The notes beneath the pieces were generated by a model. The model saw only the letters and a list, made by a program, of their open reading frames with translations, did no database searches and had not been told where the DNA came from. The position numbers and the translations under genes are program-made. Below are positions 1 through 64,000 of a stretch of DNA of 64,000 nucleotides, piece by piece (within the stretch, counting starts at the first letter, position 1; every line of letters starts with the position of its first letter). This DNA comes from Flavivirga algicola (GTDB lineage: Bacteria; Bacteroidota; Bacteroidia; Flavobacteriales; Flavobacteriaceae), in contig NZ_JABBHF010000009.1 of the NCBI RefSeq assembly GCF_012910715.1, positions 1 through 64,000 on the forward strand. The letters run 5' to 3'.

Positions 1-825
1 AGCTGGAACGCAGCCGCAGGTGCCACGGGATACAGGATCAGCATCGGGACATCTTCGGGAGGGACCGAAATAATAAACGACCAGGACGTAGGCAATGACA
101 CGACCCTAGACCCCGCCTCAGACCTGCCAGAAAACAGAACGGTATACGTGACCGTCACGCCGTACAATGCCGTAGGCGACGCCACGGGATGTGCACAGGA
201 ATCCTTCACCACGGAGACCCTCCCAACAGTGCCAGCGTGTACTATCTTAGCTGGTCCCTTAAATATGTCTAATAATGTAGCGGTAGACACTGATCTTAGT
301 TGGAATTCTGTCGCCAATGCCACAGGCTACAGAATCAATGTGGGAACCTCTTCTGGCATCTCAGATATTTTAAATAATGAGGATATCGGTGATACCACGA
401 CCATAGATCTGCTATCGGATCTACCTGAAAATACAACAATATATGTAACCATAACACCTTACAACGCCGAAGGGGATGCTACGGGCTGCACCGAGGAATC
501 ATTTACTACCGAAGAAATAATAGAGCCTTTAGTAGAATCAAAATATGGTTTTTCACCTAATGGTGACGGAATCAATGATTTTTGGGAGATAAGAGGTATA
601 GAAAATAGTCCGCAGAATACCGTAGACATCTATAACAGGTGGGGAGATTTAGTTTTTTCAATCTCAAATTACAATAATACTTCTAATGTATTTAGAGGTG
701 AGGCAAACAACCTTAACAATATGGGAGCAAATACATTACCTAACGGAACCTATTTCTTTGATATCAAAATATCAGGAACCCATAACCTGAAAAAATTAAA
801 AGGATTTTTAGTAATAAAGCGCTAA
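1..825 (+). CDS. T9SS type B sorted surface protein with Fn3-like repeats (3' end only)
   Basis: The frame is open from the first base, so the gene begins upstream and only its C-terminal 274 residues are seen. Two modules of about 99 residues are visible, each with the pattern SWN...ATGYRI..GTSSG...DLPENxTxYVTxTPYN..GDATGC..ESFTTE, which resembles fibronectin type III-like repeats of adhesins. The last 90 residues are a gliding-motility-associated type B C-terminal domain (starts YGFSPNGDGINDFW, includes IYNRWGDLVF, ends GFLVIKR), the signal for type IX secretion. A PorP/SprF gene follows after 4 nt, the usual SprB/SprF-like pairing. The first module is far richer in GC than the second. The full protein is probably a large cell-surface adhesin; its ligand cannot be read. 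Confidence 0.85.
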   Translation, partial: SWNAAAGATGYRISIGTSSGGTEIINDQDVGNDTTLDPASDLPENRTVYVTVTPYNAVGDATGCAQESFTTETLPTVPACTILAGPLNMSNNVAVDTDLSWNSVANATGYRINVGTSSGISDILNNEDIGDTTTIDLLSDLPENTTIYVTITPYNAEGDATGCTEESFTTEEIIEPLVESKYGFSPNGDGINDFWEIRGIENSPQNTVDIYNRWGDLVFSISNYNNTSNVFRGEANNLNNMGANTLPNGTYFFDIKISGTHNLKKLKGFLVIKR

Positions 826-829
826 TCTA

Positions 830-1765
830 ATGACTAGAAAAAATAACTTTTCCGCTTATGCGGGAATCATCATACTACTTTTTATTTTAAAAACCAGCAT
901 TAGTGCTGGTCAGCAAACACCAACGTTTTCTGAATACAATTATAATCCATTTATTATAAATTCGGCATATGCTGGTCTGAGCCCGAGTGCCGAAATGTCT
1001 ATTAGTAATTCTGGTCATTTTAATCAGTTTGAAGGAAGTCCAAAAACCTTCTCTCTTAGTGGCCACACCGCTTTAAATAGAGGGAAAATGGGTGTTGGCG
1101 CTGGCATTATTAGAGATGAAATTGGTGTAACAACCTCCACTAATTTTTTTGGAGCTTACTCTTATAAAATATTCTTCGATTTAGAAAATAATCGACCTTA
1201 TTGGCAACATTATTATCCAGGCGTACTCTCCTTTGGTATTACCGCTGGTTTACAACAATATCAAGATAACCTATTAGAGCTGGGAATTACAAATGATCCT
1301 AATTTTTCTGAAAACATTAATGCTTCCATCCCTACATTGGGTTTTAGCTTCTTGTTTAATCATGCATCATTTTATGTTGGATTTTCAACTCCAAACATTT
1401 TGGGAGAATCTTTAGCTTCTGATGATAATTTAAATCTAGCGACTCCCTATTACGGTTATATTGGATATCGTTTTTTTAGTAACCGCTACCAAGAAGTGAT
1501 GATAAAACCCAATTTACTTATAAAACATGAAGGCGGAGCACCATTGCAGGCCGATATAAACTTAGCTATAAGTTTTAAAAACAAGTTTGAAATAGGAACT
1601 GGATATAGGACAAAATCTTCACTAAATTTTTTGGCGGGAATTTATCTATTTAAAAATGCACGTTTTATATACAACTATAATGCTACAAATAACAATTCTC
1701 CATTAGGCAACACTCATGGTTTTGTTTTAAATTATAAGTTTGGAGATGGCTATAGAATAGATTAA
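830..1765 (+). CDS. PorP/SprF family type IX secretion system membrane protein
   Basis: The 311-residue protein has a signal peptide (about residues 1-27) and then the hallmark opening of the PorP/SprF family, TFSEYNYNPFIINSAYAGL, followed by alternating beta strands typical of an outer-membrane barrel. Members of this family work with the T9SS and are often paired with one specific type B CTD substrate, as SprF is with SprB. Here the gene starts 4 nt after the type B surface protein, so it is probably its dedicated secretion or attachment partner in one transcript. A strong terminator hairpin follows 24 nt after the stop. Confidence 0.88.
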   Translation: MTRKNNFSAYAGIIILLFILKTSISAGQQTPTFSEYNYNPFIINSAYAGLSPSAEMSISNSGHFNQFEGSPKTFSLSGHTALNRGKMGVGAGIIRDEIGVTTSTNFFGAYSYKIFFDLENNRPYWQHYYPGVLSFGITAGLQQYQDNLLELGITNDPNFSENINASIPTLGFSFLFNHASFYVGFSTPNILGESLASDDNLNLATPYYGYIGYRFFSNRYQEVMIKPNLLIKHEGGAPLQADINLAISFKNKFEIGTGYRTKSSLNFLAGIYLFKNARFIYNYNATNNNSPLGNTHGFVLNYKFGDGYRID

Positions 1766-1789
1766 AAAAACAGATCAAAATAAAAAATG

Positions 1790-1817
1790 AAAAAGGTGGA
1801 CGAGTGTCCACCTTTTT
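1790..1817 (+). terminator. Rho-independent terminator after the PorP/SprF gene
   Basis: A perfect 12-bp stem (AAAAAGGTGGAC / GTCCACCTTTTT) with a GAGT tetraloop ends in T5. It sits 24 nt downstream of the PorP/SprF stop. The flanking A and T runs make it usable on both strands. Confidence 0.88.
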
Positions 1818-1859
1818 GCCCCAAATCTACCATGAACTTAACCTACTTATGTTATGGTG
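1818..1859 (+). repeat. 42-nt invariant element, copy 1
   Basis: The sequence begins GCCCCAAATCTACCATGAAC and ends CTTATGTTATGGTG. It is identical to 2044-2085 over 42 nt and lies directly after a terminator hairpin in both cases. ACCAT near the left side and ATGGT at the right end can pair, so it may fold itself. The function is unknown. Confidence 0.8.
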
Positions 1860-2011
1860 GTTCAAATATATGTTCTTTGTAAAGATTGGTAAAATATTTT
1901 AGTTAAACTACTTATATATTGGCTTAAACGGTCTTCTAAAAATTATTATAAAATAAAAAGAGAAGAAAAAACGATTTTTAAAAAAAGGCTTAAAAAGAAA
2001 CTAAATTGCAT

Positions 2012-2043
2012 AAAAAAAGGCGAACAGTTGTTCACCTTTTTTT
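2012..2043. terminator. Second terminator-like hairpin of the duplicated element
   Basis: The stem is A7-GG-C-GAAC / GTTC-A-CC-T7 with loop AGTT. It has the same layout as the hairpin at 1790-1817, but the stem bases differ and there is one C/A mismatch. It can serve transcripts from either flank; purF ends at 2200 on the minus strand. Confidence 0.7.
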
Positions 2044-2085
2044 GCCCCAAATCTACCATGAACTTAACCTACTTATGTTATGGTG
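2044..2085 (+). repeat. 42-nt invariant element, copy 2
   Basis: Identical base for base to 1818-1859 and in the same position relative to its hairpin. The stems have diverged while this part has not, which suggests selection on the 42-nt sequence or a recent local duplication by gene conversion. Confidence 0.8.
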
Positions 2086-2199
2086 AGACCAAGGTATGTG
2101 TATTTTATATATTCTGATTATTTTTTAGACAAAAAGCACATTTTTTGGATTAAGTGTATTTTATCACAGATTAAGTGGAAAAATTTGATAATTCAATAA

Positions 2200-4098
2200 T
2201 TAATAAGCGCGTTCATTATTGCCTTCATAAAAGTTAATAAACGCTCTATTTACAACTCTATTTCCTCCTACGGTTGGGTAATTACCTGTAAAGTACCAAT
2301 CACCTAAATGGTCTGGGCATGCTTTATGTAAATTTTCTACAGACTGAAAGATAATCTTAACTTCTGCATCAATACTTTCATGACTTAATAATTCTGAAAT
2401 TTTATCCGAAATTTCTTCATCAGTAAAAGGATCATAAATCTCTTTTACAAAATTCTGTACATGTTTATCATCTAAATCCGTTTGACTAATACACTTGTTA
2501 TATACCTCTTCTACGATATGATATTTATTTGCATCCTTTAATAAATCTAAAGCCGCTCTAAATGCAACTAAACTTTCAAGGTTTGCCATATCTATACCGT
2601 AACAATCTGGATATCGAATTTGTGGCGCAGAAGAGACCACAATAATTTTTTTAGGATTTAGGCGGTCAAGCATTTTTAAAATACTCATTTTTAATGTTGT
2701 GCCCCGAACAATACTATCGTCAATAATAACTAAGTTATCCTCTGGTTTTATAACGCCATAAGTAACATCGTAAACGTGAGCTACTAAATCGTCACGGCTA
2801 CTATCTTCTGTGATAAATGTTCTAAGCTTAACATCCTTGATAGCAATCTTTTCAATTCGTGCACGCTCTGATAAGATCTCCGTTACTTTTTCGGCAGACA
2901 GCGAACGTTGCCCATTTAAAATAGTACGGGTCTTCTTTTTATTTATATATGCTTCGGCAGTTTCTATCATTCCAAAAAACGAAGTTTCTGCTGTATTAGG
3001 TATGTACGAGAAGACCGTATTCTTAGTATCATTATCAATAGCATCAAGAACTTTTGGCATTAAGAGCTTACCAAGCATTTTACGTTCCTGATAAATCTCT
3101 GCATCACTTCCTCTAGAGAAATAAATACGTTCAAATGAACAAGATTTTCTTTCTAAGGGCTCTAATATTTGTTTAAAACGAACTTCACCAGATTTTTTAA
3201 TAATGATAGCTTGTCCTGGGTCTAACTCTTTTACACTATCAAAGCTTACATTAAAAACCGTTTGAATAACGGGACGCTCTGATGCTACCACAACTATTTC
3301 ATCATCTTTATAATAATACGCTGGACGAATACCTGCAGGATCTCTTAAAACAAAAGAATCTCCATGGCCTATAAGTCCTGCCATAGCATAACCGCCATCC
3401 CAGTTTTTTGCAGCACGTTTTAATATTTTACCTACCTTGAGTCGCTCTGCGATAAGAGGAGACGCCTCCCTTTTATTATAACCTTCCTTTTTGAGGTCTT
3501 TATAAATTTTGCTTACTGCATCATCTAAAAAGTGACCGATTTTCTCCATTATAGTTATGGTATCGGTATATTCTTTTGGATGCTGTCCCAACTGAATAAG
3601 GTTTGCAAAAAGTTCTTTAACATTTGTCATATTAAAGTTCCCTGCCATAATTAGATTTCTATGCATCCAATTATTTTGTCTTAAAAATGGGTGCACACTT
3701 TCTACGCTATTTTTTCCAAAAGTCCCATAGCGAACATGTCCTAATAATAACTCCCCTATATAAGGAATGTTGCGTTTTTGCAAAGCAACGTTGTTAGCAT
3801 ATTCAGGATGGGCCGTTAATTCATTATTTATTCTTTCGTTTATCTGACCAAAAATATCCTGAATAGGCTGTTGTGCCACAGAACGCACTCTACTAATATA
3901 ACGTTCACCTGGTTTTGTATCTAACTTAATACTTGCAAAACCCGCACCATCTTGTCCACGATTGTGCTGTTTTTCCATCATAAGATACATCTTGTTTACA
4001 CCATAAAATGCACTTCCGTATTTTTCTTTATAATATTCCAGTGGTTTTAAAAGTCTAATAACTGCTATTCCACATTCATGTTTTAAGACATCACTCAT
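2200..4098 (-). CDS. purF: Amidophosphoribosyltransferase (PurF type)
   Basis: This enzyme makes phosphoribosylamine from PRPP and glutamine, the first step of purine synthesis. The N-terminal class II glutaminase domain has its nucleophile at Cys9 (KHECGIAV) and the RGQDGAG segment. The C-terminal phosphoribosyltransferase half has the PRPP loop VIIDDSIVRGTT near residues 455-466. At 632 residues it is longer than the roughly 500-residue enterobacterial enzyme, which I recall as normal for the Bacteroidetes form. A TTG six bases upstream is also open, but ATG at 4098 puts the Cys at the expected position. purN lies in the same strand group, 1.9 kb upstream. Confidence 0.88.
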   Translation of the reverse strand: MSDVLKHECGIAVIRLLKPLEYYKEKYGSAFYGVNKMYLMMEKQHNRGQDGAGFASIKLDTKPGERYISRVRSVAQQPIQDIFGQINERINNELTAHPEYANNVALQKRNIPYIGELLLGHVRYGTFGKNSVESVHPFLRQNNWMHRNLIMAGNFNMTNVKELFANLIQLGQHPKEYTDTITIMEKIGHFLDDAVSKIYKDLKKEGYNKREASPLIAERLKVGKILKRAAKNWDGGYAMAGLIGHGDSFVLRDPAGIRPAYYYKDDEIVVVASERPVIQTVFNVSFDSVKELDPGQAIIIKKSGEVRFKQILEPLERKSCSFERIYFSRGSDAEIYQERKMLGKLLMPKVLDAIDNDTKNTVFSYIPNTAETSFFGMIETAEAYINKKKTRTILNGQRSLSAEKVTEILSERARIEKIAIKDVKLRTFITEDSSRDDLVAHVYDVTYGVIKPEDNLVIIDDSIVRGTTLKMSILKMLDRLNPKKIIVVSSAPQIRYPDCYGIDMANLESLVAFRAALDLLKDANKYHIVEEVYNKCISQTDLDDKHVQNFVKEIYDPFTDEEISDKISELLSHESIDAEVKIIFQSVENLHKACPDHLGDWYFTGNYPTVGGNRVVNRAFINFYEGNNERAY

Positions 4099-4104
4099 AT
4101 ACAA

Positions 4105-4238
4105 TTTTTTTCGCTTTCACTTCGAACATGCTCAGTATGGCATGCGGAAATCATAACTATTAATAGATTCCTGTTTTCACAGGAAAGACAATTTTATTTT
4201 TAAGTAAAAACGCGCTCTATTTTTAGAGCGCGTTTTTA
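4105..4238. repeat. Intergenic gap with a degenerate 'TTCGA..GCTCAGTATGG' repeat
   Basis: Between purF and the PfkB kinase, around 4121-4140, lies CTTCGAACATGCTCAGTATGG. It resembles the dispersed core TTTCGACAxGCTCAxTATG found at 21868-21905 and 24751-24813. A small hairpin (TTCCTG/CAGGAA, 4168-4185) follows it. Confidence 0.5.
4206..4237 (-). terminator. Terminator of the PfkB kinase gene
   Basis: A perfect 14-bp stem (AAAAACGCGCTCTA / TAGAGCGCGTTTTT) with a TTTT loop ends in T5. It lies directly after the kinase stop codon on the minus strand. Confidence 0.92.
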
Positions 4239-5165
4239 CTATGTTAATTCTATTTCAAACTGCGTTAGTTCCTTGAACTGCAATAAGCGCTGATGCACCT
4301 CCTCGCTTGATAAATCCTCCATACGCTCGGTTCCAAATTTCTCTACACAAAACGACGCCAAGGTTGAGCCATAAATAACAGCATTTTTCATACTCTCAAA
4401 AGAGGTGTCCCCTATTTTTGCAAGGTACCCTACAAATCCTCCAGCAAAAGTATCTCCAGCACCTGTTGGATCGAAAACTTCCTCTAAAGGCAAAGCAGGA
4501 GCATAAAATACGCTATCATTATGAAATAATAAAGCGCCATGCTCTCCTTTTTTAATAACCACATATTTCGGCCCCATGTTATGAATCTTTCGAGCAGCAA
4601 CAACCAAAGAATATTCCCCTGTTAATTGCCTGGCTTCTTCATCATTAATGGTAATGACATCTACGTTTTTAATCACATTCAGCAAATCTTCCAAAGCACA
4701 ATCCATCCAAAAATTCATGGTATCTAAAACTACCAACTTAGGTTTTGCCGTCATTTGGTCTAAAACACTTTGTTGTACCAAAGGATGTAAATTTCCTAGC
4801 ATCACAATTTCAGCATCACGATAATTCTCTGGAACTACAGGATTAAAATCTGCAAGCGTATTTAATTCTGTAACTAAAGTATCTCGCGAATTCATGTCAT
4901 TATGGTAACGTCCGCTCCAAAAAAATGTTTTTCCTTCTTCAACAATTTCAATCCCTGAAATATCGATATTGTTATTTGACAATAAGTCTAAATATTCTTG
5001 CGAAAAGTCACCCCCAGCAATAGATACAATTGCCGATTCTACATTAAATTGTGAAGCAGATAAACCAATGTAAGTTGCGGCACCGCCTAGAATTTTATCG
5101 GTTTTACCGAAAGGCGTTTCAATAGCATCAAATGCTACTGTGCCAACTATTACTAATTTACTCAT
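4239..5165 (-). CDS. PfkB family carbohydrate kinase
   Basis: The 308-residue protein has the ribokinase/PfkB fold. The N-terminal part shows KILGGAATYIGLSAS (substrate-binding glycine pair), and the C-terminal signature DPTGAGDTFAGGF lies near residues 232-244 with the catalytic Asp in TGAGD. It phosphorylates a sugar, nucleoside or similar compound with ATP; the substrate cannot be read from the sequence. It lies between purF and an RNase H gene and may sit in a purine neighbourhood without being part of the pathway. Adenosine or ribokinase-like specificity is possible but not shown. A strong terminator follows. Confidence 0.85.
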   Translation of the reverse strand: MSKLVIVGTVAFDAIETPFGKTDKILGGAATYIGLSASQFNVESAIVSIAGGDFSQEYLDLLSNNNIDISGIEIVEEGKTFFWSGRYHNDMNSRDTLVTELNTLADFNPVVPENYRDAEIVMLGNLHPLVQQSVLDQMTAKPKLVVLDTMNFWMDCALEDLLNVIKNVDVITINDEEARQLTGEYSLVVAARKIHNMGPKYVVIKKGEHGALLFHNDSVFYAPALPLEEVFDPTGAGDTFAGGFVGYLAKIGDTSFESMKNAVIYGSTLASFCVEKFGTERMEDLSSEEVHQRLLQFKELTQFEIELT

Positions 5166-5197
5166 AAAAGAGACCTGATAATTTTCTGCAAAGATAA

Positions 5198-5244
5198 GTC
5201 TTTTAAATACTTATTCAAGAATATTTTTTGAATAAGTATAAGAC
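5198..5244 (-). terminator. Long palindrome downstream of the RNase H gene
   Basis: A perfect 12-bp inverted repeat ATACTTATTCAA (5207-5218) / TTGAATAAGTAT (5228-5239) is extended by an outer GTCTT/AAGAC pair (5198-5202, 5240-5244). It lies between the RNase H stop and the kinase start. There is no clean U tract on the minus strand, so it could be a weak terminator, a processing hairpin or a protein-binding site. Confidence 0.5.
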
Positions 5245-5277
5245 CGTTTTATTGTAAGGTAATGTTTAAAAAAAACG

Positions 5278-5919
5278 TCATTTTCTACCAAAATCCGCAG
5301 GAATTTCCCCCCAAGCTTTAGTTTCCCATTTAACGATAACAGTTTTGTAGGTGTTCTTTTTTAACCAATCAACAGCTCTATCAATCAATTCGAAAAGTGC
5401 TTTGTTTTTATTATTTCTTTCTAATTTAGTGTTACAGTTTTTCTTTTTCACCCAGCTTATAGCTGTTCTAGAATCTGTATATAAAATACGGTCACTATGA
5501 TTATTTTTTAGTAAAGCCAAACCATGTACAATAGCCAAAAACTCACCTATATTATTAGTACCTTCCTCAAAAGGGCCTTGAATAAAGAGTTGTTTCTTTG
5601 TTTTAGTATCCACCCCACGATATTCCATTTTCCCTGGGTTTCCACTCGAAGCAGCATCAACCGAAATAGAGTTATAATTAGGTTGTCCAATTTTTTTTAG
5701 TTGCTCTGTTGAGAGTTCACTTTTAAACTTTGAAGCTTTTCCTATATAATCTTTATAGTTTCCTTTTAAAGCTTCCTTTGCAGCTTTAAATGTTGTAAAC
5801 GATTTATACTGTGCACCTTGAAAATCTTTTATTTGGGCTTTGCAGTCATTCCAAGATTCAAAAACACCAGTGTGATGTCCTTTCCAAACAGTGTAGTATT
5901 TCTTCTTTTTAGATGCCAT
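5278..5919 (-). CDS. Ribonuclease H with N-terminal viroplasmin domain
   Basis: The N-terminal part (KKKKYYTVWKGHHTGVFESW... to about residue 50) is the viroplasmin/RNase HI N-terminal domain that binds RNA-DNA hybrids. The C-terminal part is an RNase HI fold with the acidic residues in VDAASSGNPG (Asp near 85), NNIGEFLA (Glu), YTDSRTA (Asp) and the final EIPADFGRK (Asp). It removes RNA from RNA-DNA hybrids in the cytoplasm. ATG at 5928 adds MIK in frame; I prefer ATG at 5919 (MASKKKKYY), which matches how the family usually begins. The length of 213 residues is normal for the type. Confidence 0.87.
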   Translation of the reverse strand: MASKKKKYYTVWKGHHTGVFESWNDCKAQIKDFQGAQYKSFTTFKAAKEALKGNYKDYIGKASKFKSELSTEQLKKIGQPNYNSISVDAASSGNPGKMEYRGVDTKTKKQLFIQGPFEEGTNNIGEFLAIVHGLALLKNNHSDRILYTDSRTAISWVKKKNCNTKLERNNKNKALFELIDRAVDWLKKNTYKTVIVKWETKAWGEIPADFGRK

Positions 5920-5962
5920 TTTTATCATTCCAGAGAAACCAGGAACCTCATTAATTTAAGTG

Positions 5963-6535
5963 CTAATTATTTTCAATCAATAACTCCTCAACTACCTTGG
6001 GAAAATGTTCCATTTCTAATTCATGAATTTTCGCAGCAACATCTTCAGCTGTATCAGACATCTTAATATGACACTTCGCTTGGAAAATAATCGCCCCTTC
6101 GTCATAGTGCTCATTTACATAATGAATGGTAATACCTGTTTCAACTTCATTATTAGTAACAACTGCTTCATGCACATGCATACCATACATCCCTTTACCT
6201 CCATACTTTGGCAACAAGGCTGGATGTACATTAATCACTTTATTAGGAAAGGCTTCCAGAATAGATTCTGGGAATTTCCATAAAAACCCAGCTAGAACAA
6301 TTAAATCTGGTTGGGATGCCTTTAAGATATTTAATACATCATCTGTTTTTGTAAACGCCATTCTATTAAAAGATAGTGCGCTCACCTTTAAATTTTTAGC
6401 GCGGTCTAAAACTTTGGCATGAGGATTGTTAGTGAGTATTTGAATAACAGACGCATTATCGCTGTTGTGAAAAAACTTAATTAAATTTTCAGCATTAGTA
6501 CCACTTCCGGACGCAAAAATTACGATACGTTTCAT
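5963..6535 (-). CDS. purN: Phosphoribosylglycinamide formyltransferase
   Basis: This enzyme transfers formyl from 10-formyl-tetrahydrofolate to GAR in purine synthesis. The start MKRIVIFASGSGTNAENL carries the phosphate-binding loop. INVHPALLPKYGGKGMYG contains the catalytic Asn and His, and HYVNEHYDEGAIIFQ contains the Asp. The length of 190 residues is normal. It is divergent from acpP, with 275 nt between the two starts, an arrangement I recall as common in Flavobacteriia. Confidence 0.92.
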   Translation of the reverse strand: MKRIVIFASGSGTNAENLIKFFHNSDNASVIQILTNNPHAKVLDRAKNLKVSALSFNRMAFTKTDDVLNILKASQPDLIVLAGFLWKFPESILEAFPNKVINVHPALLPKYGGKGMYGMHVHEAVVTNNEVETGITIHYVNEHYDEGAIIFQAKCHIKMSDTAEDVAAKIHELEMEHFPKVVEELLIENN

Positions 6536-6771
6536 CTGTTGATTTTATTTTAAAATTAATGTCTGATGTAATTTGTAAATCGAATTTACAACAATGTTCA
6601 GCAAAATTCTCAAGCTCATTTCATTTTACAGATTATAATGTTAAAATTATTCGGACAAAAAAAAGAATAATTATTAACAATTTGAAGGTAAAACATAAAT
6701 ACTTAAAACTAATTTTAGTAAATTACAAACACATTTTTATACTAAAGATGTGTTTTAAAAATAAAGTTTTT

Positions 6772-6779
6772 TATTTTTG
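6772..6779 (+). promoter_or_regulatory. Bacteroidetes-type -7 element for acpP
   Basis: TATTTTTG matches the Bacteroidetes -7 consensus TAnnTTTG and lies 32 nt before the acpP ATG. The expected -33 TTTG is weak: only TGTGTTTT around 6749. The long A/T-rich leader is typical of highly expressed flavobacterial genes. Confidence 0.5.
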
Positions 6780-6810
6780 CCAACTAATTAAAATTTAAAA
6801 TTAAAATATT

Positions 6811-7044
6811 ATGTCAGACATTGCATCAAGAGTAAAAGCGATTATCGTAGACAAATTGGGAGTTGATGAGAACGAAGTTGTAACAGAAGCAAGCTTCACA
6901 AACGATTTAGGAGCGGACTCATTAGATACTGTTGAATTAATAATGGAATTCGAAAAAGAATTTGATATTCAAATACCAGACGATCAAGCTGAAAACATTG
7001 CGACAGTTGGTCAAGCTATTTCTTATATAGAAGAAGCAAAATAA
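6811..7044 (+). CDS. acpP: Acyl carrier protein
   Basis: The 77-residue acidic protein carries growing acyl chains in fatty acid synthesis. Ser37 in [16 protein letters not shown] is the 4'-phosphopantetheine attachment site. Helices and length match bacterial AcpP. fabF follows 12 nt later, so the two are co-transcribed. Confidence 0.97.
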
Positions 7045-7056
7045 GCATTACACTTT

Positions 7057-8307
7057 ATGGAGCTAAAGCGAGTTGTAGTCACAGGATTAGGGGCTTTAAC
7101 ACCTATAGGTAATACCAAAGATGAATTTTGGGAAGGACTTGTTAGTGGTAAAAGCGGTGCTGCGCCTATAACATATTATGACACCGAAAAGTTTAAGACC
7201 AAATTCGCTTGCGAGGTTAAAAACTTTAACGCCACCGATTTTCTAGATAGAAAAGAAGCTCGTAAGATGGATAAATTTGCGCAGTACGCAATGGTAGCTT
7301 CAGATGAAGCTATTGCTGATGCTAAATTAAATCTAGACGAGGTAAATAAGTTGCGCGTGGGTGTTATATGGGGGGCAGGAATTGGAGGTTTAGAAACTTT
7401 TCAGCAAGAAGTTTTAGGTTTTGCTGATGGTGACGGAACCCCAAGATTTAATCCTTTCTTTATTCCGAAAATGATCGCAGATATTGCCCCCGCAAATATA
7501 TCCATAAAACATGGATTTATGGGGCCAAATTACACAACTGTTTCTGCATGTGCTTCTTCTGCAAACGCTATGTTTGATGCTTTAAACTCAATACGTTTAG
7601 GGTATTGTGACGTAGTTGTTACAGGAGGAAGTGAAGCTGCAGTTACTATTGCTGGAATGGGTGGTTTTAATGCCATGCATGCATTATCTACTAGAAACGA
7701 AAGTCCAGAAACAGCCTCAAGGCCATTTGATGGAACCAGAGATGGTTTTGTTTTAGGTGAAGGAGCTGGGGCTTTAATATTAGAAGAATATGAGCATGCA
7801 AAAGCAAGAGGAGCAAAAATATATGCTGAAGTTGCAGGAGGAGGATTGTCTTCTGATGCACATCATATGACAGCTCCACACCCAGAAGGTATAGGTGTTG
7901 TTGAGGTCATGAAAAATTGTTTAGAAAATGCCAACCTAAAACCAGAAGATATAGACCATATAAATACGCATGGTACTTCTACCCCTTTAGGTGATGTGGC
8001 AGAGCTTAAAGCTATTTCTAAGGTTTTTGGAGATCATGCAAAGCATATAAACATTAATTCAACAAAATCAATGACAGGGCATTTATTAGGTGCTGCTGGA
8101 GCTATTGAAGCTATTTCGGTTATATTGGCAATGGAGCATGGTATTGTGCCTCCAACAATTAACCATACTACAGTAGATGAGAAAATTGATCCTGAATTAA
8201 ATTTAACCTTAAACAAAGCCCAAAAACGTGATGTAAAAGTAGCAATGAGCAATACATTTGGATTTGGTGGACACAACGCTTGTGTAGTATTCAAAAAAAT
8301 AGATTAA
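7057..8307 (+). CDS. fabF: Beta-ketoacyl-ACP synthase II
   Basis: This condensing enzyme elongates acyl-ACP with malonyl-ACP. The Cys-His-His triad is complete: Cys165 (VSACASSANA), His305 (INTHGTSTPLGD) and His342 (TKSMTGHLLGAAGA). The length of 416 residues is standard. The gene is in the acpP-fabF-rnc order conserved across many bacteria. No terminator lies directly after it; a hairpin in the following leader and another inside rnc are the next structures. Confidence 0.96.
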   Translation: MELKRVVVTGLGALTPIGNTKDEFWEGLVSGKSGAAPITYYDTEKFKTKFACEVKNFNATDFLDRKEARKMDKFAQYAMVASDEAIADAKLNLDEVNKLRVGVIWGAGIGGLETFQQEVLGFADGDGTPRFNPFFIPKMIADIAPANISIKHGFMGPNYTTVSACASSANAMFDALNSIRLGYCDVVVTGGSEAAVTIAGMGGFNAMHALSTRNESPETASRPFDGTRDGFVLGEGAGALILEEYEHAKARGAKIYAEVAGGGLSSDAHHMTAPHPEGIGVVEVMKNCLENANLKPEDIDHINTHGTSTPLGDVAELKAISKVFGDHAKHININSTKSMTGHLLGAAGAIEAISVILAMEHGIVPPTINHTTVDEKIDPELNLTLNKAQKRDVKVAMSNTFGFGGHNACVVFKKID

Positions 8308-8318
8308 ATCCTGAATGG

Positions 8319-8371
8319 AATAAACCATAACGATAAATTAAATTTTACAGTAAAATGAAACATGGTTTATT
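8319..8371 (+). promoter_or_regulatory. Nested hairpin in the rnc leader
   Basis: Outer 10-bp arms AATAAACCAT (8319-8328) and ATGGTTTATT (8362-8371) are perfectly complementary. They enclose a second stem ATTTTA (8342-8347) / TAAAAT (8351-8356). The structure lies 34 nt before the rnc ATG. A double-stranded leader upstream of an RNase III gene is a classic place for autoregulatory cleavage, as known in E. coli; that role here is inferred. Confidence 0.55.
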
Positions 8372-8405
8372 ATATCTGACATTAAAATAAATTATTAATT
8401 ATCAG

Positions 8406-9146
8406 ATGAAAAGCATTCGCAACATATTAAATTCCCGTTCTAAACGCAACGGGAATTTTTTTATGCAATTAACTAAAATTCTCGGATTTAAACCTAAACA
8501 TATTAAATTCTATAAAACGGCGTTCACTCACCGATCCATGAATTTAAAAGATAGCAAAGGAAACGCTATTAATTACGAGCGCTTAGAATTTTTGGGAGAT
8601 GCTACGTTAAGTGCCGTAATTGCATCCCACTTATATTTAGAAGTACCAAGTGGTGACGAAGGGTATTTAACTAAAATGCGCTCTAAAATTGTAAGTAGGG
8701 AACATTTAAACGAACTGGGAAAAGATTTAAATTTAATAGACCTCGTAGAAAGTAAAATTCCACCTGGACAGTTTGGAGACAATATTCATGGTAATATTTT
8801 TGAAGCCCTTATTGGTGCTATTTTTCTTGACAGAGGATACAAGTTTTGTGAAAAGTTTATATATAAACGTGTTATCATTCCCTATGTAGATATTGAAACC
8901 TTAGAAGGGAAAGTTATTAGTTATAAAAGCTTGCTCATTGAATGGTGTCAAAAAGAGAAGAAAACGTTTGGCTATAATGTTTATGAAGATACGGGTAACG
9001 ATGATGTCCGCCATTTTTCGGTAAAATTATCTATAGATAAAAAAATTGTTGCAAAAGCACGTGCTACATCAAAGAAAAAAGCAGAAGAAAAAGCTTCAAA
9101 ACGCGCTTTTTTTGCATTTCAAAGCAAGATGTCCAAAATGATTTAA
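8406..9146 (+). CDS. rnc: Ribonuclease III
   Basis: RNase III cleaves double-stranded RNA during rRNA and mRNA maturation. The signature NYERLEFLGDATL spans residues 57-68, IFEALIGAIFLDRG provides the second acidic cluster, and a C-terminal dsRNA-binding domain runs from about residue 180 (SYKSLLIEWCQ... to KKKAEEKASKRAF). The start at 8406 (MKSIRNILNSRSKRNGNFF) agrees with the N-terminal extension I recall in flavobacterial homologues. A terminator-like hairpin lies inside codons 8-19. ATG at 8463 would give a shorter protein starting after that hairpin. Confidence 0.94.
   Translation: MKSIRNILNSRSKRNGNFFMQLTKILGFKPKHIKFYKTAFTHRSMNLKDSKGNAINYERLEFLGDATLSAVIASHLYLEVPSGDEGYLTKMRSKIVSREHLNELGKDLNLIDLVESKIPPGQFGDNIHGNIFEALIGAIFLDRGYKFCEKFIYKRVIIPYVDIETLEGKVISYKSLLIEWCQKEKKTFGYNVYEDTGNDDVRHFSVKLSIDKKIVAKARATSKKKAEEKASKRAFFAFQSKMSKMI
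8429..8462 (+). terminator. Terminator-like hairpin inside the 5' coding region of rnc
   Basis: A perfect 11-bp stem AAATTCCCGTT (8429-8439) / AACGGGAATTT (8448-8458) with an 8-nt loop is followed by an uninterrupted run of T ending at 8462 (seven T). By form it is a full intrinsic terminator, yet it is coding for rnc residues about 8-19. It could terminate acpP-fabF transcripts and so limit rnc expression. Confidence 0.7.
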
Positions 9147-9267
9147 ATCATTTTAGATAAAAGGCTCCCAACTATAACGTTTTCGTTTACTTTCTTGATA
9201 AGATATAGCTTAAACGTATTCCAATTGACTGTTTTTAATATTATATTTACCGCGATTAATATAAGTT

Positions 9268-9753
9268 ATGGCTGTACACAAACTTATTCTGGAGAATGTT
9301 TTTGAAGAAGATTTATATACTTTAATAGCGATTCATTGTACACTTGAAGACTATCGTTTAACGTATCTTTTGAATAAATATTTAGGAATAAGTCTTATTA
9401 GAAAGTCATTAGATTTAGATTATCAAAATGGAAAATCGACCTACTCAATTTTTGAATGGGAAGACGGCAAACAGCAAACCATTTGGAATTTAGTATCTAA
9501 TATATGTAAAACAGAAACCTATAGACAAAGGAACAACGAATCATTATTTGATTCTGAAGAAAAAATAACGAGAACAACCTATTTAATACCAGAATATAAA
9601 ACGGTGAATTATTTTTTAAAAATTGATAATGGAATTAATTTTAGTAAAGAGAAATATATTCTAAACAACGTATTAAAAGTACCTCAAATTGCCACAGCTT
9701 ACAGTATCGATATCGATCAATTAAAATCTAAAGACAATTTAATTTTTAACTAA
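9268..9753 (+). CDS. IPExxxVDY family protein
   Basis: The 161-residue protein belongs to the small Bacteroidetes family named for the motif IPExxxVDY, seen here as IPEYKTVNY near residues 114-122 with Asn in place of the last Asp. No catalytic motif is visible and the function is unknown. It sits between rnc and pyk in a gene order I recall from many Flavobacteriia. Its stop overlaps the pyk start by one base (TAATG), so translation is probably coupled. Confidence 0.85.
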   Translation: MAVHKLILENVFEEDLYTLIAIHCTLEDYRLTYLLNKYLGISLIRKSLDLDYQNGKSTYSIFEWEDGKQQTIWNLVSNICKTETYRQRNNESLFDSEEKITRTTYLIPEYKTVNYFLKIDNGINFSKEKYILNNVLKVPQIATAYSIDIDQLKSKDNLIFN

Positions 9754-11195
9754 TGTCAACAACGAAAAAAACCAAAATAGTAGCAACATTAGGACCTGCT
9801 ACAAGTACCAAAGAAGTTTTAAAAGGAATGCTTGAAGAAGGCGTTAATGTATTTAGAATAAACTTTTCTCATGCTGATTACAGCGACGTTGAACAGCGTA
9901 TTAAGATGATTCGAGAACTAAATGAAGAGTTTGGTTTCACAGCGGCTATTTTAGCAGATTTACAAGGTCCTAAGCTTCGTGTTGGTGTTATGAAAGAAGA
10001 AGTCGTAGTACACCCTGATGATGAAATCGTATTTGCAACTGGCGAACGATTTGAAGGAACAAAAGAACGTGTTTACATGACCTATGAAAGGTTTCCACAA
10101 GATGCGAAACCAGGGGAACGCATTCTTTTAGATGATGGAAAATTAATTTTTGAAGTGGTCTCAACCAACAAAAAAGACGAAGTTGTTGCTCGCGTTATTC
10201 AAGGAGGTCCACTTAAATCTAAAAAAGGAGTAAATCTTCCTAATACAAATATTTCACAACCTGCATTAACCGAAAAGGATATTGAAGATGCCATTTTTGC
10301 CATTAGCCAAAATGTAGATTGGATTGCTTTATCATTTGTGCGTCATGCAGAAGATTTAATGCAGTTACGTGATTTAATAAATAAACACAGTGATTATAAA
10401 ATACCAATTATAGCTAAAATTGAAAAGCCAGAAGCTGTAGAAAATATTGATAAAATTGTAGCACACTGTGATGGCCTAATGGTAGCCCGTGGAGATTTAG
10501 GAGTAGAAGTTCCTGCTGAGGAAGTCCCTCTTATCCAAAAGCAATTGGTATTACGTGCTAAAAAAGCGAGAATTCCAGTAATTATAGCCACACAAATGAT
10601 GGAGACTATGATTTCTAGTTTAACACCTACACGAGCTGAAGTAAACGACGTTGCAAATTCGGTTATGGATGGAGCAGATGCCGTTATGCTATCTGGTGAA
10701 ACATCTGTTGGTAGTTACCCTGTACAGGTTATTAAGCAAATGTCTGACATACTTAAAAGTGTAGAAAACTCAAATTTAATTAAAGTACCACAATTACCAC
10801 CTCATATTCGTACGAACCGCTATATAACAAAATCTATTTGTTATCATGCCGCTAATATGGCGAATGAAATTAATGCCAAGGCCATTTCAACATTAACAAA
10901 TAGTGGGTATACAGCATTTCAAATTTCAGCATGGAGACCTTCATGCCATATTTTAGTCTTTACATCTAACAAGCGTATTTTAACACGTCTTAGCTTGCTT
11001 TGGGGTGTTCGTGCTTTTTACTATGATAAGTTTGTAAGTACAGATGAAACTATTGAAGATGTAAATACTATTGCCTGTAAAATGGGCTATTTAGAAGAAG
11101 GTGATATGCTTATTAGTTTAGCTGCCATGCCTATTAAAGATAGAGGGATGGTAAATACATTACGTGTCACTGAAATAGAGACATGTAATTTTTAA
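9753..11195 (+). CDS. pyk: Pyruvate kinase
   Basis: This enzyme catalyses the last glycolytic step, PEP + ADP to pyruvate + ATP. It opens TKIVATLGPAT and has the active-site Lys signature IIAKIEKPEAVENID, the metal-binding MVARGDLGVEVPAEEVP and the ATQMMETM segment. The 480-residue length is normal, with an alternating N-terminal, barrel, B-domain and C-terminal architecture. It overlaps the upstream IPExxxVDY stop by one base. The convergent gene at 11236 begins its stop 40 nt away and no clear terminator separates them. Confidence 0.96.
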   Translation: MSTTKKTKIVATLGPATSTKEVLKGMLEEGVNVFRINFSHADYSDVEQRIKMIRELNEEFGFTAAILADLQGPKLRVGVMKEEVVVHPDDEIVFATGERFEGTKERVYMTYERFPQDAKPGERILLDDGKLIFEVVSTNKKDEVVARVIQGGPLKSKKGVNLPNTNISQPALTEKDIEDAIFAISQNVDWIALSFVRHAEDLMQLRDLINKHSDYKIPIIAKIEKPEAVENIDKIVAHCDGLMVARGDLGVEVPAEEVPLIQKQLVLRAKKARIPVIIATQMMETMISSLTPTRAEVNDVANSVMDGADAVMLSGETSVGSYPVQVIKQMSDILKSVENSNLIKVPQLPPHIRTNRYITKSICYHAANMANEINAKAISTLTNSGYTAFQISAWRPSCHILVFTSNKRILTRLSLLWGVRAFYYDKFVSTDETIEDVNTIACKMGYLEEGDMLISLAAMPIKDRGMVNTLRVTEIETCNF

Positions 11196-11235
11196 AATTT
11201 GCCCTATACCAATTTTTAGTTTATCCACTAAGATG

Positions 11236-12111
11236 CTATAAGTCGAATAAATAAGCTATAGAAAAATTAAAGAATCCTGTTGTGTGGAGATTGGGCTCGT
11301 TACCAATGGCAGAAGGGAAGTTTACATTGTACCCAAGTTCGAAATCAAAGGCATGTGTACTAAATTCTAACGGAATACTAATTTGTGTGTTGATTAAATC
11401 GAAAACTTCGTTTTCCAAATAATCTATAATACGCACACCGTTTTCAATATTTATTTGCGCCAACTCGAAGGTTTGTTTTGCAGCAATAATATTGAGTTCG
11501 GGTCTTAATGCTAAAGTACTTTTTTTAGTTTTAAATAATTTAATAGACGCATAACTCGAGGACGTAATTTGAAACGATTGATCATTTCCGAACAGATAAG
11601 TTCCAGAAAATTGCGTACCTATATTACGCTGTTTGTTTTTTATACCTGCACCAAAAGTTAAAGCATAAAGAAAAGGGTTGTTTACCCCATTAGAATAAAA
11701 ATATCTTGACCCTGAGGTATAGAGCCTGAACAGCTTATTTTTACCCAGGCTCTTCGTATATCCTATGGTCGCAGCGGTATAATCCCATTTGGGGACAAAT
11801 CCGTTATAATACACTCCAGACAAACCAAACATAAACCCTTTGGAGTGCATGTAAGTTACTTGTGGTCTTATATTATACTGATCAACGTCTATGTCTCTTC
11901 CAGAGAAATACGTATCGCTACTATAATCAACCGAGACATATAAAAACTTAAAATTATTAATATCCTGTATTAATTCGTTTAAAACACCTTCTTCTAATAA
12001 GCTATCAATAATCTCATCGACCTCTTTTTCTTTGTCAACAGTAGATTTTTCTTGTGAATATGTGAATAGTCCACTTGATAATACTATAAATGTCAAGAAG
12101 ACTTTTTTCAT
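11236..12111 (-). CDS. Outer-membrane beta-barrel protein
   Basis: The 291-residue protein has a signal peptide (MKKVFLTFIVLSSGLFTYSQ), a short acidic helix (residues 24-50), then about twelve alternating strands rich in aromatic residues (YVSVDYSSDTYFSGRD, PQVTYMHSKGFMFGLSG...) ending in Phe-Ser-Ile-Ala-Tyr-Leu-Phe-Asp-Leu. This points to a barrel in the outer membrane. I do not recognise the family by name. It lies downstream of the sigma-factor operon but is separated from it by a terminator at 12237-12269, so it is probably its own unit. Confidence 0.7.
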   Translation of the reverse strand: MKKVFLTFIVLSSGLFTYSQEKSTVDKEKEVDEIIDSLLEEGVLNELIQDINNFKFLYVSVDYSSDTYFSGRDIDVDQYNIRPQVTYMHSKGFMFGLSGVYYNGFVPKWDYTAATIGYTKSLGKNKLFRLYTSGSRYFYSNGVNNPFLYALTFGAGIKNKQRNIGTQFSGTYLFGNDQSFQITSSSYASIKLFKTKKSTLALRPELNIIAAKQTFELAQINIENGVRIIDYLENEVFDLINTQISIPLEFSTHAFDFELGYNVNFPSAIGNEPNLHTTGFFNFSIAYLFDL

Positions 12112-12236
12112 ACGTTTATGTTATGTTTTGGCTTTTACGAATCGTTTCGTTTCTCTCTTTTGCTTTATCTAAGCTTAAATATTTAGATGCTTTTATCTAC
12201 CAAAATATGCGCTCGAACTTAAAAATATAAATATGG

Positions 12237-12269
12237 AAAAGTGGTTGAATGAATATCCAACCACTTTTT
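12237..12269 (-). terminator. Terminator of the ECF sigma operon
   Basis: An 11-bp perfect stem AAAAGTGGTTG / CAACCACTTTT with a 10-nt loop lies 31 nt past the last gene of the operon. T4 follows on the minus strand and T5 on the plus strand, so it can act in both directions. Confidence 0.8.
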
Positions 12270-12299
12270 ACTCTTAATCCAAGTTAATAGAGTTATTTA

Positions 12300-12755
12300 T
12301 TAACCGCCACCATAAGGTTTTTTCTTTCTCTTTCTATCGCGCCTTATAGATTCCCTCAATTCATTTCTGTCTTCACCACTTCTGGTTCGTGATCGTGTTC
12401 GCAATTGTCGTCGTTGATCATGCGTAAATGTTGCTCTAAATCGTTCTTTAAGCCTATTCACTTTGGCTTTATTATCTTTTATCAGGTTTTTTTGAGCCTG
12501 GGTAAATGTTAACATCAGAGCATGCCGCCTTTCTGCTTTTGAAAGGTCAGAGTTTTCTAAAATGGCCAATTGTTCAACTGTAAGACTGGCTTTAAAGGCC
12601 TCTCGATTTGCTTTAATTAAAATACGTTGCTCCTGCATAAGCTTTTGCTGCTCTTTCGTTAGGTCGTTTTTATCAAAACCTTCCTGAGCCCCTAAACTTG
12701 TTGTACATATAAACATGGCAAGCATTAATAATTTAATTTTTGTTACAAATTTCAT
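12300..12755 (-). CDS. Secreted Spy/CpxP-like (LTxxQ) protein
   Basis: The 151-residue protein has a clear signal peptide (MKFVTKIKLLMLAMFICTTSLGAQ) and two LTxxQ-like stretches (DLTKEQQKLMQ and SLTVEQLAIL) in an all-helical mature part. This layout resembles periplasmic Spy/CpxP chaperones that sense envelope stress. The C-terminus is strikingly basic (RSRTRSGEDRNELRESIRRDRKRKKKPYGGG, given in pieces: RRDRKRKKKP then YGGG). ATG at 12755 is chosen over the longer frame because it starts the signal peptide. It is the last gene of the sigma operon, so it may be a target or feedback sensor of that sigma factor. Confidence 0.7.
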   Translation of the reverse strand: MKFVTKIKLLMLAMFICTTSLGAQEGFDKNDLTKEQQKLMQEQRILIKANREAFKASLTVEQLAILENSDLSKAERRHALMLTFTQAQKNLIKDNKAKVNRLKERFRATFTHDQRRQLRTRSRTRSGEDRNELRESIRRDRKRKKKPYGGG

Positions 12756-12807
12756 GTCTTTGTATTTGTTTCTAAAGAAACAAAGCTTAGCCACTAATTA
12801 GAAAAAA

Positions 12808-13698
12808 TTAGTGCTTTCTTCTTTTTCTTTTCAGTTCTATTTCTGTTACCGCACCATCAGCATCTGTTAAGGTAGCCAAATTATCGCAGGTTCCATCTCC
12901 ATAATCCAGGGTTGAGACCTCCCCATTTTTCGTATAGGTTTTAACACCTTGGGCAATATACTTACAAGCTGCTGGTTTAACTAGAGCTGTAGTGATTTCA
13001 ACGGCTTTTGTATTCCCTTCAGCATCTGTGAACGTGTACGATCCAGTAATGGTTTTTTCATCGTCAATATGTATGTCTGTATCTCCTCCACTGGTAATTA
13101 CCACTACACGTGTACCTACTTTGGTAATAGTACCTTCTTCCGTTTCTACCGAGATATCTACAGAACCACTCATTTGCGGATTACCATCACCATTTTCTGT
13201 AGTGTATTCGTGTGTTTTTGTTCCGTTTATGACATGCCCGTTTATAGTAAAATCACTAAAAGTAACTGTTCGGGTTTTATCAGTATCCGAAATGGATTTT
13301 ACTACGGTTATTGTACCAGAAATAACATCACCATTTCTATCTACGCAATCATCTGGAAATGATACCGTAATGGTAACCGTTTCCCCTACAATTTCTTCTT
13401 CAAACTCTGTACATTCAGGAAAAAATCCAGAACGGTCTTTACAACGTTTTCCTGGAACGGTTTTTTCTGAATCTGATTTACCTGTAACATTAGATTCAAA
13501 TTCCAAAGCACTTATGGCATATAAACTGTAAGCGTCTGCCACACTTTCTACCTCTTCAACAGATGCCTCAAGAGCTACTATTTCAGACGCACTACTGGTT
13601 TCTAAATTATCACTTACAGATTCGTTATCATTACAAGATATAAAAAATAAAGTAAGTGTTGCTATTGCTATAGCTGCCATAAATTTGTTCTTTTTCAT
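12808..13698 (-). CDS. Lipoprotein of the ECF sigma operon
   Basis: The 296-residue protein has a lipobox signal (MKKNKFMAAIAIATLTLFFISC), so the mature protein starts at a lipidated Cys. The mature part is Thr/Asp/Glu-rich and beta-like, with FPDDCVDRNGDVISGTITV and TFTDAEGNTKAVEITT repeated in style. It ends in a basic tail, ELKRKRRKH. I do not recognise a named domain. It lies between the anti-sigma factor and the LTxxQ-like protein in a tight minus-strand operon. An upstream start at 13734 is open but would bury the lipoprotein signal. Confidence 0.7.
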   Translation of the reverse strand: MKKNKFMAAIAIATLTLFFISCNDNESVSDNLETSSASEIVALEASVEEVESVADAYSLYAISALEFESNVTGKSDSEKTVPGKRCKDRSGFFPECTEFEEEIVGETVTITVSFPDDCVDRNGDVISGTITVVKSISDTDKTRTVTFSDFTINGHVINGTKTHEYTTENGDGNPQMSGSVDISVETEEGTITKVGTRVVVITSGGDTDIHIDDEKTITGSYTFTDAEGNTKAVEITTALVKPAACKYIAQGVKTYTKNGEVSTLDYGDGTCDNLATLTDADGAVTEIELKRKRRKH

Positions 13699-13720
13699 AA
13701 TAAAGGTTTTTAAGTTAATA

Positions 13721-14188
13721 TTACAAGGCTTCATATGTTAATGCCTCTTCTAAAACATAATTATCTATAAATTCATCTACCTCATCTTCTTCTATAAAAA
13801 GTGATGTGATTAGAATATCATTTTCTATTGGTTCTATAATACTGGGGGCAAATTTATTGCCGTCCAATTCTTTTATAGTATCTAGTGCAACTGGATGATT
13901 TTCATCCAATTGTAAATTGCCATTAGATTTAGTGAACGTTATAGCAAGCAGTAATATAACAGATGCTGCTGCATACCAAGCAAAACGTCTTTTTAAGAAG
14001 AAAACTGGTTTTTCTTGTTTTGCCTCATCAGAAACCTTGGTTAAAATGTTCGCTTTAGATCTAGAAAAATAGTTTTCTGGAACATCTAACCCTAATGTCT
14101 CGGTATGCAGTTTATGTATATCCTTATCAAGCAATTTTTGATTATTTATTTGCTCTTTAGATGCTATTTTATCACTTTTTGAATCCAT
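13721..14188 (-). CDS. Probable anti-sigma factor (single-pass membrane protein)
   Basis: The 155-residue protein has a cytoplasmic N-terminal part (residues 1-85) containing LDVPENYFSRSKANIL, which resembles anti-sigma regions encoded next to Bacteroidetes ECF sigma factors. One transmembrane segment follows (about 92-108, WYAAASVILLLAITF), then an acidic outer tail. It starts 9 nt after the sigma-factor stop, which supports a sigma/anti-sigma pair with membrane sequestration. The family assignment comes from context and topology, not from a strong motif. Confidence 0.72.
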   Translation of the reverse strand: MDSKSDKIASKEQINNQKLLDKDIHKLHTETLGLDVPENYFSRSKANILTKVSDEAKQEKPVFFLKRRFAWYAAASVILLLAITFTKSNGNLQLDENHPVALDTIKELDGNKFAPSIIEPIENDILITSLFIEEDEVDEFIDNYVLEEALTYEAL

Positions 14189-14197
14189 GTTATTTAC

Positions 14198-14764
14198 TTA
14201 GACCTGTGTTTTTGTTAAAAGTTGAACAGAGAGCATATTTTTTTCAATATGACTTACTGTATTGTAGTAAGACGATTTTATAGTACTCACCTTTACACTT
14301 ATAACCTCCTCTATTTCCCTAAAAGTTAAATCGTCAAAATATTTCATTTGAAATATTTCTCTTTCCCTCACTGGTAGTCCAGATAAAATACGTTGTAGTT
14401 TTAGTTGAGCCTCATTACTATCAAAAAAAACATCACCTACAAGGGTATTTAGATAGGCATTGTTAACATCATTAATAGATACGTTGTTTTGTTTATTATT
14501 TTTTTCTAAAAACCTAAGAGATTCATTATAGGCAATTCTATACATCCAAGTATGAAGCGAACTTTGTTGTTTAAAATTAGGTAAGCTTTTGTAAATTCTT
14601 AAAAATGTATTTTGAAGAACATCATCGGCATTTTCGTGAGTAATTACTAATTTACGGATATGCCAATACAACCGTTCCTGATAAAGGTCTAGCAGTTTTG
14701 CAAATGCTTTTTCTTTACCCTTTGCACTGGTTAGTTCTTTTACAAAATTAGCTTCGTTCGTCAA
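14198..14764 (-). CDS. RNA polymerase ECF sigma factor
   Basis: The 188-residue protein has sigma-70 region 2 (LYQERLYWHIRKLVITHENADDVLQNTFLRIYKSL and TWMYRIAYNESL, residues about 27-90) and region 4 (LPVREREIFQMKYFDDLTFREIEEVISVKVSTIKS, about 130-170). It lacks region 3 and so is an ECF sigma factor. The start is TTG at 14764; an in-frame stop lies three codons upstream and no ATG precedes region 2. It heads an operon with an anti-sigma factor, a lipoprotein and an LTxxQ-like protein, so envelope stress control is likely. Confidence 0.9.
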   Translation of the reverse strand: MTNEANFVKELTSAKGKEKAFAKLLDLYQERLYWHIRKLVITHENADDVLQNTFLRIYKSLPNFKQQSSLHTWMYRIAYNESLRFLEKNNKQNNVSINDVNNAYLNTLVGDVFFDSNEAQLKLQRILSGLPVREREIFQMKYFDDLTFREIEEVISVKVSTIKSSYYNTVSHIEKNMLSVQLLTKTQV

Positions 14765-14884
14765 GGTTTGTTAATAAAGATCTGTCAATTAAAAAACAAC
14801 ACTGTTTTCATTTAGACCTTTAAAAACCTAAATAGTTTATTTCTCTTTAAAATATTATGAGACAAATGTTTTATGAAGTTTAAC

Positions 14885-15982
14885 CTAAAACTCAAATTTT
14901 AACTGAACACTGACGCTTTTTTTTTCAGGTTTTTTTTTGATTTCGGTATTTAAATTCGACATTGAAATACCCAATAAACGAACCGAATTATTTAATTTTT
15001 CCTGATATAGCAAATCCTTGGCAGTTTCTAAAATGATACTCTTGTCACTCATAAAGTATGGTAATGTTTTACTTCTTGTTTGCAATGTAAAATCACTATA
15101 CTTTATCTTCAGCGTAACTGTTTTGCCTGCTACATTACTTTTAGTCAAACGTCGTGAAACCTCCTCGGCAATATGGTCCAGTTTTTCAAGCATAAATACT
15201 TCACTAGATAAGTTTTCTCTAAACGTACGTTCGGCAGCCAACGATTTTCTTATTCTGTTAGGTCTCACTTCACTATTATGAATACCTCTGACGACATAGT
15301 AATAATAACATCCAGATTTTCCAAAATGCTTGTCTAAGTACTCTAACGATTTACTTTTTAAATCCAATCCCGTAAAAATCCCTTTTTGATACATTTTTTC
15401 GGCAGTGACCTTACCTACACCATAAAATTTTCTAATATCCAATTGTTCTAAAAACGCTATGACTTCCTCAGGGTTTATCGTTTTTTGTCCGTTAGGCTTA
15501 TTATAATCGCTCGCTACCTTAGCAATAAACTTGTTAATGGAAATACCTGCCGAAGCTGTTAACCCTATCTCTTTAAAAATGCGTTCACGAATTTCTTCAG
15601 CAATTAAAGAGGCACTCGGGTTTCCTTTTTTGTTTTCGGTAACATCTAAATAAGCTTCATCTAGTGAAAGGGGTTCTACCAAATCGGTATAGTCATAAAA
15701 GATCCGTTTAATTTTTTTAGAAATTTCACTATACCTTTCAAAACGTGGCCTTACAAAAATTAAATCTGGACATAATTTAGAAGCTAAATTACCAGCCATA
15801 GCACTTTTTACACCAAATTTTCTGGCTTCATAGCTAGCAGCACTAATCACCCCTCGTTTTCCCCCACCACCAACAGCAATAGCCTTTCCTTCAAGCTCAG
15901 GATTATCCATTTGCTCTACAGAGGCATAAAATGCATCCATATCGACGTGTATTATTTTTCGTATTGGTAAATCGCCAAACAT
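14885..15982 (-). CDS. dinB: DNA polymerase IV (Y family)
   Basis: This translesion polymerase has HVDMDAFYASVEQ (first catalytic Asp, residues 12-24), the second acidic motif LSLDEAYLDVT (about 105-115), the thumb helix-hairpin-helix FYGVGKVTAEKMYQKGI and a little-finger domain ending in NSVRLLGISMSNL. It ends in a short LKFEF tail, similar to the C-terminal beta-clamp-binding peptides of the family. The length of 365 residues is standard. It is divergent from the CYTH gene at 16075. Confidence 0.93.
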   Translation of the reverse strand: MFGDLPIRKIIHVDMDAFYASVEQMDNPELEGKAIAVGGGGKRGVISAASYEARKFGVKSAMAGNLASKLCPDLIFVRPRFERYSEISKKIKRIFYDYTDLVEPLSLDEAYLDVTENKKGNPSASLIAEEIRERIFKEIGLTASAGISINKFIAKVASDYNKPNGQKTINPEEVIAFLEQLDIRKFYGVGKVTAEKMYQKGIFTGLDLKSKSLEYLDKHFGKSGCYYYYVVRGIHNSEVRPNRIRKSLAAERTFRENLSSEVFMLEKLDHIAEEVSRRLTKSNVAGKTVTLKIKYSDFTLQTRSKTLPYFMSDKSIILETAKDLLYQEKLNNSVRLLGISMSNLNTEIKKKPEKKSVSVQLKFEF

Positions 15983-16074
15983 ACTGTAAATTTATGAATT
16001 CCTAAGGAGGCAGGAATCTCAATTGATGAGATTTGAATAAAATTAATAAGATACCTCCTTTCGTAGGCATTGTT

Positions 16075-16545
16075 ATGGTAGAAATAGAACGTAAATTTTT
16101 AGTAACATCTAACGTTTATAAAAACGAAGCTTTTAAGAGTACCAGAATTATTCAGGGTTTTTTAAATACGCACAAAGCGCGTACGGTGCGTGTTAGGCTG
16201 AAAGATGATTTTGGGTATTTAACCGTTAAAGGGCAATCATCTCAAGATGGGCTCTCACGATTTGAATGGGAAAAAGAAATTTCTAAAACCGAAGCCGAAT
16301 CACTTTTAAATATTTGTGAATCAGGAGTTATTGATAAAATTCGTTATGAAGTAAAGGTTAAAAATCATATTTTTGAAATCGATGAGTTTTTTGGTATCAA
16401 TGAAGGTTTAGTCATTGCAGAAGTTGAATTAGGTAATGAAGATGAAGCTTTTGAAAAGCCCTCTTGGTTAGGAGAAGAAGTTACTGGACATATAAAATAT
16501 TACAATTCACAATTAAGTAAACAGCCTTATAAATCCTGGTCATAA
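16075..16545 (+). CDS. CYTH domain protein
   Basis: The 156-residue protein opens MVEIERKFLV, the ExExK signature of CYTH triphosphate tunnel enzymes, and continues with RTVRVRLKDDFGYLTVKG, RFEWEKEI and GLVIAEVELGNEDE, which supply the inward-facing charged residues of the tunnel. It probably hydrolyses a triphosphate (tripolyphosphate or similar); thiamine triphosphatase or adenylate cyclase activity cannot be decided. A longer frame from TTG at 16033 adds 14 residues that do not belong to the fold, so ATG at 16075 is chosen. Confidence 0.85.
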   Translation: MVEIERKFLVTSNVYKNEAFKSTRIIQGFLNTHKARTVRVRLKDDFGYLTVKGQSSQDGLSRFEWEKEISKTEAESLLNICESGVIDKIRYEVKVKNHIFEIDEFFGINEGLVIAEVELGNEDEAFEKPSWLGEEVTGHIKYYNSQLSKQPYKSWS

Positions 16546-16562
16546 TTAAAAAAAACATAATC

Positions 16563-17108
16563 ATGAAAAATTTAATCGTACTCATCTTTTTTACATGCCT
16601 TCTTTTTTCATGTAAAGAAAGCGTTAAAGCATCTGTCTCAGATATTAAAGAAAACACTACGGAAGTTACCGAAGAAAAGGCAGATTCTATAGTAGAAGCT
16701 ATACAGGAGCCTATAAAAAAAACAACAAAGCAAATTAAAGAAGAACTTACCTTAAAAGGTTTTAAGGTTTTTGACTTTGTTGATGAAAAAACACAGGACA
16801 CTATTTTAATGCAACAATATTTTATAGCGTTTTTAAAAAAAGGACCTATTAGAGGGCAAAATGAAGAAGAAACTGCTTTGTTACAAAAAGAACATTTAGC
16901 ACATTTATATGAAATGTACGAGTTGGGCTATGCAGATATTTCGGGACCTTTTGGAGATGATGGAGACATTCGCGGAATTACTATTTACAATGTCCCAACA
17001 TTAAAAATGGCTGATAGCTTGGCAAACGCCGACCCCATGGTAAAAGCAGGGCGTCTAGAAATTGAAATACACCCATGGTGGGCAGGTAAAGGATTTCCTT
17101 TACGATAG
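16563..17108 (+). CDS. Lipoprotein with a YciI-like domain
   Basis: The 181-residue protein has a lipoprotein signal (MKNLIVLIFFTCLLFSC) and a charged linker (about residues 20-60). From about residue 75 it has a YciI-like domain: YFIAFLKKGP, HLAHLYEMYELGYADISGPFGDDGDIRGI, LANADPMVKAGRLEIEIHPWW. YciI proteins are small ferredoxin-fold domains of uncertain chemistry; a lipid-anchored periplasmic version is a variant on that theme. The EEP gene follows directly, one base after the stop. Confidence 0.75.
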   Translation: MKNLIVLIFFTCLLFSCKESVKASVSDIKENTTEVTEEKADSIVEAIQEPIKKTTKQIKEELTLKGFKVFDFVDEKTQDTILMQQYFIAFLKKGPIRGQNEEETALLQKEHLAHLYEMYELGYADISGPFGDDGDIRGITIYNVPTLKMADSLANADPMVKAGRLEIEIHPWWAGKGFPLR

Positions 17109-17109
17109 A

Positions 17110-17982
17110 ATGGTAAGATTCTTAAAGTACCTATTTAAGGTTATTAATGTTATAATAATCATAGCATTGTTGACCATTCATTTTGTTTTAAAGGAAAGTA
17201 GTTACGAGGCTTCTTTATATTTTTACACCTTTCCTTTACCTATAATTATCTTTATTGTTTTAGTGCTTTCCATTTTTCTAAAAAAGAGGAAGTATCAGCT
17301 CATATTAGCAGGTGTTTTACTAATTATTTGGCTATGGCGAAGTTTTAGAATTCATATTGCAGATACCATTGAAGAAACAGACATTGAAGTGGTTTTTTGG
17401 AACGCAACCCACGAAAGGGATTTTGAAGAAGCCTTTGAGGTTAACGGAAGTATCCCAGATGTCCTTGCTCTAGTAGAACATGGTAAATTTCAGGTAAGCA
17501 CGTTTCAACAAAAATACCCCAATTATAATTTTTATAGATCGATTAGAGGGATTAGTATCTTTTCAAAAACACCATTAAAAATTATAAATGAAACGACATC
17601 AAAATACAAATCCAACTTTATAAATTTCGAAACCCAAGGTATTAATTTTTATGTGTTTGATGTATCTGCAAGTATCGATGTGCCCCGTGAATGGGAATTA
17701 GGTTTTGTAAATGCTTTGATTCAAAAAACCGATAATACCGTGATTCTTGGAGACTTTAATGTTCCTTATGAATCGATGTACTTAGATACTATTAAAACGA
17801 ATTTCAATCATGCTTTTTCAGAAAAAGGAAATGGCTTTAGAGAAACCTGGTTTTGGAATATGCCCCTATTGTCCTTAGACCATATCTGGGTTTCTAAAGA
17901 TTTAGAAATTCTTAAAACAGTAAAGGTGGGGACCTTTAAATCGGATCATAGTATGGTGAAAACGTTTGTAAGAAATAATTAG
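17110..17982 (+). CDS. Membrane-anchored endonuclease/exonuclease/phosphatase family protein
   Basis: The 290-residue protein begins with three hydrophobic segments (about residues 7-25, 35-57 and 60-78) and then an EEP hydrolase domain. Recognisable pieces are VVFWNATHERDF near the start of the domain, VILGDFNVPYES (catalytic Asp and Asn), LSLDHIWVS and the final SDHSMVKTFV with the His pair. The substrate could be DNA, phosphoinositide-like lipid or another phosphodiester. The frame is open from TTG at 17062, but ATG at 17110 follows the previous stop by one base and is preferred. Its 3' end overlaps pbpC by 4 nt, tail to tail. Confidence 0.8.
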   Translation: MVRFLKYLFKVINVIIIIALLTIHFVLKESSYEASLYFYTFPLPIIIFIVLVLSIFLKKRKYQLILAGVLLIIWLWRSFRIHIADTIEETDIEVVFWNATHERDFEEAFEVNGSIPDVLALVEHGKFQVSTFQQKYPNYNFYRSIRGISIFSKTPLKIINETTSKYKSNFINFETQGINFYVFDVSASIDVPREWELGFVNALIQKTDNTVILGDFNVPYESMYLDTIKTNFNHAFSEKGNGFRETWFWNMPLLSLDHIWVSKDLEILKTVKVGTFKSDHSMVKTFVRNN

Positions 17983-20330
17983 TCTGAAATTGTAATTTTT
18001 CGTTTTGCCTCATTCCCAAACTCATCCACAACAGTAATTATATGTATTCCTTGCTTCGGTTTAATGGCCATATCATGAATATCTTTCGTGCTTCCTATAA
18101 AAGTGTCATCTATATACCAAAACAAAATGCTTTCTGGCTTAGAATGTGCCATTTTTAAAACAAGATCATTTGTCTTTCCATCAAAATCTTTTGGTAAAAA
18201 AATAGTATTATTTTCTTTTGGATAAATAAATTCCATAGAAACGGTCTGTGCGCCTAAGCAATCACTTCTAAACCTTGGCAGTGGTTTGTAAAATGGGTTT
18301 TTGGTTTTATAATAATATGCCATTAAAGGTGGTAAAACAAACCAGGATTTATGTGTGATATTGCTTAAATCTTCACAAGAGGTATTTACTTGAAACGATT
18401 CATTGCGATCAACATGAATTAATATGTGGTAAGGACATGGCTTTGTTTTTAAACCACTTATTTGCACCAACTTTTGCTCGACGGAATTACAATTTATAGA
18501 GGCTCTATGCCCACTTTGTTTGCAAATAGATACCTCCTTCATTTCGTCAAAAGGTTCAGAAAACCAATCACTATTTGGTAGTAGATCAAACACATCAAAC
18601 AAAATAGGTGCTGCTGTTTGTACACCGACCAGCCCTGGCCTTCCTTCCCCATCAGCATTACCAACCCAAACCCCAACAACATAATCTTTAGTCGTACCAA
18701 TAGCCCAGGCATCCCGAAATCCAAAACTAGTACCTGTTTTCCATGCAATTTGTTTGGAATCATCAAAAAACTCCCAGCTTTCATCACTTTCTGGTCTGTT
18801 GACTTCTTTTAAACTTTCATAAGTCAAATAAACAGATGCTGCATCAAAAAGTGTCTTGTCACCCATTTTGTCCCCAAAATCGATGTTATTGGAAGCTAAA
18901 AATGTTGGTTCGCAAAACTCATTTGTAAAATACTCACTTGAGGTCTCAGAAAAATGATTTAATGTTGAAGAGAGCGCTGCATAGCTTTTGCATAAATCCC
19001 AGAGGTTGCTTTCTGCACCTCCTAAAATAAGCGACAAGCCGTAATGGTTAGCATTATACTTTAAATCTTTTAATTGCAACTCTTTTAGGTAATGATAAAA
19101 CCGATCTAAACCAAATTCTTTAAGCATTCTTACCGATGGAACATTTAATGAACGTGACAAGGCTCTACTTGCAGGAACGGCACCATCGTATGTTTTGTCA
19201 TAATTTTCGGGGTTATAGCTTCCAAATTGCGTAGGTACATCAGCCACAAGTGTATTAGGTAACAAATCCCCAGCATCTAGCATAGCAGCATATAAAAAAG
19301 GCTTTAAAATACTGCCTGTACTTCTAGGTTTGTCGATAATGTCAACATCTTTTTGATGGTCTTTATCTGTTGGTGTATTACCTACATAAGTCAAAACTTT
19401 TCTGGTTTTTACTTCTAAAACCAATACCGCTGCATTATGAATTTCATTCTGTCTTAATTGATTGTAATGGCTTTTTACAATATAGTTTACACGTTGCTGA
19501 AGTTTAGCATCAATAGTTGTTTGTATTCGTTTTCCGTGGTTGGTCTTGGATATTTTTTGCAATAAATGAGGTGCTATTTGCGGTAAAGGATATGGCTTCT
19601 GCGGTAGCCTTTCAGCAATTGATAATTGATAGGTTAAAGAATCAATAATAGTGTTTTCTAAGAGTTTTTTTAAAAGACGGTCCCGTTTTTTTAATAGTCG
19701 TTCTTGATTTTTGCCTGGATAAATCAAACTAGGCGCATTGGGTAAAACAGCCAATGTGGCACTTTCTGCCCAAGATAATTGACTTGAGTTTCTATTAAAA
19801 TAACGCCACGAGGCAGCATCTAACCCCACCACATTTCCTCCAAAAGGAGCATAGCTGCTATAATAGGCTAATATTTTATCTTTTGATTCCCGAAGTTCTA
19901 ATCGGGTTGCCAAAATAATCTCTTTTAACTTTTCGAAATATGTTCTCGGCCGTCCCTTTCGAGATAGCCTAATAACTTGTTGCGTAATGGTACTTCCACC
20001 CCGCTTCACAGTACCTGATTTAAAGTTATCTCTTAATGCTTTAAAAATTGATATGGGATTAAATCCAGGGTGCTTATAAAAATATTCATCTTCAAATTGA
20101 ATAATACAGGTTTTAAATTTTTCTGGAATACTGTCATTTTTCGGAAATCGCCATTGACCATCTTTAGCAATTTGAGCTCCCAACAATTCATGATCTGCAC
20201 TGGTAATAACAGTGGCCGTTGAATCCTTAAAAAGTTGCCCTGGTAAACAGAAATAATATACAATCAATAACACAGCAAGTATCGCCGATTTAATTTTATG
20301 ACGTTTTATGTAGGTTATTAATCGTATCAC
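17979..20330 (-). CDS. pbpC: Penicillin-binding protein 1C
   Basis: This bifunctional peptidoglycan synthase has one N-terminal membrane anchor (about 11-28), a GT51 glycosyltransferase domain (QFEDEYFYKHPGF near 72-85; RGGSTITQQVIRLSR), a transpeptidase domain with STGSILKP (nucleophile Ser near 338), SLN and KTGTSFGFRDAW (near 529), and the C-terminal PBP1C domain. The length of 783 residues fits PBP1C. The start is GTG at 20330 with an in-frame stop directly before it. PbpC is usually encoded beside an alpha-2-macroglobulin; here that gene is 4.5 kb away at 24862-30429. Confidence 0.93.
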   Translation of the reverse strand: MIRLITYIKRHKIKSAILAVLLIVYYFCLPGQLFKDSTATVITSADHELLGAQIAKDGQWRFPKNDSIPEKFKTCIIQFEDEYFYKHPGFNPISIFKALRDNFKSGTVKRGGSTITQQVIRLSRKGRPRTYFEKLKEIILATRLELRESKDKILAYYSSYAPFGGNVVGLDAASWRYFNRNSSQLSWAESATLAVLPNAPSLIYPGKNQERLLKKRDRLLKKLLENTIIDSLTYQLSIAERLPQKPYPLPQIAPHLLQKISKTNHGKRIQTTIDAKLQQRVNYIVKSHYNQLRQNEIHNAAVLVLEVKTRKVLTYVGNTPTDKDHQKDVDIIDKPRSTGSILKPFLYAAMLDAGDLLPNTLVADVPTQFGSYNPENYDKTYDGAVPASRALSRSLNVPSVRMLKEFGLDRFYHYLKELQLKDLKYNANHYGLSLILGGAESNLWDLCKSYAALSSTLNHFSETSSEYFTNEFCEPTFLASNNIDFGDKMGDKTLFDAASVYLTYESLKEVNRPESDESWEFFDDSKQIAWKTGTSFGFRDAWAIGTTKDYVVGVWVGNADGEGRPGLVGVQTAAPILFDVFDLLPNSDWFSEPFDEMKEVSICKQSGHRASINCNSVEQKLVQISGLKTKPCPYHILIHVDRNESFQVNTSCEDLSNITHKSWFVLPPLMAYYYKTKNPFYKPLPRFRSDCLGAQTVSMEFIYPKENNTIFLPKDFDGKTNDLVLKMAHSKPESILFWYIDDTFIGSTKDIHDMAIKPKQGIHIITVVDEFGNEAKRKITISD

Positions 20331-20449
20331 TTAAAATATATACTCAATGCGCATTTGGTTTAGATGTATTTTAAGATAAATTTAATTAATAATTGGTAAA
20401 CGACGTTTTTATTTTGACTTTATTAGCCCATCTTTTCTGTAAAGAAAAA

Positions 20450-20486
20450 AAAGAGCGTTCCGAATTTAAAATTCGGAACGCTCTTT
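20450..20486 (-). terminator. Terminator of the GH16 gene
   Basis: A perfect 16-bp stem AAAGAGCGTTCCGAAT / ATTCGGAACGCTCTTT with a 5-nt loop lies 21 nt past the GH16 stop. The adjoining A-rich left side (20443-20450) becomes a U run on the minus-strand transcript. Confidence 0.93.
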
Positions 20487-20506
20487 CCATTAAAAGTTAA
20501 GAGTTA

Positions 20507-21577
20507 TTATTCCTGTACAGGTTTAAATATTCGTATCCAATCTACTTTTAATGTATGTTCTTCTGGCGAATTACTAATTTCTTCATCTGTTGGCATTCTT
20601 CCTTTATCAGCATTCCAATTTTGTACCTCGGCATTAATAATGATATCCATTTCTTTATTTAAACCTGTCCTATCAGCAGGATTTCCTGTTGGTGATGTAT
20701 AATTTAATGGGTCTATACCATCTTTACCTCCTACAGTATCTAAATTATCCATAACTTTAATAAGTGTACCATTTAAATAATACTCCAGATAGGTTGGACT
20801 TTTCCAGTACACTCCAATACGAATCCAGTCATTAGACCAAAAAGGATACTCCCCCGTTGGATCTTTATACCATGTACTACTGTCTTTTGGTTGATAATCT
20901 TGAAATGGTGTTCTAATAAATACGTGGTGGCTTATATGTAGTCTTTCGCTAAACCAAGATTGTTCATTTCTGGGGTTTTGTGCACCATAAGCTTCTAAAA
21001 TATCTATTTCTTGAGTATCATCAGGACTCAACATCCAAATATCTGAAGCAAAAAAGGCATTGGCAACTTTTACTCTAGCTTCAACAAAAACAGGGTACTT
21101 TACTCTTTTAGTTGATGTTATACATCCAAGACGAGTTGCTTTATCTGTTTTGTCTCCATTACCAGTATCATAAGTTTTCATTTCACCGGGCTCCCTAGTG
21201 GTCTTTAATCGTAAATTACCCCCAGAAACAGACGTGTTTTCATGCTTCCAAATAGTTGGCCCTGGTCCTTCCCAAGTATTGTGATAAAAGTTAGTCCATT
21301 TGTTTTCACCAAATTCAGTCAATTTGGATTCGCCTGGGTATTCATAATCAAAAGCATCAGAAATGTCTGCTTGAAATTCCCATTTCATTCCATCTCCGGG
21401 ATTTGCGGGAACTTCTATTTTACTAAAGTCTGTTTCTTCTGTTGGTGTTTCTTCTTTCTCTTCTTCTTTAGGTATTTCTTCCTTTGGAGTTTCGGTTACA
21501 GGTGGTATTTCTTCAGAATTTCCACCGCAAGAAATAAAAAAAATAATGATATAAATATATATTAATGTCTTACTCAT
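20507..21577 (-). CDS. GH16 family beta-agarase/porphyranase-type lipoprotein
   Basis: The 356-residue protein has a lipobox signal (ending FFISC at about residue 17), a Pro/Glu/Thr-rich linker (20-50) and a GH16 jelly-roll domain. The catalytic motif ExDxxE is complete as EIDILE: Glu190, Asp192, Glu195, followed by AYG as in agarases. FFASDIWMLSP and the C-terminal VDWIRIFKP also fit agarose- or porphyran-cleaving members. It should cleave beta-1,4 links in red-algal galactans from the cell surface. It stands alone: no SusC/SusD pair or sulfatase is nearby. Agarase versus porphyranase cannot be settled by eye. Confidence 0.85.
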   Translation of the reverse strand: MSKTLIYIYIIIFFISCGGNSEEIPPVTETPKEEIPKEEEKEETPTEETDFSKIEVPANPGDGMKWEFQADISDAFDYEYPGESKLTEFGENKWTNFYHNTWEGPGPTIWKHENTSVSGGNLRLKTTREPGEMKTYDTGNGDKTDKATRLGCITSTKRVKYPVFVEARVKVANAFFASDIWMLSPDDTQEIDILEAYGAQNPRNEQSWFSERLHISHHVFIRTPFQDYQPKDSSTWYKDPTGEYPFWSNDWIRIGVYWKSPTYLEYYLNGTLIKVMDNLDTVGGKDGIDPLNYTSPTGNPADRTGLNKEMDIIINAEVQNWNADKGRMPTDEEISNSPEEHTLKVDWIRIFKPVQE

Positions 21578-21968
21578 TTTAATATGGCATTAGTTTTAAT
21601 AAATAAAGTTATACTTAATATTCGCAAATTTAATAGTGAGACAATATCTTGTTATAATAACTTCCTAGACAAAATATTGACAAGATTTGTTTTTTGTGAT
21701 AATCAATACTTTTTGTATCAATTAATATAACGTATGGTTAAAATGGGAATAGACTATGTTTCTTAAGAAAAGAAGAAGTCTTTATGATTTGATTTGTCTG
21801 CTTGGGTCCTTAGGCTTCACCCAGACCCTTGCCGAAATCGACACTCACTATCTGTAATTTAAAATATTTCGACAGAGCCAGTGCCGAACGTAGCCGAAGT
21901 GCTCAATATGGCTTTGGATTTACTTTTCAAACCCCACTAAAAATGTAAGTTTTTTTATTAAGAAGAAA
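21578..21968. other. 391-nt intergenic region with a dispersed repeat copy
   Basis: The right part (21828-21913) contains CTTGCCGAAATCGACACTC and ATATTTCGACAGAGCC, which align in reverse orientation with the repeat at 24751-24813. The left part, upstream of the GH16 gene, is AT-rich and has a -7-like TAAATTTG on the minus strand (about 21624-21632). I see no coding frame. Confidence 0.6.
21828..21880. repeat. Dispersed intergenic repeat, copy A
   Basis: Read on the plus strand, CTTGCCGAAAtCGA...ACTATCtGTAA..TTAAAATATTTCGACAGaGCC matches the reverse complement of 24751-24813 along its length, including the middle spacer. Since both ends and the spacer are shared, this is one repeat family and not two chance palindromes. 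Confidence 0.65.
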
Positions 21969-22691
21969 TTATATAGGATGTTTAACCTTGTTCCAAGTCA
22001 ATACTTGAACACCGCTTGAAAAATGAATTTTATGAGGCCTATTATTTATAAGGTGTTTAAACCGAGGATAATTAATCTCCAATTTATTGGTAACAATGTT
22101 TTGCATGGGCCACTCGATATGATGCACATCATATTCAATAATATGCCTTTTATAGTCCTGAAAAACCGCATAGCGTTCGGTAAGCCACAAATCTATTTCA
22201 TCTTTTTGTACTGGCTTATTATCTAACTTATAAGAAACATGAAAACAATCATTAAAAACTGAGTTTTGAGACGAATAATCAGTTTCATTTCTATTCATTC
22301 TCGAAAAACGATAAGGGAACTTAGATAACATTTTTAAAAGAACACAAGAAGCTTTTTTACTGCCTTCCATACTTAAAAAATAAACACTCGGTTTGTTATT
22401 GTAAATAACATAAACACGAATATTGATTTCTTGGAAATCTGAAATGTATGGAATTTTGGGCACGTTTTTTATTCCAATATTATTCATATCAAATGCTACT
22501 AAACTCAGCCATGTTTTCCCGTTAATAATATCTAATTTAATACCCTTTGGTAGATAAGGCTCTATCAATTCAGGGTTTACTTCCCAGTGCAAAAAAATAG
22601 CTTTATTCCACTCTTGGTAATAGGTCCATTTTCGATTTGGATATTTAAAAGACCTATGTTTTTCGTGTTTTAAAATGTCTCGCGCGTGCAT
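21969..22691 (-). CDS. YqjF/DUF2071 family protein
   Basis: The 240-residue protein shows the DUF2071 pattern: WNKAIFLHWEVNPELIEPYLPKGIKLD near residues 28-54, WLSLVAFDMNNIGIKNVP and FQEINIRVYVIYNNKPSVYFLSMEG. Proteins of this family adopt an acetoacetate-decarboxylase-like fold; their chemistry is unknown. It is a single gene between the GH16 enzyme and a divergent T9SS type B protein. I see no signal peptide, so it is probably cytoplasmic. Confidence 0.82.
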   Translation of the reverse strand: MHARDILKHEKHRSFKYPNRKWTYYQEWNKAIFLHWEVNPELIEPYLPKGIKLDIINGKTWLSLVAFDMNNIGIKNVPKIPYISDFQEINIRVYVIYNNKPSVYFLSMEGSKKASCVLLKMLSKFPYRFSRMNRNETDYSSQNSVFNDCFHVSYKLDNKPVQKDEIDLWLTERYAVFQDYKRHIIEYDVHHIEWPMQNIVTNKLEINYPRFKHLINNRPHKIHFSSGVQVLTWNKVKHPI

Positions 22692-22776
22692 AGGAATTTA
22701 GTATAAATCTCTTTTGTTAAGTTATTATACAGTTAGTTAATAATCATTTTTTAGATAAAAATACTAATATAGCTAT

Positions 22777-24723
22777 TTGAAAACTATATTTTGTTTGAAC
22801 TCGACATTTAAGTATAAAATATTTTTGGCATTAATAGCCTTTATAGTTACAAAAGGATCTTATGCGCAATTAGGAGCCTGTTCCGGGAATTCTGGAGATC
22901 CAATATTTACCGAAGATTTTGGCACTGCACCAAGTGCAGTAACCCAACATGTATCCTTACCAGCACCTGGGTCTACTACATACGGTTTTTTAGGCAATCC
23001 ACCAGCCATATTTGCAGATGGTTTATATACGGTATCTAACATGAACTATCAACAGTGGAATTGGTTTAATGAAGACGATCATACCCCAGGAGATTCCAAT
23101 GGTAGAATGTTAGTCGTAAATGCGAGTTTTACTCGTGGGGAATTTTACAGATTGCCCGTTACTGGACTTTGCGAAAATACAACCTACACCTTTTCGTCTT
23201 GGGTTAAAAATTTAACCCCTAGAGATTTATTAGTTGGAGGCAGTACCCCAAACCCATGTAATGTGACATTTGAAATTTGGGATAGTACAGATACCACTTT
23301 ACTTAGCTCTGCAGACACAGGTGATTTCTTTGGGGCTTTAAGTTCTGAAAATGGTGAATGGCTTGAATTTGCTTTTTCTTTTCTAACTAATGCCGGGGAG
23401 AATTCCGTCATATTAAAAATGGTAAATAATGGTATAGGCGGTTACGGTAACGACTTAGCTATAGATGATATTGTTTTTCAAAGTTGCGGAGACAGTATTA
23501 TTGTTGAAGATTCTTCAAACAATAATAGTATCAACCTATGCAGTAGTCAAACACCTTATAGCACCACCTTAACTGCTGTTCCAGACCATACTGTTTTTAA
23601 CTCGCATTTTTATCAATGGCAGGAGAGCACAGATGGAATTGTTTGGAACGACCTCCTAGGAGAAACAAGTCCAATGATATCTGTAACAGGAATTAACACC
23701 ACAACCTATTATCGATCGAAAGTTGCCGAATCGGCCGTTAATGTCAATAATACATCATGTAACACGGTTTCTGATATTTTTGAAATTAATATTACTCCAG
23801 ATCCTTCGCAACCTTTTACTGAATGCTGGCAAACCGCAACATTTAACGCAGCGACTTGCACATGGGATATTACGGGAATTCAAGACCCCATACCAACTGG
23901 GTTGGAATGTTGGGAAGCCGCAGTGTTTAATAACACCACTTGCTCTTGGGATGTTACAGGAACTCAAGACCCTTTACCAACTGGATTGGAATGTTGGGAA
24001 ACTGCAACATTTAACAATGCCACTTGTTCCTGGGATATTACAGGAACTAGATCTGGACAAGTCTTTAATGAAGATGTTACTTTTTGTAATGGAGATAGTC
24101 CACCACCGTTAGAAACTAGCACAACTATCCCAAACCCTATATATTTATGGAGTACTGGGCAAACATTAAGTGCTATAACAATACCTTCCTCTGGGGTATA
24201 TTCTGTTGAAATAAGTAGCTCGACCAATTGTATTTTTGAAACAAGGAACTTTAATGTTGTGGAAATTGAAGTACCCATTCTAGAAAGTGTTCAGTCTGAT
24301 GGAAATGATATTATAATTACCACAGCTAACACTGGTGATTTTCTATATTCCTTAGATGGAAACATATTTCAATCAAGTAACATTTTTAAGGATATTCCTG
24401 GAGGCCGATATACAATAGCAATAAGAGGAAGGAATTGTAATGATATCGTGTTTACTTCTCACTTACATTTTTATATTCCTAAATTTTTCACACCTAATAA
24501 TGATGGCTATCATGATAGATTTCATTTAGGGGGCATAGAATACTTTAACAGCTCTCAAGTATCTATTTTTGACCGATATGGTAAATTATTGAAAAATGCT
24601 GTAAATACACCTTTCTCATGGGATGGTACATTTAATAACGAATTGCTTCCTACAGGAGACTATTGGTATGTTATTATTGTAGATAACCAAAAATTCACAG
24701 GGCATTTTACTTTGAAAAGATGA
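22777..24723 (+). CDS. Secreted protein with T9SS type B sorting domain
   Basis: The 648-residue protein has a signal peptide (ending GSYAQ near residue 31) and an N-terminal domain (35-240) similar to the jelly-roll region of many flavobacterial secreted proteins (FTEDFGTAPSAV..., TYTFSSWVKNLTP, GNDLAIDDIVFQSC). An Ig-like region follows, then three 28-residue ECWxTATFNxATCxWDITG repeats (23821-24051) and a C-terminal type B sorting domain (IPKFFTPNNDGYHDRFHLGG...IFDRYGKLL...GHFTLKR). The only possible start before the signal peptide is TTG at 22777, four codons after an in-frame stop. The last codons and stop lie in a long inverted repeat. Confidence 0.85.
   Translation: MKTIFCLNSTFKYKIFLALIAFIVTKGSYAQLGACSGNSGDPIFTEDFGTAPSAVTQHVSLPAPGSTTYGFLGNPPAIFADGLYTVSNMNYQQWNWFNEDDHTPGDSNGRMLVVNASFTRGEFYRLPVTGLCENTTYTFSSWVKNLTPRDLLVGGSTPNPCNVTFEIWDSTDTTLLSSADTGDFFGALSSENGEWLEFAFSFLTNAGENSVILKMVNNGIGGYGNDLAIDDIVFQSCGDSIIVEDSSNNNSINLCSSQTPYSTTLTAVPDHTVFNSHFYQWQESTDGIVWNDLLGETSPMISVTGINTTTYYRSKVAESAVNVNNTSCNTVSDIFEINITPDPSQPFTECWQTATFNAATCTWDITGIQDPIPTGLECWEAAVFNNTTCSWDVTGTQDPLPTGLECWETATFNNATCSWDITGTRSGQVFNEDVTFCNGDSPPPLETSTTIPNPIYLWSTGQTLSAITIPSSGVYSVEISSSTNCIFETRNFNVVEIEVPILESVQSDGNDIIITTANTGDFLYSLDGNIFQSSNIFKDIPGGRYTIAIRGRNCNDIVFTSHLHFYIPKFFTPNNDGYHDRFHLGGIEYFNSSQVSIFDRYGKLLKNAVNTPFSWDGTFNNELLPTGDYWYVIIVDNQKFTGHFTLKR
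23821..24051 (+). repeat. Three 84-nt tandem repeats inside the T9SS protein gene
   Basis: Repeat units start at 23821, 23905 and 23989, exactly 84 nt (28 codons) apart. Each encodes ECW-(Q/E)-x-A-x-FN-x-x-TC-x-WD-(I/V)-TG with two Cys and two Trp at fixed places, joined by QDPxPTGL. The two Cys could form a disulfide in each unit. Confidence 0.85.
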
Positions 24724-24857
24724 GGTATGGAAAGTAAAACGTAAGTCATATTGAGCCTGTCGAAATATTTTTAACTTACTGATAGTCAATATCGGTTTCG
24801 ACAAGCTCAACCTGACAAATCAAATTACAATGACTTTCCATACCTCATCTTTTCAAA
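24711..24857. repeat. Long inverted repeat between convergent genes
   Basis: Perfect 25-bp arms TTTGAAAAGATGAGGTATGG-AAAGT (24711-24735) and their complement (24833-24857) enclose 97 nt. The left arm contains the last codons and stop of the T9SS gene; the right arm ends 4 nt before the alpha-2-macroglobulin stop. Inside lies the dispersed repeat with its own palindrome. It may be a bidirectional terminator enlarged by a repeat insertion. Confidence 0.75.
24751..24813. repeat. Dispersed intergenic repeat, copy B
   Basis: TTGAGCCTGTCGAAA at the left and TTTCGACAAGCTCAA at the right are inverted repeats with one mismatch, separated by about 30 nt that includes CTTACTGATAGTCAATATCG. It corresponds to copy A at 21828-21880 in the opposite orientation. 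Confidence 0.7.
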
Positions 24858-24861
24858 AAAA

Positions 24862-27800
24862 TTATTTCCTAACAGTCACCCATTTCCCTTTGGTTCTTAC
24901 CAAATACTCATTATCGTACATGGCTTCTGCCTGAATGCCTGGTAGATAGTAAGTACCCAAATATGACGCATTTAGCATCACATTAAAGGTTTTGGTGTTC
25001 TGCCTGCCTTTCCGTTGTAAATCGAAATAGAAATTAACACGATCGTCTCTAATATCTGTAAACCTCGCTTGGCTTATTGTGGTATTTCCAAAATCTGTAA
25101 AACGAGTATTTACAATTTCCCAACCCGATGGAAAGATCTGCGTTAAGGCCACATCATTAACAGCTTCATTTTTAAGATTACTAACTTTTACAGTGGCTAC
25201 AAAATCCTGGCCTTGTTGCAGTTCGGAGATATTAATTAAATTTCCTCTTAAATCTTTGTATTGAACCGAAACGCTCAATCCGCGTTGTTCAGCTAACTCT
25301 TGCCCCAAAGGTAATTTCCCAGAATTTAAAACACGTACATAAACAATATTGTCTTTATTATTAGTAAAAGATAAAGCGTTTTCTCCATCGATAACTTTTA
25401 ATTCACGTTGTGCAATCGCACTTTTTGTATCTATGGTTTCTGTTTTTCCGTTTATGGTATAAGTGACATGAAGTGCTTTACCTCCGTTAGCATTTACCAT
25501 TTTCGCAATAGCTAATAAACTATAAGCGGTGGTTTGTGTACTCATCCAACGGTTGCTTGATAAATCTTTGGCAATATATTGAGCCAGCTCACGTGTTTTC
25601 GAATCTTTAGTAAGCACCATGGTTTCTAAGGCCATAGCACGGTTTCTATCAACAGAACCATATGTATAATAATTATAGCGAACAGGTTTAAAATTAATAT
25701 TAGCCGATTTCGAAATAGACTCGCTAGCTTCTTTTTGCCCAGCTAGCGCATAGGCTGCGGCCAATCGCCATTTGGCTTCATTCGATATTTCGCTAAACTC
25801 ACGTAATCTGTTCATGGCTGCTAAGTCTGCTTGCCCCGCTAGAGCCAGTGTGTAAAGCCTATAAGCCTGAGCTAAATCGGAATTATAGGATCGATAACTA
25901 GGTCTCCAACTTCTGGCAGTCTCTTGCTGATATTTAATCCAATTACTCTTAAAAGTGAGCGGTAAAACAAAACCTTTCTTTTCGGCTTCAAGCATAAAAT
26001 GACCTGCATAACTGGTACCCCAATCGTTAGTATCGTTCTCTCCCATCCAGTAACTTAAACCACCATTTGGTCTTTGAAAATGACCTAAACGTTTAATACC
26101 TTTTTCAATATTATCTTTGATTTTTTGCTTTTTATCATGTGTTAAATCGAAAATATCATTTAAAAACAACTGCGGAAATACGCTCGATGTTGTTTGCTCT
26201 ACACAACCATGTGGATATCGAATCAAGTATTGTAATCTGCGTGAAAAATCCATTGGAGGCATGGTAGAAAATTCCAGAGTGACCGAATTAGTACCGTAAA
26301 CTCCGAATGTTGAAAATGCTATCGACTCCGCCGCTTTGGCTTCTAAAGTTTGGTCTATAGGTTTTGATGTTATAGGATTTGGATTCATAACATCCAATTC
26401 TACTTTATAAGTTGATTTTTCGCCATTTCCAGAGGCAATGACCTCAACAGTATTAACCCCTTTAGCTTTACTAACATCCAATTCGAAATATGCCATTTGC
26501 TCGTCTGGTTTGGCAAAAGTGAGTGATTTCGATTTATCTCCAACTATAGAAATCCCGTTGCTAAGTTTCAAACTAATGTTTACGTTTTTAACCTTAGGTT
26601 CCATGGCAAAAACAGTTATAGGAAGGGTTACTTTTTCGCCCGGGCTTAATTTTCGCGGAAGCGATGCCAGTACCATCAATGGCTTTTTAACTTGAACCGA
26701 TTTGTCTGTACTACCATAAGCTTCGGTTTTATTATTTCCGGCAACCACCATAATTCTTACAGCCCCAATATAGTTTGGCATTTTTATTTTATGGGTTTTA
26801 CGACTGCCTGCTTCCAAAGTAAATGGCCCTAAATAAGTAACCACAGGTTTAAAACGGTTTGCTTTTTTATTTTTTCCTCCTGCGGCACTTCCATCACCCC
26901 CAATTGCAAATACCTGGTCGATGCTACCAGAATAGGCACCAATAACATCATCAAAAACATCCCAGGTTTTCACGCCCAGAGCTTCACGAGCATAAAAGGA
27001 ACTCCATGCATTTGGTGTTTTAAATCGTGTTAAATCCAAAAGGCCTTCTTCAACCATAGCAATGGTATAGGTCATTGCTTTTTTATTTTTTTCTGAAACA
27101 GTCACCTCAAACTCTTGCTCTGGCCGCAAGGTTTCAGGCATTTTTAATACAGGCTCTAATTTCGTATTCGGGTCTTCAACCAAAATAGGAATTACCCCAA
27201 ATAAACGAATTGGTAAATCGTTGGCCGAAATAGCATGCGGTTGTAACAATGAAATATTAATGAACACATTAGGAGCCATTTCTGACGTTACTGGAATATC
27301 AACAATCGTTTCTCCTGGCTTCGTTTTTATCCATTTATAATCCAACACTTCAGTCCCGTTTTCTATGCTTACCAAGGCACGACCTTCACTCCCCGACTGA
27401 AAAGTAACCTTCGCTGTTTCTCCAACATTGTACTTTTCTTTATCTGCCGAAAAAACAAGCATTTTTGCAGCACTTTTATCACCAGAAGATGAGTTTTGCC
27501 ACCAGTTTTTATAAAAATAGGCGGTTCTTCCTGTAGCATGACCGCTTACAGGGTCTTTTATTCTTATAAGGTAACGACCGCGCTCATTGTCTGGAATGTT
27601 TATGTTCAATGTTGCTTTCCCTTTAGCATCGGTATTTATTTTAGAACTTAAATACGGTCTGTGATAGCTACTGGAAACATAACTTGATAAGTTATCGTAA
27701 GACGAGTTCCACCACCAGCGCCATTCAATTTTATAAACTTTAACTTCCAGATTATTTCGTTTTATAGGCTTTCCTTTGGCATCAACTACCACCAGATCAA

Positions 27801-30429
27801 AACTTTGATTTTCGTCTGTATAATAAGAGCCGTAAGCGTTGCCTTTTGGCGAACGTAAACCGACAAAAGACTCATAAGGCGCATATTTCTTTGTGAAAGC
27901 GTCTAATGAGAAATCACCTCCATTTTCGAATGCACGTACTAAAAACTGAACGTTTAACATGCCTGGAGCATTCTTACCAACGGCTATTTTATTCGTGATA
28001 TTGGCCAGACCTTCCTCATTTACTTTCCCTTCAAAAACATTAATCTCTTCAGTATTAAATTGTCGTGTAGGGTCTTTAAAAACATAACCTTTATAATTTT
28101 TAAAACCAGAATATGAGCTACTGAATTTTGCTTTTATTTCTGCTTTTAAATTTTTTCCTGGCGCACCATGAAGCCATTTAACATCAAGGATGCCTTTTAA
28201 AGGTTCTGTACTAGTTAGAACGTCATTTTCAAAATCAACTTTAATTTTTAATCGGTTAGGCTTTACCGTTTCTATTTTTAAACCTTTGTGAAATTTAGCA
28301 CCACCAACAGAGATTTTTGCATTGTAATTTCCTGTTTTATCCTCTGAAGATGTAGGAACTGTAAACTTGAAAAAGTTATTAACGTTATCTGTGCTAACTT
28401 CTTTAAAAACTAATTTGCCGTTAGGGTCGGTTATTTCCAGTTTAACAGGGTGCTGCTTTGGAAGACTATTGGCCACGTCATTTAACATAAATGTTAAGTG
28501 TAGTGTATCCCCTGGTCTCCAAACGCCTCGTTCACCATAAATATACCCTTTAAGTCCGCGTTGTAATCTATTCCCAGAAACATCAAACTTACTCAAGGAT
28601 AGCGAATTACCATCATGAAGCTTTACATAACTTACATTGTTGCCCTTTGAAACAATAGCAAAAGACGCATGCTTTTCTGCATCAATAAGTACTAAACCTT
28701 CTTTGTCTGTAATGGCTTCTTCTAATTTTTGTTGCTGAAAATTATAAAGTGCCACATTAGCATTAGCTTCAGGGTTGGTGTTTAAGATATTAGTAACTGC
28801 AAAGTAATATGAGTTATTGGCACCTCTTTTTGCAATCACTCCCAAGTTTGAAGCTATTAAATTTTGAGATACAATGCGGCTTTCATTGTAGTAAGCATCA
28901 TGACAAGGATTTTCTTGCTCACGCCAATTATACGAATAATTTCGGTATCTGTAGTTCAGGTTATTCCAATAGGCTTCTTCTCTTAATTCTTCATCTTCTG
29001 TGGTTTCTTCATTACTATAATCTTCTTCATAATATTCTTCTTCATAGTAGTCATCACCATTTTCAACATTATTCACATTAACAACTGCATCGCAATCATA
29101 CAACGAATAGCTTTTATCAAAGCTGACTTCTATACGGTAAATAGCGCCTGGATCGGCTTTAAAGAACTTGGACAGATCTATACTATATGCCTTCCATTTT
29201 CCCGTATTTTCAGCCTCAGATACTAAGGGAATGGTTTGTTTTGCAATACGGCGCCCTACTTTTTTAATTTCATAACTATTATTACTGCTCATGTTATTAT
29301 CTTGTAAAAACTGAAGAATATTATCTTCAAAAATTTTAATGACCCTAACATCTACTGCGCTTAGATTTACAGCTTCGAAATTAAATTTTAATTGCTCCGA
29401 ATTTGGTAAAATAGTACCATTACTAATTAAACGCACCTGTGGTTTTAACGCTTCAAAAGCAATAGTTTCAGAAAAAGGTTTTTTGAGTTTTATACCATCA
29501 GTGTTTTTAATACCCTGAAAAACTTCAACTTGAATATTGCCTACCAATTTAGTACCTGGATATACTTTTAATACATTGCCATCAACCACATATTTTGGGT
29601 TTTTCACGTTTTGAAGCATCACTAAACCGTCAAAATTCTGCTGTTTTTTTAATGGGTCTGAAAAATTGATTAATAAATGCTGCTCTGGGGATTGAATAAC
29701 ATCCGTTTTTGTAATTGTAAAATTATTTATCCCTGGAATCACAACGTCATTCTCTCCTTCATTATCGGCGCCAATGGGCTTTCCATTCCAGGAAACAAGA
29801 ATATTACTATCGTCTGTCAAACGATTAATACTATCTATTTTAAAATCGAAAATCTTATTTTTTTCATTGGCCTCGTCAAATACAATACTTAGGTCCTTTC
29901 CATTTTGTGAAGCCTTGACTAATTGCTTCGCATGATCTAGAGAAATAATATCTGCCGATTTTATAACCCCTTCTAAATACTGCCATTTTTTACTATATGA
30001 TTGAAGATTGTTAGTGACTATATTAAAACTCGGCGTAATGGTTTTAAATTGAAACGTATATGTTTTAAAATCTTTAGGAATATCTTTATAAATATCATCA
30101 AGTTTAACCGTAACAGAGTATTCTGTAGCTGGTTGAAGCGGTTCATCTGGAGTAAACAATAAGGCATGTTTATTGGCTACCATTAATTTCCCTTGTACAT
30201 GCGGACTTACCAAAACAATAGGTTCTGTAATTTCCTGACCCATTTCCCAACCTTCAACATCTTCTGCTAAATTTATTTCGATAGGACTCATCACAGAGGT
30301 TAAGCCTGAAGAAGTGTAACTAATATAATCTTTGAATTTAAATAGGTTATCCGTTTCAGTAACTTTCTTTTTACAAGATGTTGCCAATGCAATTAGAATC
30401 ACAAAAGCAAATAGTTTTTTTGATAGCAT
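24862..30429 (-). CDS. Bacterial alpha-2-macroglobulin (lipoprotein)
   Basis: The 1855-residue protein has a lipobox signal (FVILIALATSCKKK). A string of MG (macroglobulin) beta domains includes GLKGYIYGERGVWRPGDTLHLTFMLND and the bait/ANA-type region, followed by the alpha-2-macroglobulin domain (YLGPFTLEAGSRKTHKIKMPNYIGAVRIMVV, split here for length). The thioester domain carries GCVEQ with Cys1409. It is expected to trap attacking proteases in the periplasm next to PBP1C, as proposed for E. coli YfhM. Odd points are an acidic, Tyr-rich stretch near residues 455-485 (YYEEEYYEEDYSNEE) and the separation from pbpC by three genes. Confidence 0.92.
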   Translation of the reverse strand: MLSKKLFAFVILIALATSCKKKVTETDNLFKFKDYISYTSSGLTSVMSPIEINLAEDVEGWEMGQEITEPIVLVSPHVQGKLMVANKHALLFTPDEPLQPATEYSVTVKLDDIYKDIPKDFKTYTFQFKTITPSFNIVTNNLQSYSKKWQYLEGVIKSADIISLDHAKQLVKASQNGKDLSIVFDEANEKNKIFDFKIDSINRLTDDSNILVSWNGKPIGADNEGENDVVIPGINNFTITKTDVIQSPEQHLLINFSDPLKKQQNFDGLVMLQNVKNPKYVVDGNVLKVYPGTKLVGNIQVEVFQGIKNTDGIKLKKPFSETIAFEALKPQVRLISNGTILPNSEQLKFNFEAVNLSAVDVRVIKIFEDNILQFLQDNNMSSNNSYEIKKVGRRIAKQTIPLVSEAENTGKWKAYSIDLSKFFKADPGAIYRIEVSFDKSYSLYDCDAVVNVNNVENGDDYYEEEYYEEDYSNEETTEDEELREEAYWNNLNYRYRNYSYNWREQENPCHDAYYNESRIVSQNLIASNLGVIAKRGANNSYYFAVTNILNTNPEANANVALYNFQQQKLEEAITDKEGLVLIDAEKHASFAIVSKGNNVSYVKLHDGNSLSLSKFDVSGNRLQRGLKGYIYGERGVWRPGDTLHLTFMLNDVANSLPKQHPVKLEITDPNGKLVFKEVSTDNVNNFFKFTVPTSSEDKTGNYNAKISVGGAKFHKGLKIETVKPNRLKIKVDFENDVLTSTEPLKGILDVKWLHGAPGKNLKAEIKAKFSSSYSGFKNYKGYVFKDPTRQFNTEEINVFEGKVNEEGLANITNKIAVGKNAPGMLNVQFLVRAFENGGDFSLDAFTKKYAPYESFVGLRSPKGNAYGSYYTDENQSFDLVVVDAKGKPIKRNNLEVKVYKIEWRWWWNSSYDNLSSYVSSSYHRPYLSSKINTDAKGKATLNINIPDNERGRYLIRIKDPVSGHATGRTAYFYKNWWQNSSSGDKSAAKMLVFSADKEKYNVGETAKVTFQSGSEGRALVSIENGTEVLDYKWIKTKPGETIVDIPVTSEMAPNVFINISLLQPHAISANDLPIRLFGVIPILVEDPNTKLEPVLKMPETLRPEQEFEVTVSEKNKKAMTYTIAMVEEGLLDLTRFKTPNAWSSFYAREALGVKTWDVFDDVIGAYSGSIDQVFAIGGDGSAAGGKNKKANRFKPVVTYLGPFTLEAGSRKTHKIKMPNYIGAVRIMVVAGNNKTEAYGSTDKSVQVKKPLMVLASLPRKLSPGEKVTLPITVFAMEPKVKNVNISLKLSNGISIVGDKSKSLTFAKPDEQMAYFELDVSKAKGVNTVEVIASGNGEKSTYKVELDVMNPNPITSKPIDQTLEAKAAESIAFSTFGVYGTNSVTLEFSTMPPMDFSRRLQYLIRYPHGCVEQTTSSVFPQLFLNDIFDLTHDKKQKIKDNIEKGIKRLGHFQRPNGGLSYWMGENDTNDWGTSYAGHFMLEAEKKGFVLPLTFKSNWIKYQQETARSWRPSYRSYNSDLAQAYRLYTLALAGQADLAAMNRLREFSEISNEAKWRLAAAYALAGQKEASESISKSANINFKPVRYNYYTYGSVDRNRAMALETMVLTKDSKTRELAQYIAKDLSSNRWMSTQTTAYSLLAIAKMVNANGGKALHVTYTINGKTETIDTKSAIAQRELKVIDGENALSFTNNKDNIVYVRVLNSGKLPLGQELAEQRGLSVSVQYKDLRGNLINISELQQGQDFVATVKVSNLKNEAVNDVALTQIFPSGWEIVNTRFTDFGNTTISQARFTDIRDDRVNFYFDLQRKGRQNTKTFNVMLNASYLGTYYLPGIQAEAMYDNEYLVRTKGKWVTVRK

Positions 30430-30551
30430 AAAATGATGGTTTTAAATGAAAATGAGTTTAAAAAAGAAATGTAGGCAGTTTCTCGTTAAACTAATTACGT
30501 CCAAATTTTGTTCTTTAGATTTTGAGTTATAGTTAAATTGTTCTTAAAAGC

Positions 30552-31610
30552 TTAATCTTTATAAATACCGATTGATAGTTCACCTTTATCATTCATAGCC
30601 GCTCTATACATCCCCGCAGTATTAAATTCTGCGACCATATTCCCATTTTTATCAACGGCAACAACACCTCCAGTTCCTCCTAAATTTGTTAGCTTATTTT
30701 GTATGACTTCTTTAGCAGCTTCCTGAAGCGATAAACTTTTGTATGCCATAAGCGCAGAAATGTCGTGAGCCACCATCGCACGAATAAAATACTCGCCCCA
30801 GCCTGTGCTGGATATGGCACAAGTATTATTATTAGCATAGGTACCAGCACCTATAATAGGAGAATCTCCAATGCGCCCCCAGCGTTTATTGCTCATACCT
30901 CCCGTTGAAGTACCAGCTGCTAAATTTCCGTTTTTATCGAGTGCAGCACAACCAACCGTTCCAAATTTGGAATTTTTAATGTCTTCATCATAGAAGTAGG
31001 CCGTTTTATCGTCGTGATCTAATTCAAGCTTTTCAGATGCTTTTATTTTTTCGAGTGACTTATGGCGTTTTTCTGTGTAAAAATATTCAGGTTCCACAAT
31101 TTGCAACCCTTGCTCTTTAGCAAAAGTGTTGGCGCCATTCCCAGATAACATAACATGAGGAGAATTATTCATAATTGCTCGAGCCAAATTTATAGGGTTT
31201 TTTACAATAGTTGTGCCCGCCGAGGCTCCTGCGTTTAAAGTTTTCCCGTCCATGATAGAAGCATCATGTTCATTGGTTCCAGCATTGGTAAAAACAGCGC
31301 CTTTGCCTGCATTAAATAATGGCGAATCTTCCATGACATTAATGGTTTTCTGTACGGCATCAAGACTAGATCCTCCATTTTTCAATATATTGTAACCAAC
31401 TTTAATAGCCTCCTCTAATTTAACTTTATAAGCTGCCTCTTTATCTGGAGACATGTTTTCTCTTAAAATAGTACCCGCTCCTCCGTGAATGATTATCGAA
31501 AATTCTTGTTTTACTTCGTTTTGCTTCTCATGCTCAGTAGACAATTTTTGTTCCTTTTCGCAAGAAAGAAAGACCCATGTGATGACAAGCAAATAAGTAA
31601 TTTTTTTCAT
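30552..31610 (-). CDS. Isoaspartyl peptidase/L-asparaginase (Ntn hydrolase)
   Basis: The 352-residue lipoprotein-like precursor (MKKITYLLVITWVFLSC) carries a plant-type asparaginase domain: FSIIIHGGAGTI at the start of the alpha subunit, GKGAVFTNAGTNEHDASIMDG, and autocleavage before Thr218 (NSKFGTVGCAALD), followed by GTSTGGMSNKRWGRIGDSPIIGAG. It removes isoaspartyl-dipeptides or asparagine, here outside the cytoplasm. TTG at 31637 would add nine residues and hide the signal, so ATG at 31610 is used. Confidence 0.9.
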   Translation of the reverse strand: MKKITYLLVITWVFLSCEKEQKLSTEHEKQNEVKQEFSIIIHGGAGTILRENMSPDKEAAYKVKLEEAIKVGYNILKNGGSSLDAVQKTINVMEDSPLFNAGKGAVFTNAGTNEHDASIMDGKTLNAGASAGTTIVKNPINLARAIMNNSPHVMLSGNGANTFAKEQGLQIVEPEYFYTEKRHKSLEKIKASEKLELDHDDKTAYFYDEDIKNSKFGTVGCAALDKNGNLAAGTSTGGMSNKRWGRIGDSPIIGAGTYANNNTCAISSTGWGEYFIRAMVAHDISALMAYKSLSLQEAAKEVIQNKLTNLGGTGGVVAVDKNGNMVAEFNTAGMYRAAMNDKGELSIGIYKD

Positions 31611-31757
31611 GATCAGATTTAGCGGTTTTAAGAACAATAAAGTTAATGGTTTTATTATGAACTTAATCTTAACTTTTATGATTTGTTGAAAGTCATTATT
31701 TTATTCTCATATTTTTATTAGTTGCGATTACCCTTTATTGATTTATCATATGAAGCC

Positions 31758-32651
31758 CTAAGTATTTTGAACAATAAAGATAGTCTTTTCAAACTCTTTA
31801 TTTTTTAAATCTTTTTTATGTATGCACAAGTAGAGATGCGCTCCGTTGTCACTAAAACCATATCCTTCACGGTTTTTCATTTCAAATGAGATTAGGTTAA
31901 CGTAGTTTTCCGATTCCTTATAATCTTCTCCACAATACATTTCGCTCCACACTTCCGCGACAGTATGCTGTACAGAAATCGGGACGCCCAGTATTAAATT
32001 GTGACTGAACAAAGTGTGAAAATCATCCTTAGGAACTGGGGGAGCAAGGCCAATACTTTTAGCCATTTCTATTCGCATTGTAGTATTATAGGCTTCGTCG
32101 AACATAGTATTTGCAACCTCATCGATACCATCTGCATCATCTTCCGATAGTCCGTTCGATATATAATTAAATGGGTAACTCGGAAGCTGAAAACTACCCC
32201 TATAAGTTATGGTTCTTGGTGCCAATTGTTGTTCTGAAGGGATATCCTCAGGAATGTCTGCGAAAGAGAGGCTATCTATGCCAGGAAAATAATACACCTT
32301 AAAAGCATCTGGTATCTCATGTTCCCACATGATGTCATTAGTTACCGAGGCAAAACATAAAAGTATACCATGATCTGGCAACACATTATCAACGTCAAAG
32401 GGTTTTATCTCCTCAAAATTTAGCTGAAAGAAAAACGCCAGAGGGGCATTTTCCGATTTGGATTGCAAAGGCCAACTAAAGTTATCAGGTACTGCTGGAC
32501 GCCCTCCAAACCTTGAACTCAAAAGATTCGGTTTGGATTCGCTTTCGTTTACTGAAAAAAGGATGTTAGGGATAATCGATTTTATCACGTCTTCCACGTT
32601 ATCCCATTCATACCTTTTGACCTCTTCAATAATTCTCTTTTTGCTATTCAT
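31758..32651 (-). CDS. DUF1963 (YwqG-like) protein
   Basis: The 297-residue protein has the YwqG pattern: SRFGGRPAVPDNFSWPLQ near residues 45-62, LAFFFQLNFEEI, GILLCFAS and, near the end, MKNREGYGFSDNGAHLYLCIHKKDLKNKEF in pieces. Family members are cytoplasmic proteins of unknown function. There is no signal peptide. It is a single gene with no evident operon partner. Confidence 0.82.
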   Translation of the reverse strand: MNSKKRIIEEVKRYEWDNVEDVIKSIIPNILFSVNESESKPNLLSSRFGGRPAVPDNFSWPLQSKSENAPLAFFFQLNFEEIKPFDVDNVLPDHGILLCFASVTNDIMWEHEIPDAFKVYYFPGIDSLSFADIPEDIPSEQQLAPRTITYRGSFQLPSYPFNYISNGLSEDDADGIDEVANTMFDEAYNTTMRIEMAKSIGLAPPVPKDDFHTLFSHNLILGVPISVQHTVAEVWSEMYCGEDYKESENYVNLISFEMKNREGYGFSDNGAHLYLCIHKKDLKNKEFEKTIFIVQNT

Positions 32652-32960
32652 AAATATTTCTAAGTCAAGTTTCTATTAAAACGAATTTGTTAATCTATAC
32701 TATATACCTGTATCGTTTTTAATTTTAGTAAACAAAAATAAATACATCACGTCGTTTTTGCACCCCTGTATTCCGTGAAATGCTCTAAATAATGAATATA
32801 AATAGGACTCTAGGGGAAGATATAGCTTCTCTTTTATTATAAGTCAAAAAAATATAATTAGGGTTAGATTTTTTGTTATGGATTTGGATTGGTTTAAAAA
32901 AGCAAATAAACCATAAAGCCAAATGAAACGTATATTTGAATACTCCAAATCAAATCATTC
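32652..32960. other. 309-nt intergenic region between divergent genes
   Basis: The AT-rich gap holds start-side sequence for the DUF1963 gene (minus) and the CAP gene (plus). The only clear signal is TATATTTG at 32931. I see no coding frame or long repeat. Confidence 0.6.
32931..32938 (+). promoter_or_regulatory. Bacteroidetes-type -7 element for the CAP lipoprotein
   Basis: TATATTTG is a perfect TAnnTTTG and lies 22 nt before the ATG at 32961. No good -33 TTTG is seen at the expected spacing, so the call rests on the -7 box alone. Confidence 0.45.
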
Positions 32961-33446
32961 ATGAAAAACTTTTTATTAAAAACTGGACTTACCTTAACAT
33001 TTTTAACCATATTAACCTGTAACATAGGGTGTTCAAAAGATGATTCGGCTGTCGATACTGAAAAGGAAATGACCACTGATATAGCCAATGATATACTAAA
33101 ATTAGTTAATGAACACAGACTTAGCATAGGAAAACAAATTTTAGAAACTAATGTTTTAGCCGAAGACTTAGCCGAAGAGCACAATATTTTCATGATTAGT
33201 CAAGGAAATATTGGCCATGAGAATTTTGATTCTCGAGCAAAGCAGCTGTTTGATGAAGAGAATGCTAAAAGTGTGGGTGAAAATGTAGCATTCAAACAGG
33301 TTTCTGCCCAACAAGTTATGACTGCTTGGCTAAATAGTGATGACCATCGTAAAAATATAGAAGGAAACTTTTCACATATTGGCGTTAGTGTTGTTAAAAG
33401 TAAATCTGGAACTTATTATTTCACTCAGCTTTTCTTTAAGAAATAA
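32961..33446 (+). CDS. CAP (SCP/PR1) domain lipoprotein
   Basis: The 161-residue protein has a lipobox signal (FLTILTCNIGCSKDD, Cys near residue 24) and a CAP domain: ILKLVNEHRLSIGK, LAEEHNIFMISQGNIGHENFDSRAKQLF (the GH.NF signature), GENVAFKQVSAQQVMTAWLNSDDHRKNIEG and HIGVSVV. Bacterial CAP proteins are extracellular and of largely unknown activity. It is probably anchored at the cell surface or in the periplasm, and stands alone with its own promoter. Confidence 0.88.
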   Translation: MKNFLLKTGLTLTFLTILTCNIGCSKDDSAVDTEKEMTTDIANDILKLVNEHRLSIGKQILETNVLAEDLAEEHNIFMISQGNIGHENFDSRAKQLFDEENAKSVGENVAFKQVSAQQVMTAWLNSDDHRKNIEGNFSHIGVSVVKSKSGTYYFTQLFFKK

Positions 33447-33759
33447 AATAAGTATCCATATAAATTTATTTTCACACCTCTTTTCTCCTATATATTTACT
33501 TACCAGAAAGGTTAGCTTTATTAAAATGCACTTTTCTCTTCTGCTATAAATCCAAATAATGAGCTCATTCCCACTTCTATCTAAAAGGCTTCTGTGTAGT
33601 TCAATAACTGGTATGGTTTTATAGCATCCATACTTTTTAGGTTTAGTCTAAATACCTTGAAACCATTCTTGATTATTTTTTGTAATAAAAATTAAGATTT
33701 AAAATAAACTTTATAAGTATCTTGCAAAAAATTAAATAATTCGCAAAAAATTGATATAT
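33447..33759. other. 313-nt intergenic region, nothing clear
   Basis: The gap between the CAP gene and the aldehyde dehydrogenase is AT-rich, with stops in all frames I followed. A loose -7-like TATCTTGC (33717) lies about 40 nt before the next start. I found no repeat or hairpin of note. Confidence 0.5.
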
Positions 33760-35313
33760 ATGAGCACAGTTTCTGCTGATTTCGGAATAAATGAGGCTTT
33801 AACACAGTTAGGTGTTAAAGATTTAAATGAAGGAAGTTCAACAGGCTCCAATAATTTCTCTCATGGAGATATTATTGAAAGTCATTCGCCTGTTGATGGA
33901 CAATTAATTGGTAAAGTAAAAACAACTACAAAAGAAGATTACGACAAGGTAATGAATGCAGCAACTAAAGCATTCAAAACCTGGAGAACCATGCCTGCAC
34001 CGCAGCGTGGTGAGATTGTACGTCAATTTGGTGAAAAATTAAGAGCAAAAAAAGAGGCTTTAGGAAAGCTCGTCTCTTATGAAATGGGCAAATCTTATCA
34101 GGAAGGACTGGGCGAAGTCCAGGAAATGATCGACATATGTGATTTTGCAGTGGGCTTGTCGCGTCAGCTTCATGGTTTAACCATGCATTCGGAACGTCCT
34201 GGGCACAGAATGTATGAGCAATATCACCCACTGGGCGTAGTAGGTATTATTTCGGCGTTTAATTTTCCTGTTGCTGTTTGGGCGTGGAACACAGCTCTGG
34301 CTTGGGTATGTGGCGATGTTTGCGTTTGGAAACCTTCTGAAAAAACACCTATGTGTGGTGTGGCTTGCCAGAACATTGCAGCCGAGGTTTTTAAAGAGAA
34401 TAATCTGCCCGAAGGTATTTGCAATTTAATTAATGGCGATTATAAAGTAGGTGAATTTATGACCAAGGATGCTCGTATTCCATTAATTTCTGCAACGGGT
34501 TCTACCAGAATGGGTAAAATTGTAGCCCAAGAAGTGGCTGCACGTTTAGGCAAAAGTTTATTAGAACTTGGTGGTAACAACGCCATTATTGTAACACCAG
34601 ATGCTGATATTAAAATGACCGTTATTGGGGCTGTTTTTGGAGCTGTTGGTACCGCTGGACAACGTTGCACCTCGACACGTCGCTTAATTATTCACGACAG
34701 TGTTTACGAACAGGTAAAAAATGCCATTGTAGATGCGTACAAACAGTTGCGTATTGGAAATCCGCTGGATGAAAACAATCATGTAGGTCCTTTAATCGAT
34801 ACAGACGCCGTAAAAATGTATGAAAACGCATTGGCTAAAGTTAAGGAAGAAGGCGGAAACATTATTGTTGAAGGCGGTGTACTTTCTGGCAAAGGTTACG
34901 AAAGTGGTTGTTATGTAAAACCAGCCATTGCTGAAGCACAACCTCACTTTGAAATTGTGCAGCATGAGACTTTTGCACCTGTTTTATATTTACTAAAATA
35001 TTCAGGAACTGTAGAAAATGCTATTGATATTCAAAATCAAGTGGCTCAAGGCTTAAGCTCTGCTATTATGACCAATAATCTAAGGGAAGCCGAGCGCTTT
35101 TTGTCTGTTTCTGGCTCCGACTGTGGTATTGCCAATGTGAACATAGGAACTTCAGGTGCCGAAATTGGTGGTGCTTTTGGCGGTGAAAAAGAAACCGGAG
35201 GCGGCCGTGAATCTGGTTCCGATGCCTGGAAAGTATACATGAGACGTCAAACCAATACTATAAACTACACAACAGAACTACCTTTAGCACAAGGCATTAA
35301 GTTTGATTTGTAA
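33760..35313 (+). CDS. ALDH7-type aldehyde dehydrogenase (probable L-aminoadipate semialdehyde/piperideine-6-carboxylate dehydrogenase)
   Basis: The 517-residue enzyme oxidises an aldehyde with NAD(P)+. Glu269 (LLELGGNNAI) is the general base and Cys303 (GTAGQRCTSTRR) the nucleophile. The coenzyme loop is SATGSTRMGK. Sequence such as YEQYHPLGVVGIISAFNFPVAVWAWN and GAFGGEKETGGGRESGSDAWK is typical of the antiquitin (ALDH7A1) subfamily, which acts in lysine breakdown. In Flavobacteriia this gene is often annotated that way; substrate specificity is inferred. ATG at 33760 is chosen over TTG at 33751. No other lysine-catabolism gene is adjacent. Confidence 0.85.
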   Translation: MSTVSADFGINEALTQLGVKDLNEGSSTGSNNFSHGDIIESHSPVDGQLIGKVKTTTKEDYDKVMNAATKAFKTWRTMPAPQRGEIVRQFGEKLRAKKEALGKLVSYEMGKSYQEGLGEVQEMIDICDFAVGLSRQLHGLTMHSERPGHRMYEQYHPLGVVGIISAFNFPVAVWAWNTALAWVCGDVCVWKPSEKTPMCGVACQNIAAEVFKENNLPEGICNLINGDYKVGEFMTKDARIPLISATGSTRMGKIVAQEVAARLGKSLLELGGNNAIIVTPDADIKMTVIGAVFGAVGTAGQRCTSTRRLIIHDSVYEQVKNAIVDAYKQLRIGNPLDENNHVGPLIDTDAVKMYENALAKVKEEGGNIIVEGGVLSGKGYESGCYVKPAIAEAQPHFEIVQHETFAPVLYLLKYSGTVENAIDIQNQVAQGLSSAIMTNNLREAERFLSVSGSDCGIANVNIGTSGAEIGGAFGGEKETGGGRESGSDAWKVYMRRQTNTINYTTELPLAQGIKFDL

Positions 35314-35386
35314 TAATAGTAATTTTTGTTGTTAATTTTACGCAACTATTTTCAGTATTTAGCATCCTTAATTTAAAAACAGATTT

Positions 35387-36082
35387 ATGAAACATAAATG
35401 GATCTATTTATTGCTTTTGAGTTTTTTTATAAGTTGTCGGCCTCCAGAATTTGAAGGAAATATAAGACTATTAGTAAAAGGAAATCTTGTAGATGAAAAT
35501 AATGATCCAATACCAGATACTAAGATAAGTATATATACAAGAAAACCAGATGGGTTATTTTCAGGTGATGGTAATACATTTCTATTGGGTACAGGTTATA
35601 GCAAGCAAAATGGGGCATTTTCAATAATAGCACTTTATGATCAAGATGACGATTTTGCAATTGAAGTAGATGGACAGAATAAGTTTTCAACTTATATATA
35701 TGCCACGAATACAAAAAGTTTTTTTCCAGAAGATTTAACATTTAACCTGAAAACCCTTGAACTTAGAACAGTTTCAAAGGTTAATTACAATATTACAAAA
35801 ACGAGCCCTTCTGCAACTGAATTTAGGTTTTCATTTAAATTTAACAATACAAATTGTTATGAGTTTTTTGACAAAGGAACCCAAGATGCAAACAAAACGG
35901 ACTGTTTCGAAAAGATTAGTATTAATAGGTTTCTTAATGATGCAACACCTAATACTGACAATTCATTTTCCACTCTCTTAGGAACGACAGTTGAGTTTAA
36001 ATATGTTATAGATGATGAACCAGAAGTGATAGAAACTTTTATTATTGACCGTGAAAACTATGATTTCAATTTCTCATATTAA
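35387..36082 (+). CDS. Lipoprotein with a carboxypeptidase-regulatory-like N-terminal fold
   Basis: The 231-residue protein has a lipobox signal (LLLLSFFISC, Cys at residue 17). The next 90 residues (IRLLVKGNLVDENNDPIPDTKISIYTRK...GYSKQNGAFSIIALYDQDDDFAIEV, in pieces) look like a CarboxypepD_reg/transthyretin-like beta sandwich. The C-terminal part is not recognised and holds two Cys (NCYEFF, DCFEK). Its end overlaps the next gene by 23 nt, so the two are translated together and probably act together at the outer membrane. Confidence 0.65.
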   Translation: MKHKWIYLLLLSFFISCRPPEFEGNIRLLVKGNLVDENNDPIPDTKISIYTRKPDGLFSGDGNTFLLGTGYSKQNGAFSIIALYDQDDDFAIEVDGQNKFSTYIYATNTKSFFPEDLTFNLKTLELRTVSKVNYNITKTSPSATEFRFSFKFNNTNCYEFFDKGTQDANKTDCFEKISINRFLNDATPNTDNSFSTLLGTTVEFKYVIDDEPEVIETFIIDRENYDFNFSY

Positions 36083-36749
36083 AACTTCCTTTTTTTGTGC
36101 GCTTTTATTTGTAAGTCTTTTTTCTTTTGCTCAAGTTACCGAGACTTCAGAAAGTAAAAATAATTCGAAACAAGATTTTAAAGAGACAAAGCAGAAATTA
36201 GGTTTTGGTTCTATAAATTTTAATGTACCCATACCTTCTGGAGATAATTTTATTGGCCTTGGGACAAAAAGCAAAATAGGTTTCGATATCAAGGCACTGT
36301 TTTTTATTCATAAACAATTTTTTGTTTCTGGTAGTGTAGGCACCAACTATTTTAAAGTAATTGACCAGTCAATAATTGGAAACTATAATAAAACAGAAGC
36401 TCAACATCAATACCTAAGCATTGGCTATGAGGTGTTAGCACTTCCAAAAATGAGATTAGGTTTAAGCGTTTCTGTTTATGGTGAGTCATTTTATAGAAAC
36501 ACTCATTTTACAAATAATAGAAAAGCTTATCAAAGGGATAGTGGACGCGTTAGGAATTATAATATATATTTTGATTACATGCTTTCAGATGAATTTGCAG
36601 TATGCTTAAACTACAATTATCGGAATGATAAAATGAATATCAGAACGTCTCCCGATATTCAAAATATATTTGATAATGCAAGATTTCATTCTATCGGGTT
36701 GGGTGTTAAATTGTATTTCGGTAATGCTGATGTTATATCTGGTATTTAA
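36060..36749 (+). CDS. Outer-membrane beta-barrel protein
   Basis: The 229-residue protein has a signal peptide (MISISHIKTSFFCALLFVSLFSFAQ) and a barrel-like mature part of alternating strands (LGFGSINFNVPIPSG, FFVSGSVGTNYFKV, YLSIGYEVLALPKMRLGLSVSVYG in pieces), ending in HSIGLGVKLYFGNADVISGI. The ATG at 36060 lies inside the preceding lipoprotein gene (23-nt overlap). The TTG at 36045 is open but would precede the signal peptide. The lipoprotein-barrel pair suggests a small envelope complex of unknown role. Confidence 0.65.
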   Translation: MISISHIKTSFFCALLFVSLFSFAQVTETSESKNNSKQDFKETKQKLGFGSINFNVPIPSGDNFIGLGTKSKIGFDIKALFFIHKQFFVSGSVGTNYFKVIDQSIIGNYNKTEAQHQYLSIGYEVLALPKMRLGLSVSVYGESFYRNTHFTNNRKAYQRDSGRVRNYNIYFDYMLSDEFAVCLNYNYRNDKMNIRTSPDIQNIFDNARFHSIGLGVKLYFGNADVISGI

Positions 36750-36761
36750 TGAATGCCTGTT

Positions 36762-36836
36762 TTAGTATCTAGCAAGTTTTTGGAAAAGACAACCAAAAGC
36801 AAAAGTTCCGTTAATTTGTTCAATATAAGGATAGTC
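36762..36836 (-). pseudogene. Remnant of an outer-membrane barrel gene (C-terminal fragment)
   Basis: On the minus strand, after an in-frame stop, this encodes DYPYIEQINGTFAFGCLFQK... and a stop. It matches the C-terminus of the barrel encoded at 39594-40164 (HAYPSVEQFNGAFAFGLSFPLN) at about ten of seventeen aligned positions, and the DNA is also alike (CCAAAAGCAAAAG shared). Nothing upstream of it is open, so only the last 24 codons survive. Confidence 0.65.
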
Positions 36837-36949
36837 TTAAATAACCGTTTTAACTTGAAATGTTTTTTTGTATCTTGAAGATTAAACCTTTCTAACCAAT
36901 TCGAGTCAAAGTAACTACAAACCGCTCCTTATACTTTAAATTAAGTTAG

Positions 36950-38329
36950 ATGAAAACGAAACATATTCAGCATTTGTATTGGCGTATTGGTTTTGGAATC
37001 TCACCACCCGAACTCAAAAAGCTTTCTAAACAAAGTAAAAAAGTTATAGTTGACAACCTTCTTAATGACTCAAAAAAAGTAACGCCCCTGAAATTAGACA
37101 CTTCCGAACTTGATGACCTGTTAAGTGGTTCGTATGAAAAAACCAAAGAGAATATCAGGAAAGTTCGAACCATGAGCCGACAAAAAACCAAGGAATTGAA
37201 TGTGGCTTGGGTAGAGAGGCTTACAAACCCTAAAGAATTGCTACGAGAAAAAATGACTTTGTTCTGGGCGAATCATTTTGTATGCAAAGACAATAATTAT
37301 GTGTATAGTCAGCAGTTTCACAATACGTTACGCACCCATGCTTTAGGAAACTTTAGAGATTTTGTGATAGCTATCTCTAAAGAAGCAGCCATGACAAAGT
37401 ACCTAAATACCAAGCAAAACCGCAAACGTAAGCCTAACGAGAATTTTGCACGAGAACTCATGGAATTATTCACATTGGGTGTTGGAAATTATACCGAAAA
37501 CGATATCAAAGAAAGTGCCAGGGCTTTTACAGGTTATAGTCATAATTTACAAGGACGATTTGTTTTTAGAAAACGCCAGCATGACGAAGGCATCAAAACT
37601 TTTTTTGGTCAATCGGGAAATTTTAATGGGGATGATATTATTAACATAATTCTAAAAAACAGGCAATGCGCAAGATTCATCTGTGAAAAAATATATCGGT
37701 ATTTTGTTAATGACATTATAGACAAAAACCATGTCAATGATATGACAGACGTATTTTACGCCGATTATGATATAGCGAACATCATACGTTATATGATGTT
37801 TTCAAGTTGGTTTTATGATGAAAAAAACATGGGTAACAAAATAAAATCCCCTATTGAATTTTTAGTAGGCATAAAAAATGTCGTTCCTGTAAATTTTAAA
37901 AAACAGAAGCAACTACTATATATTCAAAAATTATTAGGTCAAACATTGTTGAATCCACCAAATGTAGCTGGCTGGAAAGGTGGCAGAAACTGGATTGACA
38001 GCAATACCATAATTATGCGTTTAAAACTGCCATCGCTTATTTTGAATAACGCCTATATCTCCAAGGTTAAAGAAGGAACATCTAGCTCTGCTATGGAAAC
38101 AAAAAAACAGTTCTTTAAAAAACATTATGGAAAGCACTTTAAAACAGAAAGTGATTGGAACTATTTCAACAATGCGTTTAAAAATGTAGATATAAACGAT
38201 TTAAAAGATCATATTCTTGCTTGCAGTATAAACAAAACTGCAAACGAGTATTTAAAATCGTTAAGCAAAGTATCCAAACAGGAACATTGTGTGCAGCTCA
38301 TGTCGTTACCAGAATATCAAATGTGTTAA
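36950..38329 (+). CDS. DUF1800 family protein
   Basis: The 459-residue protein has the DUF1800 hallmarks: HLYWRIGFGISPPELKKL at the start, REKMTLFWANHFVC near residues 95-108, NENFARELMELFTLGVGNYTENDIKESARAFTGY (in pieces) and NPPNVAGWKGGRNWIDS. The biochemical role is unknown. DUF1800 genes are usually followed by a DUF1501 gene, as here with a 2-nt gap, which indicates a functional pair, probably linked to the cell envelope. Unlike many homologues it lacks a long N-terminal secretion signal. Confidence 0.9.
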   Translation: MKTKHIQHLYWRIGFGISPPELKKLSKQSKKVIVDNLLNDSKKVTPLKLDTSELDDLLSGSYEKTKENIRKVRTMSRQKTKELNVAWVERLTNPKELLREKMTLFWANHFVCKDNNYVYSQQFHNTLRTHALGNFRDFVIAISKEAAMTKYLNTKQNRKRKPNENFARELMELFTLGVGNYTENDIKESARAFTGYSHNLQGRFVFRKRQHDEGIKTFFGQSGNFNGDDIINIILKNRQCARFICEKIYRYFVNDIIDKNHVNDMTDVFYADYDIANIIRYMMFSSWFYDEKNMGNKIKSPIEFLVGIKNVVPVNFKKQKQLLYIQKLLGQTLLNPPNVAGWKGGRNWIDSNTIIMRLKLPSLILNNAYISKVKEGTSSSAMETKKQFFKKHYGKHFKTESDWNYFNNAFKNVDINDLKDHILACSINKTANEYLKSLSKVSKQEHCVQLMSLPEYQMC

Positions 38330-38331
38330 TT

Positions 38332-39522
38332 ATGGACAGAAGAAAATTTTTAAAAAAATCATCTTTGGCAAGCAGTTTATTTTTTGTTCCAAGCTTTGTA
38401 AAAGCCTTTGAACAAGTAACCAGTATGAGCTTGGGTTATAAAAGGTTAGTCATTATTCAATTATCTGGCGGAAATGATGGTTTAAATACTGTCATTCCGT
38501 TTAGAAACGATTTATATTACAAAGAACGCCCCACTTTGGCAATTCCAAAAAGTGATATTATCAAACTCAATGATGACGTTGGATTACATACCAATCTAGC
38601 TCCTTTAAAACGTTTGTACGATGATGGACATTTATCAATTATTAACAATGTAGGATATCCAAACCCTGTTAGGTCTCATTTCAGATCCATGGATATTTGG
38701 CAAACGGCTACAGACTCAGATAAATATCTACAAAGCGGGTGGCTTGGGCGCTATTTGGATAACTATGGAAAACATCCTTACAGTGCTATTGAAATCGATG
38801 AAAGCTTGTCACTGGCCATGAAAGGGGAAACCACAAACGCCATTGCAACTCAAAACCCGAAAGTTTTTTATAACCTATCTAAAGATCCTTATTTTAAGAA
38901 TATCTATAACCACCTGGATGACGCACACTTAAGCGAACATAATTTAGGCTACTTATATAAATCTATGATTGCTGCCGAGTCTTCTGCTAAATATATTTAT
39001 GAAACCAGCAAAACAGTTTCACCCCATAAAGAATATCCAAATAATGCGTTTGGAAAACAGTTAAAAATAACCGCTCAATTTATCAACTCGGGTATGGGCA
39101 CCAAAGTATTCTATGGATCATTAAGTGGTTTCGATACGCATGTAAACCAGTTAAATACTCAAAAACGTCTATTAAAAAATTATGCAGATGGTATCGCAAC
39201 CTTTGTTCAGGATTTAAAGGAAAATAATACATTTAAAGACACTTTAATTTTAACTTTTTCGGAATTTGGGCGTCGTGTTAAACAAAACGCCAGTTTAGGC
39301 ACAGATCACGGTACAGCAAATAATGTATTTATTATTGGAGAGCATTTAAAGAAACAAGGGCTTTACAATAATATGGCTAGTTTAAGTGATTTGGATGATA
39401 ATGGGGACTTAAAATTTGAAATCGATTTTAGAACCATCTATGCGACCGTTTTAAACAAATGGCTGGAGGTGAATGATGAAAAAATCTTGAACAGATCGTT
39501 TAAGCAGTTGGATTTTATTTAA
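38332..39522 (+). CDS. DUF1501 family protein with a twin-arginine-like signal
   Basis: The 396-residue protein begins MDRRKFLKKSSLASSLFFVP, a twin-arginine-type export signal. The DUF1501 domain has the alkaline-phosphatase/sulfatase-like features LVIIQLSGGNDGLNTVIPF near residues 38-56, NVGYPNPVRSHFRSMDIWQT, LSGFDTHVNQ, LTFSEFGRRVKQNASLGTDHGTAN (in pieces) and NVFIIGE. These supply metal-binding Asp and His residues, but no activity is established for the family. It follows DUF1800 with a 2-nt gap. The frame is open upstream into DUF1800, but ATG at 38332 is the clear start. Confidence 0.9.
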   Translation: MDRRKFLKKSSLASSLFFVPSFVKAFEQVTSMSLGYKRLVIIQLSGGNDGLNTVIPFRNDLYYKERPTLAIPKSDIIKLNDDVGLHTNLAPLKRLYDDGHLSIINNVGYPNPVRSHFRSMDIWQTATDSDKYLQSGWLGRYLDNYGKHPYSAIEIDESLSLAMKGETTNAIATQNPKVFYNLSKDPYFKNIYNHLDDAHLSEHNLGYLYKSMIAAESSAKYIYETSKTVSPHKEYPNNAFGKQLKITAQFINSGMGTKVFYGSLSGFDTHVNQLNTQKRLLKNYADGIATFVQDLKENNTFKDTLILTFSEFGRRVKQNASLGTDHGTANNVFIIGEHLKKQGLYNNMASLSDLDDNGDLKFEIDFRTIYATVLNKWLEVNDEKILNRSFKQLDFI

Positions 39523-39593
39523 TGTGTATTCAGCAAATGACATAACACTGAATTTCAATAGTTATATCAAAATAGATTCTTTTTAAATCATCT

Positions 39594-40164
39594 TTAATTT
39601 AAAGGGAAAGATAATCCAAAAGCAAAAGCTCCATTAAACTGTTCAACAGAAGGGTATGCATGATAAGCTAAGGCTAATTCAATATTATGATTACGGCCTA
39701 CTGCTACTCCTAAAGAAAAGGGAATATGTATCAAGAATCCTTTTTTCTTTAAATCGACATTAGGTGTATATGTTACAAAAGAACCAACAGAAGCACCTAC
39801 ACCTATTTCAAAATAAGGTGCAAACCACGGAATTGGGGCAGCAACTCGGATTTTACTACCTAAAAAAAATGCATCGGTAGTTACTTCGTATTCAGTTAAG
39901 TCTTCATGTGTCGAACTACTAGGAGACGTTAAAATAAATCCAGCATAAGGTCTAACACCAAACCATTTTTTTGGACTAATAACATATTCTGCTTGAGCAT
40001 AAAAACCAGAACCGTATATCTCTAAATCATCATAAGGCGCACTTGCTCCAAAGCCTATAGAGGCATGAATAAACTCCCCCTTTTGTGGCTGAGCGTTTGC
40101 AATGTTAGAAATAAATATTATAAAAATAGTAATAGTAAAAAAAATTACGGAAATAATATGTCAT
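39594..40164 (-). pseudogene. Outer-membrane beta-barrel gene with a frameshift in an A8 tract
   Basis: The ATG at 40164 starts MTYYFRNFF. After the homopolymer at 40137-40144 (eight T on the coding strand) the sense frame changes and continues TITIFIIFISNIANAQ, a good signal-peptide end, and then about 165 residues of barrel strands (GEFIHASIGFGASAPYDD, GVRPYAGFILTSPSSS, PYFEIGVGASVGSF, GAFAFGLSFPLN) to the stop at 39594. Removing one base of the tract gives an intact protein of 189 residues. As written no ATG, GTG or TTG opens the long frame. It may be a pseudogene, a phase-variable gene or a base-count error. Confidence 0.75.
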
Positions 40165-40180
40165 TTGAATTGGTTTAAGT

Positions 40181-40428
40181 TTATTGGTTTTGCATGTATA
40201 TATCTATAAACAAAAAATGAGATTTAAATAGGTGGTATAAATTGTTTTTTATTTCATATAATACTTTTAAAATATCAGCTATTAATCTTTTATCTAGATT
40301 CACTTTTTCAAGAATCTCTACTGTCACATCTACATTCCTTTTTTGACTTATCAAATTTAATAATAAATTACCTTTCGTTAACGGTCACACACGAATAATT
40401 CAGTCCATTTTAAAAGCTCGGCTGCCAT
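40181..40428 (-). pseudogene. Small helical protein gene, probably frameshifted
   Basis: ATG at 40428 gives MAAELLKWTELFVCDR and a stop. The neighbouring frame, open from exactly that point (40384), continues LTKGNLLLNLISQKRNVDV, TVEILEKVNLDKRLIADILK, VLYEIKNNLYHLF and ends QNQ at 40181. The two pieces join into an about 82-residue helical protein if one base is changed near 40379-40385. It lies 28 nt after the membrane-protein stop and 16 nt before the barrel ATG, spacing typical of an operon. The family is not recognised. Confidence 0.45.
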
Positions 40429-40456
40429 CAATTTAGGTTAATAATTAAAGGTTACA

Positions 40457-40808
40457 TTATTTTAAGCGCAACCCATAATTTAAACAAATTACAGGCAAGG
40501 TCATTACTATCAAAATAAATAATAACAGTGGAAAATCTGAATCAATTACGTTTAATACAGAAAGTAAATTCATAACAACTAAAGAACAAATCACTCCTAA
40601 TATGGAATATATAACACCTTTTTTTATTTAATTTTTCTTTAGTAATAAATTCATCAACTTTAATAAATCCGTTAATGGTTAAACCATAAATTATGCCTAA
40701 AGAAAGAAGCAAAAAGAAAACACCTAAAATCATATCGTCAATAAAAGGAAATTTTGTGCTTTTCAACGCCCACTGTATTAGATAATAATTAGAAGTTGAA
40801 ATTAACAC
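40457..40808 (-). pseudogene. Small multi-pass membrane protein gene with a frameshift in a T7 tract
   Basis: From GTG at 40808 the frame gives two hydrophobic segments (NYYLIQWAL and MILGVFFLLLSLGIIYGL) and reaches FITKEKLNKK. At the homopolymer 40619-40625 (seven A on the coding strand) the frame breaks. In the next frame the protein continues GVIYSILGVICSLVVMNLLS, then DFPLLLFILIVMTLPVICL and ends YGLRLK. Both extra segments are clear membrane helices, so the intact protein would be about 116 residues with four helices. Read as written, the product is 88 residues with a hydrophilic tail. The true N-terminus is uncertain, since an in-frame TAG lies at 40836. Confidence 0.7.
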
Positions 40809-41402
40809 CTCAATTATTGTCCAAACAATATTTTTCTAATTTAATTTTTTAGTGTCCAAAGCATTTTGGGTTATATGTGAGTTTTCCTTTATAATACTAA
40901 TGTAAGTTTTTAAAATTTGACAATAAAATCCTTCTTTGTAAAAGATTTATGGAAATCCTTTACTGCTTACTGTTATAAATAAGCTCAAATTTATTTGGTT
41001 GGGGTGCTAATAGGAGTAATAAATGTAGTTTATTTTATACAATCCTAACTGAGAGAAAACTGGTGTTTTGTTATGGGTAATCCGTAATTTTCAGTTATAG
41101 TAAGATGATTAAACACTTAAAAAAACAAGGATTTTACACATTGAATACATGTCTATATCTTTCAATTTTGGAGGGTATTGTTCTTTAAATAACGTTAGTT
41201 AAAGTGTATACGATAGACATAGACGTATATAAAAGATAATTATTTTGCCTTAAAAAAGCACAAAAAAACCTTGCCCCATACCGAATACTCGAAAGAAACA
41301 AGGTTATATCTAAAAAGATTAATAGCGCTGCAAAATTAGTGATTTTTATCGCCTATCAAAATTTGTACGTTAATTTATAGTTAAATAATTAACAAATGTT
41401 AA
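40809..41402. other. 594-nt intergenic region
   Basis: The region is AT-rich with scattered stops in all frames. A minus-strand open stretch (about 40836-40945) lies in frame with the following membrane-protein gene but ends in TAG; it may be a decayed N-terminus. The right end holds the terminator for the AlbA_2 gene. Nothing else stands out. Confidence 0.5.
41262..41305 (-). terminator. Terminator-like hairpin after the AlbA_2 gene
   Basis: The 7-bp arms AACCTTG (41267-41273) and CAAGGTT (41299-41305) enclose 25 nt with an inner CGA/TCG pairing. On the minus strand the second arm runs into a U-rich tract. It lies about 100 nt past the stop at 41403. Confidence 0.55.
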
Positions 41403-42536
41403 TCAACTATATTTTACCTTTCTTAAAATACGCAAAGATTCCTTGTAAAGACTATATAACTCTTTACTATGTGTTTTTAAATGAGGCCTTGCTTCATTAA
41501 GCTTGTTTCTTGCTTCCTGAAAAGAATTAAGAAAACAAATAAGATATGTTCCAGGTAAATTTTTCAAATCCACTTCCTCCCTTTTTGTAAGCGTAAGCCC
41601 TTTTTTGAGTTTTTCTAAAATAGCATTATTGGCATTATAAATATGGTGTAATACCTTTTTGTCAAACTGAGGTGGTTGAAATAATAACTTTGTTTCAATA
41701 CTGTAGCTTGCATTATTTTCAAAACGAATAATTGTTTCTTCTAATTGATAATATTTACTGGAGTTTTGGAGTCCAAGATTTACATATTCAATAATCTTAA
41801 AGCTTTCATCATTGAATGAGATGGAGACCTCATCCAAGGCAGAGAAAAATAGACGTACCTGCTCATTAATCAACTCAATATCAACCCTAGAAAAGAAAAC
41901 CTCATCCTTTATAGCTTTTTTTTGACCCGCCCAGCATACTACAAAATACTCTTTAAAAACTTTGTACTGCGCATTAAAATCTTTACGGGTATTCATAAAG
42001 TCGAAAACCCCATCGAGCGTATGCTCTATATTGTTTTGTGCATTGTTCTCAATGGCTTCGACAATTTTAGAATTGACATCTTTTATTTCAATATCGAATA
42101 CCTTGGGCATACTCATACTACCATCTCTAAAAAACACAGAGCCTCCGTAGTATTTCCAGATATTTTTTCGAAGGGATGTTATTTTTCCAGTAGGCCTAAT
42201 GGTTACCAAACCAACCACTTTATGATCGGGAAGATGCGGAAACGGAATGTTTTCATATTGTACTATAGGTGGATTGCTCAAATAGGCATTGATAAGGTTC
42301 TGTATTTTACTATCATCAAAAAAATCAACACCAATAACATGGTTATCTTCATCTTCAACACCAATAACGATATAAGAATTGTTTTTAGGGTTGCTATTAG
42401 ACAGGGCACAAATATGTTTTAAAAATTTAGCCTTCCCTTCTTTATGACTAATGTCTATTTTTCGCTTTTTATCATAAAAACTGTTCTCATCATTATGAGC
42501 TAATAGATGTTTTATAAGGAGGCGTTTATTAATCAT
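41403..42536 (-). CDS. AlbA_2/Schlafen-like putative DNA-binding protein
   Basis: The 377-residue protein has an N-terminal AlbA_2-type domain: LAHNDENSFYDKKRKIDISHKEGKAKFLKHICALSNS (in pieces), then YIVIGVEDEDNHVIGVDFFDD near residues 55-75, the usual GVEDdg..IGv pattern. The following 300 residues are helical and not recognised. Proteins of this type are often annotated as ATP-binding or transcriptional regulators; the long Bacteroidetes version has unknown function. It starts 28 nt after the stop of nothing else on its strand except the glycosidase gene upstream (stop at 42564), so the two may be co-transcribed. Confidence 0.72.
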   Translation of the reverse strand: MINKRLLIKHLLAHNDENSFYDKKRKIDISHKEGKAKFLKHICALSNSNPKNNSYIVIGVEDEDNHVIGVDFFDDSKIQNLINAYLSNPPIVQYENIPFPHLPDHKVVGLVTIRPTGKITSLRKNIWKYYGGSVFFRDGSMSMPKVFDIEIKDVNSKIVEAIENNAQNNIEHTLDGVFDFMNTRKDFNAQYKVFKEYFVVCWAGQKKAIKDEVFFSRVDIELINEQVRLFFSALDEVSISFNDESFKIIEYVNLGLQNSSKYYQLEETIIRFENNASYSIETKLLFQPPQFDKKVLHHIYNANNAILEKLKKGLTLTKREEVDLKNLPGTYLICFLNSFQEARNKLNEARPHLKTHSKELYSLYKESLRILRKVKYS

Positions 42537-42563
42537 AGTATCATTCCAAGTAAGACAAGGGTC

Positions 42564-43295
42564 TTAGTTTATTTCTTTAATTTCAGCAATAATTACTCCA
42601 AAACTACCATCTAATTGCCCCCATCTTTTAGAAGGTAAATAGGTTCTTGATACAAATCCGTCGAGATACAAAGCATTTTTACAACCTTTATTTTTGAAAA
42701 ATTCCGCAAAATCATATAGCGTGATTAAACCTTTAGACATGGCAAATAAGAGGTTACCGTTTGGGAGTACACCAACACCGTTTCTTATATGTAAATGCTT
42801 TGAGTCCTTTTTAAATACAGGGTGAATTTTGTTATCGATAACCAACATGGGCCCCGACTGTGTTGCATAAACTATTTTTTTGTCAGGTCTAAAGTTTTCA
42901 GTTTTACATACAATCCCTTTGTTATCTTTTGTTATGTAAAAAACACCATTAGGTTGTAAATAAAAATTGCCATAATCCTTTTTTGAAGTATCCAACGGAA
43001 TTTTGGTAATCCCATCTTCTATAAACAATCCTTGGGGCGAACCATCTTTCATATACATCCCTCCATTAGTAGCAAAAATTAATTCTTGATTTTTACTTTT
43101 AAGAAATGTTTTTAAGTTTTTATGATTCCCAATATTAATACCATGATCATTTTTCCAATAAAACTTAAGGGTTTGTTGTTTTAAATCGACAGTGTGGACA
43201 ACAAACTTTGAGTCATTAGAAACTTGACCATATAACGATTCAACACAAAACCTAAAGATTACCAAGTAGCACAGGAGCAGGAATATCTTCTTCAT
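42564..43295 (-). CDS. Phosphodiester glycosidase family protein (NAGPA-like, DUF2233)
   Basis: The 243-residue protein has a signal peptide (ending LYGQ near residue 24) and the NAGPA/DUF2233 fold: LIFATNGGMYMKDGSPQGLFIEDG near residues 73-96, QPNGVFYIT, TQSGPMLVI, HLHIRNGVGVLPNGNLLFAMS and ALYLDGFVSRTYLP. These enzymes cleave GlcNAc-phosphodiester or related glycosides outside the cytoplasm. Its ATG directly abuts the TAG stop of the upstream SDR gene, so translation is probably coupled; a metabolic link between the two is not obvious. Confidence 0.85.
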   Translation of the reverse strand: MKKIFLLLCYLVIFRFCVESLYGQVSNDSKFVVHTVDLKQQTLKFYWKNDHGINIGNHKNLKTFLKSKNQELIFATNGGMYMKDGSPQGLFIEDGITKIPLDTSKKDYGNFYLQPNGVFYITKDNKGIVCKTENFRPDKKIVYATQSGPMLVIDNKIHPVFKKDSKHLHIRNGVGVLPNGNLLFAMSKGLITLYDFAEFFKNKGCKNALYLDGFVSRTYLPSKRWGQLDGSFGVIIAEIKEIN

Positions 43296-44048
43296 CTAAA
43301 ACTCTTTTTTTACAGTCACGCTATTGGCCTGAGCAGTTGGAAACACCAATAAATCTGCAATGTTTACATGAGGAGGTCTCGAAATGGCAAAATAAATAAT
43401 CTCCGCAATGTCTTTGGCTTGTAAAGCTTTAAATCCCCTATAAACAGAATCGGCAATTTTATCGCCCTTAAAACGTACTTGTGAAAATTCGGTTTCTACT
43501 AAGCCTGGATTTACAGACCCTACCTTAATTCCAAATGGGTTTAAGTCTATACGCATCCCTTCTGTAATAGCCAAAACGGCATGTTTACTGGCACAGTACA
43601 CATTTCCTTTGGGGTAAACCTCCTTACCTGCAGACGAGCCAATATTAATAATATGTCCAGATTGGCGGGCTGTCATTTGTGGAATAACCGCTTTACTTAC
43701 ATAAAGTAACCCTTTTACATTAATATCCATCATCGCATCCCAATCATCAAGGTTTCCTTCGTTGATAGGGTCTAAACCATGTGCATTACCTGCATTATTT
43801 ATTAAAATATCAATGGTTTTAAATGCGTCTGGTAGTGATTCAATAGCCTCTAACGTTTTTGCTTTGTCGCGCACATCAAAATTTAAAGTATGAACATTGG
43901 TTAAACGTTCTAATGCTTTTTGGATCGTATCTAGACGCCTTAAACGCCTTCCACACAAAATTAAATTGATTCCTTGTTTTGCAAATTCGTAAGCAGTTGC
44001 TTCACCAATACCACTTGTAGCTCCTGTTATTAGGACAGTTTTTTTCAT
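43296..44048 (-). CDS. SDR family NADP-dependent oxidoreductase (YdfG-like)
   Basis: The 250-residue protein is a classical short-chain dehydrogenase: TGATSGIGEATAYEFAKQ (residues 7-24) binds the cofactor, with RRLRRLD after strand 2 favouring NADP. NNAGNAHG, the catalytic Ser in INIGSSAG and YCASK complete the active site. VNPGLVETEFS is also typical. It resembles serine/3-hydroxy acid dehydrogenases of the YdfG group. It heads a two- or three-gene minus-strand run with the phosphodiester glycosidase. Confidence 0.88.
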   Translation of the reverse strand: MKKTVLITGATSGIGEATAYEFAKQGINLILCGRRLRRLDTIQKALERLTNVHTLNFDVRDKAKTLEAIESLPDAFKTIDILINNAGNAHGLDPINEGNLDDWDAMMDINVKGLLYVSKAVIPQMTARQSGHIINIGSSAGKEVYPKGNVYCASKHAVLAITEGMRIDLNPFGIKVGSVNPGLVETEFSQVRFKGDKIADSVYRGFKALQAKDIAEIIYFAISRPPHVNIADLLVFPTAQANSVTVKKEF

Positions 44049-44243
44049 ATATTATACAGGTTATATGCCTTTTTTAGCAATTCACGTATAAAAATACTTA
44101 AAACAGGTTTAATATTGTATTATTGTTTTTAAATTATCGTGAATCCCTAACCATAAGTTTGTTACTAATCACTGAGAATAGCCATTTTTAGTTGGGTTCA
44201 AGTTTATAAGCGGTAACAGTAACTTAACACATTAGATATTGCC

Positions 44244-45353
44244 ATGAGAGTCATAAATAAAATAAAAATCTTCCTCCTTTCTCTGGTGTTTCTATGTTTT
44301 TTTGGATGCCATAATTCAGAGTCAAACAACACAAATTTACAAGCCCCAACAATTACCATCAAACTGGTGGATGAATCTGGAGACTTTGAAGAAGTAAATA
44401 TTGAGGTTGTTGATGTTATGATTAAAATGGATAACAACCATGATAGCGAAAATGAATGGATCTCGCTTAATTCAAATCAAAAAATTATAAACTTACTGGA
44501 TCTTACGGGTGGTGTTCACGAGGTTTTAGTAGATAAATTTCCTATCCCAACTGGGACCTTAAAACAAATAAGACTCGTGTTAGGAGACCATAACACCATT
44601 GTTGTTAAAAATAATTTGGATGTTGGAGAAACTCATGATTTAAAAACCCCAAGTGCCCAACAGTCTGGTTTGAAATTAAAAGTAGATACGGTAATAGAAG
44701 AAGGCTTTACTTATGATTTTGTTATAGATTTCGATGTTGATAAATCTGTTATCATTGCGGGAAAATCTGGAAATATTAACCTAAAGCCTGTTATGAGGGT
44801 AACCACCGCAGTAAGTTCTGGAATTATAGAAGGAACTGTATTACCATCAGACGAACCAGTTGTGGCATCTGTTATAAATACAAAAGAAACACCAGGAACT
44901 GAAGATGACGAGGTTATATCAGCTTATACAAATTATACAGGTGATTTTGCGCTTTGGGGAGTTCCTACCAGAACATACGAAGTTATATTGACACCCATAG
45001 ATTCAAATTCTAAATACAAAGTAACAACTATTGCAGATGTAGAAGTAACCAATGGCGAAATTACAGTTATCGAGCCTGCTATAGAATTGGCTTTAAAAAC
45101 AGGGACAATCACTGGCAAAATACTTAATAAAAATGTGGTGGTAACCGCCTCAACAATAATAGATAGTAACGTGATGAGAGCAGATACCAATACCGAAGGG
45201 GTTTTTCTTCTCGACAATGTGCCGATAGGCGTTTATAAAATCACATTAACACCTGCTAAAGGGTCTGGGCTTGCCATAATAGAATTAAATAATGAAGAAG
45301 TAAGAGAAGATGAAACTAACGATTTAGGAGCTATTACTTTACCCGATGCATAA
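44244..45353 (+). CDS. DUF4382 domain lipoprotein
   Basis: The 369-residue protein has a lipobox signal (FLCFFGCHNSE, Cys near residue 22). Residues 30-195 are a DUF4382 domain (ITIKLVDESGDFEEVNIEVVDVMIK, LDLTGGVHEVLVDKFPIPTGTLKQIRLVLG, VDFDVDKSV, in pieces). Two repeated transthyretin/carboxypeptidase-regulatory-like modules follow (NYTGDFALWGVPTRTYEVILTP and NTEGVFLLDNVPIGVYKITLTP). It is probably a surface or periplasmic lipoprotein of unknown function, transcribed alone and ended by a terminator at 45378. Confidence 0.83.
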   Translation: MRVINKIKIFLLSLVFLCFFGCHNSESNNTNLQAPTITIKLVDESGDFEEVNIEVVDVMIKMDNNHDSENEWISLNSNQKIINLLDLTGGVHEVLVDKFPIPTGTLKQIRLVLGDHNTIVVKNNLDVGETHDLKTPSAQQSGLKLKVDTVIEEGFTYDFVIDFDVDKSVIIAGKSGNINLKPVMRVTTAVSSGIIEGTVLPSDEPVVASVINTKETPGTEDDEVISAYTNYTGDFALWGVPTRTYEVILTPIDSNSKYKVTTIADVEVTNGEITVIEPAIELALKTGTITGKILNKNVVVTASTIIDSNVMRADTNTEGVFLLDNVPIGVYKITLTPAKGSGLAIIELNNEEVREDETNDLGAITLPDA

Positions 45354-45377
45354 AATACATTTTATTTTTAAATATTT

Positions 45378-45407
45378 AAGAGCAGTTTCTTTTGGAGCTG
45401 CTCTTTT
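45378..45407 (+). terminator. Terminator after the DUF4382 gene
   Basis: An 8-bp stem AAGAGCAG / CTGCTCTT with a 12-nt loop runs into TTTT. It lies 25 nt past the stop at 45353. Confidence 0.8.
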
Positions 45408-45532
45408 ACTTTAACCAATTATTAACTGGGCTGACAGAATATTTTAACCTATTCTTAACAGGTTTAGAAGAAAAATTTTAACAATTTGCAATGCTCAAAT
45501 AAGCTTATTATATTCGGGCTTTAAAAAATTAA

Positions 45533-46540
45533 ATGAAGATGCAAGAAACAGGTACAATTGATATTAAGACAATTAATGAGAAAATTGAAAAGGAAAGTGC
45601 TTTTGTTGATTTACTGATGTTAGAAATGAATAAAGTAATCGTAGGTCAAAAGCATATGGTCGAACGCTTACTTATCGGACTATTAGGTCGTGGGCATATT
45701 CTACTTGAAGGTGTTCCAGGGTTAGCAAAAACTTTAGCAATAAACACTTTAGCACAAGCGGTAGACGGAAGTTTTAGTAGAATACAATTCACTCCAGATT
45801 TACTCCCCGCAGATGTCACAGGAACCTTAATATATAATATGAAGGTTAATGATTTCTCAATAAAGAAAGGACCTATATTTGCTAATTTTGTTTTAGCAGA
45901 TGAGATTAATAGGGCCCCGGCTAAAGTACAATCGGCCTTACTTGAAGCCATGCAGGAAAAGCAAGTTACCATTGGTGATGAAACCTTTGTATTAGACAAG
46001 CCATTTTTAGTTATGGCCACACAAAATCCCGTAGAGCAAGAAGGAACCTATCCGTTACCAGAAGCTCAGGTTGACCGTTTTATGTTAAAAACAGTTATTG
46101 ACTATCCAAAGATTGATGAGGAACAAATGATTATGAGAGCAAACCTTAAAGGCGCTTGGGATAAGGTAAATCCTGTAGTTCCTGTTTCCCAAATAATAAA
46201 AGCTCAAGAGGTTGTTCGTGAAGTATACATGGATGAAAAAATAGAAAAATACATTCTGGACATCATATTCGCCACACGATATCCAGAAAAATATAAACTT
46301 GCAGATTTAAAGCCTCTCATTTCTTTTGGGGCATCCCCACGTGGAAGTATCAATTTAGCAACAGCTGCTAAATGTTATGCCTTTATTAAACGTCGAGGTT
46401 ATGTTATTCCAGAAGACGTTCGTGCTGTTGTTTACGATGTATTAAGACATAGAATAGGCATTACCTACGAAGCTGAAGCTGAAAATGTAACTTCGGTAGA
46501 CATTATCAACAAAATTGTAAACGAGATAGAAGTACCTTAA
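45533..46540 (+). CDS. MoxR family AAA+ ATPase of the Bat operon
   Basis: The 335-residue protein has Walker A GVPGLAKT (near residues 59-66), Walker B with LADEINRAP (near 121-130) and the MoxR-typical ALLEAMQEKQVTIGD and ATQNPVEQEGTYPLPEAQVDRFM. It is the ATPase of a MoxR-VWA chaperone-like system. It opens an eight-gene plus-strand operon (MoxR, DUF58, membrane protein, BatA-E) known as the aerotolerance-related Bat operon in Bacteroides; the role in flavobacteria is less certain. Confidence 0.93.
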   Translation: MKMQETGTIDIKTINEKIEKESAFVDLLMLEMNKVIVGQKHMVERLLIGLLGRGHILLEGVPGLAKTLAINTLAQAVDGSFSRIQFTPDLLPADVTGTLIYNMKVNDFSIKKGPIFANFVLADEINRAPAKVQSALLEAMQEKQVTIGDETFVLDKPFLVMATQNPVEQEGTYPLPEAQVDRFMLKTVIDYPKIDEEQMIMRANLKGAWDKVNPVVPVSQIIKAQEVVREVYMDEKIEKYILDIIFATRYPEKYKLADLKPLISFGASPRGSINLATAAKCYAFIKRRGYVIPEDVRAVVYDVLRHRIGITYEAEAENVTSVDIINKIVNEIEVP

Positions 46541-46623
46541 TCAGAACTCCGTGTTCAGTCTACGGTTTGCAATTAAATTAATTGCGGCTGAATACTGGTT
46601 ACTGCATACTGCATACTGAAAAA

Positions 46624-47490
46624 ATGGATACTAAAGAATTACTAAAAAAAGTACGAAAAATAGAGATTAAGACACGTCGTTTGTCTGATCATATATTTGG
46701 AGGCGAATACCATTCGACCTTTAAAGGGCGTGGTATGACTTTTAGTGAAGTACGCCAATACCAATTTGGAGACGATGTTCGAAATATAGACTGGAATGTA
46801 ACGGCACGCTATAATGAGCCTTTTGTAAAAGTTTTTGAAGAAGAGCGCGAGCTTACCATGATGCTCATGGTCGATATTTCTGGTTCTGAACTGTTTGGAA
46901 CAGAACAACAGTTTAAAAACGAAGTAGTTACAGAAATAGCAGCAACATTAGCGTTTTCGGCAACCCAAAACAATGATAAAATTGGGCTTATCCTATTTTC
47001 TGATAATGTAGAACTTTATATTCCACCTAAAAAAGGACGTTCACACGTACTTCGCATTATTCGTGAGCTTATAGAGTTTAAACCCGAAAGTAAACAAACA
47101 AATTTGGCTGAAGCTTTGAAGTTTATGCAAAACGTGATGAAGAAAAAAGCTATTGTGTTTGTATTGTCTGATTTTATTGCAGACGATTATGATCAAACCA
47201 TGAAAATTGTTTCTGGCAAACATGACGTTACGGGCATACGCGTTTATGATAAACACGAGGAAAATATACCCGACTTGGGCATGGTACAAATGGAAGATGA
47301 AGAAACCAGAGAACTCATGTTAGTGAATACCTCATCAAAAAAAGTGAGGCTTAACTATAGTAAATTCTATCATGAAAAAGTAGCCTATTATAAAGAGAGC
47401 TTTACAAAATCTGGAGCAGGGGCCATTGATTGTCGTGTTGATGAAAGCTACGTAAAAAAGCTTCTAGGATATTTTAAAAGAAGAGGATAA
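46624..47490 (+). CDS. DUF58 domain protein of the Bat operon
   Basis: The 288-residue protein has the DUF58 core GRGMTFSEVRQYQFGDDVRNIDWNVTAR near residues 35-62, followed by a VWA-like fold with MLMVDISGSELFGT (a metal-site DxSxS-like motif). It is the usual second gene after moxR and is cytoplasmic. ATG at 46624 is chosen over an upstream TTG-type start whose extra residues come from an intergenic repeat (TACTGCATACTGCATACTG at 46600-46618). Confidence 0.9.
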   Translation: MDTKELLKKVRKIEIKTRRLSDHIFGGEYHSTFKGRGMTFSEVRQYQFGDDVRNIDWNVTARYNEPFVKVFEEERELTMMLMVDISGSELFGTEQQFKNEVVTEIAATLAFSATQNNDKIGLILFSDNVELYIPPKKGRSHVLRIIRELIEFKPESKQTNLAEALKFMQNVMKKKAIVFVLSDFIADDYDQTMKIVSGKHDVTGIRVYDKHEENIPDLGMVQMEDEETRELMLVNTSSKKVRLNYSKFYHEKVAYYKESFTKSGAGAIDCRVDESYVKKLLGYFKRRG

Positions 47491-47530
47491 TTATGTAATG
47501 TTTGGATTGTGTGCAGTCGAAACCTACTTT

Positions 47531-49213
47531 AAAATGAAGAAAATTTATTTAAATATTAAGGAATTAGGAATCAAGGGTCAAGAATCAAGGCGATCTTATC
47601 TTTTTGGTAAGCATATCTTGTTTTGCGTTTTTGTTCTCATCTCTCTCTTCTCTTTTGGTCAAGTTACTTCAGCCATCGATTCTACATCTATAAAAATAGG
47701 CGAGCAAATAACCTATCGTATTCAAGTTGAAACAGATACAACCAGTTTGGTCGTTTTTCCTGAAGGGCAAACATTTTCGCCTTTAGAAATGATCGAATCT
47801 TATGAAGTCGATACCTTAAAAAAGAACGATAAATACAACCTTGTCAAAAAATATGGCTTAACACAATTTGATTCGGGAGCCTATACCATTCCAAGGCAAA
47901 AAATAATTATTGGAGATAAAACATTCTTTACCGATTCTCTAAAAGTTGAAGTTAACAATATCGTTGTAGACACTACAAAACAAGGACTTTACGGTATCAA
48001 ACCTATAATTGAAGTAAAAAAGCCTTCTAGCAACTGGTGGAAATATGTTTTGCTTACGCTTTTAATCATTGGTATTATAGCATTTTTATTGTTTTGGTTT
48101 ATTTGGAGAAAAAAGCCACTAACCGAGGAAGAAGAAATTGCATTGCTTCCTCCATATGACAGAGCCAAATTAGCACTTAAAAAATTAGACGAAAGCCACT
48201 ATTTAGAACACTCCGAAATAAAAGAATACTATTCAGAATTAACAGGCATTATCAGAAAATATTTAGATGAGAAAGTATATGACCATTCTCTAGAAAGTAC
48301 GACCGATGAGCTTGTTAGCAGGCTCCGGTTGCTTAAAGAAGGTAACCAAATTGATTTGAGCCCAGAGACCATTAAAAATATTGAAAGTATTTTAAAACGT
48401 GCCGATTTAGTGAAGTTTGCAAAGTCTGCACCAGATGTAGCATTGGCTGAATTGGATCGAAATACAATTGACAGCGAAATTGATCATGTCAAAGAAGTGT
48501 TACCAGAACCAACAGAGGAAGAGAAGCTTTTAGATGAAAAATATAGGGAAGAATTAGAACGTAAAAAGACACGAAAGAAAATTATTCTAACAATAGCAAT
48601 TAGTTTGTTTTTGCTAATAGCCACCATTGTGGGCTTTTCAATAAAATATGGTTTTAATTATGTAAAGGATACTATTATAGGCCACGATAGCATCGAGCTT
48701 TTAGAGGGCGATTGGGTGTCAAGTGAATATGGCTTTCCTCCAATAACCATTTCAACACCAAAAGTCCTAAAAAGAATGGATGCTGGTATGCCAGAAGAAT
48801 TGGCACAGCAGGTCGATATGACTATGTTTGGTTATGGCAGTTTAATTGACAAGTTTAATATTGTAGTTGCCACTTCCAGATATAAAAACTTAGGAGAAAA
48901 TAAAATAGACATAAAGCAATCTATAGAAGGTAATTTTAAAACACTTGAAGCTGCTGGTGCTAAAAATATTGTCACAAAAAATGAAGAATTTGTTACACCT
49001 AATGGTGCCCAAGGACTAAAAGTTCATGGCACTTTAGATATGCCAGTAGCAAATTCTGAAAAATTTGAAAAAGGGAAGTACGTTATTTTAGCGTTTACAT
49101 CAGAAAATGTAGTACAACAGGTGCTCCTTTTCTGGAAAGAAAGTGATATTTATGCCGATCAAATTGTTGAGCGAATTTTAAATTCAGTAGAACTTAAAAA
49201 AGCAGAGGAATAA
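47531..49213 (+). CDS. Membrane protein of the Bat operon (third gene)
   Basis: The 560-residue protein has a signal sequence ending in SLFSFGQ, then a small BatD-like beta domain (residues about 50-150), a transmembrane helix (NWWKYVLLTLLIIGIIAFLLFWFIW, in pieces), a helical cytoplasmic region (LTEEEEIALLPPYDRAKLALKKLDE...), a second membrane helix (IILTIAISLFLLIATIVGF) and a C-terminal domain of about 170 residues not recognised. It is found at this place in flavobacterial Bat operons. The signal-peptide n-region is unusually long and contains repeat-like DNA. The stop overlaps the BatA start by one base. Confidence 0.75.
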   Translation, partial: KMKKIYLNIKELGIKGQESRRSYLFGKHILFCVFVLISLFSFGQVTSAIDSTSIKIGEQITYRIQVETDTTSLVVFPEGQTFSPLEMIESYEVDTLKKNDKYNLVKKYGLTQFDSGAYTIPRQKIIIGDKTFFTDSLKVEVNNIVVDTTKQGLYGIKPIIEVKKPSSNWWKYVLLTLLIIGIIAFLLFWFIWRKKPLTEEEEIALLPPYDRAKLALKKLDESHYLEHSEIKEYYSELTGIIRKYLDEKVYDHSLESTTDELVSRLRLLKEGNQIDLSPETIKNIESILKRADLVKFAKSAPDVALAELDRNTIDSEIDHVKEVLPEPTEEEKLLDEKYREELERKKTRKKIILTIAISLFLLIATIVGFSIKYGFNYVKDTIIGHDSIELLEGDWVSSEYGFPPITISTPKVLKRMDAGMPEELAQQVDMTMFGYGSLIDKFNIVVATSRYKNLGENKIDIKQSIEGNFKTLEAAGAKNIVTKNEEFVTPNGAQGLKVHGTLDMPVANSEKFEKGKYVILAFTSENVVQQVLLFWKESDIYADQIVERILNSVELKKAEE

Positions 49214-50217
49214 TGTTTGAGGGAATCGAATTTTTAAATAAAGGTTTTTTCTGGTTGTTATTAGCACTTCCATTAGCCATATTATGGTATATTTTTAAGC
49301 ACAAAAAACAAACAGCCGAACTTAAAATATCAAGTTTAAAAGGTTTTAAACTTACTAACTCCTGGTTACCCAAGTTAAAGCACTTTTTATTTGCTTTACG
49401 CCTAATAGCATTGGGGTTACTAATTACGGCCTTAGCAAGACCTCAAACGGTAGATGTCTCTACAAAAACAAAAACCACTAGAGGTATAGACATCGTCATG
49501 GCCATAGATGTCTCGGCAAGTATGTTAGCAAAAGATTTATCTCCTAATAGACTAGAAGCCTTAAAAAAGGTAGCAGCTGAGTTTATTAAAGGCAGACCAA
49601 ATGATAGAATCGGCTTGGTTGAATACGCTGGAGAAAGTTACACAAAAACACCCATAACCAGCGACAAAGCCATTGTAATCCGCTCTTTAAAAAGTATAAA
49701 ATACAATAATATTATTGAGGGAGGAACAGCGATAGGGATGGGCTTGGCTACAGCGGTAAACCGTTTAAAGGATAGTAAAGCAAAAAGCAAAGTCATTATT
49801 TTACTAACAGATGGGGTTAATAACTCAGGATTTATAGACCCCAAAATTGCCAGCGAATTGGCAGTTGAATATGATATAAAGACCTACACTATCGGTTTAG
49901 GAACCAACGGCATGGCATTGTCTCCAGTTGGCATTTTATCTAATGGTGCATTTCAATATGGACGTATTCAGGTAGAGATTGACGAAGAATTATTGAAAGA
50001 AATTGCTGATGTTACCGGGGGTAAATATTTTAGAGCAACCAACAATAGAAAATTAGAAGAAATTTACGACGAAATTAATAAACTGGAAAAAACAGAAATA
50101 GAGGAATTTAAATTTTACAATTACGAGGAGAAGTATCGCTCGTTAGTATTATTTGCAGGGTTATTACTCCTAATAGAATTACTTTTGCGCTTTACAGTTT
50201 TTAGAAGTTTTGTTTAG
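49213..50217 (+). CDS. batA: BatA-like VWA domain membrane protein
   Basis: The 334-residue protein has two N-terminal membrane segments (about 10-27 and 58-76), a VWA domain with MIDAS motif DVSASM at residue 99 and following TDG (LLTDGVNNSG), and a C-terminal membrane segment (SLVLFAGLLLLIELLLRF). The topology places the VWA domain in the periplasm. It shares strand order with the next gene, batB, so the two are paralogues in tandem. Confidence 0.88.
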   Translation: MFEGIEFLNKGFFWLLLALPLAILWYIFKHKKQTAELKISSLKGFKLTNSWLPKLKHFLFALRLIALGLLITALARPQTVDVSTKTKTTRGIDIVMAIDVSASMLAKDLSPNRLEALKKVAAEFIKGRPNDRIGLVEYAGESYTKTPITSDKAIVIRSLKSIKYNNIIEGGTAIGMGLATAVNRLKDSKAKSKVIILLTDGVNNSGFIDPKIASELAVEYDIKTYTIGLGTNGMALSPVGILSNGAFQYGRIQVEIDEELLKEIADVTGGKYFRATNNRKLEEIYDEINKLEKTEIEEFKFYNYEEKYRSLVLFAGLLLLIELLLRFTVFRSFV

Positions 50218-50241
50218 TTCAATATCTGAGTTTAGAAAAAA

Positions 50242-51279
50242 ATGTATCAATTAGAAGAGAAAATATGGTTTTGGGCATTGGGTATTATTCCAGTAATAAT
50301 CCTATTCTTTTTGGTGCTTCAGTTTTGGAAATATAAAGCACAAAGCAAATTTGCCGATAAAAAATTACTCAAAAAATTAAGCCCCAACACGTCCCTTTTT
50401 AAATCAATTTTAAAAATAAGTGTTTTAAGCCTCGCTTTTGCTTGTTTAGCAATTGCCTTGGTAAACCCCAAAATAGGAACAAAACTAGAAACTGTTAAAC
50501 GGGAAGGTGTCGATATTGTTTTTGCCGTTGATGTTTCAAAAAGTATGTTGGCTGAAGATATTGCTCCCAACAGATTGGAAAAATCGAAACAACTTGTTAC
50601 ACAAATTATTAATAATTTGGCAAGTGATCGTATTGGCATCATCGCCTATGCAGGAAAAGCATTTCCGCAATTGCCAATAACAACAGATTACGCATCGGCA
50701 AAAATGTTTTTGCAAAGTATGAATACCGATATGTTGTCTTCACAGGGAACCGCTATAAACGAAGCTATTAAACTGGCAAAAACATATTTTGATGATGAGG
50801 AGCAAACCAACCGCGTGCTCGTTATTATATCGGACGGCGAGGATCATAGTGAAGAAGCAGCAGCCATAGCAGAAGAAGCCAATGAAGAAGGTATCCGTAT
50901 ATTCACTATAGGTGTAGGTGATATAAAAGGTGGGCCTATTCCAGAAAAACGGAATGGGATTGTCCTGAATTACAAAAAAGATAACCAAGGTGAAACCGTA
51001 ATTACACGTTTAAACGAAGAAACCCTAAAAGCGATTGCAGAAGAAGCCAATGGTGCTTATATAAATGGAAAAAACACAAACGATGTTGTAGAAAATATTC
51101 GCAGCATTTTAAATAGCATGGACAAAACAGAGTTTGAGGCCAAACAATTTGCCGATTTTAAGGACCAATTTCAATGGTTTTTAGGCTTTGGGATTTTCTT
51201 TTTGCTTTTAGATGTTTTCTTATTGGAACGAAAAACAGCTTGGTTAAAGAAATTAAATTTATTTAATGAAAATCTTTAA
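50242..51279 (+). CDS. batB: BatB-like VWA domain membrane protein
   Basis: The 345-residue protein has the same plan as BatA: two N-terminal membrane helices, a VWA domain with DVSKSM (residue about 97) and SDGEDHSEEA, and a C-terminal helix (WFLGFGIFFLLLDVFLL). The difference from BatA lies mainly in the C-terminal third. It follows BatA by 24 nt. Confidence 0.88.
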   Translation: MYQLEEKIWFWALGIIPVIILFFLVLQFWKYKAQSKFADKKLLKKLSPNTSLFKSILKISVLSLAFACLAIALVNPKIGTKLETVKREGVDIVFAVDVSKSMLAEDIAPNRLEKSKQLVTQIINNLASDRIGIIAYAGKAFPQLPITTDYASAKMFLQSMNTDMLSSQGTAINEAIKLAKTYFDDEEQTNRVLVIISDGEDHSEEAAAIAEEANEEGIRIFTIGVGDIKGGPIPEKRNGIVLNYKKDNQGETVITRLNEETLKAIAEEANGAYINGKNTNDVVENIRSILNSMDKTEFEAKQFADFKDQFQWFLGFGIFFLLLDVFLLERKTAWLKKLNLFNENL

Positions 51280-51365
51280 CGAGAGTTTTAAAATAATTTG
51301 AATTAAAACTTTTATAAATTTTTTAACGAACAAAAATTTAAGGTTTTATATCTTAGAAATAAAAA

Positions 51366-52205
51366 ATGAAACATATAATATTAATTCTATTAACGTGTAT
51401 GATTTCCATATCTTTTGCTCAAGAAGATAAGGAACAACGGTTAGCTCTAAAAAAAGCTAATGGCTATGTTTATGAAGGAAATAGTTTAATAAACGAAGAT
51501 GATTTTATTTCTGGCGAAATGGCATATAGACAAGCTATTTCTAAGCAGCCTAATACGGTGGCCGGAATTTACAATTTAGGAAATGCCTACTATAAAAAAG
51601 GTAATTACGAAGAAGCATTATACCGTCATGAACAAGCAGCAAAAGCAACTACTTCAAAATCGGAAAAACATAAAGCATATCATAATATTGGCAATATCTT
51701 AATGCAGAATAAAAAATGCAAAGAAGCAGTTGAAGCCTTTAAAAATGCTTTGAGAAATAATCCTACGGATGATGAAACACGTTATAATTTAGGCTTGGCA
51801 AAGATTTGTGCGGAAGAACAAAAAGATCAACAGGACGAAAATAAAGACGACAAGAACAAGGACGACAATAAAGAAGACCAGGACAAGAAAGAGAACGAAG
51901 ACAAAAAAGACAAAGAAGGCGACGATAAAGAAGATAAAAAGGATAAAGGAGACGAGGATAAAAAAGAGGGAGACGATGAAAAGGACGATGAAGGAAAACC
52001 GAAAGACGAAAAGGAGGATAAAGGCAAAGGGGAAGACGACAAGAAGAAAGAACAACAAAAGCCTAAACCTCAGCCTGGACAAATGTCTCCTCAGCAAATA
52101 AAGAACTTATTAGAAGCCATGAACAATCAGGAACAAAAAGTTCAGGAAAAAATGAATGCCGTTAAAGAGAAAGGTGTAAAAATAAAAACAGAAAAAGATT
52201 GGTAA
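51366..52205 (+). CDS. batC: BatC-like TPR protein with an Asp/Lys/Glu-rich tail
   Basis: The 279-residue protein has a signal peptide (ISFAQ near residue 19) and three TPR-like repeats (AGIYNLGNAYYKKGNYEEALYRHEQAAKA, HKAYHNIGNILMQNKKCKEAVEAFKNALRNNP, in pieces). A low-complexity segment of about 85 residues follows (KDDKNKDDNKEDQDKKENED...), then a Pro-rich link and a final helix. TPRs suggest protein docking in the periplasm; the charged segment is probably disordered. It is the third of the batABCDE set. Confidence 0.87.
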   Translation: MKHIILILLTCMISISFAQEDKEQRLALKKANGYVYEGNSLINEDDFISGEMAYRQAISKQPNTVAGIYNLGNAYYKKGNYEEALYRHEQAAKATTSKSEKHKAYHNIGNILMQNKKCKEAVEAFKNALRNNPTDDETRYNLGLAKICAEEQKDQQDENKDDKNKDDNKEDQDKKENEDKKDKEGDDKEDKKDKGDEDKKEGDDEKDDEGKPKDEKEDKGKGEDDKKKEQQKPKPQPGQMSPQQIKNLLEAMNNQEQKVQEKMNAVKEKGVKIKTEKDW

Positions 52206-52279
52206 GCAAAAGAAATATGATTAGCGATTAATGGGAGTTCAAACTTCAAAAAACCGCCAATCGTTGATCGTTAATTGTT

Positions 52280-54055
52280 ATGAGATTTATTAAAAACATA
52301 TCAATATTATTATTTGTACTTACAACAAGTATGGTCACTGCTCAGGTAAAATTTGTAGCCAAAGCAAGTAAACAAAAACTGGGTATTAATGAGCGCTTAC
52401 GTATAGATTTCGAAATGAATAAAGATGGAGATAATTTTAATCCTCCAAGTTTTTCAAATTTCACGGTAGTAGGTGGGCCAAATCAATCTGTAAGCAACTC
52501 ATGGATTAATGGGGTAAGAACTTACAAGAAGACCTATAGTTATTTTTTAGCACCGAAAAAACGCGGTAATTTCACTATAAAACAAGCAAGCATTACCATT
52601 GATGGCGAAACTTATAAAACATTGCCCTTAAAAATTCAGGTCACGGCAGCAGTCGATAAGCCTAAAGACCCGAATGATGCCAATTATATAGCTTCGGAGA
52701 ATATTCATTTAGTTGCAGAGGTTTCAAAAACCAATCCCTATTTAAATGAAGCCATTACAGTTGTTTATAAACTATACGTATCACCTACTATAGCCGTTGA
52801 TAATTGGAATGAGATTGATACTCCGAGATATAACGACTTTTGGAGCCAAAATATAAATACGCAAGGACAAAAAGTACAAAATGGCACATACAATGGTAAA
52901 GATTATCGTTTTTTAATTTTACGAAAAGCCGTATTGTACCCCCAAAAAACAGGCAAACTAAATATAGAACCTTTAAGTCTAGATATTGCTTTACGAGTGC
53001 CCTCTAATAGACGAGATATTTTTGGAAGCCTTTTAATGACACGTGTTAACAAAACGGTTTCTGCAGGAAACAAAACCATTAATGTAAAACCTTTACCAGA
53101 GGTGGGGAAACCAGTAGATTTTGCTGGTGCTGTTGGCGATTTTAAACTAGATGTGATAGCTTCTAAAACAGTATTAGATGCTTCAGAATCATTTCAAATA
53201 AAAGTGGGTGTTAAAGGTAATGGAAACCTAAAACTTTTTAAATTACCCAAAATATCATTGCCAAGTTCTTTAGAAGTTTATGAGCCCGAACATAAAGAGC
53301 AGGTAAAAACAAACCTATCGGGAATGAGGGGTAGTATTTCAGATAGCTATACCGTGGTGCCTCAATACAAAGGTAAATATCCAATACCAAGCATTTCCTT
53401 TTCGTATTTCGATTTAAAAACAGAAACTTATAAACGATTATCATCAGAGGAAATCGTTATTGATGTTTTAAGTGGACCTACAAACAATGCCAACGAAACT
53501 TCTAATGGAAATATTGTAAACAATGCCAAGCAGCGTGTTGTTTTAAATAACGATCAATTTGCTTTTATTAAAACCAAGACAAATTTTATTAGTACCAAGG
53601 CTACTTATTTCTTTAAAACAAATTTATTTTGGAGCTTACTATTATTACCGTTTTTAGCAATCCCCTTGGCTATTGTTATTCGTAAGAAAAAAGCAAGTAG
53701 AGATGCCGATGTATACGGCAATAGAATTAGGAAAGCAGATAAATTGGCAAAAAAATATTTAAGCAACGCCAAAAAATCACTCGGCAAAAAAGAAGCTTTT
53801 TATATTGCTCTAGAAAAGGCATTACATAATTATTTAAAAGCGAGATTGCATATTGAAACGAACGATTTAAGTAAAGATAGAATTAATAACTTGCTAAAAG
53901 AAAAACAAGTTGATGAAGGAACAATAAAAGATTTTATTGCCATTGTAGAAAATTGTGAATTAGCGAGATATACACCAATAGATATTGTTACCATGCAGGA
54001 AGATTACGATAAAGCAGCAAAAACAATTTCTTTAATAGATAAACAGGCACGTTAA
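52280..54055 (+). CDS. batD: BatD family protein
   Basis: The 591-residue protein has a signal peptide (VTAQ near residue 22). Beta-sandwich repeats follow: VKFVAKASKQKLGINERLRIDFEMNKDGDNFNPPSFSNF (in pieces), FTIKQASITIDGETYKTLPLKIQV, YLNEAITVVYKLYVSP and VKGNGNLKLFKLPKISLP. A membrane helix (FKTNLFWSLLLLPFLAIPLAIVI, in pieces, near 445-468) and a helical cytoplasmic tail finish the protein. It is the standard BatD layout. The 3' end is 1 nt from the BatE start. Confidence 0.9.
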   Translation: MRFIKNISILLFVLTTSMVTAQVKFVAKASKQKLGINERLRIDFEMNKDGDNFNPPSFSNFTVVGGPNQSVSNSWINGVRTYKKTYSYFLAPKKRGNFTIKQASITIDGETYKTLPLKIQVTAAVDKPKDPNDANYIASENIHLVAEVSKTNPYLNEAITVVYKLYVSPTIAVDNWNEIDTPRYNDFWSQNINTQGQKVQNGTYNGKDYRFLILRKAVLYPQKTGKLNIEPLSLDIALRVPSNRRDIFGSLLMTRVNKTVSAGNKTINVKPLPEVGKPVDFAGAVGDFKLDVIASKTVLDASESFQIKVGVKGNGNLKLFKLPKISLPSSLEVYEPEHKEQVKTNLSGMRGSISDSYTVVPQYKGKYPIPSISFSYFDLKTETYKRLSSEEIVIDVLSGPTNNANETSNGNIVNNAKQRVVLNNDQFAFIKTKTNFISTKATYFFKTNLFWSLLLLPFLAIPLAIVIRKKKASRDADVYGNRIRKADKLAKKYLSNAKKSLGKKEAFYIALEKALHNYLKARLHIETNDLSKDRINNLLKEKQVDEGTIKDFIAIVENCELARYTPIDIVTMQEDYDKAAKTISLIDKQAR

Positions 54056-54056
54056 G

Positions 54057-54815
54057 ATGAAAAAAGTTTTTTACGTATTATCGTTTTTGTTAAGCTTTAC
54101 CGTTTTTTCTCAAAACCAAGCATTATTCGAAAAAGCCAATACATTATATAACGAAGGGAAATATGCTGAAGCCATAGATACTTATAATGTCATTTTAGAC
54201 ACTAAGAACCATTCTGCCGATCTGTACTTTAATCTAGCAAATGCGCATTATAAATTGAACAATATAGCTCCCAGTATTTACTTTTATGAAAAGGCGTTAC
54301 AATTAGCTCCTAATGATGCTGACATTAAGAACAATTTGTCATTTGCTCAAAACATGACCATTGATGCTATTGATGTTATTCCCGAGGCAGGTTTCTCTAA
54401 ACTCATAAAAAATATGACTAATACGATGAGTTTTGATAATTGGGCAAAAACAGCAATTGGTTTAGTATTTTGTTTTGTTATTTTATTTCTCGTTTATTAT
54501 TTCGCTTTTTCAACCTTATACAAACGTTTAACATTTATGGGAAGCATCTTGTCATTAATTTTATTATGTATATCGCTTGCTTTCGCATTTCATAAATATA
54601 ATATAGATAAAAAAGACAATCCAGCTATTGTTTTTGTACAAGAAAGCAAGGTGAGAAGTGACCCAAATTCCAAGAGTGAAGAATCCTTTAGATTACATGA
54701 AGGCACTAAGATACAAGTTTTAGAATCATATAATGATTGGAAAAAAATTAAGCTCTCTGATGGCAAAATGGGCTGGATAAATTCAGAAGATATTAAATTG
54801 TTGAACAATATTTAA
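54057..54815 (+). CDS. batE: BatE-like TPR/SH3 domain protein
   Basis: The 252-residue protein has a signal peptide (TVFSQ near residue 19), a TPR region (LFEKANTLYNEGKYAEAIDTYNVIL, LYFNLANAHYKLNNIAPSIYFYEKALQLAP, in pieces), two membrane helices (TAIGLVFCFVILFLVYYFAF and LTFMGSILSLILLCISLAFAF) and a C-terminal bacterial SH3 domain (VQESKVRSDPNSKSEESFRLHEGTKIQVLES, WKKIKLSDGKMGWINSEDI). It closes the Bat operon. Confidence 0.88.
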   Translation: MKKVFYVLSFLLSFTVFSQNQALFEKANTLYNEGKYAEAIDTYNVILDTKNHSADLYFNLANAHYKLNNIAPSIYFYEKALQLAPNDADIKNNLSFAQNMTIDAIDVIPEAGFSKLIKNMTNTMSFDNWAKTAIGLVFCFVILFLVYYFAFSTLYKRLTFMGSILSLILLCISLAFAFHKYNIDKKDNPAIVFVQESKVRSDPNSKSEESFRLHEGTKIQVLESYNDWKKIKLSDGKMGWINSEDIKLLNNI

Positions 54816-54838
54816 TCTTTCTTTAACAAAAAATAGTA

Positions 54839-54846
54839 TATATTTG
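54839..54846 (+). promoter_or_regulatory. Bacteroidetes-type -7 element before the SulP/carbonic anhydrase cluster
   Basis: TATATTTG, a perfect TAnnTTTG, lies 22 nt before the ATG at 54868, the same spacing and sequence as the box at 32931. It separates the Bat operon from the following cluster. No strong -33 element is seen. Confidence 0.5.
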
Positions 54847-54867
54847 TTTTTCAAAATTTTCAATAGA

Positions 54868-55170
54868 ATGTCTAAAAACATAATTTCTATTTGTTTTTCA
54901 ATAATTTTTGTGGCGTTTTTAACGGCTCCCACAATTATTGCTTTTGCAGATGATTCTGTTGATATCTCTTTCTTTTTCGCTTCATCTGAAGAAGAAGAAA
55001 AAGGCAGTAAAAAAGATAAAGATGTCGAACTTCTATTTTTTAACCTCAACGTCAATGAAATAGATTTCGCTTCAAATGAAACAGAAGATGACTTAGAGTA
55101 TTACTTTAAAAACAACTACCCTAAGCCTCATCTAAACCTTATCTCCCCCCCTCCAGAATTACATTTATAG
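54868..55170 (+). CDS. Small secreted acidic protein
   Basis: The 100-residue protein has a signal peptide (MSKNIISICFSIIFVAFLTAPTIIAFA, in one stretch too long to quote fully: ends APTIIAFA) and an acidic mature part (DDSVDISFFFASSEEEEKGSKKDKDVELLFF..., ending SPPPELHL). No family is recognised. ATG at 54868 is chosen over TTG at 54844. It precedes a SulP transporter by about 100 nt and may be part of the same unit. Function is unknown. Confidence 0.65.
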   Translation: MSKNIISICFSIIFVAFLTAPTIIAFADDSVDISFFFASSEEEEKGSKKDKDVELLFFNLNVNEIDFASNETEDDLEYYFKNNYPKPHLNLISPPPELHL

Positions 55171-55268
55171 TAATTCTAAATATTTTATTTATATATAGGC
55201 TTTTTAGCCATTATTTTCAACTTAACCGCTCTTTAATCTTTATTTAAGGAGTAAAAAACTTATTTTTT

Positions 55269-56831
55269 ATGTTTAAAACAATTAAAAATGATTTACCGGC
55301 AAGTATTGTCGTTTTTTTCGTAGCATTACCGCTTTGTTTAGGTATTGCATTAGCAAGTGGGGCTCCTCTTTTTTCAGGATTAATAGCAGGAATTATAGGA
55401 GGTGTTGTTGTGGGTATTTTAAGTGGTTCCCAAATTGGGGTAAGCGGACCAGCAGCAGGGTTGGCAGCCATAGTATTAACATCTATTGGAGCACTTGGTG
55501 GCTTTGAAAACTTTTTAGTAGCAGTTGTACTAGGTGGTGTCATTCAAATATTATTCGGAATACTCAAGGCTGGTGTTATTGGTTATTACTTTCCATCCTC
55601 TGTAATTAAAGGCATGTTAACAGGTATTGGTATCATAATCATTCTTAAACAAATACCCTACTTTTTGGGATATGTTTCAGAAAAAGGTGAGGGTACTTTT
55701 GAACAGATTTTTAATTCATTTACCAGTATTAACTTGGGAAGTACTATCATTGCTGCTATCGGATTAGGAATCCTAATTCTCTGGAATAACGTGTTAAGCA
55801 AAAAAGGGAAGATTTTTCAGCTAATACAAGGCCCGTTAGTTGCAGTTATTGTTGGTATTGTTTTTTACTCAATTTTTGGAACTTCAGACACTTTAGCTAT
55901 TCAAAAAGAAAGTTTAGTAAAAGTGCCTATTCCATCAGATGTATCTTCTTTTTTAGGGCAATTCACATTTCCTAATTTTGGCGTGATTACTCAAGGGGAT
56001 GTATGGATTACGGCATTTACAATTGCACTAGTAGCAAGTTTAGAAACATTGTTGTGTGTTGAAGCTACAGATAAAATAGACCCTCTTAAAAGAGTAACTC
56101 CAACTAACAGGGAATTATTAGCTCAAGGAACAGGTAATATTCTTTCTGGTTTAATAGGAGGGCTACCAATTACACAAGTAATTGTTAGAAGTTCTGCAAA
56201 TATTCAATCTGGAGGTAAATCAAAACTTTCGGCTATTATTCATGGATTCCTTTTAATTATTTCAGTAATCGCTATACCAAAATTATTAAACCTTATTCCA
56301 TTATCTGTACTAGCAGCTGTTTTATTAATAGTGGGTTACAAATTAGCAAAACCAGCTTTGTTTAAAAAGATGTATGATTTAGGCTGGAAACAGTTTATTC
56401 CCTTTACAGTAACTGTTTTGGGTATTGTATTTATAGATTTGTTATACGGTATCGGATTAGGGCTAGGTGTTGGTATTATAGTAATATTATTAAAAAGCTA
56501 TCAAAACTCGCACTTCCTTCATATTGAAGACAAAAGTAATGGTAAGCACAAAATTAAAATGTCTTTAGCAGAAGAAGTTACGTTCTTTAATAAAGGAGCT
56601 ATTTTAAAAGAACTTGACAGCTTACCAAAAGATACTTATTTAGAGTTAGACCTTATTAAAACTAGGTACTTAGATAATGATATTATTGAGATATTAGACG
56701 ACTTTGCATTTAAAGCAAAAGAACGAAATATCGATATAAAACTGGTTTCTAAAAGAGGAACTGTTGAAAACCCCAATAGTTTTGTAGAATTCTTTAAAAC
56801 AAGACCAAAGTCTAAATTAAGTTTAAGTTAA
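55269..56831 (+). CDS. SulP family anion transporter (first copy)
   Basis: The 520-residue membrane protein has the SulP signature region near its start (LPLCLGIALASGAPLFSGLIAGIIGGVVVGILSGSQIGVSGPAAGLA, in pieces) and about twelve helices, then a short STAS-like C-terminal domain (VTFFNKGAILKELDSLP, LELDLIKTRYLDNDIIEIL). SulP proteins exchange sulfate, bicarbonate or other anions. The cluster with carbonic anhydrase suggests bicarbonate, as in cyanobacterial BicA. A universal stress protein gene follows 12 nt later. Confidence 0.88.
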   Translation: MFKTIKNDLPASIVVFFVALPLCLGIALASGAPLFSGLIAGIIGGVVVGILSGSQIGVSGPAAGLAAIVLTSIGALGGFENFLVAVVLGGVIQILFGILKAGVIGYYFPSSVIKGMLTGIGIIIILKQIPYFLGYVSEKGEGTFEQIFNSFTSINLGSTIIAAIGLGILILWNNVLSKKGKIFQLIQGPLVAVIVGIVFYSIFGTSDTLAIQKESLVKVPIPSDVSSFLGQFTFPNFGVITQGDVWITAFTIALVASLETLLCVEATDKIDPLKRVTPTNRELLAQGTGNILSGLIGGLPITQVIVRSSANIQSGGKSKLSAIIHGFLLIISVIAIPKLLNLIPLSVLAAVLLIVGYKLAKPALFKKMYDLGWKQFIPFTVTVLGIVFIDLLYGIGLGLGVGIIVILLKSYQNSHFLHIEDKSNGKHKIKMSLAEEVTFFNKGAILKELDSLPKDTYLELDLIKTRYLDNDIIEILDDFAFKAKERNIDIKLVSKRGTVENPNSFVEFFKTRPKSKLSLS

Positions 56832-56843
56832 AATAAAGGCCTT

Positions 56844-57644
56844 ATGAAAAGCAATAAATATAAGCTATTAGTGCTTTCAGATTTAAAAGACAGCTCTGAT
56901 AATATTATAAAAACTACTGCCAATCTAGCTAAAATGATTGGTGGTGATATTGACCTTTTACATGTAAGAAAACCTGTTGACATTGTTGAAAGTGACAACC
57001 AGTTATCTTCTATGCGTACCATTAATAGAGATTATATTGCTAGTAAAGATCATATTGAAAGTATTATAAAATCTATTGACAAAGCATTAAATATAAAATA
57101 CAGTTTGATTTATGGTAATGTGAAGCAAGAAATAAAAGAGCATATACATAATACGAATCCAGACATTATAGTTTTAGGTAAAAAGCGATTTAATGCCTTA
57201 AAACTTACTGGTGATAGAATTACAAAGTTTGTTCTTAAAAAATACAAGGGTATTGTTCTTATTGCTTCCAATGACAGTGTTTTAGAGCCTAGCAAAAATT
57301 TATCCTTAGGAGTTTTTAATGATTTTGAACATTCAACCAATGAAAATTTAGCAAAAAGTTTAATGGCTTATACTCAAAAGCCTATAAAATCATTTAAAAT
57401 TCAAAAAAATCCAGAAGTCACCAATCAAGATAAAAGTGATACTGCTTTAAATGATACAGTTGAATATATTTTTCAATCAAATGATAATGCCATTGATAGT
57501 CTATCTAATTATGTGTTAAAAAATAATATAGATTTATTATGTATTAACAGAGAAATAGAAGCTTCTAAAAAAAATAAGTTATCATCTTCCAATTTAACTA
57601 ATATTATAAGGAAACTTAACGTATCGTTGTTACTAACCGATTAG
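56844..57644 (+). CDS. Universal stress protein family, two-domain
   Basis: The 266-residue protein begins with a Usp domain: YKLLVLSDLKDSSDNIIKTTANLAKMIGGDIDLLHV (in pieces), then PDIIVLGKKRFNALKLTGDRITKFVLKKYKGIVLIAS. This resembles the ATP-site GxxG...G(S/T) region but the Gly pattern is altered, so ATP binding is uncertain. The second half repeats the fold in weaker form (NIDLLCINREIEASKKN...VSLLLTD). Placed between a SulP transporter and a DUF2490 barrel, it may regulate anion transport. Confidence 0.8.
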   Translation: MKSNKYKLLVLSDLKDSSDNIIKTTANLAKMIGGDIDLLHVRKPVDIVESDNQLSSMRTINRDYIASKDHIESIIKSIDKALNIKYSLIYGNVKQEIKEHIHNTNPDIIVLGKKRFNALKLTGDRITKFVLKKYKGIVLIASNDSVLEPSKNLSLGVFNDFEHSTNENLAKSLMAYTQKPIKSFKIQKNPEVTNQDKSDTALNDTVEYIFQSNDNAIDSLSNYVLKNNIDLLCINREIEASKKNKLSSSNLTNIIRKLNVSLLLTD

Positions 57645-57692
57645 TATTTGAGAATTACAGTTTATGAAATAAAAAGCTAGAAATTATTTTAT

Positions 57693-58370
57693 ATGAAAAA
57701 GAAACTATCTAGAGTTAATATGGTAGTATTAGTAATATTGCTAATGCTACCTGTATTGGCCCAAAGTCAAGACAGTAATTTTGGTAATTGGTTAATTTAT
57801 ATTGGTAGTAAAAAACTAAATAACAAATGGAATCTTCATCATGAGGTTCAATATCGAAATTATGATGCCATTGGAGATTTGGAGCAATTGCTTTTAAGAA
57901 CGGGCTTGGGCTATACTTTTAATGAAGGCAAGAACAATGTATTACTGGGTTATGGCTATATTCTTTCTGAAAATTATGTAGGTGATACAAATAATAAAGT
58001 ATCTGTTAATGAGCATAGAATTTTTCAGCAATTTGTTTCTAAACAAAATATTGGAAGTGTAGTTTTGAGTCACCGTTATAGGTTTGAACAACGCTTTGTT
58101 GAAGACGATTTTAAAATGAGATTTCGTTATTTTTTAGCTTTCAAGATCCCTTTTAAAACTAAGGAAAAAGGAAACAGTAAATTTTATTTATCGGCATACA
58201 ATGAGATATTCTTAAATACCAAAAGTTCTGTTTTTGACAGGAATAGATCTTACGGAGGTTTAGGTTATACTATAAATAAAAATATAAGAGTTGAAGCTGG
58301 TTATATGAACCAGTTTTTTGAAACAACTGGCAGAGATCAATTTAACATAATAACATTTGTTAATTTTTAA
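57693..58370 (+). CDS. DUF2490 outer-membrane protein
   Basis: The 225-residue protein has a signal peptide (MVVLVILLMLPVLAQS) and a DUF2490 barrel: FGNWLIYIGSKKLNNKWNLHHEVQYRNYD near residues 28-56, LLLRTGLGYTF, HRIFQQFVSKQNIGSVVLSHRYRFEQRF and a terminal FNIITFVNF. These are small barrels of unknown role. Its place between two SulP genes suggests an outer-membrane pore or scaffold for the anion-uptake module; that is inference. Confidence 0.85.
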   Translation: MKKKLSRVNMVVLVILLMLPVLAQSQDSNFGNWLIYIGSKKLNNKWNLHHEVQYRNYDAIGDLEQLLLRTGLGYTFNEGKNNVLLGYGYILSENYVGDTNNKVSVNEHRIFQQFVSKQNIGSVVLSHRYRFEQRFVEDDFKMRFRYFLAFKIPFKTKEKGNSKFYLSAYNEIFLNTKSSVFDRNRSYGGLGYTINKNIRVEAGYMNQFFETTGRDQFNIITFVNF

Positions 58371-58452
58371 GTCTTTTAAAAACCTAATAAATTATTTATT
58401 ATCTTATTAGTTTCTTTTCAAAGTTAAACAGTAAATAAAATAATAAATTATC

Positions 58453-60315
58453 ATGAAAAACTTTTTTTCAAATATAAAAGGAGATGCTTTTGGTGGCATT
58501 ACTGCTGGTATTGTCGCATTGCCCTTAGCTTTAGCATTTGGGGTGTCTTCTGGCTTAGGTCCAAGCGCTGGACTTTATGGAGCCATTTTTATTAGTTTTT
58601 TCGCGGCTCTTTTTGGTGGAACAGACACCCAGATTTCTGGACCGACAGCACCAATGACAGCTGTAAGCATGGTAATTATTGCTAGTATTATTGCTGCTAA
58701 CGACGGTGATGTAAATAAGGCTTTACCCCTTATACTAACTGTTTTCTTATTAGCAGGTCTTATGCAGATCGGTTTGGGGATACTAGGTCTGGGTAAATAT
58801 ATAAGATATATTCCTTATCCAGTAGTTTCTGGGTTTATGACTGCTATTGGAGTTATTATCTTAATTACACAAATATTACCTTCAATTGGTTATTATTCGA
58901 AGGAAGATTTAGAGTTTGTAAACGAATTTAAGCCACAAGCAGAAGAAATAATACTTGATAATATTTTGAAGGAAGAGGCCGGGGAGGGTATTTTAGTTTT
59001 AGAAGATTTTAGGGAGACCATTAACAGGGCAGAAAAAATTACCGACGAGGATATTTTAAAAGAAAGTAAAACTTTAGCTGGTAAAGAAGCTTCGGGTGTT
59101 TTAGGAACCCTTAAAGTATTGCCTAGAGCTTTACAACAAATAAATTGGTTAGAATTAATACTAGCTTTGGGAACTATTTTTATCATTTATGGATTTAAAC
59201 GGATTACAAAAGTCATTCCAAGTACTCTGGTAGCTTTAATTGTTATGTCTGGAATAGCCATTGGTTTTGGTTTAAATTACAGACCCATTGAAGAAATCCC
59301 CAGTGGATTACCAATTCCAAACCTTGAAATATTCACTTCGTTCAAGTTAAGCAATCTTACCCCTTATATTTTTACTGCACTAACACTATCCTTATTAGGA
59401 GCTATTGATTCCTTGTTAACAAGTGTTGTGGCTGATAATATGACCAAAACCAAACATAAACCCAATAAAGAATTAGTTGGCCAAGGTATTGGTAATAGTA
59501 TAGCTGCTGTTTTTGGAGGTATTCCAGGAGCTGGAGCCACCATTCGTACAGTAGTTAATATTACTTCAGGAGGTAAAACCAAATTATCTGGTATGATTGC
59601 TGGATTATTGCTTTTTATTATTCTTTTGGGGTTAGGTCCAATAGCGTCTAAAATTCCTGCAGCAGTACTTGCCGGTATTTTGGTTACCGTAGGTATTGGC
59701 GTAATGGATTACAAAGGCTTAAAAGCCATACCAAGTTTACCAAGAGATATAAAATTAGGGCCTTTTAAACTGAGTTCTGAAGTATTGGTTATGTTAGTAG
59801 TACTCATTCTTTCAACTTTTTGGAATTTAGTTTACGCTGTAGGTATTGGTTTAGTTATAGCCTCATTAATGTTTATGAAAAAAATCGGTGATTTAACTGC
59901 CGAACGTTCTGATGTAAAACCGCTTAAGGAAGAATCCTGGGCAGATGAAGTTGGGTTTCCAGATAGCTTAAAAGAAGAAGTTTTTATTAAGCATATTAAG
60001 GGTCCACTATTCTTTGGCTCGACAAGTGATTTCCAACAGTTGGCAGCTCAAATTCCTGATACCGCTGATATCGTTGTTTTAAGACTGGATAGAATGCAAT
60101 ATATGGATCAATCAGGATTATATGCTTTAGAAGATATGTTATTGGATTTAAGAAAGAAAGGGGTTGACTTCCTATTCGTAGATTTATTGAGGCAACCACG
60201 TTATATGATGGAGCGCATCGATATTATACCAGACTTCATCCCTGAAGAACATATATTTGAAACCTTTGATGAATGCATGGTATGGATAAAAGAAAATATA
60301 GAAGATAAGTATTAA
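58453..60315 (+). CDS. SulP family anion transporter with STAS domain (second copy)
   Basis: The 620-residue protein has the SulP core (ITAGIVALPLALAFGVSSGLGPSAGLYGAIF, in pieces; GTDTQISGPTAPMTAV; LPYPVVSGFMTAIGVIIL-like IPYPVVSG) and a full C-terminal STAS domain (HIKGPLFFGSTSDFQQLA, RLDRMQYMDQSGLYALEDML). Between helices it carries an insertion of about 80 residues (146-230) that is charged and absent from the first copy. Bicarbonate transport is likely from the carbonic anhydrase 25 nt downstream; sulfate is the alternative. Confidence 0.9.
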   Translation: MKNFFSNIKGDAFGGITAGIVALPLALAFGVSSGLGPSAGLYGAIFISFFAALFGGTDTQISGPTAPMTAVSMVIIASIIAANDGDVNKALPLILTVFLLAGLMQIGLGILGLGKYIRYIPYPVVSGFMTAIGVIILITQILPSIGYYSKEDLEFVNEFKPQAEEIILDNILKEEAGEGILVLEDFRETINRAEKITDEDILKESKTLAGKEASGVLGTLKVLPRALQQINWLELILALGTIFIIYGFKRITKVIPSTLVALIVMSGIAIGFGLNYRPIEEIPSGLPIPNLEIFTSFKLSNLTPYIFTALTLSLLGAIDSLLTSVVADNMTKTKHKPNKELVGQGIGNSIAAVFGGIPGAGATIRTVVNITSGGKTKLSGMIAGLLLFIILLGLGPIASKIPAAVLAGILVTVGIGVMDYKGLKAIPSLPRDIKLGPFKLSSEVLVMLVVLILSTFWNLVYAVGIGLVIASLMFMKKIGDLTAERSDVKPLKEESWADEVGFPDSLKEEVFIKHIKGPLFFGSTSDFQQLAAQIPDTADIVVLRLDRMQYMDQSGLYALEDMLLDLRKKGVDFLFVDLLRQPRYMMERIDIIPDFIPEEHIFETFDECMVWIKENIEDKY

Positions 60316-60340
60316 TTAAAATTTAATCAGTAAAATAATT

Positions 60341-60970
60341 ATGAAAAACGAAGCAATTACAAAAGCAGTTCAAGATACATTAACACCTGCTAGTGTTTTA
60401 CAAGATTTACTAGATGGAAACAAGCGGTTTATTGAAAATAACATGCAGGCTATCGATCATTCTGCATTGGTAAAACAAACAGTAGGGGGGCAATTTCCTA
60501 AAGCAGTCGTGTTATCCTGTATAGATTCTCGTGTACCAGTAGAAACTGTATTAGATCAAGCTATTGGTGATATTTTTGTAGCTCGAGTTGCTGGAAATTT
60601 TGAAAACATAGATATTTTAGGAAGCTTAGAATATTCTTGTAAAGTAGCAGGAAGTAAATTAATCTTAGTACTTGGCCATGAAAGTTGTGGTGCCGTAAAA
60701 GCTGCTTGCGATGGTGTCGAACTTGGTAATATTACAGATTTATTGGCAAACATCGAGCCAGCTGTAAGACAATCTGCCGATGAGGTTGAAGGTGAAGCCA
60801 ATTCTTCAAATGCAGAATTTGTTGCAAAAACAGTAGAAAATAACGTAAAATTGACTATTGACAGAATTAAGGAAAGAAGCCCTATTTTAAAAGAGATGGA
60901 AGCTGCAGGTGAGATTCAAATTGTTGGTGGTGTGTATATGCTTTCAACGGGTAAGATAGAAATGCTTTAA
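60341..60970 (+). CDS. Beta-class carbonic anhydrase
   Basis: The 209-residue enzyme interconverts CO2 and bicarbonate. Zinc ligands are Cys60 (LSCIDSR, with Asp62 and Arg64 as the conserved dyad), His113 and Cys116 (LVLGHESCGAVKAA). The segment RVAGN is also typical. The protein is cytoplasmic as no signal is seen. It follows SulP-STAS by 25 nt, a pairing that supports inorganic-carbon uptake. A nested inverted repeat follows the stop. Confidence 0.93.
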   Translation: MKNEAITKAVQDTLTPASVLQDLLDGNKRFIENNMQAIDHSALVKQTVGGQFPKAVVLSCIDSRVPVETVLDQAIGDIFVARVAGNFENIDILGSLEYSCKVAGSKLILVLGHESCGAVKAACDGVELGNITDLLANIEPAVRQSADEVEGEANSSNAEFVAKTVENNVKLTIDRIKERSPILKEMEAAGEIQIVGGVYMLSTGKIEML

Positions 60971-60987
60971 TAATTATAGCAAATAAC

Positions 60988-61138
60988 AAAAAGAGTATGT
61001 CTAAGAAGTAATCTATTTGGTCATTCAGAGCGAAGCAAAGAATTTTTTATATTTATAAAAACATATATTATTATATTATTAGAGGTTCTTTATTCTTTAT
61101 TACATTCAGAATGACACCTTTTTAGACAAGCTCTTTTT
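60988..61138. repeat. Nested inverted repeat between convergent genes
   Basis: Outer arms AAAAAGAGTATGTCTAA (60988-61004) and TTAGACAAGCTCTTTTT (61122-61138) pair at 15 of 17 positions. Inside are GGTCATTCAGAGCGAAGCAA (61019-61038) and the partner CATTCAGAATGACACC (61103-61118), a pattern I recall as common between flavobacterial genes. The right arm covers the first bases of the cvpA stop codon. It may act as a bidirectional terminator. Confidence 0.7.
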
Positions 61139-61658
61139 ATGCTTCATTACTCATTTCTTCAGTAGAATCTTCTTCATCACTACCCATAATACTTGGTAAA
61201 ATAGTTGGCACTAACGATTTTACAGGTTTGTAAAGTATAGATGTCTCTAAAGTTTCTTCATCAGTAAACGGGATTGCGCTATTCATTCTATCAAAAACAA
61301 TTAAAATTACACTTAGGATCAAGGCAATTTTAAGACCTCCAAAAAGACCTCCAAGGAGTTTATTTATAATACCAAGAGCTGCAAAATTCGCTAATTTAGT
61401 CAGTGCTTTTCCTGCTAAAGTAATGGCCAAAACAATGATGACAAAAGTAATTGCAAAAGCAGTAATGTTGATAGAGTTCTCATTCCAATCTACTTTACTT
61501 TCTAAAAAATCACCAGCAAAATTGCTAAAATGTATGGCGCCATAAACACCTGCAATTAATGCAACTAGAGAGGCTACTTCAACAAAGAGCCCTTTCATAA
61601 AACCTCGAATAAGACCAAATAAAATAAAAGCAGCTAAAACAATGTCTATAATACCCAT
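61137..61658 (-). CDS. CvpA family membrane protein
   Basis: The 173-residue protein has four hydrophobic segments (IDIVLAAFILFGLIRGFMKG, VASLVALIAGVYGAIHF, INITAFAITFVIIVLAITLAGK, FGGLKIALILSVILIVF) and the CvpA family start GIIDIVLAAFILFGLIRGF. CvpA was named for colicin V production; its actual role is in envelope homeostasis and is not fully known. The acidic C-terminal tail (GSDEEDSTEEMSNEA) is cytoplasmic or periplasmic by prediction. Its stop lies in the inverted repeat shared with the carbonic anhydrase gene. Confidence 0.88.
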   Translation of the reverse strand: MGIIDIVLAAFILFGLIRGFMKGLFVEVASLVALIAGVYGAIHFSNFAGDFLESKVDWNENSINITAFAITFVIIVLAITLAGKALTKLANFAALGIINKLLGGLFGGLKIALILSVILIVFDRMNSAIPFTDEETLETSILYKPVKSLVPTILPSIMGSDEEDSTEEMSNEA

Positions 61659-61733
61659 AGTTAATTAGAATTTAAACAAAGATAAAATAATAGTCACACT
61701 TAGGTTTATTAACTTTGCTACTTTGAATTTATT

Positions 61734-62090
61734 ATGTCTAGAGACGAACAATTAAAAGAACGCTGGCAATTAGTAGTTAAGAAACTATCCGATCAATTTG
61801 CAGATGGAGAAACTTTAGATCTCGATGCTATTATTTATTTAATAGGCGTGCAAGAGCTTGGTCAACTAGATAGAAGTTTTAAAAAAGACCAAAAGCTAGA
61901 CCTTATGCATATAGCTATCTGCAAATTGCTTACACCATACGGATATTACGAACTAGATTTTGTAGATAATGATGGGTGGCCGCATTATAAAACACTCGAA
62001 GCCCTACCACATTTAAAGGCTGGAGAACAAAGCATTTTAATGAAAGAAGCCATTGTAAATTATTTTTTAGAAACCGAATATATTGATTAG
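61734..62090 (+). CDS. Small conserved flavobacterial protein
   Basis: The 118-residue protein (MSRDEQLKERWQLVVKKLSD...) is mainly helical, acidic and without signal peptide or membrane segment. I recall similar proteins next to cvpA and pheS in Flavobacteriia but know no function. The centre has LIGVQELGQLDRSFKKDQKLDLMHIAICKLL (in pieces), followed by GYYELDFVDNDGWPHYKTL. It is divergent from cvpA with 75 nt between starts. Confidence 0.7.
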   Translation: MSRDEQLKERWQLVVKKLSDQFADGETLDLDAIIYLIGVQELGQLDRSFKKDQKLDLMHIAICKLLTPYGYYELDFVDNDGWPHYKTLEALPHLKAGEQSILMKEAIVNYFLETEYID

Positions 62091-62102
62091 TTTTTTGGTG
62101 TT

Positions 62103-62164
62103 ACTTTTTGAAAAAACAAAAAGTTAGACTTTTCATTATACCTTTTTACAAAAAAGTAAAAAGG
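62103..62164. repeat. Twin hairpins with identical A6 loops
   Basis: ACTTTTTG-A6-CAAAAAGT (62103-62124) and CCTTTTTAC-A6-GTAAAAAGG (62141-62164) stand 16 nt apart. Both are perfect stems of 8 and 9 bp with the same six-A loop. They lie between the small conserved protein and pheS and may form a terminator or a repeat insertion. Confidence 0.6.
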
Positions 62165-62235
62165 ATGCCATTCCAATCCTTAACACAAATCCCAATAAAT
62201 TGATTAAATTTGCCATTCATTTTTGAAATGACACC

Positions 62236-63255
62236 ATGATAGATAAGATAAAAGAACTCATTGAAGAAGCCGAAACCTTTAAAGCTCAAACAAAAGAAGA
62301 GGTAGAAGCGTTTCGTATAAAATATCTAGGTAAAAAAGGATTACTAAATGACTTTTTTGCTGAGTTTAAAAATGTAGCGAACGATCAGAAAAAAGAATTT
62401 GGTCAAACTATCAATAAGTTAAAAAAAACAGCCGAGAATAAAGTAAACGCCTTAAAAGAAGAGTTAGAAAGTAAAGAGGAAACAAAAGGCGTTTATGGTG
62501 ATTTATCACGCCCTGGAGAACCTATTCAAATTGGTGCGCGTCATCCAATTTCGATTGTAAAGAATCAAATTATTGACATTTTTTCACGTATCGGTTTTAA
62601 TGTTAGTGAAGGTCCTGAAATAGAAGATGATTGGCATAATTTCACAGCTTTAAACTTACCAGAGTATCATCCAGCACGTGACATGCAGGACACGTTTTTT
62701 ATTCAAACTAACCCAGATATCTTACTACGAACCCATACCAGTTCTGTACAAGTACGCTATATGGAAAATAACAAACCTCCTATTCGTACTATTTCTCCAG
62801 GTCGGGTGTATCGAAATGAAGCCATCTCTGCTCGGTCACACTGTTTTTTCCATCAATTGGAGGGATTATATATAGATAAAGACGTGAGTTTTGCAGATTT
62901 AAAACAAACACTTCAACACTTTACTACCGAAATGTTTGGAAAATCTAAAATACGTCTCCGTCCGTCGTACTTCCCATTTACAGAACCAAGTGCAGAAATT
63001 GATGTATACTGGGGCTTAGAAACAGAAACCGATTATAAAATAACCAAAGGCACAGGTTGGTTAGAAATTGGAGGTTGTGGTATGGTAGACCCTAATGTTT
63101 TAGAAAACTGTAACATAGATCCAACCGAGTATTCAGGATTTGCATTTGGTGTTGGTATAGACCGTATAGCTATGTTATTACATCAAATAGGCGATATTCG
63201 TTTATTAAGTGAAAATGATGTAAGATTCCTAGAGCAGTTCAAGAGCGCTTTCTAG
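62236..63255 (+). CDS. pheS: Phenylalanine-tRNA ligase alpha subunit
   Basis: The 339-residue protein charges tRNA-Phe together with PheT, which is not in this window. The N-terminal coiled coil (residues 1-85) is followed by the class II core: HPISIVKNQIIDIFSRIGFNVSEGPEIEDDWHNF (in pieces), LRTHTSSVQVRYM (motif 2 region), GRVYRNEAISARSHCFFHQLEGLYID and motif 3 GFAFGVGIDRIAMLLHQIGDIR. The length is standard for bacterial PheS. Confidence 0.96.
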   Translation: MIDKIKELIEEAETFKAQTKEEVEAFRIKYLGKKGLLNDFFAEFKNVANDQKKEFGQTINKLKKTAENKVNALKEELESKEETKGVYGDLSRPGEPIQIGARHPISIVKNQIIDIFSRIGFNVSEGPEIEDDWHNFTALNLPEYHPARDMQDTFFIQTNPDILLRTHTSSVQVRYMENNKPPIRTISPGRVYRNEAISARSHCFFHQLEGLYIDKDVSFADLKQTLQHFTTEMFGKSKIRLRPSYFPFTEPSAEIDVYWGLETETDYKITKGTGWLEIGGCGMVDPNVLENCNIDPTEYSGFAFGVGIDRIAMLLHQIGDIRLLSENDVRFLEQFKSAF

Positions 63256-63263
63256 TTACACCC

Positions 63264-63707
63264 CTATACCCCATACGTTTTTTTAGCACTTTTTATCTGA
63301 TCTTCTTCTGTAGTTTCAGGGTAAAGGATATATTTAGGAGCAATTATTTTTCTAACATTATCGATCGATATCTTGATAATGTTAGAAAATGGAAATTTTC
63401 CCTCTGTCATACCTAATATAATAGATTCCATAGTTGCATATTCTAAATCATTTTTAGATACGATCTCTGCCTTTCCATTAATTTTAAAACCTTTTTGCAC
63501 AAAAACATCTATAAAGCTAACACATACATTATCGTTCTCTTTAATATTTTTAACCGATAACGGAGATGCTATGTTGGCAATAATAATAGCGTTTTCTGGA
63601 TAGAAGGCAAATACTTCTTTAGGAGACACATTAGGGATGTTATCGGATGAAGATGTAGCCAGCCAACACAATACACTTTTATCAATATAAGCCTTTAAAT
63701 CATTCAT
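63264..63707 (-). CDS. Pyridoxamine 5'-phosphate oxidase-like flavin-binding protein
   Basis: The 147-residue protein has the split-barrel PNPOx-like pattern: VLCWLATSSSDNIPNVSPKEVFAFYPENAIIIANIASPLSVKNIKENDNVCVSFID (in pieces), then KGFKINGKAEIVSK. Members of this group bind FMN and often act as small flavin reductases or general pyridoxamine oxidase-like proteins; the substrate is unknown. It converges with pheS, their stops 8 nt apart. Confidence 0.82.
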   Translation of the reverse strand: MNDLKAYIDKSVLCWLATSSSDNIPNVSPKEVFAFYPENAIIIANIASPLSVKNIKENDNVCVSFIDVFVQKGFKINGKAEIVSKNDLEYATMESIILGMTEGKFPFSNIIKISIDNVRKIIAPKYILYPETTEEDQIKSAKKTYGV

Positions 63708-63805
63708 GAAATTCAGTTAAAAGGGTAATCGCTAAAATAACTATTTTATCAAAATGGCATTCTTTAAAAAACACTTATTTTTGTGCTTTTAAATAAATCA
63801 CTAAA

Positions 63806-64000
63806 GTGAAAAAAGACATCCAAATTCCTAAAGTTGAAGGCGTTTATGTAGCTGTTGTAAACGAATACAATGATATTTATAAAACAAACGACTGGAATGC
63901 CTACATCATAAACGATAAAGACATAGATTTAGAGATGGTTCTTATTGTTACCAGTGGGTATTCTGAGGATAAACAAACATCAATATTTAGAAAAAAGTTA
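63806..64000 (+). CDS. Conserved flavobacterial protein (5' part, runs off the window)
   Basis: From GTG at 63806 the frame is open for 65 codons to the window end (VKKDIQIPKVEGVYVAVVNEYND..., then WNAYIINDKDIDLEMVLIVTSGYSEDKQTS). I recall homologues beside pheS in Flavobacteriia, of unknown function and sometimes mislabelled after pheS. No signal peptide is seen. The GTG start is the only one that fits the conserved opening KKDIQIP. Confidence 0.7.
   Translation, partial: MKKDIQIPKVEGVYVAVVNEYNDIYKTNDWNAYIINDKDIDLEMVLIVTSGYSEDKQTSIFRKKL

Follow-up and report, generated by a model that had tools for sequence, protein, structure and literature searches.

The window analysed here is a 64,000-nt stretch from Flavivirga algicola that forms the start of one contig in a genome of 5.02 Mb and 37 contigs. 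Between an intact DUF1501 gene and a conserved small-RNA-like element, its minus strand carries three frames that an earlier note had described as three consecutive genes arranged as in an operon, each broken by one frameshift. The features of the locus are as follows.

36782..36833 (-): short stretch left over from a second barrel C-terminus, its DNA 81% identical across 53 columns
38287..39522 (+): intact DUF1501 gene, bounding the variable spot on the left
39594..40160 (-): barrel frame (gene 3); 189 codons open, no usable start; predicted 8-stranded barrel behind a signal-peptide-like helix
40137..40144 (-): T8 tract inside the signal-peptide region; the barrel frame separates here from the ATG at 40162-40164
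40181..40384 (-): unsupported open frame, proposed as gene 2 with a small helical protein as product
40192..41254 (no strand): extra ~1.06 kb, against ~204 nt in genome G006; contains gene 1 and nearly all of proposed gene 2
40457..40838 (-): what remains of gene 1, for a small membrane protein; interrupted by a TAG (40836-40838) and shifted in frame at an A7 run (40619-40625)
40903..40967 (-): 65 nt with ~82% identity to G005 sequence directly 5′ of a gene start (by position, another gene's leader)
41258..41338 (-): conserved small-RNA-like element that ends in a terminator-like hairpin; bounds the variable spot on the right
41331..41360 (-): promoter-like TTTG-N18-TAnnTTTG ahead of the RNA-like element; position largely conserved in the genus alignment
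41403..42536 (-): Schlafen/AlbA_2-DUF5929 gene, intact; adjoins the RNA-like element in every locus checked

The layout that the earlier note gave is correct in its coordinates: 28 nt separate the gene-1 stop (40457-40459) from the proposed gene-2 ATG (40426-40428), and 16 nt separate the gene-2 stop (40181-40183) from the barrel ATG (40162-40164). It was also right that gene callers would miss the barrel, since the barrel frame contributes no ORF of at least 50 aa to the window's ORF list and among its 189 codons (stop counted) the sole ATG, GTG or TTG, a TTG, lies at codon index 142. The barrel is 72% identical in amino acid sequence to an open syntenic orthologue in G006 and 47-48% identical to genes in G005 and G022, and it matches 5 of 60 genomes including F. 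algicola, the match in G036 being partial. A scan for relatives found 160, and the best 80 of these, which include the G006, G005 and G022 genes, were kept. The matched stretch is open in all 80, and 79 have an ATG where one was looked for, L070 being the exception. Structure prediction from 52 sequences (the window piece and 51 of the 80 relatives) gave a helix at 2-13 followed by 8 strands, with a mean pLDDT of 88.4; the signal peptide was judged by eye. The top 11 Foldseek rows are of the OmpA/OmpX/Ail/NspA type, with TM-scores by query length of 0.47-0.63, and the protein is predicted to adopt an OmpA/OmpX-like 8-stranded outer-membrane fold. Neither Pfam nor NCBIfam gave a match at the thresholds used, and a PDB sequence search returned a single match at E 0.26, which we took as chance. 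With an intact syntenic orthologue in G006 and no usable start in the window copy, the barrel gene would classify as a pseudogene.

Gene 1 has open homologues in G005 and G020 (matches in 3 of 60 genomes, F. algicola included), to which its 3′ piece is 74% and 70% identical in amino acid sequence, respectively. In DNA alignments with these two homologues, the window copy carries three lesions: an in-frame TAG where both have TGG (the TAG also appears in a separate listing), the loss of a Met codon that is ATG in both, and a shift in reading frame at an A7 run where neither has an A run. The claim that each gene is one base away from an intact frame thus fits the barrel, which has a single visible lesion, and fails for gene 1, while for gene 2 it depends wholly on the frame that the earlier note had chosen. 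A search of the whole F. algicola genome found one extra gene-1 fragment, on contig C2, and no intact copy. Judged by its intact homologues, its three lesions and this lack of an intact copy elsewhere, gene 1 qualifies as a bacterial pseudogene.

The gene-1 family is rare. Matches occur in 3 of 397 family genomes including F. algicola, and beyond its own only that in G020 is convincing; G005 is not among these matches and was presumably not drawn in this sample. We considered gene 1 as a member of a widespread family and rejected this on the same count. A match in G267 was read as falling on a quinone-reductase-like membrane gene and taken as chance. Across the phylum, 2 of 395 genomes match, one of them F. 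algicola and the other weak, and a search of viral contigs found no homologue. Searching the pieces and gene 1 against Pfam, NCBIfam and PHROG gave weak matches, every one at E above 0.01, and these were discarded. Hydropathy scans of the intact relatives gave 5 and 7 overlapping peaks, and the description of gene 1 as a four-helix protein holds insofar as these are read as four segments.

By homology, then, the barrel and gene 1 are real and broken; gene 2 is without a homologue. Of 60 genomes, the longer gene-2 piece (67 aa) matches that of F. algicola itself and no other. In 397 family genomes (E up to 0.01) there are 6 weak matches besides its own, with a best per-genome E of 8e-4, and 4 of the 6 contain internal stop codons; given the number of genomes, we regard these as chance level. 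A search of viral contigs likewise found no gene-2 relative. The codon score, at 0.107-0.117, resembles that of coding sequence (the 95th percentile of 135 other open frames is 0.103), so gene 2 is possibly an orphan fragment. Its 3′ end lies within sequence that aligns to the barrel leader of G006. As a real gene, gene 2 is unsupported.

The genome set contains 12 genomes of the genus, F. algicola included, and comparison among them suggests that the locus is a variable spot. The barrel and its leader align to G006 at 74% and the right flank at 90%. The spacing from the DUF1501 gene to the RNA-like element, measured in five genomes, is 9 nt in G002, ~0 in G005, 842 nt in G006, 1741 nt in F. 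algicola and 2020 nt in G001, where the spot is filled by a single 653-codon frame whose start looks signal-like by eye. Outside the genus, DUF1501 is present beside the element in 4 of 10 fetched loci, its frame ending within ~5 nt of the RNA model end in L150, L151 and L155 and ~60 nt before it in L153. In L147, L149 and L152 the sequence beside the element looks, by eye, like the end of an aldehyde-dehydrogenase gene of the kind found at window 33751-35313. These spacings indicate that the spot is a compact junction in several relatives and is differently filled in a few. Of the 80 fetched barrel loci (best 80 of 160), one, that of G006, has DUF1800, DUF1501 and the schlafen-like gene in the vicinity of the barrel, and none contains a gene-1 homologue; no barrel match turned up in the 11 kb fetched around gene 1 in G005 or in G020. 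Because G006 has the barrel and lacks the ~1.06 kb carrying genes 1 and 2, and G002 and G005 are nearly empty at the spot, an operon of the three frames, as the earlier note had suggested, is not supported; their order is not conserved in the relatives compared.

The surroundings offer several further observations. The 65-nt stretch at 40903-40967 has hairpin potential (by eye), and a transposase gene near its G005 match is IS200-like (named by eye). We rejected it as an insertion-sequence end: the G005 match (L030 1225-1283) lies outside the element and adjoins the neighbouring gene's start, and the F. algicola relative of the G005 IS200-like element aligns only from ~L030 1407 onward. Two genes at 35387-36749 (+), the second matching the OMP_b-brl barrel family, adjoin the barrel remnant at 36782-36833, and the pair has no match in the compared 75 kb of G006. 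On the other side, a phosphodiester-glycosidase (NAGPA) gene lies at 42564-43295 (-). G006 has a different gene between its schlafen-like and SDR genes, and a NAGPA relative occupies that position in G005.

The right flank is itself conserved. Next to the schlafen-like gene, as much as 140 nt is matched in all 12 genus genomes, F. algicola included; this stretch holds a TTTG-N18-TAnnTTTG box and a ~75-nt element ending in the terminator-like hairpin. PMC9723704 reports TAnnTTTG as the sigma-A consensus for Flavobacterium psychrophilum. The window contains 4 of the full boxes, against 4.78 expected by chance. At a cut-off of E 0.001, and with E-values that are approximate, a model built from the 12 genus copies matched 48 of 199 family genomes, F. 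algicola and one congener among the 48; for 5 of these genomes the matches include a second copy. The schlafen/DUF5929 gene adjoins the element in all 10 loci fetched outside the genus, which were the best-scoring ones; a literature search on DUF5929 found nothing. In an alignment of 22 copies, 99.0% of cells are paired and both sides change in 3 pairs, which exceeds a shuffled control, and slid versions of the alignment reach at most 3 both-side pairs and 59.0% of cells; the alignment was fitted to the model and is therefore biased towards structure, and the 12 genus copies alone contain no both-side changes. The element at 41258-41338 matches no Rfam family. This conserved, syntenic, small-RNA-like element of Flavobacteriaceae, absent from Rfam, may be the more novel by-product of the analysis and of more interest than the decay beside it.

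As a control on the integrity of the sequence, 55 window frames of at least 100 codons, what was left after thinning out overlaps, were aligned to 75 kb of G006. Matches were found for 45, one of which is the barrel, and 10 had none. All 44 other conserved frames align in one frame over at least 92% of their length; the stop codons within some of these alignments fall, by coordinates, at the ends of stop-to-stop frames. The same 44 frames contain 51 runs of at least 7 identical bases, including two T8 and two T9. That they are intact despite these runs shows that homopolymer error is not general in the window, which makes assembly error, one of the options of the earlier note, unlikely as a general cause. 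Among other runs in this A+T-rich genome, a small conserved gene has a C7 run (55145-55151) at its 3′ end.

Against G006, the barrel has a dN/dS of 0.17 and no stop in 178 codons, and four neighbours have values of 0.03-0.08, with synonymous sites near saturation in the barrel and the neighbours alike. Such values suggest that the barrel is still under constraint and imply that the break is recent, is an error or is tolerated. The barrel end branch is 0.31 for the window and 0.064 for G006. Amino acid changes unique to the window outnumber those unique to G006 with outgroups L052 (21:8), L054 (23:6) and L058 (26:8), as well as with L053 (19:12), L055 (15:8) and L029 (18:10), and the ratio is reversed with L057 (11:17). 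The excess reaches chi2 above 5 with 3 of the 7 outgroups, is weak with 3 and reversed with 1; synonymous counts in these comparisons are similar between the two barrels. In the window, 4 of 45 conserved barrel positions are changed, at the high end of the family range of 0-5. The adjoining DUF1800 gene, which is intact, is also accelerated in the window (35:15). The raised amino acid change on the window barrel branch hints at relaxed selection, and we read the loss of the barrel, on these comparisons, as probably recent.

We think it likely that the locus consists of genes that were acquired and are now decaying in a variable spot, with DUF1501 on one side and the conserved small-RNA-like element on the other. 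The homology of the barrel and gene 1, the synteny of the site, the lesions and the intact neighbours are direct observations. The barrel break might be a sequencing or assembly error at the T8 run, leaving gene 1 alone as a true pseudogene, and a single visible lesion sitting at a homopolymer, in a frame that has a low dN/dS and is free of internal stops, speaks for this. Against this, none of the 51 runs in the 44 conserved frames breaks its frame, two further runs of 7-8 bases within the barrel itself (39862-39869 and 39966-39972) leave it open, and amino acid change is raised on the window branch with the 3 outgroups named first above. Nor does assembly error readily account for the gene-1 TAG or its lost Met codon. 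We therefore hold an error at T8 to be unlikely, though of the alternatives it deserves the most weight.

Phase variation commonly targets surface proteins, and slippage at the signal-peptide T8 could in principle toggle barrel expression, with the assembly capturing the off state. The run lies shortly after the barrel ATG, and among the relatives L054 carries an open gene with a T8 at almost that position. However, G006 has no run there, and 78 of the 79 ATG-bearing relatives (best 80 of 160) have no T8 at that position; a second T8 among the relatives, in L066, is located further on. Runs of T8 and T9 in intact genes of the window mean that such a run is not unusual here, and a T8 in just one of 79 relatives leaves phase variation conceivable but weak. 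The homologues of gene 1 also lack its tract, so the phase-variable option of the earlier note has little in its favour, and we rate a switchable barrel as improbable. We give equally little credence to a fuller version, in which a T8-switched, phase-variable barrel sits beside a small RNA gene in a spot that repeatedly collects cargo (the barrel in two species, the 653-codon frame in a third). Joint decay of three genes of one operon after its function was lost is more improbable still: the three frames do lie on one strand with small gaps, but the barrel occurs in G006 without genes 1 and 2, gene 1 and the barrel are not found together in the fetched loci of relatives, and gene 2 has no homologue.

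Decay is thus, of the three options that the earlier note offered, the best supported, although probably not as one joint event. The end of DUF1501 and the terminator of the RNA-like element form a convergent junction, almost spacerless in several relatives, at which an insertion would disrupt little. In the lineage of F. algicola the spot would have come to hold an OmpA/OmpX-like barrel gene, also present in G006, and then another ~1.06 kb, in which a gene for a small membrane protein lies together with part of the leader of a different gene; both the horizontal acquisition and this order of events are inferred. Neither cargo gene is intact today, gene 1 bearing three lesions and the barrel one visible lesion at T8, and function would presumably have been lost through separate events in genes of separate origin rather than through a single event in an operon. 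As pseudogenes, the locus is ordinary, comprising two decaying genes of different origin and one unsupported frame. Congeners have the site nearly empty, with the barrel alone, or loaded, which makes this a tidy case of decay, in which extra genes decay at a harmless junction.

A literature search on pseudogenes and homopolymers found nothing related to the locus, and comparison with known systems places its parts as follows. The window barrel shares the predicted 8 strands and fold type of the OmpA/OmpX/Ail/NspA barrels but is only 11-18% identical in the Foldseek rows and matches no curated family of Pfam or NCBIfam. Like Flavo-1 RNA (RF01705), the element beside the spot is a small conserved RNA-like motif of Flavobacteriaceae, but it does not match the Flavo-1 model; a Flavo-1 copy lies in the same window at 62118-62188 (-), at 42.2 bits against a gathering score of 42. 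Surface genes with phase-variable homopolymer switches resemble the window barrel in having a run in the signal-peptide region, and differ in that the window run is not conserved in relatives. The closer likeness is to the bacterial pseudogenes attributed to failed horizontal transfer in PMC522871. Transfer here is read from patchy presence and synteny, and no donor or mobile element was found, but the shared pattern is that of patchily distributed genes, disabled by frameshifts and stops, with intact relatives elsewhere.
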